Source: a virus
Virus record (IMG/VR): IMGVR_UViG_3300008012_000084
Coordinates: 1 to 33,473 of that record
Direction: 5' to 3' (one strand)
DNA length: 33,473 bases
Positions 1 to 33,473 of this stretch are shown in pieces. Both the position numbers and the translations under genes were made by a program. Every line of letters begins with the position of its first letter. Position 1 is the first letter of the stretch. Below the pieces are notes generated by a model. That model ran no database searches and was not told the origin of the DNA. It worked only from the letters and a program-made list of their open reading frames with translations.

Positions 1-112
1 CTTTGGTTTTATCGCTTTCCTCCCAAAAGTGAAAGCACTTATTACACTCTTTGTAGTCGGTGTGTATAGCTACACGAACATCTTCACTTTTGCATTCTGG
101 ACAATTACTCAT
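1..112 (-). CDS. Small zinc-ribbon-like protein (3' end outside window)
   Basis: Reading leftward from an ATG at 110-112 gives a protein beginning MSNCPECKSEDVRVAI, followed about 20 residues later by CNKC. Two CxxC pairs are the layout of a small zinc ribbon; that it binds zinc is inferred from family pattern. The frame is open to the window edge (37 codons seen). The visible end reads DKTK, matching the K/N-T-K-E-R/I-stop ending of neighbouring genes that overlap the next ATG, so it probably stops just outside the window. The start is preceded by the CCAAAGAGAG cassette shared with its neighbours. Function unknown. Confidence 0.6.
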   Translation of the reverse strand, partial: MSNCPECKSEDVRVAIHTDYKECNKCFHFWEESDKTK

Positions 113-130
113 CTCTCTTTGGTTTTAATT

Positions 131-313
131 TTATTTAGACTCTATCCATCTTCTAAAGGCAATAGCTACATCTCCATCGTGCCAATTTTTTTTGTCAGCA
201 GTTTCTTCTACATCGTTAACAACAAACTCTAATATTTCATCAAAGTTGCTTGGAATGTCTATATTGATTCTATCAAATATATCAATTATCATTTCTGTTA
301 TTTCTTGTCTCAT
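131..313 (-). CDS. Hypothetical protein, 60 aa
   Basis: Small acidic protein (MRQEITEMIIDIFDRINIDI...) with no recognised domain; the first half could form an amphipathic helix. The ATG at 311-313 overlaps the TGA of the upstream gene as ATGA, so translation is probably coupled. A CCAAAGAGAT variant of the local start cassette precedes the ATG. It is followed after 18 bases by the zinc-ribbon-like gene. It belongs to a run of small leftward genes likely to be early, host-directed functions (inference from position and size only). Confidence 0.6.
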   Translation of the reverse strand: MRQEITEMIIDIFDRINIDIPSNFDEILEFVVNDVEETADKKNWHDGDVAIAFRRWIESK

Positions 314-552
314 ATCTCTTTGGTTTTAAAGGTTTCGTTGTAGTATTGTTCTGCAAATTCTCTTAAATGCACATCTTCAAGTCTCGTGTCCTTGTCATCA
401 GAAACATTCATAAAAGACCGCACTATCACCTCTTTCTCTTTCTCAAGCATTCGTGTTGCTTCTTCCATAAAGTAATCATACAACTCATCAGCATCTAATC
501 CTTGAGCCATCCAACCTACTGAATCTATCAGTTTTTGTACTGGTGTTTTCAT
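310..552 (-). CDS. Hypothetical protein, 80 aa
   Basis: Mostly helical-looking protein rich in Glu and Asp (MKTPVQKLIDSVGWMAQGLD...), not recognised. Its last residues KTKEI-stop are encoded by the same AAACCAAAGAGATATGA string that supplies the start signal of the next gene, so the 3' end doubles as the neighbour's leader. Its own ATG (550-552) overlaps the upstream TGA as ATGA and is preceded by ACACCAAAGAGAG. Real gene status rests on these overlaps and the conserved start cassette. Confidence 0.62.
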   Translation of the reverse strand: MKTPVQKLIDSVGWMAQGLDADELYDYFMEEATRMLEKEKEVIVRSFMNVSDDKDTRLEDVHLREFAEQYYNETFKTKEI

Positions 553-752
553 CTCTCTTTGGTGTTAAGGTCTTGGTTTATCTCTATAAGACTTAGTGTG
601 TACTTCTTTCCATCAGCCGTTGTAATAACTTCATTATTATTACTTACATCTTTAACGGCTTTGTACACATCAGCAATAGGTATATTAAGTGACCTTGCTA
701 TCGCTCTACGCAGAAGGTAGTTAGCCATTGAATTTAATCTGTATGCATTCAT
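549..752 (-). CDS. Hypothetical protein, 67 aa
   Basis: MNAYRLNSMANYLLRRAIAR... is a small protein with a basic N-terminal helix followed by a region (NNNEVITTADGKKYTLSLIE) that looks like a short beta hairpin. No family recognised. It ends NTKER-stop, encoded by the start cassette of the following gene (ATGA overlap at 549-552). Upstream, the cassette lies in true intergenic sequence (753-768), showing that the motif is kept whether or not it is coding. Confidence 0.6.
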   Translation of the reverse strand: MNAYRLNSMANYLLRRAIARSLNIPIADVYKAVKDVSNNNEVITTADGKKYTLSLIEINQDLNTKER

Positions 753-768
753 CTCTCTTTGGTTTTAA

Positions 769-960
769 TTAAACGAACCACTTTTCGTCTATTGTTACAC
801 GTTTTCCACCCTTACCAACCCATGTTGATAAAGTCTCTACATACCATGCAGTAAATCCTGATTTTTTTATAAGCTGTACAGTCATTGCTGCAAGCTCATG
901 TGGAGCCTCGTAATCGTCTTGTATTTCGACTACGTCTCCTGCTTCATAAATAATTTTCAC
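769..960 (-). CDS. Hypothetical protein, 63 aa, GTG start
   Basis: Starts with GTG at 958-960 (protein KIIYEAGDVVEIQDDYEAP... after the initiator) and ends KWFV. No in-frame ATG lies near the beginning, so GTG is the likely start; a diverged cassette (ACACCAAATAGAA) precedes it. The N-terminal GDVVEI pattern is typical of small beta-rich domains, but no family can be named. It sits in the same leftward run as the other small genes. Confidence 0.5.
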   Translation of the reverse strand: MKIIYEAGDVVEIQDDYEAPHELAAMTVQLIKKSGFTAWYVETLSTWVGKGGKRVTIDEKWFV

Positions 961-1026
961 TTCTATTTGGTGTTAAAATTTCTTATAATTTGATAGACAA
1001 ACGACTTTGACTATCATTCTTTGATG

Positions 1027-1254
1027 TTAATCTTTAGAGTAATACTCTTTTAAATCTATGAAATGTTTAATAGCCTGGTCTTCGATACCAGTTAATGCGA
1101 ACGCATCTAAACAATCTATTACAGGAAGTACATCTATTCCTTCATACTGTATAGAGTCTAATAAAATAGTTACTTTATTGTCTTCTAAAAATCCTCTGTA
1201 CTCTACATCTATCGAGAGAGTCTCACATAATTCGTATGTAAAGGAGTGTACCAT
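1027..1254 (-). CDS. Hypothetical protein, 75 aa (start set downstream of terminator)
   Basis: The frame can be extended to 1302, but that extension runs through the terminator hairpin at 1266-1293. The ATG at 1252-1254 (MVHSFTYELCETLSIDVEYRG...) is therefore preferred, giving 75 aa. The protein has alternating hydrophobic segments (VTILLDSIQYEGIDVLPVID) and ends KEYYSKD. No family recognised. It is the first gene after the terminator, so it needs either its own promoter near the hairpin or readthrough. Confidence 0.55.
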   Translation of the reverse strand: MVHSFTYELCETLSIDVEYRGFLEDNKVTILLDSIQYEGIDVLPVIDCLDAFALTGIEDQAIKHFIDLKEYYSKD

Positions 1255-1265
1255 ACTGCAATATA

Positions 1266-1293
1266 ATAAAAAAGGGAGCATTGCGCTCCCTTT
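1266..1293 (-). terminator. Intrinsic terminator after the UDG gene
   Basis: A perfect 9-bp stem (AAAGGGAGC / GCTCCCTTT) with a 5-base loop begins three bases past the stop codon at 1296. In the leftward transcript it is followed by an uninterrupted T run (TTTTTTATTATAT). Stem plus U-tract directly after a stop is the standard Rho-independent form. It marks the end of the leftward replication block. Confidence 0.85.
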
Positions 1294-1295
1294 CT

Positions 1296-2414
1296 TTACC
1301 ATACTATTGGATTTTGATTCGTGGATTCTAAGAACTCGTTACATTTAGTAAAGTGTTTACATCCAAAGAAACCTTTATGGGCTGAAAAAGGTGATGGATG
1401 CGCGGCTTTTAAAACTAAATGTTTGTCGTGATCAATTATCCCCTCAAACTCTTGCGCATGTTTACCCCACAACATAAACACTAAAGGTCTATGAGTGTTG
1501 TTCGGTCTAGATAATAAATAATGTAAAGTAGCTTTAGTAAACTGTTGCCATCCTAATTTAGAATGCGAAGCTGCAAAGCCTTTCTCTACAGTAAGAACTG
1601 TATTAATTAGAAATACGCCTTGCTTAGCCCAGTGTTCTAAGTTTCTTTCAGGATTTAAATGGAAGCCATTAGCAAAATCTTGTTCTACTTCTTTAAGTAT
1701 ATTCTTTAAAGACGGAGGTGTTTTACTTTGATCTGACTTTATAGAAAAAGCTAGACCGTGTGCACTCCCATCGTGATAAGGATCTTGACCAATGATAACA
1801 ACTCGAACATCATTATAAGGTGTAAACTTATACGCGTTAAAGATCTCATCATTCTCAGGATATACTATAGTACGTTTACGTAAGTTCAATACTTTTTTTC
1901 CAAGCTCTTGCATGTAAGCATTTTTAAACTCAGACTGTAGTACTGTATACCACTCGTATCCTAGTAAATCCATTCTTTTTTGGTCCATCTTATCTTTACA
2001 TTCTACATCCCAGTCTTTGCAACGTAAGAATATCTTTTGCATATATCCTTTGTTGTTACTCTTGTAGTTCATGTAAAAAGAATTACGTTCAATGTTGTAG
2101 GCAGTAGTAGTGTAGACTGCAAAGTCTGTTTCATATACTACTTTATCTACATAAGAAACTAACGCTTTAAGAATAGTCCAACTAAATGTATTGCGGTGCT
2201 TATTTATTTCTTTCTCTTTCTTATAGAGAATCATTTCATTTTCCACCGTACGTATAGTTCCAACTAGTCTTGATCTATCGTTATCTTCTGGTTCAATCAT
2301 AAAGACATTGAGATCTTCTCCTGTCTTTTTGCCGTAGATTTTACACCCGTATGGGTCGCTATTAATTTCTACTAAATCTTCTGATAGCTGTTCTAATTTT
2401 TCTTTAGCCGTCAT
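1296..2414 (-). CDS. ung: Uracil-DNA glycosylase with extra N-terminal domain
   Basis: Residues about 150-372 are a complete family 1 UDG, which removes uracil from DNA. Seen: the water-activating motif GQDPYH (209-214), INTVLTVE, and the HPSPFSAHKGFFGC loop (339-352) with the catalytic His region. Both signature motifs are intact. The first ~150 residues (MTAKEKLEQLSEDLVEINSD...) are not part of a normal ~225-aa UDG and are not recognised. The start at 2412-2414 is chosen because it overlaps the previous gene by only 11 bases; a longer frame to 2507 would overlap it by 104. Likely role: keeping phage DNA free of uracil or assisting replication. The UDG call is firm; the fused domain's role is unknown. 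Confidence 0.93.
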   Translation of the reverse strand: MTAKEKLEQLSEDLVEINSDPYGCKIYGKKTGEDLNVFMIEPEDNDRSRLVGTIRTVENEMILYKKEKEINKHRNTFSWTILKALVSYVDKVVYETDFAVYTTTAYNIERNSFYMNYKSNNKGYMQKIFLRCKDWDVECKDKMDQKRMDLLGYEWYTVLQSEFKNAYMQELGKKVLNLRKRTIVYPENDEIFNAYKFTPYNDVRVVIIGQDPYHDGSAHGLAFSIKSDQSKTPPSLKNILKEVEQDFANGFHLNPERNLEHWAKQGVFLINTVLTVEKGFAASHSKLGWQQFTKATLHYLLSRPNNTHRPLVFMLWGKHAQEFEGIIDHDKHLVLKAAHPSPFSAHKGFFGCKHFTKCNEFLESTNQNPIVW

Positions 2415-2607
2415 AATACTTCTTAAGTATGTGTTGTTTAAACTCTTCTTCTGTTCCTTCCCAATAAGGGCGGGAGTAGAGTGTGCCTTTAATTTTACAA
2501 GACACACCCTTTCCCTGGGCTAGAATTTTATTATACCTTCTAGTAGCATTCTTTGCTACTACCTTTGCTTTTTCGATTGATTCTAATCGATCTTTTCTAC
2601 TGATCAT
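2404..2607 (-). CDS. Hypothetical basic protein, 67 aa
   Basis: Lys/Arg-rich small protein (MISRKDRLESIEKAKVVAKN...) ending EEFKQHILKKYYDG. An N-terminal basic helix is followed by a short segment KGVSCKIKGTLYSRPYW that looks beta-like. No known family identified. It overlaps the nuclease gene upstream by 11 bases and the UDG gene downstream by 11 bases, so all three are likely translated from one message. Its position suggests a nucleic-acid role, but this is inference. Confidence 0.6.
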   Translation of the reverse strand: MISRKDRLESIEKAKVVAKNATRRYNKILAQGKGVSCKIKGTLYSRPYWEGTEEEFKQHILKKYYDG

Positions 2608-3577
2608 CGGTCAATGTTAAAGTAAATTGTGTAGGATCTTCAATGTCTTCCATATCATCTACCCAATTAGCAGACGAGGTATGGAAATCAATACGTTTAA
2701 TTAAACTATCTATCTCTTCATTACCCTTAGTAATGTAGTTGTCCGACGGATTTATCTTAAATACTCTACAAAGATGAGGTTCCACAGTCATCACAGCTAC
2801 AATGTAACAAGCTTCACATTTGTAATCAGGACCTAATAGAGATTGAATAGCACGAATATAAAATGCTAGTTGTCTATAGGTTCTGTAATATTCAAATGCA
2901 GAGCTGTACTTTGAGATGTGTTTAGATGTAGTCTTAAGATCTACAAGCGTAAATGTTTTAGTTTCACGGTTAACACCGAATCGATCTATCTTACTACGAC
3001 ACTTAACGGTACGGTCAGTACCCGGTACAGGCATATCAAAGTAGATTTCTTTCTCTGCTACCCACTCATAATGCTCATTGCTTGCAGAATCTAAATAAAT
3101 TCTAGCAACTGTATTGCGATTAAGAGATACAGTACACTGGTATAAAGTATTAAGAGTACTGTGATCTACGAGTTGCTTACCATCATTATCAAGTATAGCT
3201 TGGTAGTACTCTTCACCACTTGTAATAACTTTCGATACGACTGTATCATCCTTCCACTTTCCGCCATACTCTGCATTACCTGCTGCAGTTAGTATCTCTT
3301 CTCTGAGGTAGGATAGATCTTCTCCATTACTGTTAACAATTACTTCATCGATTATAGTACGAATTGTATCGGAAGGCATATCAATAGACAACGCATTGAA
3401 CTGTTCTGGTTCAAGTTTGTATTGATGAATCAAAGTACCAAGCTCGAGAGCTTTACTTTTAATATCTTCTAGGTCACCATTGAGGTACTTGTAGTATTTT
3501 TGTGCCGATCCTTCTTGCTCGGGATTGATTAGAGACAATGCACTATTGCTAATGTCTTTGCTTTGGTAATACTCCAT
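2597..3577 (-). CDS. PD-(D/E)XK exonuclease-like protein
   Basis: 326 aa. Seen in order: SNSALSLI (10-17), ALELGTLIH with H51, WVAEKEIYF (172-180), SKIDRF with D198, DLKTTSK (D213, K215), and YRQLAFYIRA (234-243). This order (GTLIH, E, D, DLKTT, QLAFY) is that of phage PD-(D/E)XK nucleases of the RecE/exonuclease VIII-like DUF3799 group, related to RecB and Cas4 nuclease domains. The catalytic residues appear intact. Likely role: 5'-3' resection of DNA ends for recombination, working with the Sak4-like ATPase and SSB-like protein in the same transcription block. No Cys cluster like that of Cas4 is obvious. Confidence 0.8.
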   Translation of the reverse strand: MEYYQSKDISNSALSLINPEQEGSAQKYYKYLNGDLEDIKSKALELGTLIHQYKLEPEQFNALSIDMPSDTIRTIIDEVIVNSNGEDLSYLREEILTAAGNAEYGGKWKDDTVVSKVITSGEEYYQAILDNDGKQLVDHSTLNTLYQCTVSLNRNTVARIYLDSASNEHYEWVAEKEIYFDMPVPGTDRTVKCRSKIDRFGVNRETKTFTLVDLKTTSKHISKYSSAFEYYRTYRQLAFYIRAIQSLLGPDYKCEACYIVAVMTVEPHLCRVFKINPSDNYITKGNEEIDSLIKRIDFHTSSANWVDDMEDIEDPTQFTLTLTDDQ

Positions 3578-3701
3578 CTGCTTTTTCTTTTATTTTCTTT
3601 TTGCTGTTCGAATTGAATTTAAGATTCTGGTCATTTGGGATTTCATTTTTAATGATCTCGTCACGCCAATCATCCCAATAGATAAAGGTAGGTTTATTCA
3701 T
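3549..3701 (-). CDS. Hypothetical small protein, 50 aa
   Basis: Read from codons: ATG at 3699-3701 (MNKPTFIYWDDWRDEIIKNE...) to TAG at 3549-3551. The C-terminal half is Lys-rich (SKKKIKEKADGVLPKQRH). It fills an otherwise empty gap between two genes and overlaps the start of the nuclease gene by 29 bases, compatible with translational coupling. No family recognised. Confidence is moderate because it is short and has no homology signal I can recognise. Confidence 0.5.
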   Translation of the reverse strand: MNKPTFIYWDDWRDEIIKNEIPNDQNLKFNSNSKKKIKEKADGVLPKQRH

Positions 3702-3713
3702 AGTGACAATATA

Positions 3714-3941
3714 CTATACAACATAGCTAACGTCCAAAGAAATTTCTACTTCTTGTCTATCTAAAAGTTCAATATCTAGTTTCTTTATTTCTTGGACTAC
3801 ACGAGTTTTCACTTTCATAAGTGCTCTATCTATTGAATCGCTTTTGTGCGTAGATACAGTTATGTTTCCTTTGTAATCCCCTATATACTCAGGGTTCTCT
3901 ATCTTGTAGTTAAAGACCCAGAGTTTTACTACTCTTGCCAT
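3714..3941 (-). CDS. Hypothetical protein, 75 aa
   Basis: MARVVKLWVFNYKIENPEYI... appears to be a small alpha/beta protein: a strand-rich first half, a helix around SIDRALMKVKTRVVQEIKKL and a final strand EVEISLDVSYVV. Not recognised. It follows the rIIB-like gene after a hairpin at 3955-3980, so it may be expressed at a different level from the rII pair. Confidence 0.55.
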   Translation of the reverse strand: MARVVKLWVFNYKIENPEYIGDYKGNITVSTHKSDSIDRALMKVKTRVVQEIKKLDIELLDRQEVEISLDVSYVV

Positions 3942-3954
3942 AGTTTAAAAGTTA

Positions 3955-3980
3955 TATAAGGGGACCGAAGCCCCCTTATA
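3955..3980 (-). terminator. Intergenic GC-rich hairpin after rIIB-like gene
   Basis: Nine perfect base pairs, TATAAGGGG (3955-3963) with CCCCTTATA (3972-3980), loop of 8. It lies between the rIIB-like stop (3994) and the next start (3941). Only a weak T run (CTTTTAAAC) follows in the leftward transcript, so it may be an attenuator or RNA-stabilising hairpin rather than a full terminator. Confidence 0.5.
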
Positions 3981-3993
3981 ATCCAACCAACAA

Positions 3994-5331
3994 TTAACCA
4001 ACTATAACAAGTCGATCTTTAATTAAACTTTTACGTTCGATGAGTTCATCTTGCGTAATATCCATATCCGAAATGTTATCTAACCCTTCGTACTCTTTTA
4101 AAAGAGTATTAAGTGTAGACTCTTCGATAGAAGAATAATCTTCTTCAAAGTAACGGGTGTCAACTTCACGAATGCTATCATCATCATTTAGTTTACAGAT
4201 AGCATACGGCAAGTATTCACAGGTACGCATCTTCTCGAAGTCGTAATCGTCTGGCACGGCTACAACATTCATAGGAGATACAAGACAAGCTAGAATATAG
4301 TTTGAATTAGAACGCCCGCCGAATCCTGCGACATATCCAGGAGCACCTACATGCAAACCTGAAGAACAAGTACGACTAGGATCGTTATCACATTCTTCTC
4401 GAGGCATTGATACTGCATCACCTAACATAATAGTAGATTTACGAGTATGCCAGTCTGTAAAGGTAGGCGTATTGTAATCCATACCAGCTACAATAGAAGT
4501 GTATAAGCTAGACAAAGATCCTTTATACACAATGTCTACATTTTTAGTATTTCTGTAGTAAGCATCTTCTTCTTCCACATAAGTCCATTGATTTCTAGGA
4601 TCTTTTTCAGGAGTAGGATAGAATGTCTGCGTTGCTTGTATAACTTCCATCATCGGTACACGTACTAGCTCTTTATCAGCACCTTCTTCAACTGCGGTAA
4701 TGAAATCATTTACTGAAGTGTACTCACCATCTTCTCCTATCTCAACAAAAATAGTCTCATCGTCAACAGTAAATACTGAGATGTTATTTACATTTTGACC
4801 CGAAGCTTTCTTGTAGATGTACTCACTTGCTACAGCAAGAGCTAAGTCTTTGTCAGACTCACCCTTCCATGCTACAGATTTGTAGGCAATAAAATAACCT
4901 TTGTCTGTAATAGGGAACGAGAAACGCTCTGCAAATTGGAATAAGCTTTGACGCACATGCTTGTCTGGATTTAGCATAAGCAACTTCCAGAAGTTAATTA
5001 AAGGTTCAGTAGATAAATCAAGATCTACATACTCTTTAATCTTACGCATCAATCCTGAAGGGATTGGTTCAGAGTAATTTCCGAGATAGAAATTACCGTC
5101 ATTGTCACGAGTAAGACCCGCAACATCTTTCATTCGGTAATTAGGATCTGTCATCTCCACAAGCTTTTCGTAAGCTTCTGGATCATCTGCTAATGCTTGG
5201 CTACGCAACAGCGCAACCTCAGCAAATAGTTCTTTTGATTCTTCTTCGTCGGTACAAACGAATTGTTTGGTAGTACCGTCGATGTTTAGCGTAACATTTA
5301 GTCCGCTACGTAAGGCAAAAATTCTAGCCAT
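3994..5331 (-). CDS. rIIB-like protein
   Basis: 445 aa. The central region resembles phage rIIB proteins: a block LINFWKLLMLNPDKHVRQSL, then FPITDKGYFIAYKSV, and a later block TCSSGLHVGAPGYV followed by a strand leading to MNVVAVPDDYDFEKMRTCEY. The order 'F-I-T-D-G-F-AYK-V', 'CS-GLHV', 'VVAVP-D-KMR-CEY' is the family pattern. T4 rIIB is about 312 aa, so this is a longer relative with an acidic C-terminal extension. It overlaps the rIIA-like gene by 8 bases, the pairing expected for rII genes. In T4, rIIA/B counter exclusion by the lambda Rex system; the biochemical role is unsettled. Function here is inferred from family. Confidence 0.8.
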   Translation of the reverse strand: MARIFALRSGLNVTLNIDGTTKQFVCTDEEESKELFAEVALLRSQALADDPEAYEKLVEMTDPNYRMKDVAGLTRDNDGNFYLGNYSEPIPSGLMRKIKEYVDLDLSTEPLINFWKLLMLNPDKHVRQSLFQFAERFSFPITDKGYFIAYKSVAWKGESDKDLALAVASEYIYKKASGQNVNNISVFTVDDETIFVEIGEDGEYTSVNDFITAVEEGADKELVRVPMMEVIQATQTFYPTPEKDPRNQWTYVEEEDAYYRNTKNVDIVYKGSLSSLYTSIVAGMDYNTPTFTDWHTRKSTIMLGDAVSMPREECDNDPSRTCSSGLHVGAPGYVAGFGGRSNSNYILACLVSPMNVVAVPDDYDFEKMRTCEYLPYAICKLNDDDSIREVDTRYFEEDYSSIEESTLNTLLKEYEGLDNISDMDITQDELIERKSLIKDRLVIVG

Positions 5332-7549
5332 AACACTTGATTTTAAAATTAAAGTTAATTAAGTTAATGTAATGTTCAATTGCAGCTGTGTGTTCCTTGT
5401 CAATAGTTGAATAACTAGTAACAAAGGCACACATAGGATGCGCTTCTTTCCAAGCAATAAGATAGTTTTGTAATTCAGATAAACTAACTTGACTTTTCTC
5501 ATACTTGTCTATAGATTTAGAGAATGTAATATACTCATTATCAGGATTATAAACAAATTTAAATGCTGTACAAAAGTCTGCAACTAATTGACCAGGAAGA
5601 CCTAATTTTTTATCTGACAGAGCTTTGAACCTATGATCTACAGCATATAAAGCTACAGGTATATCCATAATATTACTGTAACTATGAATACGAGAAACCT
5701 TACTATAGAATTTAGATACAAACTGATCAACATCTACAGCATTATTATGTCCTTTAAAGAACTTCTTACGCTGGTTAGAAATCATAATAAATGTATAGTC
5801 TTTTACATAGTTCTCATAATAGCCTTTAATTAAGTATCTATTATTAGTTCCGAAAAAGAAAAGACCAAAAGCATTTATAAGTTTCTCTCTCTGCTTACTA
5901 TCACCATATATAACCATCTTATTCTTCTTGAGAATGTCAACAACTTTATGCTGACTTTGCTTGAATGCAATACCAAAATCAGAATCTGCAAACATAGTTT
6001 TGTAAGGAATAACTTCAGCGCTTCGTTTAATCTTATTACCTTTCTTACGACTCTCTTTGTATTCTTTTATAAAGTCTTCTGGAATCTCTAGATCATCGTA
6101 GCTCTCAGTATGTTTTACTACTTCCTTAATCATGTGCTTGAAGTACTCATCTGCTTGAACATAGTCAGGTTTTGTAACACTAAAGAACTCAGCAAGTTCT
6201 TTTTCGTAACCTTCACTAAGTTTAACAGCTACAAATCTTCCGTAAGTATCTTGTATGTATGCATCTTTCATACTATTCATACGATCTCTCACTCTGAATA
6301 TCTTAGTATTATGCATGTACTTACTCATTTGTCTTTCCTCATATCTACTATTAGTCTTGTGACCAAACAATAACTTACATAAAGTTTGAGTCTTTAAGAA
6401 TCTTCCAGCAGATTTATCAGTAAATCCTATAGACTTGTGTACTCTTATAAAGAAGAAAGGAGCTTTTGGAATAGATCTTTTTAGATGTTCTAGAGGACCA
6501 TACACAGTTTTTACCTGCTTAAAGAAATAAGTAGAGTATAGAACACACTCGTCTGTTACACGTAGCTTACTACTACGTTCTCTAGTAAGATCATAATAAG
6601 TAGCAAGATCAGAAGTTACATTATTCTTCATCATCATATCTGCTGCTTCTTCTTTAAATGCATCTATCTTTTCCTTAATAGCCTTACGAGTTTTATTGTT
6701 GTACTCGATTGACTCTCGGTTCATAGTTACACTAATCTCACCTACATCAAAATACAAAGCAAAGTTACCAGACTGTTGAGAGTAAAGCACATCTTCAAAA
6801 CCTGCAGCACTCCAATCAAAAGGATACCCTACTTTACCTATACAAATTTCTACATTATTGTTACGAGTTTCATTCGTAGTATAGATCCAATGCTTACCTC
6901 TAAAGATTTTGTAGTCGTTATTAAAATCTTCACCTGGTATTTTATAACAGATGTTATCAAAATACTGAAGCTGAGCTTTAACAGCGTTTACAAAATAGTT
7001 GTAATCTTGCTGATTTGCAATAGGAATAATTACTTGCGTACCGTTTATTTTATCAGTTGATGTTTGATCTATCAAACTGATTACCGGTACCTGCTCGCCT
7101 TTATGAATAACATAGTTGTACTCAATCCCGTCAACGCGGGTTACAACATTAAAGCTATCTGCATAGGCAAGAGGAGACTTAGCACCAATACCAAAGCCAC
7201 CAATCTGATCATTAGTGTTGCGCTTGGTAGATGCAAAGTATTTAGAATAAATATTCTTAATGCGTTCAGGAGATAAACCTGGACCAAAGTCTTGGAAGAT
7301 AATTTTACCTTCATCAAATCCAGGCTCAATCATTCTTAACTCTACATCAAGCTGCTGGTTTACTTCTTCATGCGCGTCAAAGCAATTAGAAGTAACTTCT
7401 CGCACAATACTACCAAATTTATCGGAGTACAATGCGTCTGAGAAACCTTTGAACAATACGCCAAGGGACTCAGTGTCGATTGAGAACTCAGTGTCTACTG
7501 ATTGACCAATAGTTTCTACTTCGTTCTGAGAAAACTGATTTAGTTTCAT
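5324..7549 (-). CDS. rIIA-like GHKL ATPase protein
   Basis: 741 aa, close to T4 rIIA (about 725). The N-terminus carries the GHKL ATP-binding motifs in order: VREVTSNCFDAH (49-60, N-box), FQDFGPGLS (85-93), then GGFGIGAKSPLAYA (117-130). The middle has ITVTMNRESIEY-type strands (VGEISVTMNRESIEYNN), as in the GHKL transducer region. The C-terminal half is Lys/Phe/Tyr-rich and not further assigned. Directly followed by the rIIB-like gene (8-base overlap). Probable host-takeover or anti-exclusion function by analogy with T4. Confidence 0.85.
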   Translation of the reverse strand: MKLNQFSQNEVETIGQSVDTEFSIDTESLGVLFKGFSDALYSDKFGSIVREVTSNCFDAHEEVNQQLDVELRMIEPGFDEGKIIFQDFGPGLSPERIKNIYSKYFASTKRNTNDQIGGFGIGAKSPLAYADSFNVVTRVDGIEYNYVIHKGEQVPVISLIDQTSTDKINGTQVIIPIANQQDYNYFVNAVKAQLQYFDNICYKIPGEDFNNDYKIFRGKHWIYTTNETRNNNVEICIGKVGYPFDWSAAGFEDVLYSQQSGNFALYFDVGEISVTMNRESIEYNNKTRKAIKEKIDAFKEEAADMMMKNNVTSDLATYYDLTRERSSKLRVTDECVLYSTYFFKQVKTVYGPLEHLKRSIPKAPFFFIRVHKSIGFTDKSAGRFLKTQTLCKLLFGHKTNSRYEERQMSKYMHNTKIFRVRDRMNSMKDAYIQDTYGRFVAVKLSEGYEKELAEFFSVTKPDYVQADEYFKHMIKEVVKHTESYDDLEIPEDFIKEYKESRKKGNKIKRSAEVIPYKTMFADSDFGIAFKQSQHKVVDILKKNKMVIYGDSKQREKLINAFGLFFFGTNNRYLIKGYYENYVKDYTFIMISNQRKKFFKGHNNAVDVDQFVSKFYSKVSRIHSYSNIMDIPVALYAVDHRFKALSDKKLGLPGQLVADFCTAFKFVYNPDNEYITFSKSIDKYEKSQVSLSELQNYLIAWKEAHPMCAFVTSYSTIDKEHTAAIEHYINLINFNFKIKCYG

Positions 7550-8010
7550 TACTTATTATAATTTAATTGTGGTTCTGCACTAGGTATCTCGAGATCTAAA
7601 TGGGTTGAACACCAGACTATTATGTTCTCGATATACTTAGCAAATTCATCGGTAGATAAAGACGTAGTGGATGCTGAGGTAGTACCTAGCACTTCGCCTG
7701 TATCGGGGTTGACAATCTCTTTACGATTGAAATTTTCTTTCAAGTAAATATGGACGTCTTCACGAGTAAGTGTAGCAGGAAGCTCATTATCTCGTAGATC
7801 TTCTCGGACATAACCGAGTTCGTTTAAACGTTCGCGCACAAGATAAACTACCACTCCCCAATAGTATCGGTTCTGTGGATTGCTTCTCTTGCTAAGCTTA
7901 GTTACAACTATTTGTACGTCTTTGCCCTCGTACTTAGGGACTTCGTCTTGGAAATAAACGACATCTATCGGAACTATTTTACCATTCCGAATGGTTGCTG
8001 TGAAGTTCAT
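7549..8010 (-). CDS. NinB-like recombination protein
   Basis: 153 aa. The stretch KRSNPQNRYYWGVVVYLV (41-58) and the C-terminal pattern TTSLSTDEFAKYIENIIVWC (115-134) match the phage NinB/Orf-type recombination mediator layout: a conserved QN(R/K) block, a central LR/F segment and 'TT-L---EF--Y---I' near the end. NinB (lambda Orf) helps load recombinase on single-stranded DNA and acts in phage RecBCD-independent recombination. It overlaps the RusA-like gene by 32 bases, and its stop overlaps the rIIA start (TAATG), supporting a single message. Confidence 0.7.
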   Translation of the reverse strand: MNFTATIRNGKIVPIDVVYFQDEVPKYEGKDVQIVVTKLSKRSNPQNRYYWGVVVYLVRERLNELGYVREDLRDNELPATLTREDVHIYLKENFNRKEIVNPDTGEVLGTTSASTTSLSTDEFAKYIENIIVWCSTHLDLEIPSAEPQLNYNK

Positions 8011-8599
8011 TATACAATGGATTATCTAGGATAACAGTCCTTCGATCATTGTATATATCAAACACTAACTTACGTTCTTCTTCTGTTTCTACAGGTACAA
8101 ACTCTGGAGCTGCAGCTGCTGTTACATACATAACATTATCTTCTGCAAGTATTCCTTCATCTACTAGTACATCTTGCATACACTTATTGTAGATCCATAA
8201 GTTATCTAAGTCCCAATTACCTACACCAACTACATCATAAAGCTTTAGCTTTATCTGTACTGGGTAAGAGGTAATAGGTTCAATGCCTTTTACAAACGGT
8301 TTTAGAAAAGATTTCAGCTCACTCACAACTTTACTACGTATGTGTGGTGAGTCTGTTCCTTTATAGAAATCCTGTCCGTTAATCTTTTTCAATCGGGGTG
8401 TACCGACGACACGGGGATTAGCTATAAGAGGATTGCCAAGCTTGTCTACAAGAATACCTTTCTTATTGAAGGGCATGCCTTGATACTTCTTGGGTATCTT
8501 ACTCTTTTTCGTATAGTATTTAGCTCGTCTTCTTTTAGACAGCATTACGTGTTTAATATACTTTGGAACTGTTATTCTTCTTAATAAAATATTACTCAT
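7979..8599 (-). CDS. RusA-like Holliday junction resolvase
   Basis: 206 aa. The segment NWDLDNLWIYNKCMQDVLVDEGI (128-150) followed by AEDNVMYVT (152-160) reproduces the RusA pattern of spaced acidic residues (D130, D132, N133, D143, D154) used to bind the metal that cuts four-way junctions. RusA is about 120 aa; here about 75 extra residues at the N-terminus are strongly basic (MLSKRRRAKYYTKKSKIPKK) and may aid DNA binding. Likely role: resolving recombination or replication branches before packaging. Confidence 0.75.
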   Translation of the reverse strand: MSNILLRRITVPKYIKHVMLSKRRRAKYYTKKSKIPKKYQGMPFNKKGILVDKLGNPLIANPRVVGTPRLKKINGQDFYKGTDSPHIRSKVVSELKSFLKPFVKGIEPITSYPVQIKLKLYDVVGVGNWDLDNLWIYNKCMQDVLVDEGILAEDNVMYVTAAAAPEFVPVETEEERKLVFDIYNDRRTVILDNPLYNELHSNHSEW

Positions 8600-8601
8600 A
8601 C

Positions 8602-8745
8602 TTAAACTCTTTGTTGCAAATATCGAACAAATTGTCTCATTCTCATCCGTTTAGCAATTCTTATTGCTCTAAACTTGTCTTTGTTAAAGATCTTTAAGAT
8701 CTTTTTTTGTATTGATTTCACTGTGTTCAGGTTTAAATCTTTCAT
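8602..8745 (-). CDS. Small basic protein, 47 aa
   Basis: Read from codons: ATG at 8743-8745 to TAA at 8602-8604 (MKDLNLNTVKSIQKKILKIF...FVRYLQQRV). It is very rich in Lys and Arg (RAIRIAKRMRMRQF) and likely helical throughout. Its ATG overlaps the primase TGA as ATGA, and the next gene begins 3 bases after its stop, so it fills the gap exactly. No family recognised. A nucleic-acid-binding or primase accessory role is possible (inference). Confidence 0.6.
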   Translation of the reverse strand: MKDLNLNTVKSIQKKILKIFNKDKFRAIRIAKRMRMRQFVRYLQQRV

Positions 8746-9731
8746 TGCAAAGCTTTTTTAAACGATTCTATTAGCATTATTGCATAGTCTTTACCATGGT
8801 TGCGTACAAAGTCAGACCAATCCTTTGCACCATAATCTACTGTACCAAACCTACCGTTGGTTAGGAAGATAGGTTCTATAGAGTAGCGTCTGTTTATCTC
8901 TGCTGCCATCTTAATTCCTGCATAGTCGAAGTCGTAGAAGGTAAACACCTTCTTATATCTGTTTCGTAGATCGTTGACTATTTCTTCATCAGGATAAGTT
9001 GACTCGCTTTGAAGAGCAACAGCGGGTATACCGAACTCATATAAACACATGACGTCCTTCATACTCTTTGTCAATATAACAAAATTTCCTTTAGGTTTTA
9101 GCTGCTTATACCCTTGTACCACATTAGTATTACACATGAATCGCATCTTATCTCGACAAGGAAAGTATATCTTATACACACCTTCGTCAAACCTATATGC
9201 ATAGGCAGGATCTGATTGCGTGTAACGATATACCATCTTACTGTTAAGCCAGACAGCTTCACATGCATATACACTAAAGTGTTCTAGGGTAGCCTTAGAG
9301 ATACCAAAGGAAGACCAATAATCTTTATCAAGACTATTGAACTTCCTTATCTTAATACGTATCTCTGTATTACGCTGTTGAGCTTGTCGTATATTCTCGT
9401 AGTTATAATCTACTTTGGCAATACGTAAGTCACTATCGCGCAGCTTAAAATCTTTAGCAATAATTTCTAAAGCTTGATTAAAGTTACATCCGTAGATGTA
9501 CTCTACTACATTGAAAGCGTTACCTGCAAAATGACCAGAGAAATCTCTGAAGTACAGATCACCACTTGGAGCATACTTAAATCCACAGGTGGGATTATTA
9601 TCTCGACGTAAAGGACTACAAATCTTTTTATTAAATACAATAGAAACACCTAGATAGTGTTCCATGATTTGTTCTTGAGTCAGATGATTCAAGATAAAGT
9701 CTTTAGTCAAAGGTTCTTGTAGCTCGTACAT
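8742..9731 (-). CDS. DnaG-type primase with TOPRIM domain
   Basis: 329 aa. The N-terminus resembles a CHC2-like primase zinc-binding region (ICSPLRRDNNPTCGFKY, then GDLYFRDFSGH and FNVVEYIYGCNFNQALEIIA), but only two of the usual metal ligands (C38, C49) are clear. The C-terminal TOPRIM fold shows FVILTKSMKDVMCLYEFGIP, the acidic motif TFYDFDYAGIKMA and YGAKDWSDFV near the end. This is the compact primase form found in many Bacteroidetes phages. The usual TOPRIM Glu is replaced in TKSMKD, a known variation among phage primases. It makes RNA primers, presumably with the DnaB-like helicase. Confidence 0.82.
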   Translation of the reverse strand: MYELQEPLTKDFILNHLTQEQIMEHYLGVSIVFNKKICSPLRRDNNPTCGFKYAPSGDLYFRDFSGHFAGNAFNVVEYIYGCNFNQALEIIAKDFKLRDSDLRIAKVDYNYENIRQAQQRNTEIRIKIRKFNSLDKDYWSSFGISKATLEHFSVYACEAVWLNSKMVYRYTQSDPAYAYRFDEGVYKIYFPCRDKMRFMCNTNVVQGYKQLKPKGNFVILTKSMKDVMCLYEFGIPAVALQSESTYPDEEIVNDLRNRYKKVFTFYDFDYAGIKMAAEINRRYSIEPIFLTNGRFGTVDYGAKDWSDFVRNHGKDYAIMLIESFKKALQ

Positions 9732-9745
9732 AATACATAAGTAAA

Positions 9746-9812
9746 GGAAGGGGAGGGTCCCCTAATTACAAGAATGATTTTGTTAGTATTCTTATATCCC
9801 TCCCCAGTCCTT
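9746..9812 (-). terminator. Long hairpin between SSB-like and primase genes
   Basis: An 8-bp perfect GC stem (GGGGAGGG 9750-9757 with CCCTCCCC 9798-9805), with an inner stem AAGAAT (9770-9775) / ATTCTT (9788-9793) and partial outer pairing (AAGGA / TCCTT). It fills the space between the SSB-like stop (9815) and primase start (9731). No strong T tract follows leftward, so attenuation or RNA stabilisation is as likely as full termination. Confidence 0.5.
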
Positions 9813-9814
9813 AT

Positions 9815-10432
9815 TTACCAATTAGGTTCTTCTGATGGTTCAGAGTCGCTAACAAACGGACTTGCCTGCTCATCAGTTGGTGTCATCTTTTCAATACGTT
9901 CCCACTTAGGATCTATTGCAAGCTTATTAGGCTCTTCCATTGATTGAATGAAAGGTTTAATAGCTCGCATTGGGAATGTTAGATAATCTTTCTTGTTTAA
10001 GATCACCTTAATGCGAATAGATTTGTCTACATGATTAGTCCCAAGAGATTTAATCAATGCTTCACAAAATGAAGAGAAGCTATTTGTCTTACCAACAGAC
10101 TTAATCAATACTTCTCTCGGTACAAACACTGTAAGAATATGAAAGATGCGCTCAGACTGAGCTACATATCTACTCTTTAGGTGTTCTTCTGGGTCTTTAC
10201 CCCATTGTCGAGCATTACCTCTCTCACGCTCTTCATCAATTGCCCATTCGACATGGCTGAACTTTGCTCCTGTAGCATCTTCAAAGTTGAATCGCAGTAC
10301 AAGATCACCTGTACCGTCAGCTTTAGCAGGTTCATAAACAACATTAACTAGTTTGACATTCTCATTAATGCCGGGATTCATAATGTTAGCCCCTGTACCA
10401 GTGTTGGTACTTTCATCAAAACCGTAACTCAT
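9815..10432 (-). CDS. SSB-like single-stranded DNA-binding protein
   Basis: 205 aa. N-terminal flexible stretch, then a beta-rich core (NVKLVNVVYEPAKADGTGDLVLRFNFED) with IRIKVILNKKDYLTFP, consistent with an OB-type ssDNA-binding fold, and an acidic tail with terminal Trp (DEQASPFVSDSEPSEEPNW) of the type used by phage SSBs to contact partners. Next to the Sak4-like ATPase and helicase. Crassvirales carry an SSB at this position; my call rests on fold-like features, tail and neighbours rather than a catalytic motif. Confidence 0.65.
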   Translation of the reverse strand: MSYGFDESTNTGTGANIMNPGINENVKLVNVVYEPAKADGTGDLVLRFNFEDATGAKFSHVEWAIDEERERGNARQWGKDPEEHLKSRYVAQSERIFHILTVFVPREVLIKSVGKTNSFSSFCEALIKSLGTNHVDKSIRIKVILNKKDYLTFPMRAIKPFIQSMEEPNKLAIDPKWERIEKMTPTDEQASPFVSDSEPSEEPNW

Positions 10433-10455
10433 AGTTTTACTTTTCTTTAAAATGA

Positions 10456-11118
10456 TTAATCAACGTAGATTTCCTTCCACTTAAAATCTATAACATTACC
10501 ACGTAGATGTTCACAACGTGAGCCTGCTTCGATTTCAGAAGAAGCTTCAAAGGTAACTTTTAAACTACCTTCTTCATCACGATACACAAATCCAATTGCA
10601 TCGCTGTCTGCCATTACTAGGTTCTTTAGCTTGCCAGATAGATCTAACGATGAGGTGTTTACCTCAACACTATCAGAACCTATAAGAGTTTTCTTTCTAT
10701 GACCAATCAAGATAACTTGAGGAGCAAGCATCTTTAATCTGTTAATCATAGTGATTACTCTATCTCTTACTTGGGCATAGCCACCGCCGTAAGGAATATC
10801 ACCAATCTGTTTTACTTTATTCTCTTGGCAAATGGCATGTTCTATCCAGAACACCATGTTATCAAGAGTATCTAAAGCAATGTAGTCATACTTATGTTCG
10901 CTGTCTCTAACAGCTTTCATAGTAGACATAAGCTCATTTAAATTGTTGACTTGCACTTTCATTGCACTGACAAAGTCAGTACCTTTTTCGGTGTCAAGGA
11001 TCAAGCAATTGTTTAGCTCGGCAAGAGTGGTTGTCTTGCCTACTTTACTCTGACCAAACAGGGTCAGAAGTTTAGGACTGCGCCGCGCAGGGGCAGAACG
11101 TTTGGTAGGTAACTCCAT
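10456..11118 (-). CDS. Sak4-like RecA-fold ATPase (annealing/recombination)
   Basis: 220 aa, typical Sak4 length. Walker A GQSKVGKTT (22-30), a LDTEKGT block (41-47), Walker B YDYIALDT (77-84), and PQVILIGHRKK in the position of the RecA sensor strand. Sak4 proteins are phage RecA-like single-strand annealing proteins that work with a cognate SSB; here the SSB-like gene is immediately downstream. The nearby exonuclease-like, NinB-like and RusA-like genes would complete a recombination set. Confidence 0.8.
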   Translation of the reverse strand: MELPTKRSAPARRSPKLLTLFGQSKVGKTTTLAELNNCLILDTEKGTDFVSAMKVQVNNLNELMSTMKAVRDSEHKYDYIALDTLDNMVFWIEHAICQENKVKQIGDIPYGGGYAQVRDRVITMINRLKMLAPQVILIGHRKKTLIGSDSVEVNTSSLDLSGKLKNLVMADSDAIGFVYRDEEGSLKVTFEASSEIEAGSRCEHLRGNVIDFKWKEIYVD

Positions 11119-11137
11119 ACACTAATTTTAATTACTA

Positions 11138-12130
11138 TTATTCTGAATACCCGTAACCCAGGGTCTGGGGTTTTTCGTAGTCCCACTCGTCAAACCTACC
11201 GTTAGCTAAGTTGTTCTTCAACAACGTTAGACCTTGCTCTCCTTTACGATTCTTCAATACGTGTAAGGCTACAAGGTTAGCAGTAGGAATATCTTTCTTT
11301 CCATAGTACTCTAAGTGTAAGAGAGAAGGCTGATGTATTACCATACAAACATCTACCGCATGGTATATCTGTTTAGAACCATGGATGTCAGTCTTTGTAG
11401 GGTAATGCAATGAAGGATTAGTAGGATCTAATCGCTTCTCACTTTCTATCTTATCATTGAGCTGACCTAGTAAGATGTTCATTGTATTAAATTCTTTACG
11501 AATCTCAATGAATAATTTACCAAGTCCTGCAAGAGTTTGTATCTCGTTCTCACCTACCTCTGGTTGTACCAGTAGGGTATGGTCAATAGATACAATTAGT
11601 TCATCGTTTGGAAACTTTGCTTTGAAGTCTTTGATTGCTTGGTATATTTTATACCGGGTAGTTGGTTGCTCTACAAAGTAAATAGGCTGCTCGCGCATAG
11701 ATTCTATTTTACTTTGAAAGAACTCATACTGTTGGGGTGTTAGCTTTTCATAAGCACTAAGCAAGTTTGCATAAGATATATCAGTCATTGCAGAGGCGCG
11801 ACGAAGAATCTCATCTGCAGCACTCATCTCAAAACCAAAGTGTAGTATCTTAAATGTCTTGTTAAAGTTTGCATTCAAGGTTGGATCTAAAAAGTCTTGA
11901 AGTAACATGTTAAGAAAGTATGACTTACCATGACCTGATGCACCAGCAACTAAATAGTTATTGCCAAAGCGCATACCACCAAGCATCAGTCTATTATAGC
12001 CTGACCACCTAGTCTTTAACGCCATGTTAAGATCGCTCATACCATCTTCTACAAGTTGGTTAGCTTCTTTTAGTACACGGTCAAGTGGTTTTATAACTAC
12101 TTTAGTAAATGGTTTCGCCTGGGAGTTCAC
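11138..12130 (-). CDS. DnaB-like replicative helicase
   Basis: 330 aa, a RecA-fold helicase core without the DnaB N-terminal domain. Walker A GASGHGKS (63-70), LHFGFEMSAADEILRRASAM (motif H1a, as in DnaB 'FSLEM'), Walker B ELIVSIDH (near 176-183), MNILLGQLND (sensor Gln strand), HGSKQIYHAVDVCMVIHQP and the C-terminal LKNRKGEQG, equivalent to the DnaB 'KNRNGP-G' arginine-finger region. It unwinds the replication fork; the primase is two genes downstream beyond Sak4 and SSB. It overlaps the upstream gene by 29 bases. Confidence 0.85.
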   Translation of the reverse strand: MNSQAKPFTKVVIKPLDRVLKEANQLVEDGMSDLNMALKTRWSGYNRLMLGGMRFGNNYLVAGASGHGKSYFLNMLLQDFLDPTLNANFNKTFKILHFGFEMSAADEILRRASAMTDISYANLLSAYEKLTPQQYEFFQSKIESMREQPIYFVEQPTTRYKIYQAIKDFKAKFPNDELIVSIDHTLLVQPEVGENEIQTLAGLGKLFIEIRKEFNTMNILLGQLNDKIESEKRLDPTNPSLHYPTKTDIHGSKQIYHAVDVCMVIHQPSLLHLEYYGKKDIPTANLVALHVLKNRKGEQGLTLLKNNLANGRFDEWDYEKPQTLGYGYSE

Positions 12131-12671
12131 GGTTTCCTGCTTCTTTACGTTGATTCATTTCTTCTTCTATGGTTTCCCACTGCTTTGAGTCAAACCATTT
12201 GCGTATGCCCATGTTTACAAGTTTGTTCTTGACAGCGTATTGTAAGCACGTTATAATAAGTTTGTGCTTATCTACACGCATGTCAATCTCTTTGTTGTAA
12301 TCTTCAAAGAACTTATCCTTATCAGTATTACGGGCAGCAAATCGTTTGCCTTCTACATACAACATTCTAGGATAGCTATCCCAGAATTCTTTCGCGGCTA
12401 TCTCTTCATCTTCAAAGTACAGACCAGTAATAAACTTGTCTGTGCAGATGAAGGAGTCAAGGAAATAGTCGTCGTTCTCATTGAGATTAATGACTAGTCC
12501 TTTGGTCACAAGGTCATCGATGTCTTCAGGCGAGAAACCTTTACTCTCAGTTACATACTTATACAATGGTGCATAGTCTTGTTTATGCACAATGGTTAAG
12601 AATAGTAATTGATTAGCATTGATTTCAAGCTTGACGAGCAAGTCGATAAACTTCTTTACATTATCGATCAT
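12102..12671 (-). CDS. Hypothetical protein in replication block, 189 aa
   Basis: MIDNVKKFIDLLVKLEINAN... The first 70 residues have a winged-helix-like run (NQLLFLTIVHKQDYAPLYKYVTES then FSPEDIDDLVTKGLVINL), the pattern of small HTH domains that sense a growing chain of replication proteins. The rest is helical with a Trp-rich end (IRKWFDSKQWETIEEEMNQR). It overlaps the DnaB-like gene by 29 bases. A helicase-loader or adaptor role is possible from position alone; not established. Confidence 0.6.
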   Translation of the reverse strand: MIDNVKKFIDLLVKLEINANQLLFLTIVHKQDYAPLYKYVTESKGFSPEDIDDLVTKGLVINLNENDDYFLDSFICTDKFITGLYFEDEEIAAKEFWDSYPRMLYVEGKRFAARNTDKDKFFEDYNKEIDMRVDKHKLIITCLQYAVKNKLVNMGIRKWFDSKQWETIEEEMNQRKEAGNRELPGETIY

Positions 12672-12849
12672 AAAGCATACGGAGGTTTAATTCATATTGA
12701 TGTTCCTCAGCTTTTAAATCTAGTTCTAGATTATGTAAGCATTTTTTAATATCACTATCACTGAATTCTCCTCTTAATTTTTTACTAATCGATTCGATTG
12801 TGTCCGAAAAGGTTATACTTCCCTTGGCTAATAGAATCACCAGCTCCAT
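12661..12849 (-). CDS. Hypothetical small helical protein, 62 aa
   Basis: A longer frame to 12954 lies wholly within the helicase gene, so the ATG at 12847-12849 is preferred (MELVILLAKGSITFSDTIES...LNLRMLYDR). This gives 62 aa with 65 bases of overlap with the helicase 3' end and 11 bases with the next gene. It is predicted helical (SKKLRGEFSDSDIKKCLHNLELDL). No family recognised; start uncertain. Confidence 0.5.
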   Translation of the reverse strand: MELVILLAKGSITFSDTIESISKKLRGEFSDSDIKKCLHNLELDLKAEEHQYELNLRMLYDR

Positions 12850-14074
12850 CCCTAGGTATTTCTCCTTGAGAGAGGTGCTGTTTGATCTCTTTGATGCTGC
12901 TGACATGAGTAATGTTTGTAGATTTCTTTTGTCTCGCACGTAACCAACGCTCATCTTGAGTATCCTTTATATACACGTTAATAATTATCGCAGTCTTACC
13001 TTCTTGATAACGAATCGCACGACCTGTACGCTGTAGATCTTGACGCGTAGAGGATGTACCTGAACTAATAATAGCCAAGTCAATACCTTTAACATCAAAG
13101 CCTTCATCAAGGGCGCGTGCTGTATGAATTACATTCACGTCACAGTGCTCGTCATTAAAGAGTTTAAGATTGTTACTCTTAACACCTTTCGGCATTTTAG
13201 AATGGTAGTCTACAGAGTACTCAGGCATTGCTGCGTTAAGTTCCTTTGCAAAATCTACACCTTCAGAAAAAGTAATAGCTTTCTTATCTTCAAACTCTTC
13301 AAGAATATCCAAGACTACTTGTTTCTTGGATGATGCAAAGTACAAAAACTTCTTACGTTTTTGCATGTTGCGATTAAAATTAATTGCATACATAAAGAGC
13401 TCATCTGGATCCCGTCTAGACTGACGAGCGTAGCTCTCCCTAAAGTCTTTATTAGATAAACATGACATCGCAGTATTAAAATCGTGGTGAAACTGAGAGA
13501 AGTTATAATGAAAGTCTTTGTTTAATTTTTCATAAGCTTTCCTATCTTCATTACTCATTTGAATACCAAGATTAAATACTTTAAAGTCAGATACATATCC
13601 ATTCTCTAGTGCTTCTACAATATCTACTGTGTCTATAACAGGACAATGCACGCGCACTAAAGCATCACGGTCATCTTTTCTATCAAGCGTAGCTGTTAGT
13701 CCAAGTATAAACTTGTACTCAGTACGTTCAAATATTTTAATGAACTCGTTAGATGCATAGTTATGTATCTCATCTAATATAAGCAGGTCATAATTACGAG
13801 CTGCTTTGATCGCTGTGTTTACAACAAGCACAGTTACATTAGCTAGATCCATCTCCTCTATCTTAGTTTCCCATTGGGTCTTTAGATATTGGGTGGGTAC
13901 CACTACTAATGAAGTACGTTCAGGCTTTCGTTCATTCATCTTCTTGATTACAAGTAAAGCAACAAATGTTTTACCGAAGCCTGTCGTAGCCTGTAGTGTA
14001 CCACAAGCTTTGTTTTTAAGCCACTTATCAATGATTTGATTCTGGCGTTTAAGTTTCTTTGGATCTATCTTCAT
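12785..14074 (-). CDS. SF2 DEAD/H helicase (XPB/UvsW-like)
   Basis: 429 aa with all main SF2 motifs: motif I TTGFGKT (30-36), Ia VVVPTQYLKTQW, motif II DEIH (101-104), motif III GLTATLDR (125-132), motif V-like HTARALDEGFDVKGID and motif VI QDLQRTGRAIR. The DEIH box and the short spacing resemble T4 UvsW and XPB/RadD-type helicases that remodel branched DNA. Likely role: moving replication forks or recombination junctions, alongside the RusA-like resolvase. Its start overlaps the upstream gene by 26 bases. Confidence 0.85.
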   Translation of the reverse strand: MKIDPKKLKRQNQIIDKWLKNKACGTLQATTGFGKTFVALLVIKKMNERKPERTSLVVVPTQYLKTQWETKIEEMDLANVTVLVVNTAIKAARNYDLLILDEIHNYASNEFIKIFERTEYKFILGLTATLDRKDDRDALVRVHCPVIDTVDIVEALENGYVSDFKVFNLGIQMSNEDRKAYEKLNKDFHYNFSQFHHDFNTAMSCLSNKDFRESYARQSRRDPDELFMYAINFNRNMQKRKKFLYFASSKKQVVLDILEEFEDKKAITFSEGVDFAKELNAAMPEYSVDYHSKMPKGVKSNNLKLFNDEHCDVNVIHTARALDEGFDVKGIDLAIISSGTSSTRQDLQRTGRAIRYQEGKTAIIINVYIKDTQDERWLRARQKKSTNITHVSSIKEIKQHLSQGEIPRDGAGDSISQGKYNLFGHNRID

Positions 14075-14423
14075 CTATACTTATTAGTTTACGTAAGCTA
14101 GAGTCATACCTATACCTGTATACAGTCTGATAATCTTCACTAGCTTTCTTCTTTAACTTAATAGCAATAGTCTTTTTCGGTACGTCTTTCTTTTTTCTCA
14201 GACTTTTACCACTATTAATACGAGACTCTATAGTAGTTTCATATATACCACTAGGATCAAGCACCTCTATTAATTCTTTGACACGTTCTATTTCAGAAAT
14301 AAACTGGTCAGGATTAGCTACTTCGTTCTTAACTTTCCAAGTAATTAAATTTTGAAGATAAGACTTCCAATACTCTAGCTTTTTTTCTAAGCTGAGGTTA
14401 TTATAGCTGTTTACTTTTCCCAT
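14049..14423 (-). CDS. Hypothetical basic protein, 124 aa
   Basis: N-terminal half helical, with LSLEKKLEYWKSYLQNLITW and an EIERVKELIEVLD heptad-like stretch that could be a short coiled coil. The second half is Lys/Arg-rich (SGKSLRKKKDVPKKTIAIKLKKK). No known family. It overlaps the polymerase gene by 13 bases and the helicase gene by 26, so it is made with them. A DNA-binding accessory role is plausible but inferred. Confidence 0.6.
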   Translation of the reverse strand: MGKVNSYNNLSLEKKLEYWKSYLQNLITWKVKNEVANPDQFISEIERVKELIEVLDPSGIYETTIESRINSGKSLRKKKDVPKKTIAIKLKKKASEDYQTVYRYRYDSSLRKLISIDEDRSKET

Positions 14424-16315
14424 GTTAATGATAAATTAGTATCAGACTTAAGTAAACCATTAGGAATCGTAGTCAATGCAGCTCTCTCCATTAGTGCTTG
14501 CATGTGTCTCTTCCATTGATCTGCATAGTCTGCATGTACAATTGTATCTATCTGGTCATGAACAGTCATCACTAGTTTTACTGGTAAGTCATTCTCAAGA
14601 ATGTATTTACGTATAATAACTAGTGCTTCTTTAGTCATGTCTGCACCTGTACCTTGAATAGGTGTATTCTTAGATGCACGTTCTATAGAACCAAACTCTA
14701 CCATGTCTCGCATGTATGGTTCCCACTTAGGAAACCAACGCACTCGACCGTAAGGTTTGAATGTCTTTATATAACCATTAGATGTACCGAAATTCCCAAG
14801 CTTGGTCAAGAAGTTCTTGATTCTTGGGAACGCTGTGAAGTATTTCTCTATCAGTTCTTCTGCTTCTGGCAATGTAATCTGTAGTGTATCAGATAGTTTA
14901 TGTGCACTCATACCATAAGCTAAACCAAAGTTGATACTCTTGACCTGAGTACGGAGCTTGCCGTGCTTAGGACAGTTACACTTTGCTTTGTTCTTACTAT
15001 AGAATTTACAATTACTTTCTGCTGCATCTGACCAACGTGTATCAAACACGAGCTCAGCACATACACTATGTAGATCTTGACCAGTCTCTAGTGCTTGTAT
15101 CCATACAGGATCTTGAGAACCTGTAGCTATGATACATAACTCTTGAGATGAGAAGTCTGACGAAGCAAATACATACCCGTCATCAGCAACGAATGCATTC
15201 CTATAAATATTATCTGCAGGAATCTGTTGCATGTTAGGATCACGGGATGATACACGACCTGTATCCAGTACTTGATTGAATGAAGTATGAATCTTACCGT
15301 CACTCTTCAAATACTTTTCTAAGAACGAAGGACCATACGCATTGTATAGTTTTTCTTTCTCTTTAAAGGTTATGTATTTACCTATGATCTCATGTTTGTT
15401 TTTAATAGTAAGCAACAACTTACCATTAACACTATCAAGTGACTCATCTATTGTGTTGAATAGATTTAGTACTTGCTTGGGTGAAGAGAATGAAAAAGTA
15501 TTCTTTAGATTATTAATCCTAGAATCCTCTTCATTATCAAACAAAGAAAGGTTAAAGCTTTTAGGTATGAACTCACTGAACATAGGGTCTGATAGTATCA
15601 TTTGATACAGATCATCTTCTAGTACATTAAGTTCTTTACCTACTGCTTCTGCAGTCTTTAACCATACGTCCTTATCAATAGCAATACCATTGAACTCTAT
15701 ATCTGCAAAAGCAAGAGAGGCATAGTTCTCAAGACGAACTACTCTTTCGAGCTGATTAACACTGATCGCTTTGTCTTGAGAATCTTTTATCTTTAGTAGA
15801 ATCTCAACATCTTTAGCAGCATACTCTATCTGAGATAAAGTAAAATGAACGTCTTTAGTTTGACCTATAAAACTATTCTGTTCTGCTTTAGACAGAGTCA
15901 TACCAAGGTGCCTCTCTGCTGTTGCTGATAACGACTTGCTAAAGTTTTTCTTACCACAATGTAAGACTGCTTCAGCAAGCATCGTGTCGTATACGTTTTC
16001 AATCTGTATTCCTAGCCCTTGTCTGATAAACTTGTAATCAAACTTAACATTATGAAATACTTTTTGAATACTACTGTCTTTCAGTAGTGGTACAAGCGGT
16101 GTTAAAGGTATTGTCGTACAATCAATTACAAACTGTGCATCACTATCACCTATCTGAAACAGTAATAACTTATCATCTAGAAAATCTAACCCCGATGTTT
16201 CCGTATCAATAGCTAATACTTTCTTAGAAGAACAGTAAGCTATACACTGATCAAGGTTGGTGACTATAGATATTCCTGTTATATTTAGGTAGGTATTCTT
16301 AGTAATAAACTGCAT
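14411..16315 (-). CDS. polA: Family A DNA polymerase with 3'-5' exonuclease
   Basis: 634 aa. DnaQ-like exonuclease: LAIDTETSGLD (D37, E39), FHNVKFDYKFI (88-97) and YAAKDVEILL (165-174). Polymerase: DTGRVSSRDPNMQQIP (351-366), motif A ASSDFSSQEL (384-393; D387), motif B R455-xxx-K459-xxx-F463-xxx-Y467-G and motif C TVHDQID (584-590; H586, D587). Phe at the O-helix F/Y position is the E. coli Pol I type. No 5' nuclease domain, as usual for phage PolA. Between motifs A and B lies an insertion with C436, C446, C448 and H451 that could hold zinc. This is the replicative polymerase of the phage. Confidence 0.95.
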   Translation of the reverse strand: MQFITKNTYLNITGISIVTNLDQCIAYCSSKKVLAIDTETSGLDFLDDKLLLFQIGDSDAQFVIDCTTIPLTPLVPLLKDSSIQKVFHNVKFDYKFIRQGLGIQIENVYDTMLAEAVLHCGKKNFSKSLSATAERHLGMTLSKAEQNSFIGQTKDVHFTLSQIEYAAKDVEILLKIKDSQDKAISVNQLERVVRLENYASLAFADIEFNGIAIDKDVWLKTAEAVGKELNVLEDDLYQMILSDPMFSEFIPKSFNLSLFDNEEDSRINNLKNTFSFSSPKQVLNLFNTIDESLDSVNGKLLLTIKNKHEIIGKYITFKEKEKLYNAYGPSFLEKYLKSDGKIHTSFNQVLDTGRVSSRDPNMQQIPADNIYRNAFVADDGYVFASSDFSSQELCIIATGSQDPVWIQALETGQDLHSVCAELVFDTRWSDAAESNCKFYSKNKAKCNCPKHGKLRTQVKSINFGLAYGMSAHKLSDTLQITLPEAEELIEKYFTAFPRIKNFLTKLGNFGTSNGYIKTFKPYGRVRWFPKWEPYMRDMVEFGSIERASKNTPIQGTGADMTKEALVIIRKYILENDLPVKLVMTVHDQIDTIVHADYADQWKRHMQALMERAALTTIPNGLLKSDTNLSLTWEK

Positions 16316-16326
16316 AGTAATTGTCT

Positions 16327-16620
16327 TTACTTAACTGCGTTTTTATTTAACCTGCTTATTCTTATTTGAACAGCATTGGTACTACGCTCAAAGCCAGCTT
16401 TTGTTAGAGCCTCGCTAATATACGTAGCGTTTACACCTAGATTATAGAAGGATTGGATAATGTTATCCTCATCTTCTGTCCATTGTTTGCCACCAACATA
16501 CTGTTTTCTTACTGTTTGTTCTGGCATTCTAAATACTGGTCCTTTTGTAGGAACAGCTTTTACTTCTTTTACTTTGACTGTTTGAGACTCGTTCGTCTTT
16601 CTTTTAAACCACTTAAACAT
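16327..16620 (-). CDS. SANT/Myb-like DNA-binding protein
   Basis: 97 aa. A basic N-terminus (MFKWFKRKTNESQ) leads to a three-helix domain at about 45-92: KQWTEDEDNIIQSFYNLGVN, then ATYISEALTKAGFERSTNAV and QIRISRLNK. The W-T-x-x-E-D start and the R-T/S-x-x-A-V-x-x-R third helix are the SANT/Myb-like HTH pattern also found in small phage DNA-binding proteins. Located next to polA in the same direction; could be a transcription or replication regulator (inference). Confidence 0.65.
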   Translation of the reverse strand: MFKWFKRKTNESQTVKVKEVKAVPTKGPVFRMPEQTVRKQYVGGKQWTEDEDNIIQSFYNLGVNATYISEALTKAGFERSTNAVQIRISRLNKNAVK

Positions 16621-16644
16621 TTGATTGAATATTAATTAGTTAAT

Positions 16645-16727
16645 GAGGGGAGTCATTACAACTCCCCTCTACCAAACCAAAACGGAAGCTTAGAACTTCC
16701 GACCAACAACTTGGAACCACCCAAGTT
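16645..16727 (-). terminator. Three tandem hairpins between OB-like and SANT-like genes
   Basis: Three perfect stems in a row: GAGGGGAGT/ACTCCCCTC (16645-16653 with 16661-16669), CGGAAG/CTTCCG (16683-16688 with 16696-16701) and AACTTGG/CCAAGTT (16708-16714 with 16721-16727). In the leftward transcript they come in the order AACTTGG, CGGAAG (followed by TTTTGGTTTGG), GAGGGGAGT. They fill the gap after the stop at 16732. Likely a terminator/attenuator separating early small genes from the polymerase block. Confidence 0.6.
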
Positions 16728-16731
16728 TACT

Positions 16732-17223
16732 TTAGAACGCAGCGTCTTCTGTAGCTGGTTCAACTTCTTTTACATCAGATACAGCAGCAACACGATCATC
16801 GATTGGTTGCTCTATATCAGAAGTAGTTAGGTCATGACCTGCAGATTTAAATGCTGCAAGCACTTGGGTTTCAAACCCAGGTTCACTAGTCATACCTAGT
16901 ACTACAGTACTGTAAGAATACACAGGACGACCATTGATTTCATACTCGGGAACTTCGCGAGTTACAATGGCACCGGGAACTTTCTCTCCGACTTCTGCAT
17001 CGTACATGTACTGCATCTTGTCGTCGAGGTATGATTCCTCGTATCGAGTTATGCTAGACGTACGTGCTGGTACACGTACAGTCATTAACTCTCCTGTTGT
17101 AATGTCTAAGATCTCTTTGTGTTGAGGTCCTTGAAATGTAACTACTTTATAGTTACGTCCGTTTTTGTCTTGACGCGCTTCACTTACTTTCACTATCGTC
17201 AATAATTCACTTTGTTTTGCCAT
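16732..17223 (-). CDS. OB-fold-like protein, 163 aa, acidic tail
   Basis: The start LLTIVKVSEARQDKNGRNYKVVTF is the opening strand pair seen in many OB-fold SSB-like proteins ('V--V-E-R---G--YK-V-F'), and the C-terminus is acidic (DIEQPIDDRVAAVSDVKEVEPATEDAAF). This suggests a second ssDNA-binding protein besides 9815-10432. Alternatives: a structural or host-binding protein with an OB fold. Followed by the three-hairpin cluster. Family not named with certainty. Confidence 0.5.
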   Translation of the reverse strand: MAKQSELLTIVKVSEARQDKNGRNYKVVTFQGPQHKEILDITTGELMTVRVPARTSSITRYEESYLDDKMQYMYDAEVGEKVPGAIVTREVPEYEINGRPVYSYSTVVLGMTSEPGFETQVLAAFKSAGHDLTTSDIEQPIDDRVAAVSDVKEVEPATEDAAF

Positions 17224-17249
17224 GATTTCTAATTTATTTTTGGCTTTTA

Positions 17250-17486
17250 CTAGCTGTTTAAAATGCGCACAGCATCTAGCGCTTCTGTATTTATCTCACC
17301 CAACGTGAGCTGAGGCATATTCTCCCACAGTGCATCGATAGCATCTTCATATCCAAGAGCATACGCTTCTTTGATATGTTTATGCCAAGTCTTAGGATAC
17401 ACTTGGAGCATTCGTGTAAGTCTGTCGTCTTTAATGACAACTTTAAACCTACCTTCGTAGATTCTGGTGTCTTTATTATCGCTCAT
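17250..17486 (-). CDS. Hypothetical protein, 78 aa
   Basis: MSDNKDTRIYEGRFKVVIKD... N-terminal strand-like segment followed by helices (TWHKHIKEAYALGYEDAIDAL). No family recognised. Leftward, 5 bases from the previous stop and 26 bases from the next start, so it is part of a close-packed small-gene cluster. Confidence 0.55.
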   Translation of the reverse strand: MSDNKDTRIYEGRFKVVIKDDRLTRMLQVYPKTWHKHIKEAYALGYEDAIDALWENMPQLTLGEINTEALDAVRILNS

Positions 17487-17491
17487 AGTTC

Positions 17492-17743
17492 TTACATATG
17501 ACCGTTAATTTCTGACCAAGTCATAGCATAGACTTCTACATCAGCAGTGTCTATGTTCTTACGATTTACATAGTCGCGACCTTTCTGACGTGCAGTATCA
17601 AACGAATGAAATGCACCTACCTTAATGATGGTGCCTTCCGAATGATTCTTTACAACAGATAAGAATACGATTGCATCGTCTTCACTTGGAATCTCTGCGC
17701 TGATTTGTTCTCGTCGCAGTTTTTCCATAAAGATTTCTTTCAT
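17492..17743 (-). CDS. Hypothetical protein, 83 aa
   Basis: ATG at 17741-17743 (MKEIFMEKLRREQISAEIPS...) is preferred over an in-frame GTG three codons upstream. The middle IVFLSVVKNHSEGTIIKVGAFHSFDTARQKGRDYV looks like a small alpha/beta fold with a basic helix; it ends MTWSEINGHM. Not recognised. The 3' end of the upstream membrane-protein gene overlaps its first 62 bases. Confidence 0.55.
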   Translation of the reverse strand: MKEIFMEKLRREQISAEIPSEDDAIVFLSVVKNHSEGTIIKVGAFHSFDTARQKGRDYVNRKNIDTADVEVYAMTWSEINGHM

Positions 17744-17861
17744 CTTTCCCACTTTGAATCTTCTTTACAATTAAATAAATAACACAACCTAATATTGATA
17801 GTATGAAACCGACCAACTGACCGATTCCATACCATGCTGAGTGTAAGAATAAACTACTCAT
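17682..17861 (-). CDS. Small single-pass membrane protein, 59 aa
   Basis: Read from codons: ATG at 17859-17861 to TGA at 17682-17684. MSSLFLHSAWYGIGQLVGFI... continues into SILGCVIYLIVKKIQSG: one clear transmembrane helix (about residues 11-33) followed by a positively charged tail (KKIQSGKDERN), predicting N-out/C-in. The start overlaps the upstream stop by 8 bases. It fills a gap with no other gene, but its last 20 codons overlap the next gene, which lowers certainty. Could act on the host envelope (inference). Confidence 0.55.
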   Translation of the reverse strand: MSSLFLHSAWYGIGQLVGFILSILGCVIYLIVKKIQSGKDERNLYGKTATRTNQRRDSK

Positions 17862-18102
17862 CTTCAGGAAAGATTTCGTTCCACTTACTTTCTGGTATTC
17901 CTGTTAGGAATAGCTCGCGCTGTCCTGCAGTGAGGTTAGGAAAATTATCTTGGATATATCCTTGACCTAGTTCATGATTAATCAGTCCTTGATAAGGAAC
18001 AATTAACTCGTGCTTATCTCCAAGCACATCGGTAAGTTCGAGACGGACATAGTTGCCCGCCTCTGACTCACTACCTATAACTTTATAGCGTTTTTGTGTC
18101 AT
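17854..18102 (-). CDS. Hypothetical protein, 82 aa
   Basis: MTQKRYKVIGSESEAGNYVR... begins with a strand-turn-strand run (YVRLELTDVLGDKHELIVPY), followed by helices ending PESKWNEIFPEDE. Compact small acidic protein; no family recognised. Starts 10 bases after the lipoprotein gene's stop and its stop overlaps the membrane-protein start. Confidence 0.55.
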   Translation of the reverse strand: MTQKRYKVIGSESEAGNYVRLELTDVLGDKHELIVPYQGLINHELGQGYIQDNFPNLTAGQRELFLTGIPESKWNEIFPEDE

Positions 18103-18112
18103 AACATTCGTA

Positions 18113-18463
18113 TCATTTGAATCTACGTGTTATCAACCAATCATCTTGTTCCCAAGTGATATGGTCTTGATTATAGCTTACAACAGTACGACAACCTACC
18201 TTTACAAGTCGGTCGTCTATGTAAGTGAGTCGCACATCTCCTGTGCTTACCCACTCATCATCATTCAAGTAGTACCAATACAAATCAGTAGAGGTAAAGA
18301 CCAGCTTTTCTCCGCCTTGATTAAAGACAAGAGTTTCTTCTGGCATCTCTATGATTGTTTCGTATACTTCGTACTCACCACTCAGTATATACTGAGATGA
18401 TGAGGTGTCTTTAGTACATGAAGTACTAAGTAAGATTGGTATCAATGCTAATATAGTTTTCAT
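18113..18463 (-). CDS. Phage-encoded lipoprotein
   Basis: 116 aa. The N-terminus MKTILALIPILLSTSCTKDT is a type II signal peptide: one Lys, a hydrophobic core and a lipobox ending at C16. The mature part is short and beta-rich (ILSGEYEVYETIIEMPEETL, LVFTSTDLYWYYLNDDEWVS, RTVVSYNQDHITWEQDDWLITRRFK), like lipocalin-type Bacteroidetes lipoproteins. Lys-Asp soon after the Cys resembles surface-export signals of Bacteroidetes lipoproteins, but only partly. Known phage lipoproteins (e.g. T5 Llp) block superinfection by masking the receptor; such a role here is inference. Overlaps its upstream neighbour by 4 bases. Confidence 0.75.
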   Translation of the reverse strand: MKTILALIPILLSTSCTKDTSSSQYILSGEYEVYETIIEMPEETLVFNQGGEKLVFTSTDLYWYYLNDDEWVSTGDVRLTYIDDRLVKVGCRTVVSYNQDHITWEQDDWLITRRFK

Positions 18464-18864
18464 ACTTCTTCCATATCAGTTTCGACAAACCAATCATCTC
18501 CTGGTGATCCTTCACTAAGTGCTTGTTGAATTAACTCCATGAGAGACTCAGTGTCTTCCATTGCACATCGTGAAGGAAAGTTAGGATTATCATGGATGTA
18601 TACCTCCCAGTATGGTGCTTCAGTAGCACCAAGTATAGAGTACACATCTAGATATACACTAACGTATTCAGAAGTACCTTCTAAACTTACTCCGAATCTA
18701 ACAAGGGCACCTGCAAATGGAGGCACTATGTTTATGACCCAGTCGTTAGGAAACTGAAGCGAAGGAATCTTTGAGATCCACTCTCGTGGTTCCATCTCCT
18801 TGTCGTAGAAAGCAATGGCTTCGTACTTTCTCATTCTATCGGACTTTTGGATAAGTGTCCCCAT
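18460..18864 (-). CDS. Hypothetical protein, 134 aa
   Basis: MGTLIQKSDRMRKYEAIAFY... An alternative start at Met11 (MRKYEA) is possible. Predicted alpha/beta with a clear central sheet (PNDWVINIVPPFAGALVRFG, SEYVSVYLDVY, PYWEVYIHD) and an acidic C-terminus. It ends VETDMEEV, overlapping the lipoprotein start. Not recognised; the overlap suggests co-expression with the lipoprotein. Confidence 0.55.
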   Translation of the reverse strand: MGTLIQKSDRMRKYEAIAFYDKEMEPREWISKIPSLQFPNDWVINIVPPFAGALVRFGVSLEGTSEYVSVYLDVYSILGATEAPYWEVYIHDNPNFPSRCAMEDTESLMELIQQALSEGSPGDDWFVETDMEEV

Positions 18865-18923
18865 AGTTATTGGTGTGCGGTGTTATTCTCTTGCACTCTT
18901 GAGTTTAGTTTAGTAATTATTCT

Positions 18924-18990
18924 ATTGGTTGAGGGAAGCCACCACAGCCTCCCTCGCCAAACCAATAAACCGAGCAGTGTTTGATCTGCT
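18924..18990 (-). terminator. Composite hairpins upstream of 134-aa gene
   Basis: Outer stem ATTGGTT/AACCAAT (18924-18930 with 18960-18966) encloses GAGGGA/TCCCTC (18931-18936 with 18950-18955). A second hairpin AGCAG/CTGCT (18973-18977 with 18986-18990) follows, ending at the stop of the upstream gene (18990). This is a terminator or attenuator for leftward transcription; no long T tract is seen. Confidence 0.5.
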
Positions 18991-19502
18991 TACTCAGGCA
19001 GTAATGAATCCTCTTCCTTATTCTTATCTAAGGCAGTCTTAAGATCACGAAGAGTTTTTAAAGATCCCATTGTGGTATCTGTGTCATACTCATCTTCGTC
19101 TGGTGTATAATGATACTCATCTGTATCGTGGTCATCAGCCTCGTAGTCTTCATATTTACTATTCTCTTCACAATACATTTGCCCCGTGTTTAATACATGA
19201 AGCGTTTGATTATCGAGGAATTGAACAGCTATATGAGGTTCAATAACTATTACATCTCCACCACGATTACTAATAGTATGATTAGGATTATCAGTATATA
19301 CATGTACTATCCCATTGTCACCATAGTATTCGTCACATAGTTCTTGAGTTGCATACTCATTCTTAAAAGTATACTCTGTTTTCGAACCGTAGCAAAACAA
19401 TTCTGCTACGTATTTGTATCCGTCAGCACAGTCATTTGCTTGTTGTTTTAAATCAGAAAGTTTATTTTCTAACTGTTCGATTTTCTCTAGTAATTCCTTC
19501 AT
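18990..19502 (-). CDS. Coiled-coil protein with acidic tail, 170 aa
   Basis: Residues 1-22 form a heptad run (MKELLEKIEQLENKLSDLKQ), likely a coiled coil that multimerises the protein. A beta-rich middle (GGDVIVIEPHIAVQFLDNQTLHVLN) is followed by a very acidic Tyr-rich stretch (YEDYEADDHDTDEYHYTPDE) and a helical end. DNA-mimic or host-protein-binding function is possible for such acidic phage proteins, but is inference. The ATG is preceded by AAAACCAATTATC, a decayed form of the start cassette near position 1-770. Upstream lies a 437-base region without a gene. Confidence 0.6.
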   Translation of the reverse strand: MKELLEKIEQLENKLSDLKQQANDCADGYKYVAELFCYGSKTEYTFKNEYATQELCDEYYGDNGIVHVYTDNPNHTISNRGGDVIVIEPHIAVQFLDNQTLHVLNTGQMYCEENSKYEDYEADDHDTDEYHYTPDEDEYDTDTTMGSLKTLRDLKTALDKNKEEDSLLPE

Positions 19503-19939
19503 GATAATTGGTTTTAATTAATATTGGAATGCCACTCTGCGTTTCTCATCTTGGGGTTGTGACCAAGCAATGCTCGCATTAACATAAACAGTTGTAGCCC
19601 CTCACTTTTTTTCGTGGATTCTGGCTGTCATCTAAGTGACAGTAGGTTTACAGGAAGTAACCTTGGTACCTTAGGCTAATCCAACTACAACTGTTATTGT
19701 TGCAACGTCTTTTTGTACACACTACTACGCGTTGCTTTAGTAGAGGAAGGTTTGATGACACCTACAAACAGGTTAAACAAAAACAAAACTCCCGCAAGGT
19801 TGCTATCCCTGATGTATATCCTTGCTTATTAATACAGTAACTCCTTTACTGTACCTTTGGGCTATTAATATCAACCACCATTCCAGTGTGACAAAGGGTA
19901 ATACTCTAGCAATTAGACGAGAGTTTTGTAGTATAAATA
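19503..19939. ncRNA. Non-coding, inverted-repeat-dense region (possible structured RNA)
   Basis: No convincing gene in 437 bases. Seen: an 11-bp perfect stem AACAGTTGTAG/CTACAACTGTT (19587-19597 with 19685-19695) enclosing GGATT/AATCC (19616-19620 with 19678-19682), CTGTCA/TGACAG (19625-19630 with 19637-19642) and GGTTTAC/GTAACC (about 19645-19662). Further hairpins: GCAACG/CGTTGC (19702-19707 with 19730-19735), TACAGTAA/TTACTGTA (19833-19840 with 19846-19853) and a three-way junction at 19893-19952 running into the next gene. A T-rich tract (leftward reading TTTTGTTTTTGTTTAA, complement of 19773-19788) could end a leftward RNA. The nested arms suggest a folded RNA; strand and function unknown. 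Confidence 0.45.
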
Positions 19940-20200
19940 CTACTTACCCTTTACGGATAAGTAATAGTTACGCATTTTCTCTTGCTTCTCAACATACTCT
20001 TGACTTGCAATGGTGCTGAAAGCAATAGTAGTAATCATCGAGAAGATACAAACACCACTGCCAAACCAATCTTGGAAGCCAGTGCCTGATAGTAATCCAA
20101 AGACAATACATGCCATTGAATGAATAGCTATGAATGTAGCTAAGAACAAAGCAAACAAGCTAACGTACTTGATTGCGCATTTGAAAATAAATTTTACCAC
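19940..20200 (-). CDS. Two-pass membrane protein, 86 aa
   Basis: Two clear transmembrane segments: YVSLFALFLATFIAIHSMAC (about 12-31, continuing IVFGLLSG) and GSGVCIFSMITTIAFSTIAS (about 47-66), then a charged tail QEYVEKQEKMRNYY. The N-terminus MVKFIFKCAIK is basic, suggesting both ends lie in the cytoplasm. Size and topology fit a small holin-like or membrane-exclusion protein, but no lysis genes are nearby and the accessory location favours host-membrane modification (inference). Flanked on both sides by structured non-coding DNA; its TAG stop sits inside a stem. Confidence 0.6.
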   Translation of the reverse strand: MVKFIFKCAIKYVSLFALFLATFIAIHSMACIVFGLLSGTGFQDWFGSGVCIFSMITTIAFSTIASQEYVEKQEKMRNYYLSVKGK

Positions 20201-20575
20201 TTGTTTTTACTTATTAAATTAAACTAAAATCAATTACTAAGACGTCACGCACGTCATTTGGACCAATGATTACAGGGGATCAACCTAACCAAAGAGAGGT
20301 GCGATGCGGTCTTAGATTAAACAAAAACAAAAGAACTAGAGATATTCACTCCGCTATATACCTCCATCCATGCGGTTGGATTAGTTCTTTTGTAAATAAG
20401 ACTCGGTTCCTAAGTCGGTCTTTGTATTATTTCAGTCGTTATCTGATTGTATTTGAACACGTGTTTATGTGTTTACAATCGAGACAAAGTCTATATCAAT
20501 TCTATCAAGTGTCTATCCACAACCCACACGTAGCACGATACTACTACGTGAAGGTCGTGGTTGACACGCATTGGT
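20201..20575. ncRNA. Non-coding, hairpin-rich region (possible structured RNA)
   Basis: No convincing gene in 375 bases. Seen: CAAAAGAACTA/TAGTTCTTTTG (20328-20338 with 20382-20392, 11 bp) with an inner ATCCA/TGGAT stem; GATTGTA/TACAATC (20445-20451 with 20474-20480) stacked on AACAC/GTGTT (20456-20460 with 20469-20473); and CACGTAG/CTACGTG (20527-20533 with 20544-20550) inside CAACC/GGTTG and GTGTC/GACAC, spanning 20509-20567. The first hairpin plus the T-rich tract TTTTGTTTTTGTTTAA (complement of 20317-20332) looks like a leftward terminator. The other hairpins lie between the 97-aa gene stop and that terminator, so they would form a structured 3' UTR or a separate small RNA. Confidence 0.45.
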
Positions 20576-20869
20576 TTAGAGTTCTATCTTAAACCAATCG
20601 AACGTCAAGACCTCACCAGTCTCTTCGTCCGTTGCTTCGCGCTGATATGTTTCAACCTTCGCGGTGTTTGGCAACTTGATTTCGTGTCCTTCTTTGAACC
20701 TCGTCTTCATCTCGTGCCATCCGTAACGTGTGTCACACAATCCTGTGTCACCCATTTCCACACTCCACTTAAGAAGTGCTACGTTACTCTTTTTGTCTTG
20801 CGCAAGTTTATGCACAACCAATGTGATTTCGCCTTTATCCATAAAGCAATCAGTGTTTAGTTCGGACAT
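20576..20869 (-). CDS. Hypothetical protein, 97 aa (paralog of 21670-21966)
   Basis: MSELNTDCFMDKGEITLVVH... ends with TDEETGEVLTFDWFKIEL. It shares the blocks GDTGL-(C/T)-(D/N)-T-(R/K) and DEETGE-(V/M)-L-(T/K)-F-(D/E)-W with the gene at 21670-21966, so the two are paralogs. The frame is open to a GTG at 20953, but that codon sits inside the terminator at 20932-20966, so the ATG at 20867-20869 is preferred. Upstream are two copies of a 13-base motif (see repeats). A single-gene unit bounded by terminators, typical of a moron-like accessory gene. Function unknown. Confidence 0.6.
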   Translation of the reverse strand: MSELNTDCFMDKGEITLVVHKLAQDKKSNVALLKWSVEMGDTGLCDTRYGWHEMKTRFKEGHEIKLPNTAKVETYQREATDEETGEVLTFDWFKIEL

Positions 20870-20887
20870 TCGTTCGTCCTTATATCG

Positions 20888-20931
20888 GGTTCGGACACAA
20901 GTTAAGAGGACTAGTATGCAAGTTAAGAGGA
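20888..20931. repeat. Leader repeats CAAGTTAAGAGGA, two copies 21 bp apart
   Basis: CAAGTTAAGAGGA occurs at 20898-20910 and 20919-20931, 21 bases apart (two helical turns), upstream of the 97-aa gene. A related copy CAAGCTAAGAGGA is at 22035-22047, upstream of the paralog. With the preceding GGTTCG, the first copy (20888-20910) and the 22025-22047 copy match at 20 of 23 positions. Suggests a shared regulator site or leader element (inference). Confidence 0.5.
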
Positions 20932-20966
20932 AAAAAGAAAAAAAAATCCCCACCCAATGGGCGAGG
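20932..20966 (-). terminator. Intrinsic terminator after 51-aa gene
   Basis: In the leftward transcript CCTCGCCC-ATT-GGGTGGGG pairs over 8 bp (two G-U pairs) at 20948-20966 and is followed by ATTTTTTTTTCTTTTTT. This is a textbook Rho-independent terminator, ten bases past the stop of the 51-aa gene. Confidence 0.85.
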
Positions 20967-20975
20967 ATTATAATG

Positions 20976-21131
20976 CTACGACTCTACTATCTCAACAATA
21001 GAGAAGGATTCTACGAATGGAGCGCGAGCAAAGGAAACTTTAAGAGCCCATACAAATAGCTTTGCCATAGTATGTGTCTTAAATAATCCATGCTCTACGC
21101 CCATAGAATTGATAACTTTGTACCTGTACAT
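20976..21131 (-). CDS. Hypothetical small protein, 51 aa
   Basis: Read from codons: ATG at 21129-21131 to TAG at 20976-20978 (MYRYKVINSMGVEHGLFKTH...FSIVEIVES). It begins one base after the stop of the 133-aa gene and ends ten bases before a strong terminator, so the two genes form one small unit. Contains a short hydrophobic stretch (MAKLFVWALKVSFARAPFV) but no clear signal or TM. Not recognised. Confidence 0.65.
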   Translation of the reverse strand: MYRYKVINSMGVEHGLFKTHTMAKLFVWALKVSFARAPFVESFSIVEIVES

Positions 21132-21132
21132 A

Positions 21133-21534
21133 CTACTCATACTCTACTATTTTAGGACCTGACTCATAATGAGCCCAATCAAACTTTGGCTCTGGCTCTG
21201 AATCTGAAACTAAAGACTCCCAGTACTCGACCTCAAGCTTAGCAGTGTAAGCATCCGCATTAGTCATAATAGACTTATACTTCAAGTAAAACAATCTATG
21301 ACTAGTAACACCTTCGATGCGAACAAACTTATCATCATCTCGAAACTTAAGACCAGCATCATCACATGCCTGCTTGAGTTGACCGTAAAACTTAACCATA
21401 CATACAGTGTTCCTGCGTTGATGGTCATCAGAACTACCGCAAACTATCCTGTTCAGAGATATGCGAAGCTTGACAGTTCTGAGTTCAGTACCTTGAATAG
21501 TATTGAACCCGTAAGGAATTCTAATATTCCCCAT
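21133..21534 (-). CDS. Hypothetical protein, 133 aa
   Basis: MGNIRIPYGFNTIQGTELRT... beta-rich start, then a helix (KFYGQLKQACDDAGLKFRDD) and an acidic C-terminus (SLVSDSEPEPKFDWAHYESG). The SEPEPKFDW end weakly recalls the (D/E)W endings of the two paralogs that flank it, but the rest does not align by eye. Ends in a TAG one base before the next ATG. Accessory-zone gene of unknown function. Confidence 0.6.
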   Translation of the reverse strand: MGNIRIPYGFNTIQGTELRTVKLRISLNRIVCGSSDDHQRRNTVCMVKFYGQLKQACDDAGLKFRDDDKFVRIEGVTSHRLFYLKYKSIMTNADAYTAKLEVEYWESLVSDSEPEPKFDWAHYESGPKIVEYE

Positions 21535-21582
21535 AAAGCATTTTGCACGGCACTACCCGTGACTGACATTGATAAGTGAAGT

Positions 21583-21615
21583 AAAAAGCGTGCGAGGATA
21601 ACATCTCCCCGCACG
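21583..21615 (-). terminator. Intrinsic terminator after the second paralog
   Basis: CGTGCG (21589-21594) pairs with CGCACG (21610-21615), extended by AGGA/TCCC pairing to about 10 bp, and in the leftward transcript is followed by CTTTTTAC. A further hairpin GTGGACTCT/AGAGT-AT-CCAC (21630-21660) lies just before it. Ends the unit of the 21670-21966 gene. Confidence 0.75.
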
Positions 21616-21669
21616 ACTCAGGAACCGACGTGGACTCTAACATACGGTCAGAGTATCCACCAGTGAGCG

Positions 21670-21966
21670 CTACGATTCAACCCACCTGACCCACTCAAAC
21701 TTGAGCATCTCGCCAGTTTCCTCGTCTACACTTTCAGAAGTATAGAACTCTGGAACATAGCCAGTAGGAATCACAATCTCATCACCAAGCTTACGCTTAT
21801 GAGAGTTGCCACTCCACGCCCATTTTGTGTTGGTCAAGCCAGTGTCCCCGATTTCCTCGTGAAAAGCAAGTTGTACACACTGAGCATACTTCTCACCCTT
21901 CTTGAGGTCAGGAATGTAGCTAACTTTAACTGTTAGGATAAAGCAAACACATTTAGGTTCGCACAG
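21670..21966 (-). CDS. Hypothetical protein, 98 aa (paralog of 20576-20869), non-ATG start
   Basis: Contains IGDTGLTNTKWAW and VDEETGEMLKFEWVRW, matching the 97-aa paralog. No in-frame ATG or GTG exists near the start; the next upstream in-frame stop is at 22015-22017. CTG at 21964-21966 lies exactly where the paralog has ATG (TGCGAA versus TCCGAA follows), giving 98 aa; a TTG at 22006-22008 is the other choice and keeps the same ~18-base distance to the leader repeat. Either the gene uses a rare start or it is decaying. Function unknown. Confidence 0.5.
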   Translation of the reverse strand: MCEPKCVCFILTVKVSYIPDLKKGEKYAQCVQLAFHEEIGDTGLTNTKWAWSGNSHKRKLGDEIVIPTGYVPEFYTSESVDEETGEMLKFEWVRWVES

Positions 21967-22024
21967 TAAACTGCACTTCGGGATTAATCTCCCGCTGATT
22001 GTGAGCAATATCGCTCAAAGTTTA

Positions 22025-22047
22025 GGTTCGAATACAAGCTAAGAGGA
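22025..22047. repeat. Third copy of the leader repeat, upstream of second paralog
   Basis: GGTTCGAATACAAGCTAAGA with GGA following matches 20888-20910 at 20 of 23 bases. Lies 17 bases upstream of the TTG candidate start and 59 upstream of the CTG candidate of the paralog. TTTAGGTTCG itself repeats at 21952-21961 and 22021-22030. Confidence 0.5.
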
Positions 22048-22055
22048 AAACCCAC

Positions 22056-22103
22056 TGGGGTGCCTGCAACGCAGCTCCCCTAAGGGGGACCTGCTGCGCA
22101 GGT
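22056..22103. terminator. GC-rich hairpin cluster at the divergence point
   Basis: GGGG-T-GC-C-TGC pairs with GCAG-CT-CCCC (22057-22080); CCCC (22077-22080) can alternatively pair with GGGG (22084-22088), and ACCTGC/GCAGGT (22089-22094 with 22098-22103) forms a perfect hairpin with a 3-base loop. In the leftward sense, GTGGGTTTTCC follows. It sits between the leftward genes and the palindrome-rich region, so it probably insulates the two divergent transcription directions. Confidence 0.55.
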
Positions 22104-22126
22104 GGTACCCAAATTCACACCCCCGA

Positions 22127-22373
22127 TAATTTTTTTAAAAAATTTTTTAGTGTACACCCTAGCACCAAGAGTGCGTATAGAGAGAAAAAAGGAGTTAAGT
22201 GCTTGAGTATGTGGGTAGTTGGGAAAAAGTTAGTGTACGTGGCGTACACTTTAAGTGTATGAGGGATACACTAAGTCTGATTTCCCAGGAATGTAAGGAA
22301 TTAAAAATGTAATTCCAAATGTTTTATACTTAGTGTATTTTGTCGTATACTTGTAGTGTACGTGTGGTACACT
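22127..22373. promoter_or_regulatory. Candidate operator/origin hub: AT tract plus palindromic sites
   Basis: An A/T-only run (22127-22148) is followed by GTGTACAC (22150-22157) and three spaced palindromes: AGTGTACG-TGG-CGTACACT (22232-22250), AGTGTAT-GAGGG-ATACACT (22254-22272) and AGTGTAC-GTGTG-GTACACT (22355-22373). An imperfect site (AGTGTAT...GTATACT, 22332-22351) and GGAATT/AATTCC (22297-22316) lie between. Site architecture (7-bp arms, 5-bp spacer) suggests a dimeric DNA-binding protein. AT-rich DNA, repeated sites and the adjacent repL gene are also what an origin looks like. Which role it plays is not decided by sequence. It is a ~387-base gene-free gap between divergent blocks. Confidence 0.6.
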
Positions 22374-22395
22374 TAAAGTGCCAAAATTTAGAACT

Positions 22396-22551
22396 ATGTG
22401 GGAGAAACAGCATACAGCACTGGGCTTTCATGCGCCTAGCAAAGAAGTAAGAGTTCTTACTATTTATATTGATAAAAAAGCCGAATGTGTGCTTGAGGTA
22501 CAGCAAGATGGCATGGGTAAGATTGTAAAGCTTAGTTTAGATAGAGTATGA
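22396..22551 (+). CDS. Small protein preceding repL, 51 aa
   Basis: Read from codons: ATG at 22396-22398 to TGA at 22549-22551, overlapping the repL ATG as ATGA. MWEKQHTALGFHAPSKEVRV...IVKLSLDRV, with alternating hydrophobics in RVLTIYIDKKAECVLEVQQD suggesting a small beta protein. It is the first rightward gene, 22 bases after the last palindrome. Translational coupling suggests it is made with RepL, maybe regulating it (inference). No family recognised. Confidence 0.65.
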   Translation: MWEKQHTALGFHAPSKEVRVLTIYIDKKAECVLEVQQDGMGKIVKLSLDRV

Positions 22552-22985
22552 AGAAGGAAGTCAACATTACGTACATCAAGGGATGGGCTCTATCTGACGG
22601 GATCAAGCGACCAATCCATGGGTATACTAAGGTGGGTACTCTTTTTACCAAGCATTACCACAATGCTATTTATTTACTAGCAGGATTAAACTCTAGTTCT
22701 AGAGATCTGCTAGAGTTTTTGATACAGCGCATGGATACAAATAATGTGGTGCTGTCAAATGCTAAGATTCGCGAAGATTTTATTTTTATAATCAATAAAG
22801 CCACCAACGGAGAGCTTACCTACACGCACAATACAGTGAAGAAGGCGTTTCAGATTTTGGTAAAGAAGAATCTTCTGGTTACTAGAAAGCAGCGAGGCAG
22901 TTATATTGTGAATCCGGAATACTTTTTTAAGCGCGATGAAAAAGATCGCATCAAACAAATTAAATTAATACTTGAAAACAAATAG
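22548..22985 (+). CDS. RepL-like replication initiator (winged helix)
   Basis: 145 aa. A GYTKVGTLFTKHYHNAIYLL start, a helical run LNSSSRDLLEFLIQRMDTNN and a winged-HTH segment THNTVKKAFQILVKKNLLVT with a hairpin RKQRGSYIVNPEYFFK, which is the ending of firmicute-type RepL initiators ('G-Y-NP-YF-KG'). RepL binds within or near its own origin. Crassvirales commonly carry a RepL homologue; here it stands beside a palindrome cluster. It could drive replication, or a phage-plasmid state; neither is proven by sequence. Confidence 0.75.
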   Translation: MKKEVNITYIKGWALSDGIKRPIHGYTKVGTLFTKHYHNAIYLLAGLNSSSRDLLEFLIQRMDTNNVVLSNAKIREDFIFIINKATNGELTYTHNTVKKAFQILVKKNLLVTRKQRGSYIVNPEYFFKRDEKDRIKQIKLILENK

Positions 22986-22987
22986 TT

Positions 22988-23266
22988 ATGGGATACATTC
23001 CACTAGGAGCGACCATTGTAATTACGGCGCCAAAAATTAGCGAGAAGACTGAGTCAGGAATCCTTAAGTCTGAGGCAATGATTAAAGAAGAGAAGATGAG
23101 CTGGGACGGAACTGTAGATGTTGTGTCTGTAGGTCCACTGTGTAAGCACATCAAACCGGGCATGAAGATATTGCTGCAGACCAATGCAATAATGCATCCA
23201 GTGCTTATTAATAAAGAGGAGTATTTGCAGGTAGAAGAGTATTCAGTGCTGGGGTACTACGAATAA
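22988..23266 (+). CDS. GroES-like co-chaperonin
   Basis: 92 aa, the length of GroES (97). MGYIPLGATIVITAPKISEK follows the GroES opening, then TESGILKSEA in the position of the mobile loop that contacts GroEL (its SGIL resembles GGIVL), DGTVDVVSVGPLCKHIKPGM in place of 'G-VVAVG---VKPGD', and INKEEYLQVEEYSVLGYYE matching 'YL-V-E-DILG'. Likely caps host GroEL, as T4 gp31 does, and may help fold the capsid protein encoded downstream. Call is by pattern, with no database check. Confidence 0.75.
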   Translation: MGYIPLGATIVITAPKISEKTESGILKSEAMIKEEKMSWDGTVDVVSVGPLCKHIKPGMKILLQTNAIMHPVLINKEEYLQVEEYSVLGYYE

Positions 23267-23293
23267 AAAGTGTATACAAGGGGTGTGACTTGT

Positions 23294-23332
23294 TTTTGAA
23301 GGTGTAAAACGTATATAAATCTTATATATTTG
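23294..23332 (+). promoter_or_regulatory. Possible Bacteroidetes-type promoter
   Basis: TATATTTG at 23325-23332 fits the Bacteroidetes -7 element TAnnTTTG, with TTTTTG at 23293-23298 as a possible -33 element; the 26-base gap is longer than the usual ~20. It lies 27 bases before the ATG of the 102-aa gene in a gap of 92 bases. Confidence 0.4.
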
Positions 23333-23358
23333 ATTGTATATCAATTAAAAAGAAAGAC

Positions 23359-23667
23359 ATGCAAGCAGAGAAAGAAGGGTTTGTATTTAGATTATACGAT
23401 TTCAAAAGCGAGGAACACTACCAAACTATAAAGTTTACTGAGAAGAATTCAGACGGTACCTTTAACCCGGGTACTACGAACGAAGAAGTGGTGCAGATGT
23501 TAATCGACCGCTTATATTTTTTACAAAAGAATAATTGGTCTGCAGAGAATGCAACGATTATTATATTGTTGAAGAGCGTTAGACAGTTATTGGCAAAACG
23601 CTTAAGTAGAAAAATAGAAAAGGTTAAGAAGTATAATGAACAGGGTAGTTCGGATACCAACAAGTGA
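23359..23667 (+). CDS. Hypothetical protein, 102 aa
   Basis: MQAEKEGFVFRLYDFKSEEH... compact domain with YQTIKFTEKNSDGTFNPGTT and a helical second half (NEEVVQMLIDRLYFLQKNNW, LKSVRQLLAKRLSRKIEKVK). The last part is Lys/Arg-rich, suggesting nucleic-acid or nucleoprotein contact. Follows a possible promoter and overlaps the next gene by 32 bases. Not recognised. Confidence 0.6.
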   Translation: MQAEKEGFVFRLYDFKSEEHYQTIKFTEKNSDGTFNPGTTNEEVVQMLIDRLYFLQKNNWSAENATIIILLKSVRQLLAKRLSRKIEKVKKYNEQGSSDTNK

Positions 23668-23974
23668 CAGAAGTCTAGTCAGAGATTACGTACGAGCAAT
23701 TAACGGAATCCTTAAACTCACAGATCGTGAGGTTGAGGTGGTTGCTGCTTTTATACGTTACGATCAAGAGAATGCTGCAACGCCTTCTGCGCGTAAGTAC
23801 GTAGCAGAGGAGCTGGAGATGAAATCGGTTGCAGTATTAAACAATTTTGTGAAAGCATTAAAAGATAAAGGCGTGATAGTTGCTGTACCTAATGAGCGAA
23901 ATAAGTATACGTATCATCCTATTATAAGGAACATAAATAATGATGTTTGCATACAGATCCAATTTGAAACCTGA
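23636..23974 (+). CDS. Winged-helix DNA-binding-like protein, 112 aa
   Basis: Helix-turn-helix/winged pattern: LKLTDREVEVVAAFIRYDQE, SARKYVAEELEMKSVAVLNN (helix 3-like), FVKALKDKGVIVAVPNERNK as the wing leading to a final strand. This order of three helices and a hairpin wing is typical of MarR/ROK-type wHTH proteins. Probably a regulator of late genes, or of repL, by position. Overlaps both neighbours (32 and 35 bases). Confidence 0.6.
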   Translation: MNRVVRIPTSDRSLVRDYVRAINGILKLTDREVEVVAAFIRYDQENAATPSARKYVAEELEMKSVAVLNNFVKALKDKGVIVAVPNERNKYTYHPIIRNINNDVCIQIQFET

Positions 23975-24158
23975 AGAGTATATAGTTGAATATGTGTTTA
24001 TGCTCGAGGATACTCGAACAATGTTTAGGTTTATTCAACATCAAGAAACATTTCTTTATGAAGCAGATTTAATTTACACGCACGAGATAGAGTTAAATGA
24101 AGAAAACGACTGGGTATTGAGATTTTTTATATCAAGAAAAGATGGCGAAGAGGAATGA
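23940..24158 (+). CDS. Hypothetical protein, 72 aa
   Basis: MMFAYRSNLKPEEYIVEYVF... small protein with strands MFRFIQHQETFLYEADLIYT and ELNEENDWVLRFFISRKDGE. Overlaps the winged-helix gene by 35 bases and the IHF-like gene by 17, so it is tied into the message. No family recognised. Confidence 0.55.
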   Translation: MMFAYRSNLKPEEYIVEYVFMLEDTRTMFRFIQHQETFLYEADLIYTHEIELNEENDWVLRFFISRKDGEEE

Positions 24159-24393
24159 AGTAAAGCAAGAAATATATAGAGAGGTAGCAGCAGAAACTGG
24201 AGGCACTATACAAGAGATTCAAAAATGTGTAGAGGCTCAGTTTAGTTTTATAGAGAAGATTATAAAACGCGGAGAGTTTGATACTGTTCGCATGCCATAC
24301 TTAGCAAAGTTTTCAGTGAAACCAGGTAGAGTTAAAATGTTAAATAATAAGAATGCGATTATTCAGAGAAGAAAACTTTCAGGTAATAGTTGA
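24142..24393 (+). CDS. IHF/HU-like DNA-bending protein
   Basis: 83 aa. Helices VKQEIYREVAAETGGTIQEI and CVEAQFSFIEKIIKRGEFDT are followed by VRMPYLAKFSVKPGRVKMLN, the same order as HU/IHF (two helices, then V-L/M-P-G/Y-F/K-x-KP-R). IHF-like proteins bend DNA to assist terminase docking, replication or transcription. Crassvirales encode IHF-like subunits near the terminase, and here TerL follows two genes later. Confidence 0.7.
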   Translation: MAKRNEVKQEIYREVAAETGGTIQEIQKCVEAQFSFIEKIIKRGEFDTVRMPYLAKFSVKPGRVKMLNNKNAIIQRRKLSGNS

Positions 24394-24934
24394 TCCTGAG
24401 TTGCGTACGATACCGCAGTTTAAACGCATAATCACCAGAGATCGAGACAGAAAAAAACGAGCAGCTTTTAAAGAACTTGCCTACATCTATTTTGTCTACG
24501 ATTACAAGAGCCCTTATTTTATATACCCAGAAGCTGAGCGACGCATCCGCGTGCGTAAAGACTTAGAACTGGAACCGGGTTGGATGGAAGATAAAGAAAT
24601 AAAGGAAGCAGTTGCTACCTACATTTCGTTTCTGGACACCCCTGCTATTAAATCCCTTATTGCAATACGAGAAGGCTTGTTGTCTTCTGCTAAAGTTATT
24701 GATGCGTTACGAATGCGTATTGATGAGACGCTTGCCGATGCCACGGATCAAGATGCGGAGGATCCTGTGGACATTGGCAGCGTAGTCAAAAGTGTAACTC
24801 AACTCATAGAGCTCAGTGAAAAACTTCCAAAAGCAATTGACACTATTTCTGACCTAGAAGAAAAGGTTAAGAAAGAGCAGTCAAATGAATCGCGCATTAA
24901 AGGTGGTGGTACTAAAGGTATCTTTGAAGAATAA
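24353..24934 (+). CDS. Hypothetical protein upstream of TerL, 193 aa (small-terminase candidate)
   Basis: N-terminal basic part (FKRIITRDRDRKKRAAFKEL), a middle with many charged residues and a C-terminal helical region with heptads (KSVTQLIELSEKLPKAIDTI, DLEEKVKKEQSNE). The shape, a DNA-binding-like front and coiled-coil back just upstream of terL, matches small terminase subunits, but there is no sequence signature I can name. Overlaps the IHF-like gene by 41 bases and the next gene by one base (TAATG). Confidence 0.5.
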   Translation: MRLFREENFQVIVDPELRTIPQFKRIITRDRDRKKRAAFKELAYIYFVYDYKSPYFIYPEAERRIRVRKDLELEPGWMEDKEIKEAVATYISFLDTPAIKSLIAIREGLLSSAKVIDALRMRIDETLADATDQDAEDPVDIGSVVKSVTQLIELSEKLPKAIDTISDLEEKVKKEQSNESRIKGGGTKGIFEE

Positions 24935-25194
24935 TGTCTAGACTTAAACAAATATTAGAGGGGTGGACTAAGCTAGCTTATGATAAGTTAGTAGGATTGC
25001 CTCCTGCATCTAGAGAACTAGCAAATAAACGTATTTTAATTTGCGACACATGTCCTATTCGTATAGGTAATAGGTGTGATCCTCTGCAGTCAGGTGTAAA
25101 TGTAAAAACGGGTAAAAAAGAAAAAGGATGTGGGTGTATTTTACCAGCCAAAGTGCTGTCTATGGATGCAGAATGTCCTCTAGGTAAGTGGTAA
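24934..25194 (+). CDS. Cys-rich small protein between small terminase candidate and TerL
   Basis: 86 aa. ICDTCPIRIGNRCDPL contains C-x2-C and a third Cys; further on, GCGCILP and ECPL supply more ligands, six Cys in all, in a pattern like a zinc ribbon or treble-clef. Zinc binding is inferred. It starts with TAATG (1-base overlap) and ends 1 base before the TerL ATG, so it is tied to packaging genes. Such a small Cys-rich protein sits beside terL in many crAss-like phages, but no exact role is known to me. Confidence 0.6.
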   Translation: MSRLKQILEGWTKLAYDKLVGLPPASRELANKRILICDTCPIRIGNRCDPLQSGVNVKTGKKEKGCGCILPAKVLSMDAECPLGKW

Positions 25195-25195
25195 T

Positions 25196-27178
25196 ATGTT
25201 TACAAACACAGAAGAATTTAGAAGAGAAGCCCAGCATTTCCTAAAACATGGGTACTACTGCCCAGATACTCCCGGATCTGTTGCACACTTTGAGTATTGG
25301 CAGGAACAATTGCGCCGATGCAAAGAAGGGTTTACTGTAGGCGACACTCATATTACAGGTCACCACTATTTCTATCTAAACTTTTGCCAAATTAAACTAA
25401 CGCGTATTAAAGGCGAAGAAAAGGTTGTAAAGAATGCAAGTAAGATTGTAAGCTTTCCTGATTTCTGGGACGGAGACTATGAGTTCTTCACAGCTTTAGA
25501 AGAAGCGCGCAAACAAGGCAAGCATATGATTGTAGGTAAAGCCCGTCGTAAAGGATTTTCCTACAAGAACTCTGCGGTATCTACTAATACCTACAATACA
25601 GTTAAGAACAGCTACACATTACTCTGTGCTCATGACAAAAAGTACCTATATCCAAAAGGTATTATGACAATGACTGTAGATCACATGAACTTTTTAAATG
25701 AGCACACTGCTTGGTCAAAAAGACGCCAGGCTGTAGATAAGCAAAATCACAAACGTGCTAGCTTTTATGAGTATATCAATGGGCAACCCGTAGAGCGTGG
25801 TTATAAGTCTGAGGTAGAGGCGTTGACCTTTAAGGATAATCCTGACGCTGCAAGAGGTAAAGATGCCACGCTTGTAATATTTGAAGAGTGTGGAGCCTTT
25901 GACAATCTTAAGGATTCGTTTATGGCTACTAAACCAACAGTAGAAGACGGGGGTGTTACGACGGGTCAAATGATTTTATTTGGTACGGGTGGTGATATGG
26001 AAGGAGGAACTATTGATTTTGAAAGCATGTTCTACAATCCTGATACATACAATCTTTATGCCTTTGATAACGTTTGGGATGAAGGAGCTCATGGTACTTC
26101 TTGTGGATTTTTCTTTCCGGATTTTAGAAATAAAGTAGGCTTTATGGATAAGCACGGAAACTCTTTAGTTTCTGATGCAAAATTAGCCGAAGAAGCAAAA
26201 CGTGAAAACATAAAAAGAACTTCTAAAGATGCAGGTGTTATTGATAAGCATGTTACTGAGTATCCTTTTAATCCTAAAGAAGCCTTCCTGCAGAAAAGCG
26301 GTAATGTATTTCCTACAGCTGCTCTTGTTGAGCATCGTAACAATATTATGCGTACTGGGGTTTTTAAGAATATTGGAGTTAATGGGTATCTGGCTAGGCT
26401 ACAGTCCGGTGTAAAGTTTAAACCTAATCAGAATGCAATACCCATACTTAAATTTCCACATGATAAAGGATCTAATACAGAAGGATGTATAGTTGTTTAT
26501 CAAAGTCCTTACACAGATGAATCTGGTACTATTCCGGATAATATGTATATCATAGTTCATGATCCTTATGCGCAAGATGGAGGTAGTGGTAAATCGCTTG
26601 GAGCTGCGTATATAATCAAGCGTGTAAACCCTATATCAAAGCCGGACGATATGATTGTAGCAAGTTACATTGGGCGACCACAAACTCAAGACGAGTATAA
26701 TTACAATTTATTTTTACTTGCAGAGTATTATAATGCGCGAATTGGTTTTGAAAATGATCGAGGTGAAGTAGTACCTTATGCAAAAAGAACAAGAAATTTA
26801 AAATGGTTATTGCCTGAAGCAGAAATATTTAGTAAGACCGATGGTGTTAGTATTCGTAAGCTAGGACGTACGTATGGAACCTCTATGGGATCTAAAGAAC
26901 GTAAGGGTCAGGCAGAAATATACTTACGAGATTGGCTTAGAACTCCTCGTGGTGTTTCAGAGTCTGGTGAAAAAAAGTTAAATTTGCATTATATTTACGA
27001 CTTAGCATTACTAGACGAACTTATAAAGTATAACCGAAGAGGCAACTTCGATAGGGTTTCAGCATTACTCGTTGGTATGTTTCATCTTATTGCGTTATTT
27101 AACAGAACAGTTGAAATCGCAGAAGAAGCTGATTATAATACTAATGACTCATTTTTTAATCGTGAATTGTTTACGTAA
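25196..27178 (+). CDS. terL: Terminase large subunit
   Basis: 660 aa. ATPase: Walker A GKARRKGFS (114-122), Walker B TLVIFEECGAF (225-235; catalytic Glu) and coupling motif ILFGTGGDMEG (260-270). Nuclease: VHDPYAQDG (454-462; D456), FENDRGEV (518-525; acidic pair) and NFDRVSALLVGM (617-628; final Asp). All three nuclease acidic motifs and the ATPase are intact. It packages DNA into preformed heads and cuts it, docking on the portal encoded next. The ATG is one base after the preceding stop. Confidence 0.93.
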   Translation: MFTNTEEFRREAQHFLKHGYYCPDTPGSVAHFEYWQEQLRRCKEGFTVGDTHITGHHYFYLNFCQIKLTRIKGEEKVVKNASKIVSFPDFWDGDYEFFTALEEARKQGKHMIVGKARRKGFSYKNSAVSTNTYNTVKNSYTLLCAHDKKYLYPKGIMTMTVDHMNFLNEHTAWSKRRQAVDKQNHKRASFYEYINGQPVERGYKSEVEALTFKDNPDAARGKDATLVIFEECGAFDNLKDSFMATKPTVEDGGVTTGQMILFGTGGDMEGGTIDFESMFYNPDTYNLYAFDNVWDEGAHGTSCGFFFPDFRNKVGFMDKHGNSLVSDAKLAEEAKRENIKRTSKDAGVIDKHVTEYPFNPKEAFLQKSGNVFPTAALVEHRNNIMRTGVFKNIGVNGYLARLQSGVKFKPNQNAIPILKFPHDKGSNTEGCIVVYQSPYTDESGTIPDNMYIIVHDPYAQDGGSGKSLGAAYIIKRVNPISKPDDMIVASYIGRPQTQDEYNYNLFLLAEYYNARIGFENDRGEVVPYAKRTRNLKWLLPEAEIFSKTDGVSIRKLGRTYGTSMGSKERKGQAEIYLRDWLRTPRGVSESGEKKLNLHYIYDLALLDELIKYNRRGNFDRVSALLVGMFHLIALFNRTVEIAEEADYNTNDSFFNRELFT

Positions 27179-27190
27179 ACCTTAATTTAG

Positions 27191-29440
27191 ATGCCGTTAA
27201 TTCCGAAACAAAAATTACCATCTTCCAAGAAGAACCAGGAATGGGGGGAGAAATGTGTACAAGCATATATTGCGGAGTCTTCATTTTCTACTACAGATAA
27301 AGCAGGTCTGGTAGATTTGTATGAAGCTTACAACGGTGAGCTCGATGAAGGCAAGTACAACTATGTTACTAATCCGTACAATTCTGAAAAGTGGAAGAAA
27401 AGAAACTTCCCTGCTAAACTTCGCAACTATAATATTATTAAACCTGTAGTAGATCTATTGCTTGGAGAAAAAGCAAAACGACCTGCTAATTATCAAGTCA
27501 TTGTACGTAATGCAGATGTACACTCTCGTAAAGCTGATGAAATTCAGAAACGAGTATTACAATCGTTACAGCAAATGTTTATCAACGAGCTTAATGCTCA
27601 AGGTATGGACACAGGCATGGAGTCGCAAGAAACTCCTACACCTGCAGAAGTCGAGCAGTTTATGAATGTAAACTACAAAGATGCTCGTGCTATTATTGGT
27701 CAGCATTCTATAGATTATCTTAAAGACTATTTAGATCTTGATGATAGATTTCAAAAAGCATTTTTTGATTGGATTGTGACAGGACATGTGTATTCTTATA
27801 AGGGTACATGTATGGATGAGGTAGAGTTCGAAGTAGTGTCTCCGTTAGATATTGATTATCAAAAATCACCAGACTTAGAATTTATTGAGGACGGTGATTG
27901 GGTAGTGCGACGTAAAATTATGACTACAAATGCTGTAGTAGATTCTTTTTACGATGTACTTACTCCAGCGCAATTAGATGATTTAGAAAGACCTAGCTCA
28001 CGTAGAGAAGGCGGCGGGTATTTAGGGGCAGCTTTAAATCCTACACATGCGCAGGATGATACCGATCGGTATGTAGAAGTAATGCATGTCACCTGGAAGT
28101 CTTTTCGTAAAGTAGGAATCTTAACATATACAGATGAGTTTGGATTCTTGCAAGAAATGGAGGTGGATGAAACTTACAAGCCTGATCGCGATGCTGGTGA
28201 AAAGTGTCAATGGTTTTGGGTTAATCAAGTGTGGGAAGGCTATCGCATAGATAGTAACATCTTTGTAAATATTCAACCGTTTGAGGTACAACGTCCATCT
28301 ATGACTAACCTTAGCTTATGTAAATTACCTTATAATGGTCGCCATTATTCTAACCGTCATGCGGATAATGTTTCTATTGTATCTATGGGGCTTCCTTATC
28401 AGATTCTTTATAACGTGTTCCATTATCGTATGGAGCTTACCATGGCAAAAAATAAAGACAAGATTGCGCTTATAGAAATGAATACTATTCCTAAGCGCCA
28501 TGGTTGGGATGAAGAAAAGTTTATGTATTATGCTGATGCTATGGGCTTTGCATTTATTGATTCTACTGCAGAAGGTAAGAATCAAGAGCGTGTGACATTT
28601 AATCAGTACCAAGTACTTGACATGTCTTTGTCGCAATATATTAATGCACAGTTCCAACTACTTCAAGCTATTAAGCAAGAGTGGGAAGATCTCATTGGTA
28701 TTACCCGTCAGCGTAAAGGACAGGTAATGGCATCAGACGGAGCAGGCGCAACAGAACGTGCAGTATTCCAATCGTCAGTAATGACTGAGGAACTGTTCCG
28801 TAAGTTTGAAAAATACGAAGAGAAAGAAATGCAGGGACTACTTGACTGCTCTAAGCATGCTTGGAGAGCAGGTAAGAAGTCATCATACATTACAGCAGAT
28901 TACCGTAATGAGCTTTTAGATATAGAAGGTGCCGAGTATGCAGAAAGCGAATATGCAGTATTTGCTAAGAACTCTAGCAAAGAAAATACTAAACTACAAA
29001 CCTTTAAAAATCTTGCACTCTCATTTGCTCAAAACGGCTCGGAACCTAGCACTATTGCTGAGATCCTCGACACTGATAATTTCTCAAACATCAAGCGCCT
29101 TGTTAAAGAGGCAGAAGTTAAGAAGCAACAACTCGAGCAGCAACAGCAACAGTCTCAACAGCAGATGCAACAGCAAATGCAAGAAATGCAAATGCAAGCA
29201 GCCGCTGAAGCAAGACAGTTTGAGTCTGGAGAAAACCAAGCAGATCGTCAAAACAAGTTAGATGTTGAAGCAATGAAGATTGCGGGACGTCAGCAAGATC
29301 AAGATTTAAATAATAATGGTATTCCAGATTACATGGATGTTCAACGCGTTCAAATGGAGAAAGATCGAATTGAATCTAACGAACGCGTACAGAACAGAAA
29401 GCTTGATATTGAAGAGGCAAAAATGAATAAAAAAGACTAA
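27191..29440 (+). CDS. Portal protein
   Basis: 749 aa, the normal portal size in crAss-like phages. The first ~550 residues form the portal core (LRNYNIIKPVVDLLLGEKAK, HRLGVS-type strands replaced by YKPDRDAGEKCQWFWVNQVW, long helix EWEDLIGITRQRKGQVMASD). A C-terminal extension rich in Gln (KKQQLEQQQQQSQQQMQQQM, about 645-675) continues as a likely coiled coil, and near residue 703-716 carries DQDLNNNGIPDYMD, a D-x-N-x-x-G-x-x-D loop like calcium-binding thrombospondin-type repeats. Directly follows terL, as expected. Confidence 0.88.
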   Translation: MPLIPKQKLPSSKKNQEWGEKCVQAYIAESSFSTTDKAGLVDLYEAYNGELDEGKYNYVTNPYNSEKWKKRNFPAKLRNYNIIKPVVDLLLGEKAKRPANYQVIVRNADVHSRKADEIQKRVLQSLQQMFINELNAQGMDTGMESQETPTPAEVEQFMNVNYKDARAIIGQHSIDYLKDYLDLDDRFQKAFFDWIVTGHVYSYKGTCMDEVEFEVVSPLDIDYQKSPDLEFIEDGDWVVRRKIMTTNAVVDSFYDVLTPAQLDDLERPSSRREGGGYLGAALNPTHAQDDTDRYVEVMHVTWKSFRKVGILTYTDEFGFLQEMEVDETYKPDRDAGEKCQWFWVNQVWEGYRIDSNIFVNIQPFEVQRPSMTNLSLCKLPYNGRHYSNRHADNVSIVSMGLPYQILYNVFHYRMELTMAKNKDKIALIEMNTIPKRHGWDEEKFMYYADAMGFAFIDSTAEGKNQERVTFNQYQVLDMSLSQYINAQFQLLQAIKQEWEDLIGITRQRKGQVMASDGAGATERAVFQSSVMTEELFRKFEKYEEKEMQGLLDCSKHAWRAGKKSSYITADYRNELLDIEGAEYAESEYAVFAKNSSKENTKLQTFKNLALSFAQNGSEPSTIAEILDTDNFSNIKRLVKEAEVKKQQLEQQQQQSQQQMQQQMQEMQMQAAAEARQFESGENQADRQNKLDVEAMKIAGRQQDQDLNNNGIPDYMDVQRVQMEKDRIESNERVQNRKLDIEEAKMNKKD

Positions 29441-29516
29441 AACATATAAAAAGTTTATATTAAAAGGCTTTTTATCCAATAGTATTAACCCTTTATAATT
29501 ACTTAATTTTACAGCA

Positions 29517-30674
29517 ATGAGCAAAGATAACTTAGATTTAAGCCAGGTAAACGTTACAGATTTGTTTAACGATAATGGCAATGCAGCAGTTCCTCCAACA
29601 GAGGGAGGAGACGGAAACCCTGATGACGGGAATGGAGGAAATGACGGAGGCGATGGAAATCCTAATCCAGATGATGCTGGTGATGATGGAAATCAAGGCG
29701 GAGATCCTAATCCAGACACAGGCGACGGAGACGATGGTAGTGATGGTAGTGATGGTAATGATGGCGGTGATGGAAATCCTCCCGCATCAGACACCGGAAA
29801 CAGTAATGATGGTGGTGGTGATGATGATGGTGATGAGTCCATTATTAGTGAGCTCCAAGCAAAACTTGGTTATGAAATAGATGAAGAGTTTGATGAAAGC
29901 ATCGACGGACTCACCAAGTTTACAAAAGCAACTGCAGAAAAAATGGCGCAAGAACAAATGCAAAATGTGTTTGGCGCTTTTCCAGATGTACAAGAGTATT
30001 TAAACTACAGAGCTAACGGAGGAGATCCTAAAAAGTATTTCCAAACTGCAGCTCCTGAGAGAGACTTTAGTACAATGGAAATCAAAGAAGGAGATCTCGT
30101 AACACAGAAACAAGTAGTAGGAGCATTCTTACAGTCCCAAGGGTTTGAAACCGATGAGATTAAAGAAACTCTAGAAGATTACGAGGACGCAGGTATTTTA
30201 GAACGTCACGCTAAAAAAGCTTTGGTGCGTTTACAAAATACACAAGCAGCTCAAAAGAAAACATTACTCGAACAACAGCAACAACAAGCTCAACAACAGG
30301 CTCAACAAAATGAGCAGATGTGGGGTGAGATTAATGGTCTTGTTACTAAAGGAGAATTAAAAGGTCTTACAGTTCCGGAGCGTGATAAAAAACGTTTCTT
30401 TAACTGGATGGCAGCTCCTATTGATAAGCAAGGCAATTCGCAAAGGTCTATAGACAGATCTAAACTAGATCAAGAGACTTTGCTAGCACTTGAATATATT
30501 GTATACAAGGGTTTTGATTTAACAAAACTTGTATCAAATAATACTAAAACACAGAAAGCGCAATCCTTACGTAGTAAATTATCGAAGAACGCGTCTAGCA
30601 CCAGCAGAATGAAAAGTAGTAAACCCGGTTACACTAAAGCAACTAAACTACCGGATTTGAAAGATTTACTTTAA
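29517..30674 (+). CDS. Putative scaffold/head-assembly protein
   Basis: 385 aa between portal and capsid genes. Residues 30-107 are a Gly/Asp/Asn-rich, Asp-dense low-complexity segment (GGDGNPDDGNGGNDGGDGNP and related), partly from a 9-base DNA repeat at 29733-29777. The C-terminal half is helical and Gln-rich (KTLLEQQQQQAQQQAQQNEQ) with a basic tail (SLRSKLSKNASSTSRMKSSK). Acidic N-terminus, coiled middle and basic C-terminus in this place are usual for phage scaffolding proteins; not confirmed by a family motif. Confidence 0.65.
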   Translation: MSKDNLDLSQVNVTDLFNDNGNAAVPPTEGGDGNPDDGNGGNDGGDGNPNPDDAGDDGNQGGDPNPDTGDGDDGSDGSDGNDGGDGNPPASDTGNSNDGGGDDDGDESIISELQAKLGYEIDEEFDESIDGLTKFTKATAEKMAQEQMQNVFGAFPDVQEYLNYRANGGDPKKYFQTAAPERDFSTMEIKEGDLVTQKQVVGAFLQSQGFETDEIKETLEDYEDAGILERHAKKALVRLQNTQAAQKKTLLEQQQQQAQQQAQQNEQMWGEINGLVTKGELKGLTVPERDKKRFFNWMAAPIDKQGNSQRSIDRSKLDQETLLALEYIVYKGFDLTKLVSNNTKTQKAQSLRSKLSKNASSTSRMKSSKPGYTKATKLPDLKDLL

Positions 30675-30704
30675 TAACTTTTTAATTCTTAATATTCTAA
30701 AATT

Positions 30705-32138
30705 ATGGCAGCTGATAATTTGAAAAAATTACGTCTGTATCAGGATACCTTCAATGCTGAGGGTATGACCGACGAGAACTCGTTGGCAAATGCACTCCTT
30801 ACGGAGCCTGATAAATTGTCTCCGGTATTGACTCACCTAGCGGGTCAGGAAGACAAACGTTTCCCGTTATCCTTCTTAACTGAAGGTATGAACAATGTCA
30901 AGTACATTAATGACATTGAGTACGATTACCCAGTAATGGGTCGTTTGAACAAGAGCGTTATGGCAGTATCTCTCGATGCAGGTACTGGTGTATCTCACTC
31001 TCGTTTCAAAGTAACATTTGCAGAGCGTTGGTTCGTTAAGCAGTACATCATCGAATCTCCTTCGGGCATCCAAGCTCGTATCATGGAAGATCCAACTGAA
31101 GTACAAAGCGGATGGCAATACACTTTGCAGTTGGTAACATCTGATAGCGCTGAGTCAGTAGCTGGTGGTGATGTTGCAGGTAAGTCTTGGGTACAATTGT
31201 TTGCACCTACGGCATTCTCTGGATCTCGTGGTAACGAAAGCAATTGGGTTGCACCTTCTAAAATGCGTAACCAAATCTCATTAATTCGTAAGTCATATCG
31301 TTACGAAGGTAACATGCCTGACCGCGTAGTTAATGTAGAGTTAAACGTAGGTGGTCGCTCAACTAAGCTTTGGTACGACTTTGAAGAGTACCAGCACATG
31401 CTTCGTTGGAAAGAAGAGACTGAATACTCTCTTTGGTACTCTAAGTACAACCGCGATACTGATGGTGTTATTCACCTAAAAGATGACAATGGTAAGCCGA
31501 TTCCATTAGGATCTGGTGTTATCGAGCAAGTTCCTAACGTGGATACTTACTCAGACTTAACTGCTACCAAGTTGAAGAACGTAGTTCGTGATGCTTTGTA
31601 CGGTGCGTCTGATGCAGCTCAGATGAACATTGTATTGTTTACTGGTTTAGGAGGTCTTGAAGAGTTTGATAAAGCTATGAAAGACGAAATCGCTAACCAG
31701 ACTTACATCAAGAACACAGATCCTGCTAGCTTTATTAGCGGTTCAGGCTCTAACTTGCAGTTGGGTGGATTCTTCACTAGCTACAAGCACATTGATGGTC
31801 ACACCATTACTGTACGTCACTTACCTTTATTCGATCACGGAGCCCGTGCATTGAATGCTGATAAGCACCCAGTAACTGGTTTGCCTCTTGAGTCTTACCG
31901 TATGCTATTCTTGGATATGAGTACTTACGATGGTGAGCAAAACGTAGCGATGGTTAGCCGTCAAGGACGTGAGCTTGTACGTTGGGCTGTGGCTGGTGCT
32001 TCTGTGCCTCCAGGATTCCAAGGTAACGCATTACGTGCGAATGACGTTGATGGTGCTTCTGTACACTTCATGAAAGAGTGTGGTATTAGTATCCGTCGTG
32101 CGACGAATTGTTTACACCTTGAGTGTGTTAAATCATAA
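30705..32138 (+). CDS. Major capsid protein
   Basis: 477 aa. Right size and position (portal, scaffold, MCP) for crAss-like phages. HK97-type shape inferred: N-terminal arm MAADNLKKLRLYQDTFNAEG, long central domain with DSAESVAGGDVAG, VVNVELNVGGRSTKLWYDFE and MVSRQGRELVRWAVAGASVP near the end. Codons end in C or favoured forms more than in neighbouring genes (e.g. GTA/CGT/TCT/TAC runs), as expected of a highly expressed gene. Followed by a strong terminator. Confidence 0.85.
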   Translation: MAADNLKKLRLYQDTFNAEGMTDENSLANALLTEPDKLSPVLTHLAGQEDKRFPLSFLTEGMNNVKYINDIEYDYPVMGRLNKSVMAVSLDAGTGVSHSRFKVTFAERWFVKQYIIESPSGIQARIMEDPTEVQSGWQYTLQLVTSDSAESVAGGDVAGKSWVQLFAPTAFSGSRGNESNWVAPSKMRNQISLIRKSYRYEGNMPDRVVNVELNVGGRSTKLWYDFEEYQHMLRWKEETEYSLWYSKYNRDTDGVIHLKDDNGKPIPLGSGVIEQVPNVDTYSDLTATKLKNVVRDALYGASDAAQMNIVLFTGLGGLEEFDKAMKDEIANQTYIKNTDPASFISGSGSNLQLGGFFTSYKHIDGHTITVRHLPLFDHGARALNADKHPVTGLPLESYRMLFLDMSTYDGEQNVAMVSRQGRELVRWAVAGASVPPGFQGNALRANDVDGASVHFMKECGISIRRATNCLHLECVKS

Positions 32139-32142
32139 TGAT

Positions 32143-32192
32143 TAGGGGTTTGAGGGGGAGAATGCGTATGCGCTCCCCCAAAACCTCATTTT
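32143..32192 (+). terminator. Intrinsic terminator after major capsid gene
   Basis: GGGGGAG (32154-32160) pairs with CTCCCCC (32173-32179), extended by AGGGGTTTG/AAAACCT on the outside, and followed by CATTTTTAA. It starts a few bases after the capsid stop codon and ends before the next gene's leader. Confidence 0.8.
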
Positions 32193-32216
32193 TAATATAG
32201 TAAAACCCCATATAAG

Positions 32217-33029
32217 ATGGCATCTAGAATTATTACAATTAAGCGTAGAGAGAATACAACAAACCTTCCAGATCACGTATATGCAGAAAGTAAAAGACGC
32301 ATAGGCAGTGTCTTCACCAAAACAGGTGATATTTATTCAGGTCTGACCTTTCCAGAGCAAAAAGAGTTTTTACCATACATATTAGGTGTGGATCCTTCGG
32401 ACACTACGTTCGGAAAAGCAGTTAAGAGTTATTTTCGGAATATGACTATTGAGGTACCTCCCGAAGGTGTTCAGCTTGAAGCTGGCACAGATGAGGGTGG
32501 TAAACCTCTAAACGTGATGGAATACGTAAAGTACAAATTTGCTAGTACCCACCCGCACGTTTCTCCTGATGAAACATCAATGAGTTCAAATCGTGCCTTT
32601 AAGTACTACATCTATGACGAAGCTCTAGAACTAGAAGAAGATTACAATGAGCTAGAGTACAGAAAGAAAGCTTACAAAGAATTCATTAAACTTACAGACA
32701 ACGAGAAGAAGTTGGATATGGTTGTACGTCTACATTTTGAAAACCCAAAAAAGATGGACGCCAAAGAGAAAGAGCTTTTCCTAGAAGGAATGGTAGAAGA
32801 AAACCCTTTAAACTTCTACAACATTGCAACTAGTAAAAACTTAGAATTACAAGCATTTATAGAAGAATGTCTTACTGCAGATGTACTGCGTAAGATTGGA
32901 AACTCGTTGTTGTTAGGTGATGAAAAGATTGGTGATAGTATGGAGGAAGCAGTACTGTTCTTGAAGGACAAGAAAAATAGTTCCACACTAACTACTCTAA
33001 AAGCCAGAGTACAACAATTTAGTGAATAA
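32217..33029 (+). CDS. Structural protein after MCP, 270 aa
   Basis: MASRIITIKRRENTTNLPDH... contains a beta/alpha first half (IGSVFTKTGDIYSGLTFPEQ) and an acidic helical second half (EKKLDMVVRLHFENPKKMDA). Being between MCP and the neck-type gene it is probably a head-completion or capsid-associated protein of crAss-like phages; no motif confirms it. Its stop overlaps the next ATG by one base (TAATG). Confidence 0.6.
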   Translation: MASRIITIKRRENTTNLPDHVYAESKRRIGSVFTKTGDIYSGLTFPEQKEFLPYILGVDPSDTTFGKAVKSYFRNMTIEVPPEGVQLEAGTDEGGKPLNVMEYVKYKFASTHPHVSPDETSMSSNRAFKYYIYDEALELEEDYNELEYRKKAYKEFIKLTDNEKKLDMVVRLHFENPKKMDAKEKELFLEGMVEENPLNFYNIATSKNLELQAFIEECLTADVLRKIGNSLLLGDEKIGDSMEEAVLFLKDKKNSSTLTTLKARVQQFSE

Positions 33030-33473
33030 TGACCGTATCAGAGATGCACTACGCCGTAGACCAAGGACTCCAGAAAGTGGGGTCCTACGTCTACGATACT
33101 TTTTTACCTGAAGAGATAGACTTCTTCTTAAATAAAATGCAAGAGCGTTTTGTTAAAGACAGAGTTTTTAAAGCTTCTGATCCCAAACGATTGGGATTTT
33201 CTTTTAACCAAAAGAGGTTAGATGATATTAAAACCTTAATTGAAGTAGATATACGGGAACAGTTTAATGTTACTGTAAGTGCCAACGTAGATAAAAAAGC
33301 TTACGGGTTACCTCCTGATACAGGAAGTAACGCATACATGTTTTTGTTGGGAATCCAAGCACGTATTAGACGAATGCACTGTGATATTAGCGATGTAGTA
33401 GAAGTGCCAATTAGAATAGTAGAACAAGATAAAGTTCATGAAATGAGGAGAAATCCTTTTATGACTTCTACTA
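33030..33473 (+). CDS. Neck/ring-type structural protein (3' end outside window)
   Basis: Begins MTVSEMHYAVDQGLQKVGSY... DTFLPEEIDFFLNKMQERFV and stays open for 148 codons to the window edge. The 'AVDQ-L-K-----D---PEEI--FLN-M---FV--R' start is like phage head-tail connector or ring proteins that stack under the portal (inferred). Starts with TAATG overlap to the previous gene. Confidence 0.6.

Follow-up and report, generated by a model that had tools for sequence, protein, structure and literature searches.

A 22-bp-phased palindrome array conserved upstream of repL in crAss-like phages, probably a landing array for RepL

Several AGTGTAC palindromes lie at the strand switch of a phage genome, a short distance upstream of a gene for a RepL-family protein. 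They raise the question of which protein binds them, and whether they serve in transcriptional control, in replication initiation or in both. The window, by which we mean the whole 33,473-base stretch analysed, is a complete IMG/VR virus record, possibly a genome fragment. By sequence it is that of a crAss-like phage, with a terminase (25196-27178) that matches PHROG 6681 at 9e-140 and is about 38% identical to those of the crAss-like Fpv20 and cr114_1. The mode of replication of Crassvirales was given as unknown in a 2023 review (PMC10136315).

Anatomy of the array at the strand switch

The window was re-read, with the following features (in order of position):

22126..22149, no strand: A/T-only tract; candidate unwinding element, doubtful as a member of the array
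22150..22157, no strand: GTGTACAC; not conserved in relatives
22232..22250, no strand: s1 (cluster I), AGTGTACGTGGCGTACACT, perfect dyad; conserved in L004-L007, homologous sites in L031, L083, the L073 clade and L178
22254..22272, no strand: s2 (cluster I), AGTGTATGAGGGATACACT, 22 bp after s1; a 22-bp-phased pair arose in 0 of 200 shuffles
22332..22351, no strand: s4 (cluster II), 20-bp imperfect dyad AGTGTATTTTGTCGTATACT; conserved in L004-L008
22346..22353, plus strand: probable -7 promoter box, TATACTTG, by consensus only; one mismatch to the Bacteroidota TAnnTTTG, overlaps s4
22355..22373, no strand: s5 (cluster II), AGTGTACGTGTGGTACACT, over the expected transcription start
22377..22395, no strand: s6 (cluster II), degenerate AGTGCCAAAATTTAGAACT, 22 bp after s5
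22396..22551, plus strand: first rightward ORF, 51 codons; no family match, absent in L083
22548..22985, plus strand: repL, 145-aa RepL-family (PF05732) winged-helix protein; proposed ligand of the sites

The first-pass annotation had reported three palindromes with arms of 7-8 bp and spacers of 3-5 bp (22232-22250, 22254-22272 and 22355-22373), an imperfect site at 22332-22351 and GTGTACAC at 22150-22157, and all were found at exactly these positions. Site s1 reads AGTGTACG-TGG-CGTACACT, with 8-bp arms, or 7-bp arms and a 5-bp spacer; s2 and s5 are both 7+5+7. The array is larger than had been noted, with a further degenerate member at 22377-22395 in the same 22-bp register. We count five sites in two clusters (the label s3 is unused), with 3-bp gaps between neighbours within a cluster. 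Cluster I (s1-s2, 22232-22272) holds two 19-bp sites whose starts are 22 bp apart, and in cluster II (s4-s5-s6, 22332-22395) the starts are 23 and 22 bp apart. The end of s6 abuts the ATG (22396) of the 51-codon ORF. Dyads s4-s6 thus overlap a -7-like box, matched to the published Bacteroidota consensus TAnnTTTG (PMC9723704), and extend to the first ATG of the operon, the promoter being assigned by consensus alone.

Other points of the earlier description also needed correction. The A/T-only tract placed at 22127-22148 is there, but it runs from 22126 to 22149 (24 nt); it is the sole A/T run of at least 18 in the window, has similar counterparts in L004 and L005, and is absent in L006 and L007. 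Nor does repL adjoin the array as the first rightward gene, since the 51-codon ORF comes first and repL second, with a GroES-like gene downstream of both. GTGTACAC probably lies outside the array.

A lone palindrome with 7-bp arms is unremarkable, as the window has 61 of them. The pattern AGTGTAY-N5-RTACACT, however, has three copies at the locus and none elsewhere in the 33.5 kb or in the reversed control, and none was found elsewhere in a related 63.6-kb record. Of 300 dinucleotide shuffles, one contained three 6+N7+6 palindromes sharing an arm, whatever its letters, in a 200-bp span. The palindromes are real and, taken together, beyond chance. AGTGTAC was also considered as a genome-wide motif and was dropped, with six copies outside the cluster against about five expected for the whole window. 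The region had no blastn match in the phage collection, and Rfam gave chance matches only, far below the cut-offs.

Conservation of the array and its association with repL

The idea of a functional hub at this locus had been made to depend on conserved arms and spacing, and when relatives were aligned both proved to be conserved. Relatives that encode RepL retain the array, in altered letters, down to a RepL identity of 43%. In clade A (L004-L008; RepL 68-88% identical) the sites, their order and their spacing are retained, as are the outer AGTGCC and GAACT of s6. The gap between clusters varies, with s2-s4 start-to-start distances of 78 bp in the window, 90 in L004 and 135 in L008, and cluster I of L008 has three tandem sites (2556, 2579 and 2601), one half-site being the AGGTGCG typical of clade B. 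That clade (L031, L032; RepL 56%) combines AGGTGCG with AGTGTAC/T half-sites and has AGGTGCCAGATTTTGGCACT in s6; in L032 cluster I is missing. Clade C (L083, L163; RepL 51%) has the arms AGGATAC/GTATCCT, and in L083 the 51-codon ORF is missing and the repL ATG falls inside s6. The s4 counterpart in L031, L032 and L083 holds a perfect TAnnTTTG box, TATATTTG. Clade D (L073 and kin; RepL 43-48%) has cluster I alone, as TTAAAGGTGACTGAGNTGTACC twice, 22 bp apart, and a perfect TATTTTTG just upstream of the first ATG. Cluster I is the part that is retained in the largest number of clades.

The changes of letters are coordinated, such that half-sites that read AGTGTAC in clade A read AGGATAC in five of the six half-sites of L083 s1, s2 and s5. 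What is invariant across clades is the 22-bp register and a TTAAAG-like junction rather than perfect symmetry, the dyads being strong in clades A and C and weak in B and D. Strict covariation of the arms was rejected, because complementarity over all sites and clades was not significant (74 paired against 67.6 in shuffles, 618/5000).

A RepL profile search of the records of 35 relatives detected repL in 10, and a 22-bp-phased pair stood out beyond 200 shuffles in eight of the 11 repL-bearing loci tested first. In a set of 21 RepL loci from IMG/VR, every upstream region examined has the array in one of the clade forms (L176, which is cut off upstream, and L167 were left out of this count). A scan of bacterial genomes for further RepL loci yielded two. 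One, a fragment in MAG UBA10340 (L177), belongs to clade A and has the array. In the other, Zeaxanthinibacter sp. PT1 (L178; RepL 45%), repL is encoded about 1.6 kb downstream of the strand switch, which lies at contig position about 990.8 kb. There were no sites directly upstream of that repL; the pair, AGGTGACGTGACGTAACCT-TGA-AGGTGATGTGAGGTCACCT, stands at the strand switch with a spacing of 22 bp and occurs nowhere else in the genome.

Conversely, none of eight repL-lacking strand-switch regions (L067, L042, L044, L086, L054, L035, L061 and L099) showed a phased pair above shuffles. The p102 ORF and TerL are present in these loci, and so, according to tblastn, are the genes for the winged-helix and IHF-like proteins. 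The 51-codon ORF is missing in L083, groES was undetected in the L073 clade, and the winged-helix and IHF-like genes persist without the array, leaving RepL as the only tested neighbour, within the available locus fragments, that tracks it. On the TerL tree the distribution of repL requires three changes, of which well-supported branches make two unavoidable, and in every case the array goes with repL; this amounts to only two to three independent gain or loss events behind the co-occurrence (sign test p = 0.5), too few for a formal test. Presence and absence across relatives thus support the link between array and repL that the first-pass annotation had drawn. Since the array is kept with RepL and was not found in the eight repL-lacking regions, RepL is the likely ligand, and the sites are probably its landing array.

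RepL scores 25.7 bits against Pfam PF05732 (curated cut-off 20.3) over residues 66-136, and the family match at E 0.01 is seen in just four of 12 relatives. An AlphaFold model, of moderate mean confidence (pLDDT 70) and showing no dimer, is confident over about residues 50-122, where a helix-helix-recognition helix-wing succession forms a winged-helix/HTH domain. Matches in the PDB were generic winged helices, none below E 0.001. At 145 aa and with a single winged helix, RepL differs from Rep_3/RepA-type initiators, which have two such domains.

Transcriptional control, replication and rival readings

We suggest, with a probability of about 0.55, that the palindromes are RepL sites which would serve autoregulation at cluster II and initiation at cluster I. 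RepL dimers would bind cluster II, covering the -7 box, the expected start site and the DNA up to the operon's start codon, and its occupancy would repress RepL's own synthesis. RepL would also bind cluster I, the iteron-like pair, where an initiation complex would most likely be assembled, admitting the phage DnaB-like helicase and primase. Taken without the origin step, which is the least certain part, a RepL-binding array with autoregulation is in our judgement more probable than not. The suggestion in the first-pass annotation that two-fold sites at a divergence point could be operators is supported for cluster II, which overlaps the consensus-predicted promoter. Because the L073 clade lacks cluster II, autoregulation through promoter overlap would not be universal.

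For the alternative suggestion, a replication origin, the signs are mixed. GC skew and the strand switch have reportedly been described before for crAss-like phages. In the window the minimum of the cumulative G-C skew (22166) lies 66 bp from s1; two clade A relatives have theirs 121 and 793 bp from s1. Skew was at one stage taken as proof of an origin, when a first set of repL-lacking relatives had no flip, and this was withdrawn when a wider set (G005, G015 and G022) showed the same flip at the strand switch; the skew is therefore compatible with an origin but is not evidence that the RepL sites are one. The A/T tract is not conserved throughout, and no DnaA-like box (TTWTNCACA) lies within 1 kb, the four in the window comparing with 4.2 expected. 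On the positive side, the array shows one feature of iteron-type origins, namely two or more direct repeats of 17-22 bp in helical register near an initiator gene, here at 22 and 23/22 bp and conserved. The window also encodes DnaG-like, DnaB-like and PolA-like proteins, so an initiator would have a helicase to load. Origin activity is plausible, and the array may also be a RepL-dependent origin. A separate observation concerns five other repL-lacking relatives (G021, G009, G018, G026 and G029), in which the skew does not flip at the strand switch and has its minimum about 6-9 kb to the left; the differing skew among repL-lacking relatives hints at different initiation sites within one phage group.

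The array could instead consist of operators only, a control region of divergent early promoters at which RepL, or a different dimeric regulator, would act as repressor or activator, possibly a lysis-lysogeny switch, with no origin function. The overlap of cluster II with the promoter and its extension to the start codon agree with this, as does the weak resemblance of RepL to GntR-type winged helices, and a master switch at the divergence point would fit an apparent prophage with an integrase among the relatives. Yet cluster I lies at least 78 bp upstream of the promoter site, with a helical phase that is not fixed, and it is the sole part present in the L073 clade, whose TATTTTTG promoter is clear of any site, and RepL scores above the cut-off for a replication-initiator family; we consider operators alone to be a possible but rather doubtful explanation. 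Dyads are bound by many regulators of the LexA-like winged-helix and IHF-like class. A conserved crAss-like pair of this kind, both members predicted to bind DNA, is encoded nearby, and the LexA-like member (23636-23974) had been put forward in the first-pass annotation as a possible binder. It is an unlikely ligand, because its gene is kept in relatives where the array was not found; the same applies to the IHF-like protein (24142-24393), and we give the pair little credence.

The inverted repeats could act as RNA or single-stranded DNA hairpins, that is, as a terminator, a leader structure or a single-strand origin for rolling-circle replication, given that s1 would form a terminator-like hairpin on the minus strand and that the RepL plasmids of staphylococci are rolling-circle (PMC5703833). 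Letters that change together across all copies within L083, however, are what a shared ligand would produce, whereas hairpins acting independently would not be expected to change in concert. Clades B and D have also lost arm complementarity but retain the 22-bp register and TTAAAG-type junctions, which makes hairpins very improbable. Recombinase sites of the att or res type have in their favour the tyrosine recombinases that some relatives encode near the strand switch: Phage_integrase-domain ORFs are present in L031, in L061 and in the Zeaxanthinibacter prophage, and L032 has a probable one upstream of its sites. But in loci of clades A, C and D no recombinase-like ORF came to notice close to the sites, and the att of the prophage, a 50-bp segment of tRNA-Met, is 7.8 kb away from the array, so that this seems the most remote of the explanations considered. 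Recombinase-site and MerR-type readings had also been set aside for the window itself, which has no supporting gene near the sites.

Known systems, distant phages and temperate relatives

The organization resembles that of iteron plasmid origins (R6K, pPS10, F and P1), which likewise have direct repeats of about 22 bp beside the gene for a winged-helix initiator, and whose rep promoter is covered by a related operator of inverted repeats (PMC4980987, PMC4857107). Iterons measure 17-22 bp, those of R6K and pPS10 being 22 bp, and there are two in ColE2 (PMC4980987); the rep operator is bound by Rep dimers, for repression, and the iterons by monomers (PMC4857107). Unlike these systems, RepL belongs to another family with a single winged helix, cluster I has two repeats only, and the array stands at a phage strand switch without a nearby DnaA-like box or an A/T element conserved throughout. 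RepL/pSN2-family plasmids of staphylococci share the Pfam family (PF05732), with an HTH protein of about 18 kDa, and commonly a short ORF; in contrast to the array, they are classed as rolling-circle and not iteron-type, their origin being recognised by similarity to other RCR plasmids, and the accessible part of that report mentions no phased palindrome array (PMC5703833). A tblastn search with RepL against plasmids gave no match. In a literature search that was not exhaustive, we found no cis-acting initiator-site array described for crAss-like phages. What would be new is the phage group and the initiator family. The array provides a specific, conserved candidate control region with exact coordinates and a named, proposed protein partner, as well as a sequence-based way to predict where the RepL control region lies in the genomes of uncultured crAss-like phages.

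More distant phages resemble the window in layout. Dulem virus 41 (PP511520) has RepL near the strand switch and tandem palindromes upstream, with AACTCACTATATAGTG twice, 21 bp apart, and a TAnnTTTG-type box (TATCTTTG), but the letters differ (CACTATATAGTG) and its RepL is 39% identical over only 51 residues. In p-crAssphage (Carjivirus communis BK010471) a 34-bp direct repeat, two copies 43 bp apart, precedes RepL gp88, the first gene past the strand switch, although the repeat sequence and spacing differ from those of the window; its second RepL copy (gp43) has no comparable 20-23-bp-phased repeat. As far as the sequences tell, it is architecture only that these two phages share with the window array. 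The best phased-pair candidate in the RepL-bearing gut phage MT835539 was not beyond shuffles, and the crAss-like cr114_1, which has no Pfam RepL match, showed no phased pair at its strand switch. We tentatively raise the broader idea that RepL and 22-bp-phased sites might form a mobile replicon cassette located where the arms meet in many crAss-like phages; p-crAssphage and Dulem virus 41 would have it too, in different letters. The cassette would be their RepL-dependent origin, its own sites would also mediate autoregulation, and it would be exchanged or lost whole. Two crAss phages have repeats of a half-site, GGAATANATTTCG, upstream of the RepL gene at the strand switch, as direct repeats in p-crAssphage (L116 12017-12093; BK010471 96016-96092) and as a near-perfect palindrome in CrAssphage ZA (L121 1918-1950).

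In the 2023 review (PMC10136315) crAss-like phages were regarded as strictly lytic, and two incomplete epsilon-type prophages were reported in 2024 (PMC11054128). Zeaxanthinibacter sp. PT1 carries an apparently integrated crAss-like prophage of about 91 kb in a flavobacterial chromosome (L182/L183; NZ_JAQPCN010000001.1 907589-998656). Its ends are a 50-bp direct repeat overlapping a tRNA-Met gene, it encodes a 442-aa Phage_integrase-domain protein of the tyrosine-integrase family (997091-998419, minus strand), and it has RepL and a TerL 67% identical to that of the window. In further environmental crAss-like fragments, Phage_integrase-family ORFs also occur near the strand switch, at L031 3029-4216 and L061 431-1726 (minus strand), both confirmed by Pfam, and one ending near 2790 in L032 was assigned by eye. 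These loci suggest that temperate members are not rare in this group. In L061, a locus without repL, repeated GGTGCGGTA/TACCGCACC elements at 1815-2140, between the recombinase gene and p102, are possibly recombinase binding sites. On the other side of the strand switch, the first leftward ORF of the window (21670-22008, minus strand) resembles the ORF at 20576-20953 and has no convincing start codon; the 250 bp upstream of it hold many GC hairpins and resemble a structured leader, and the leftward leader of the L073 clade contains a strongly conserved block, GGAGGGGGAGTTTACATTAGGTGGTATATGCATTCACAATTTTAGAT.
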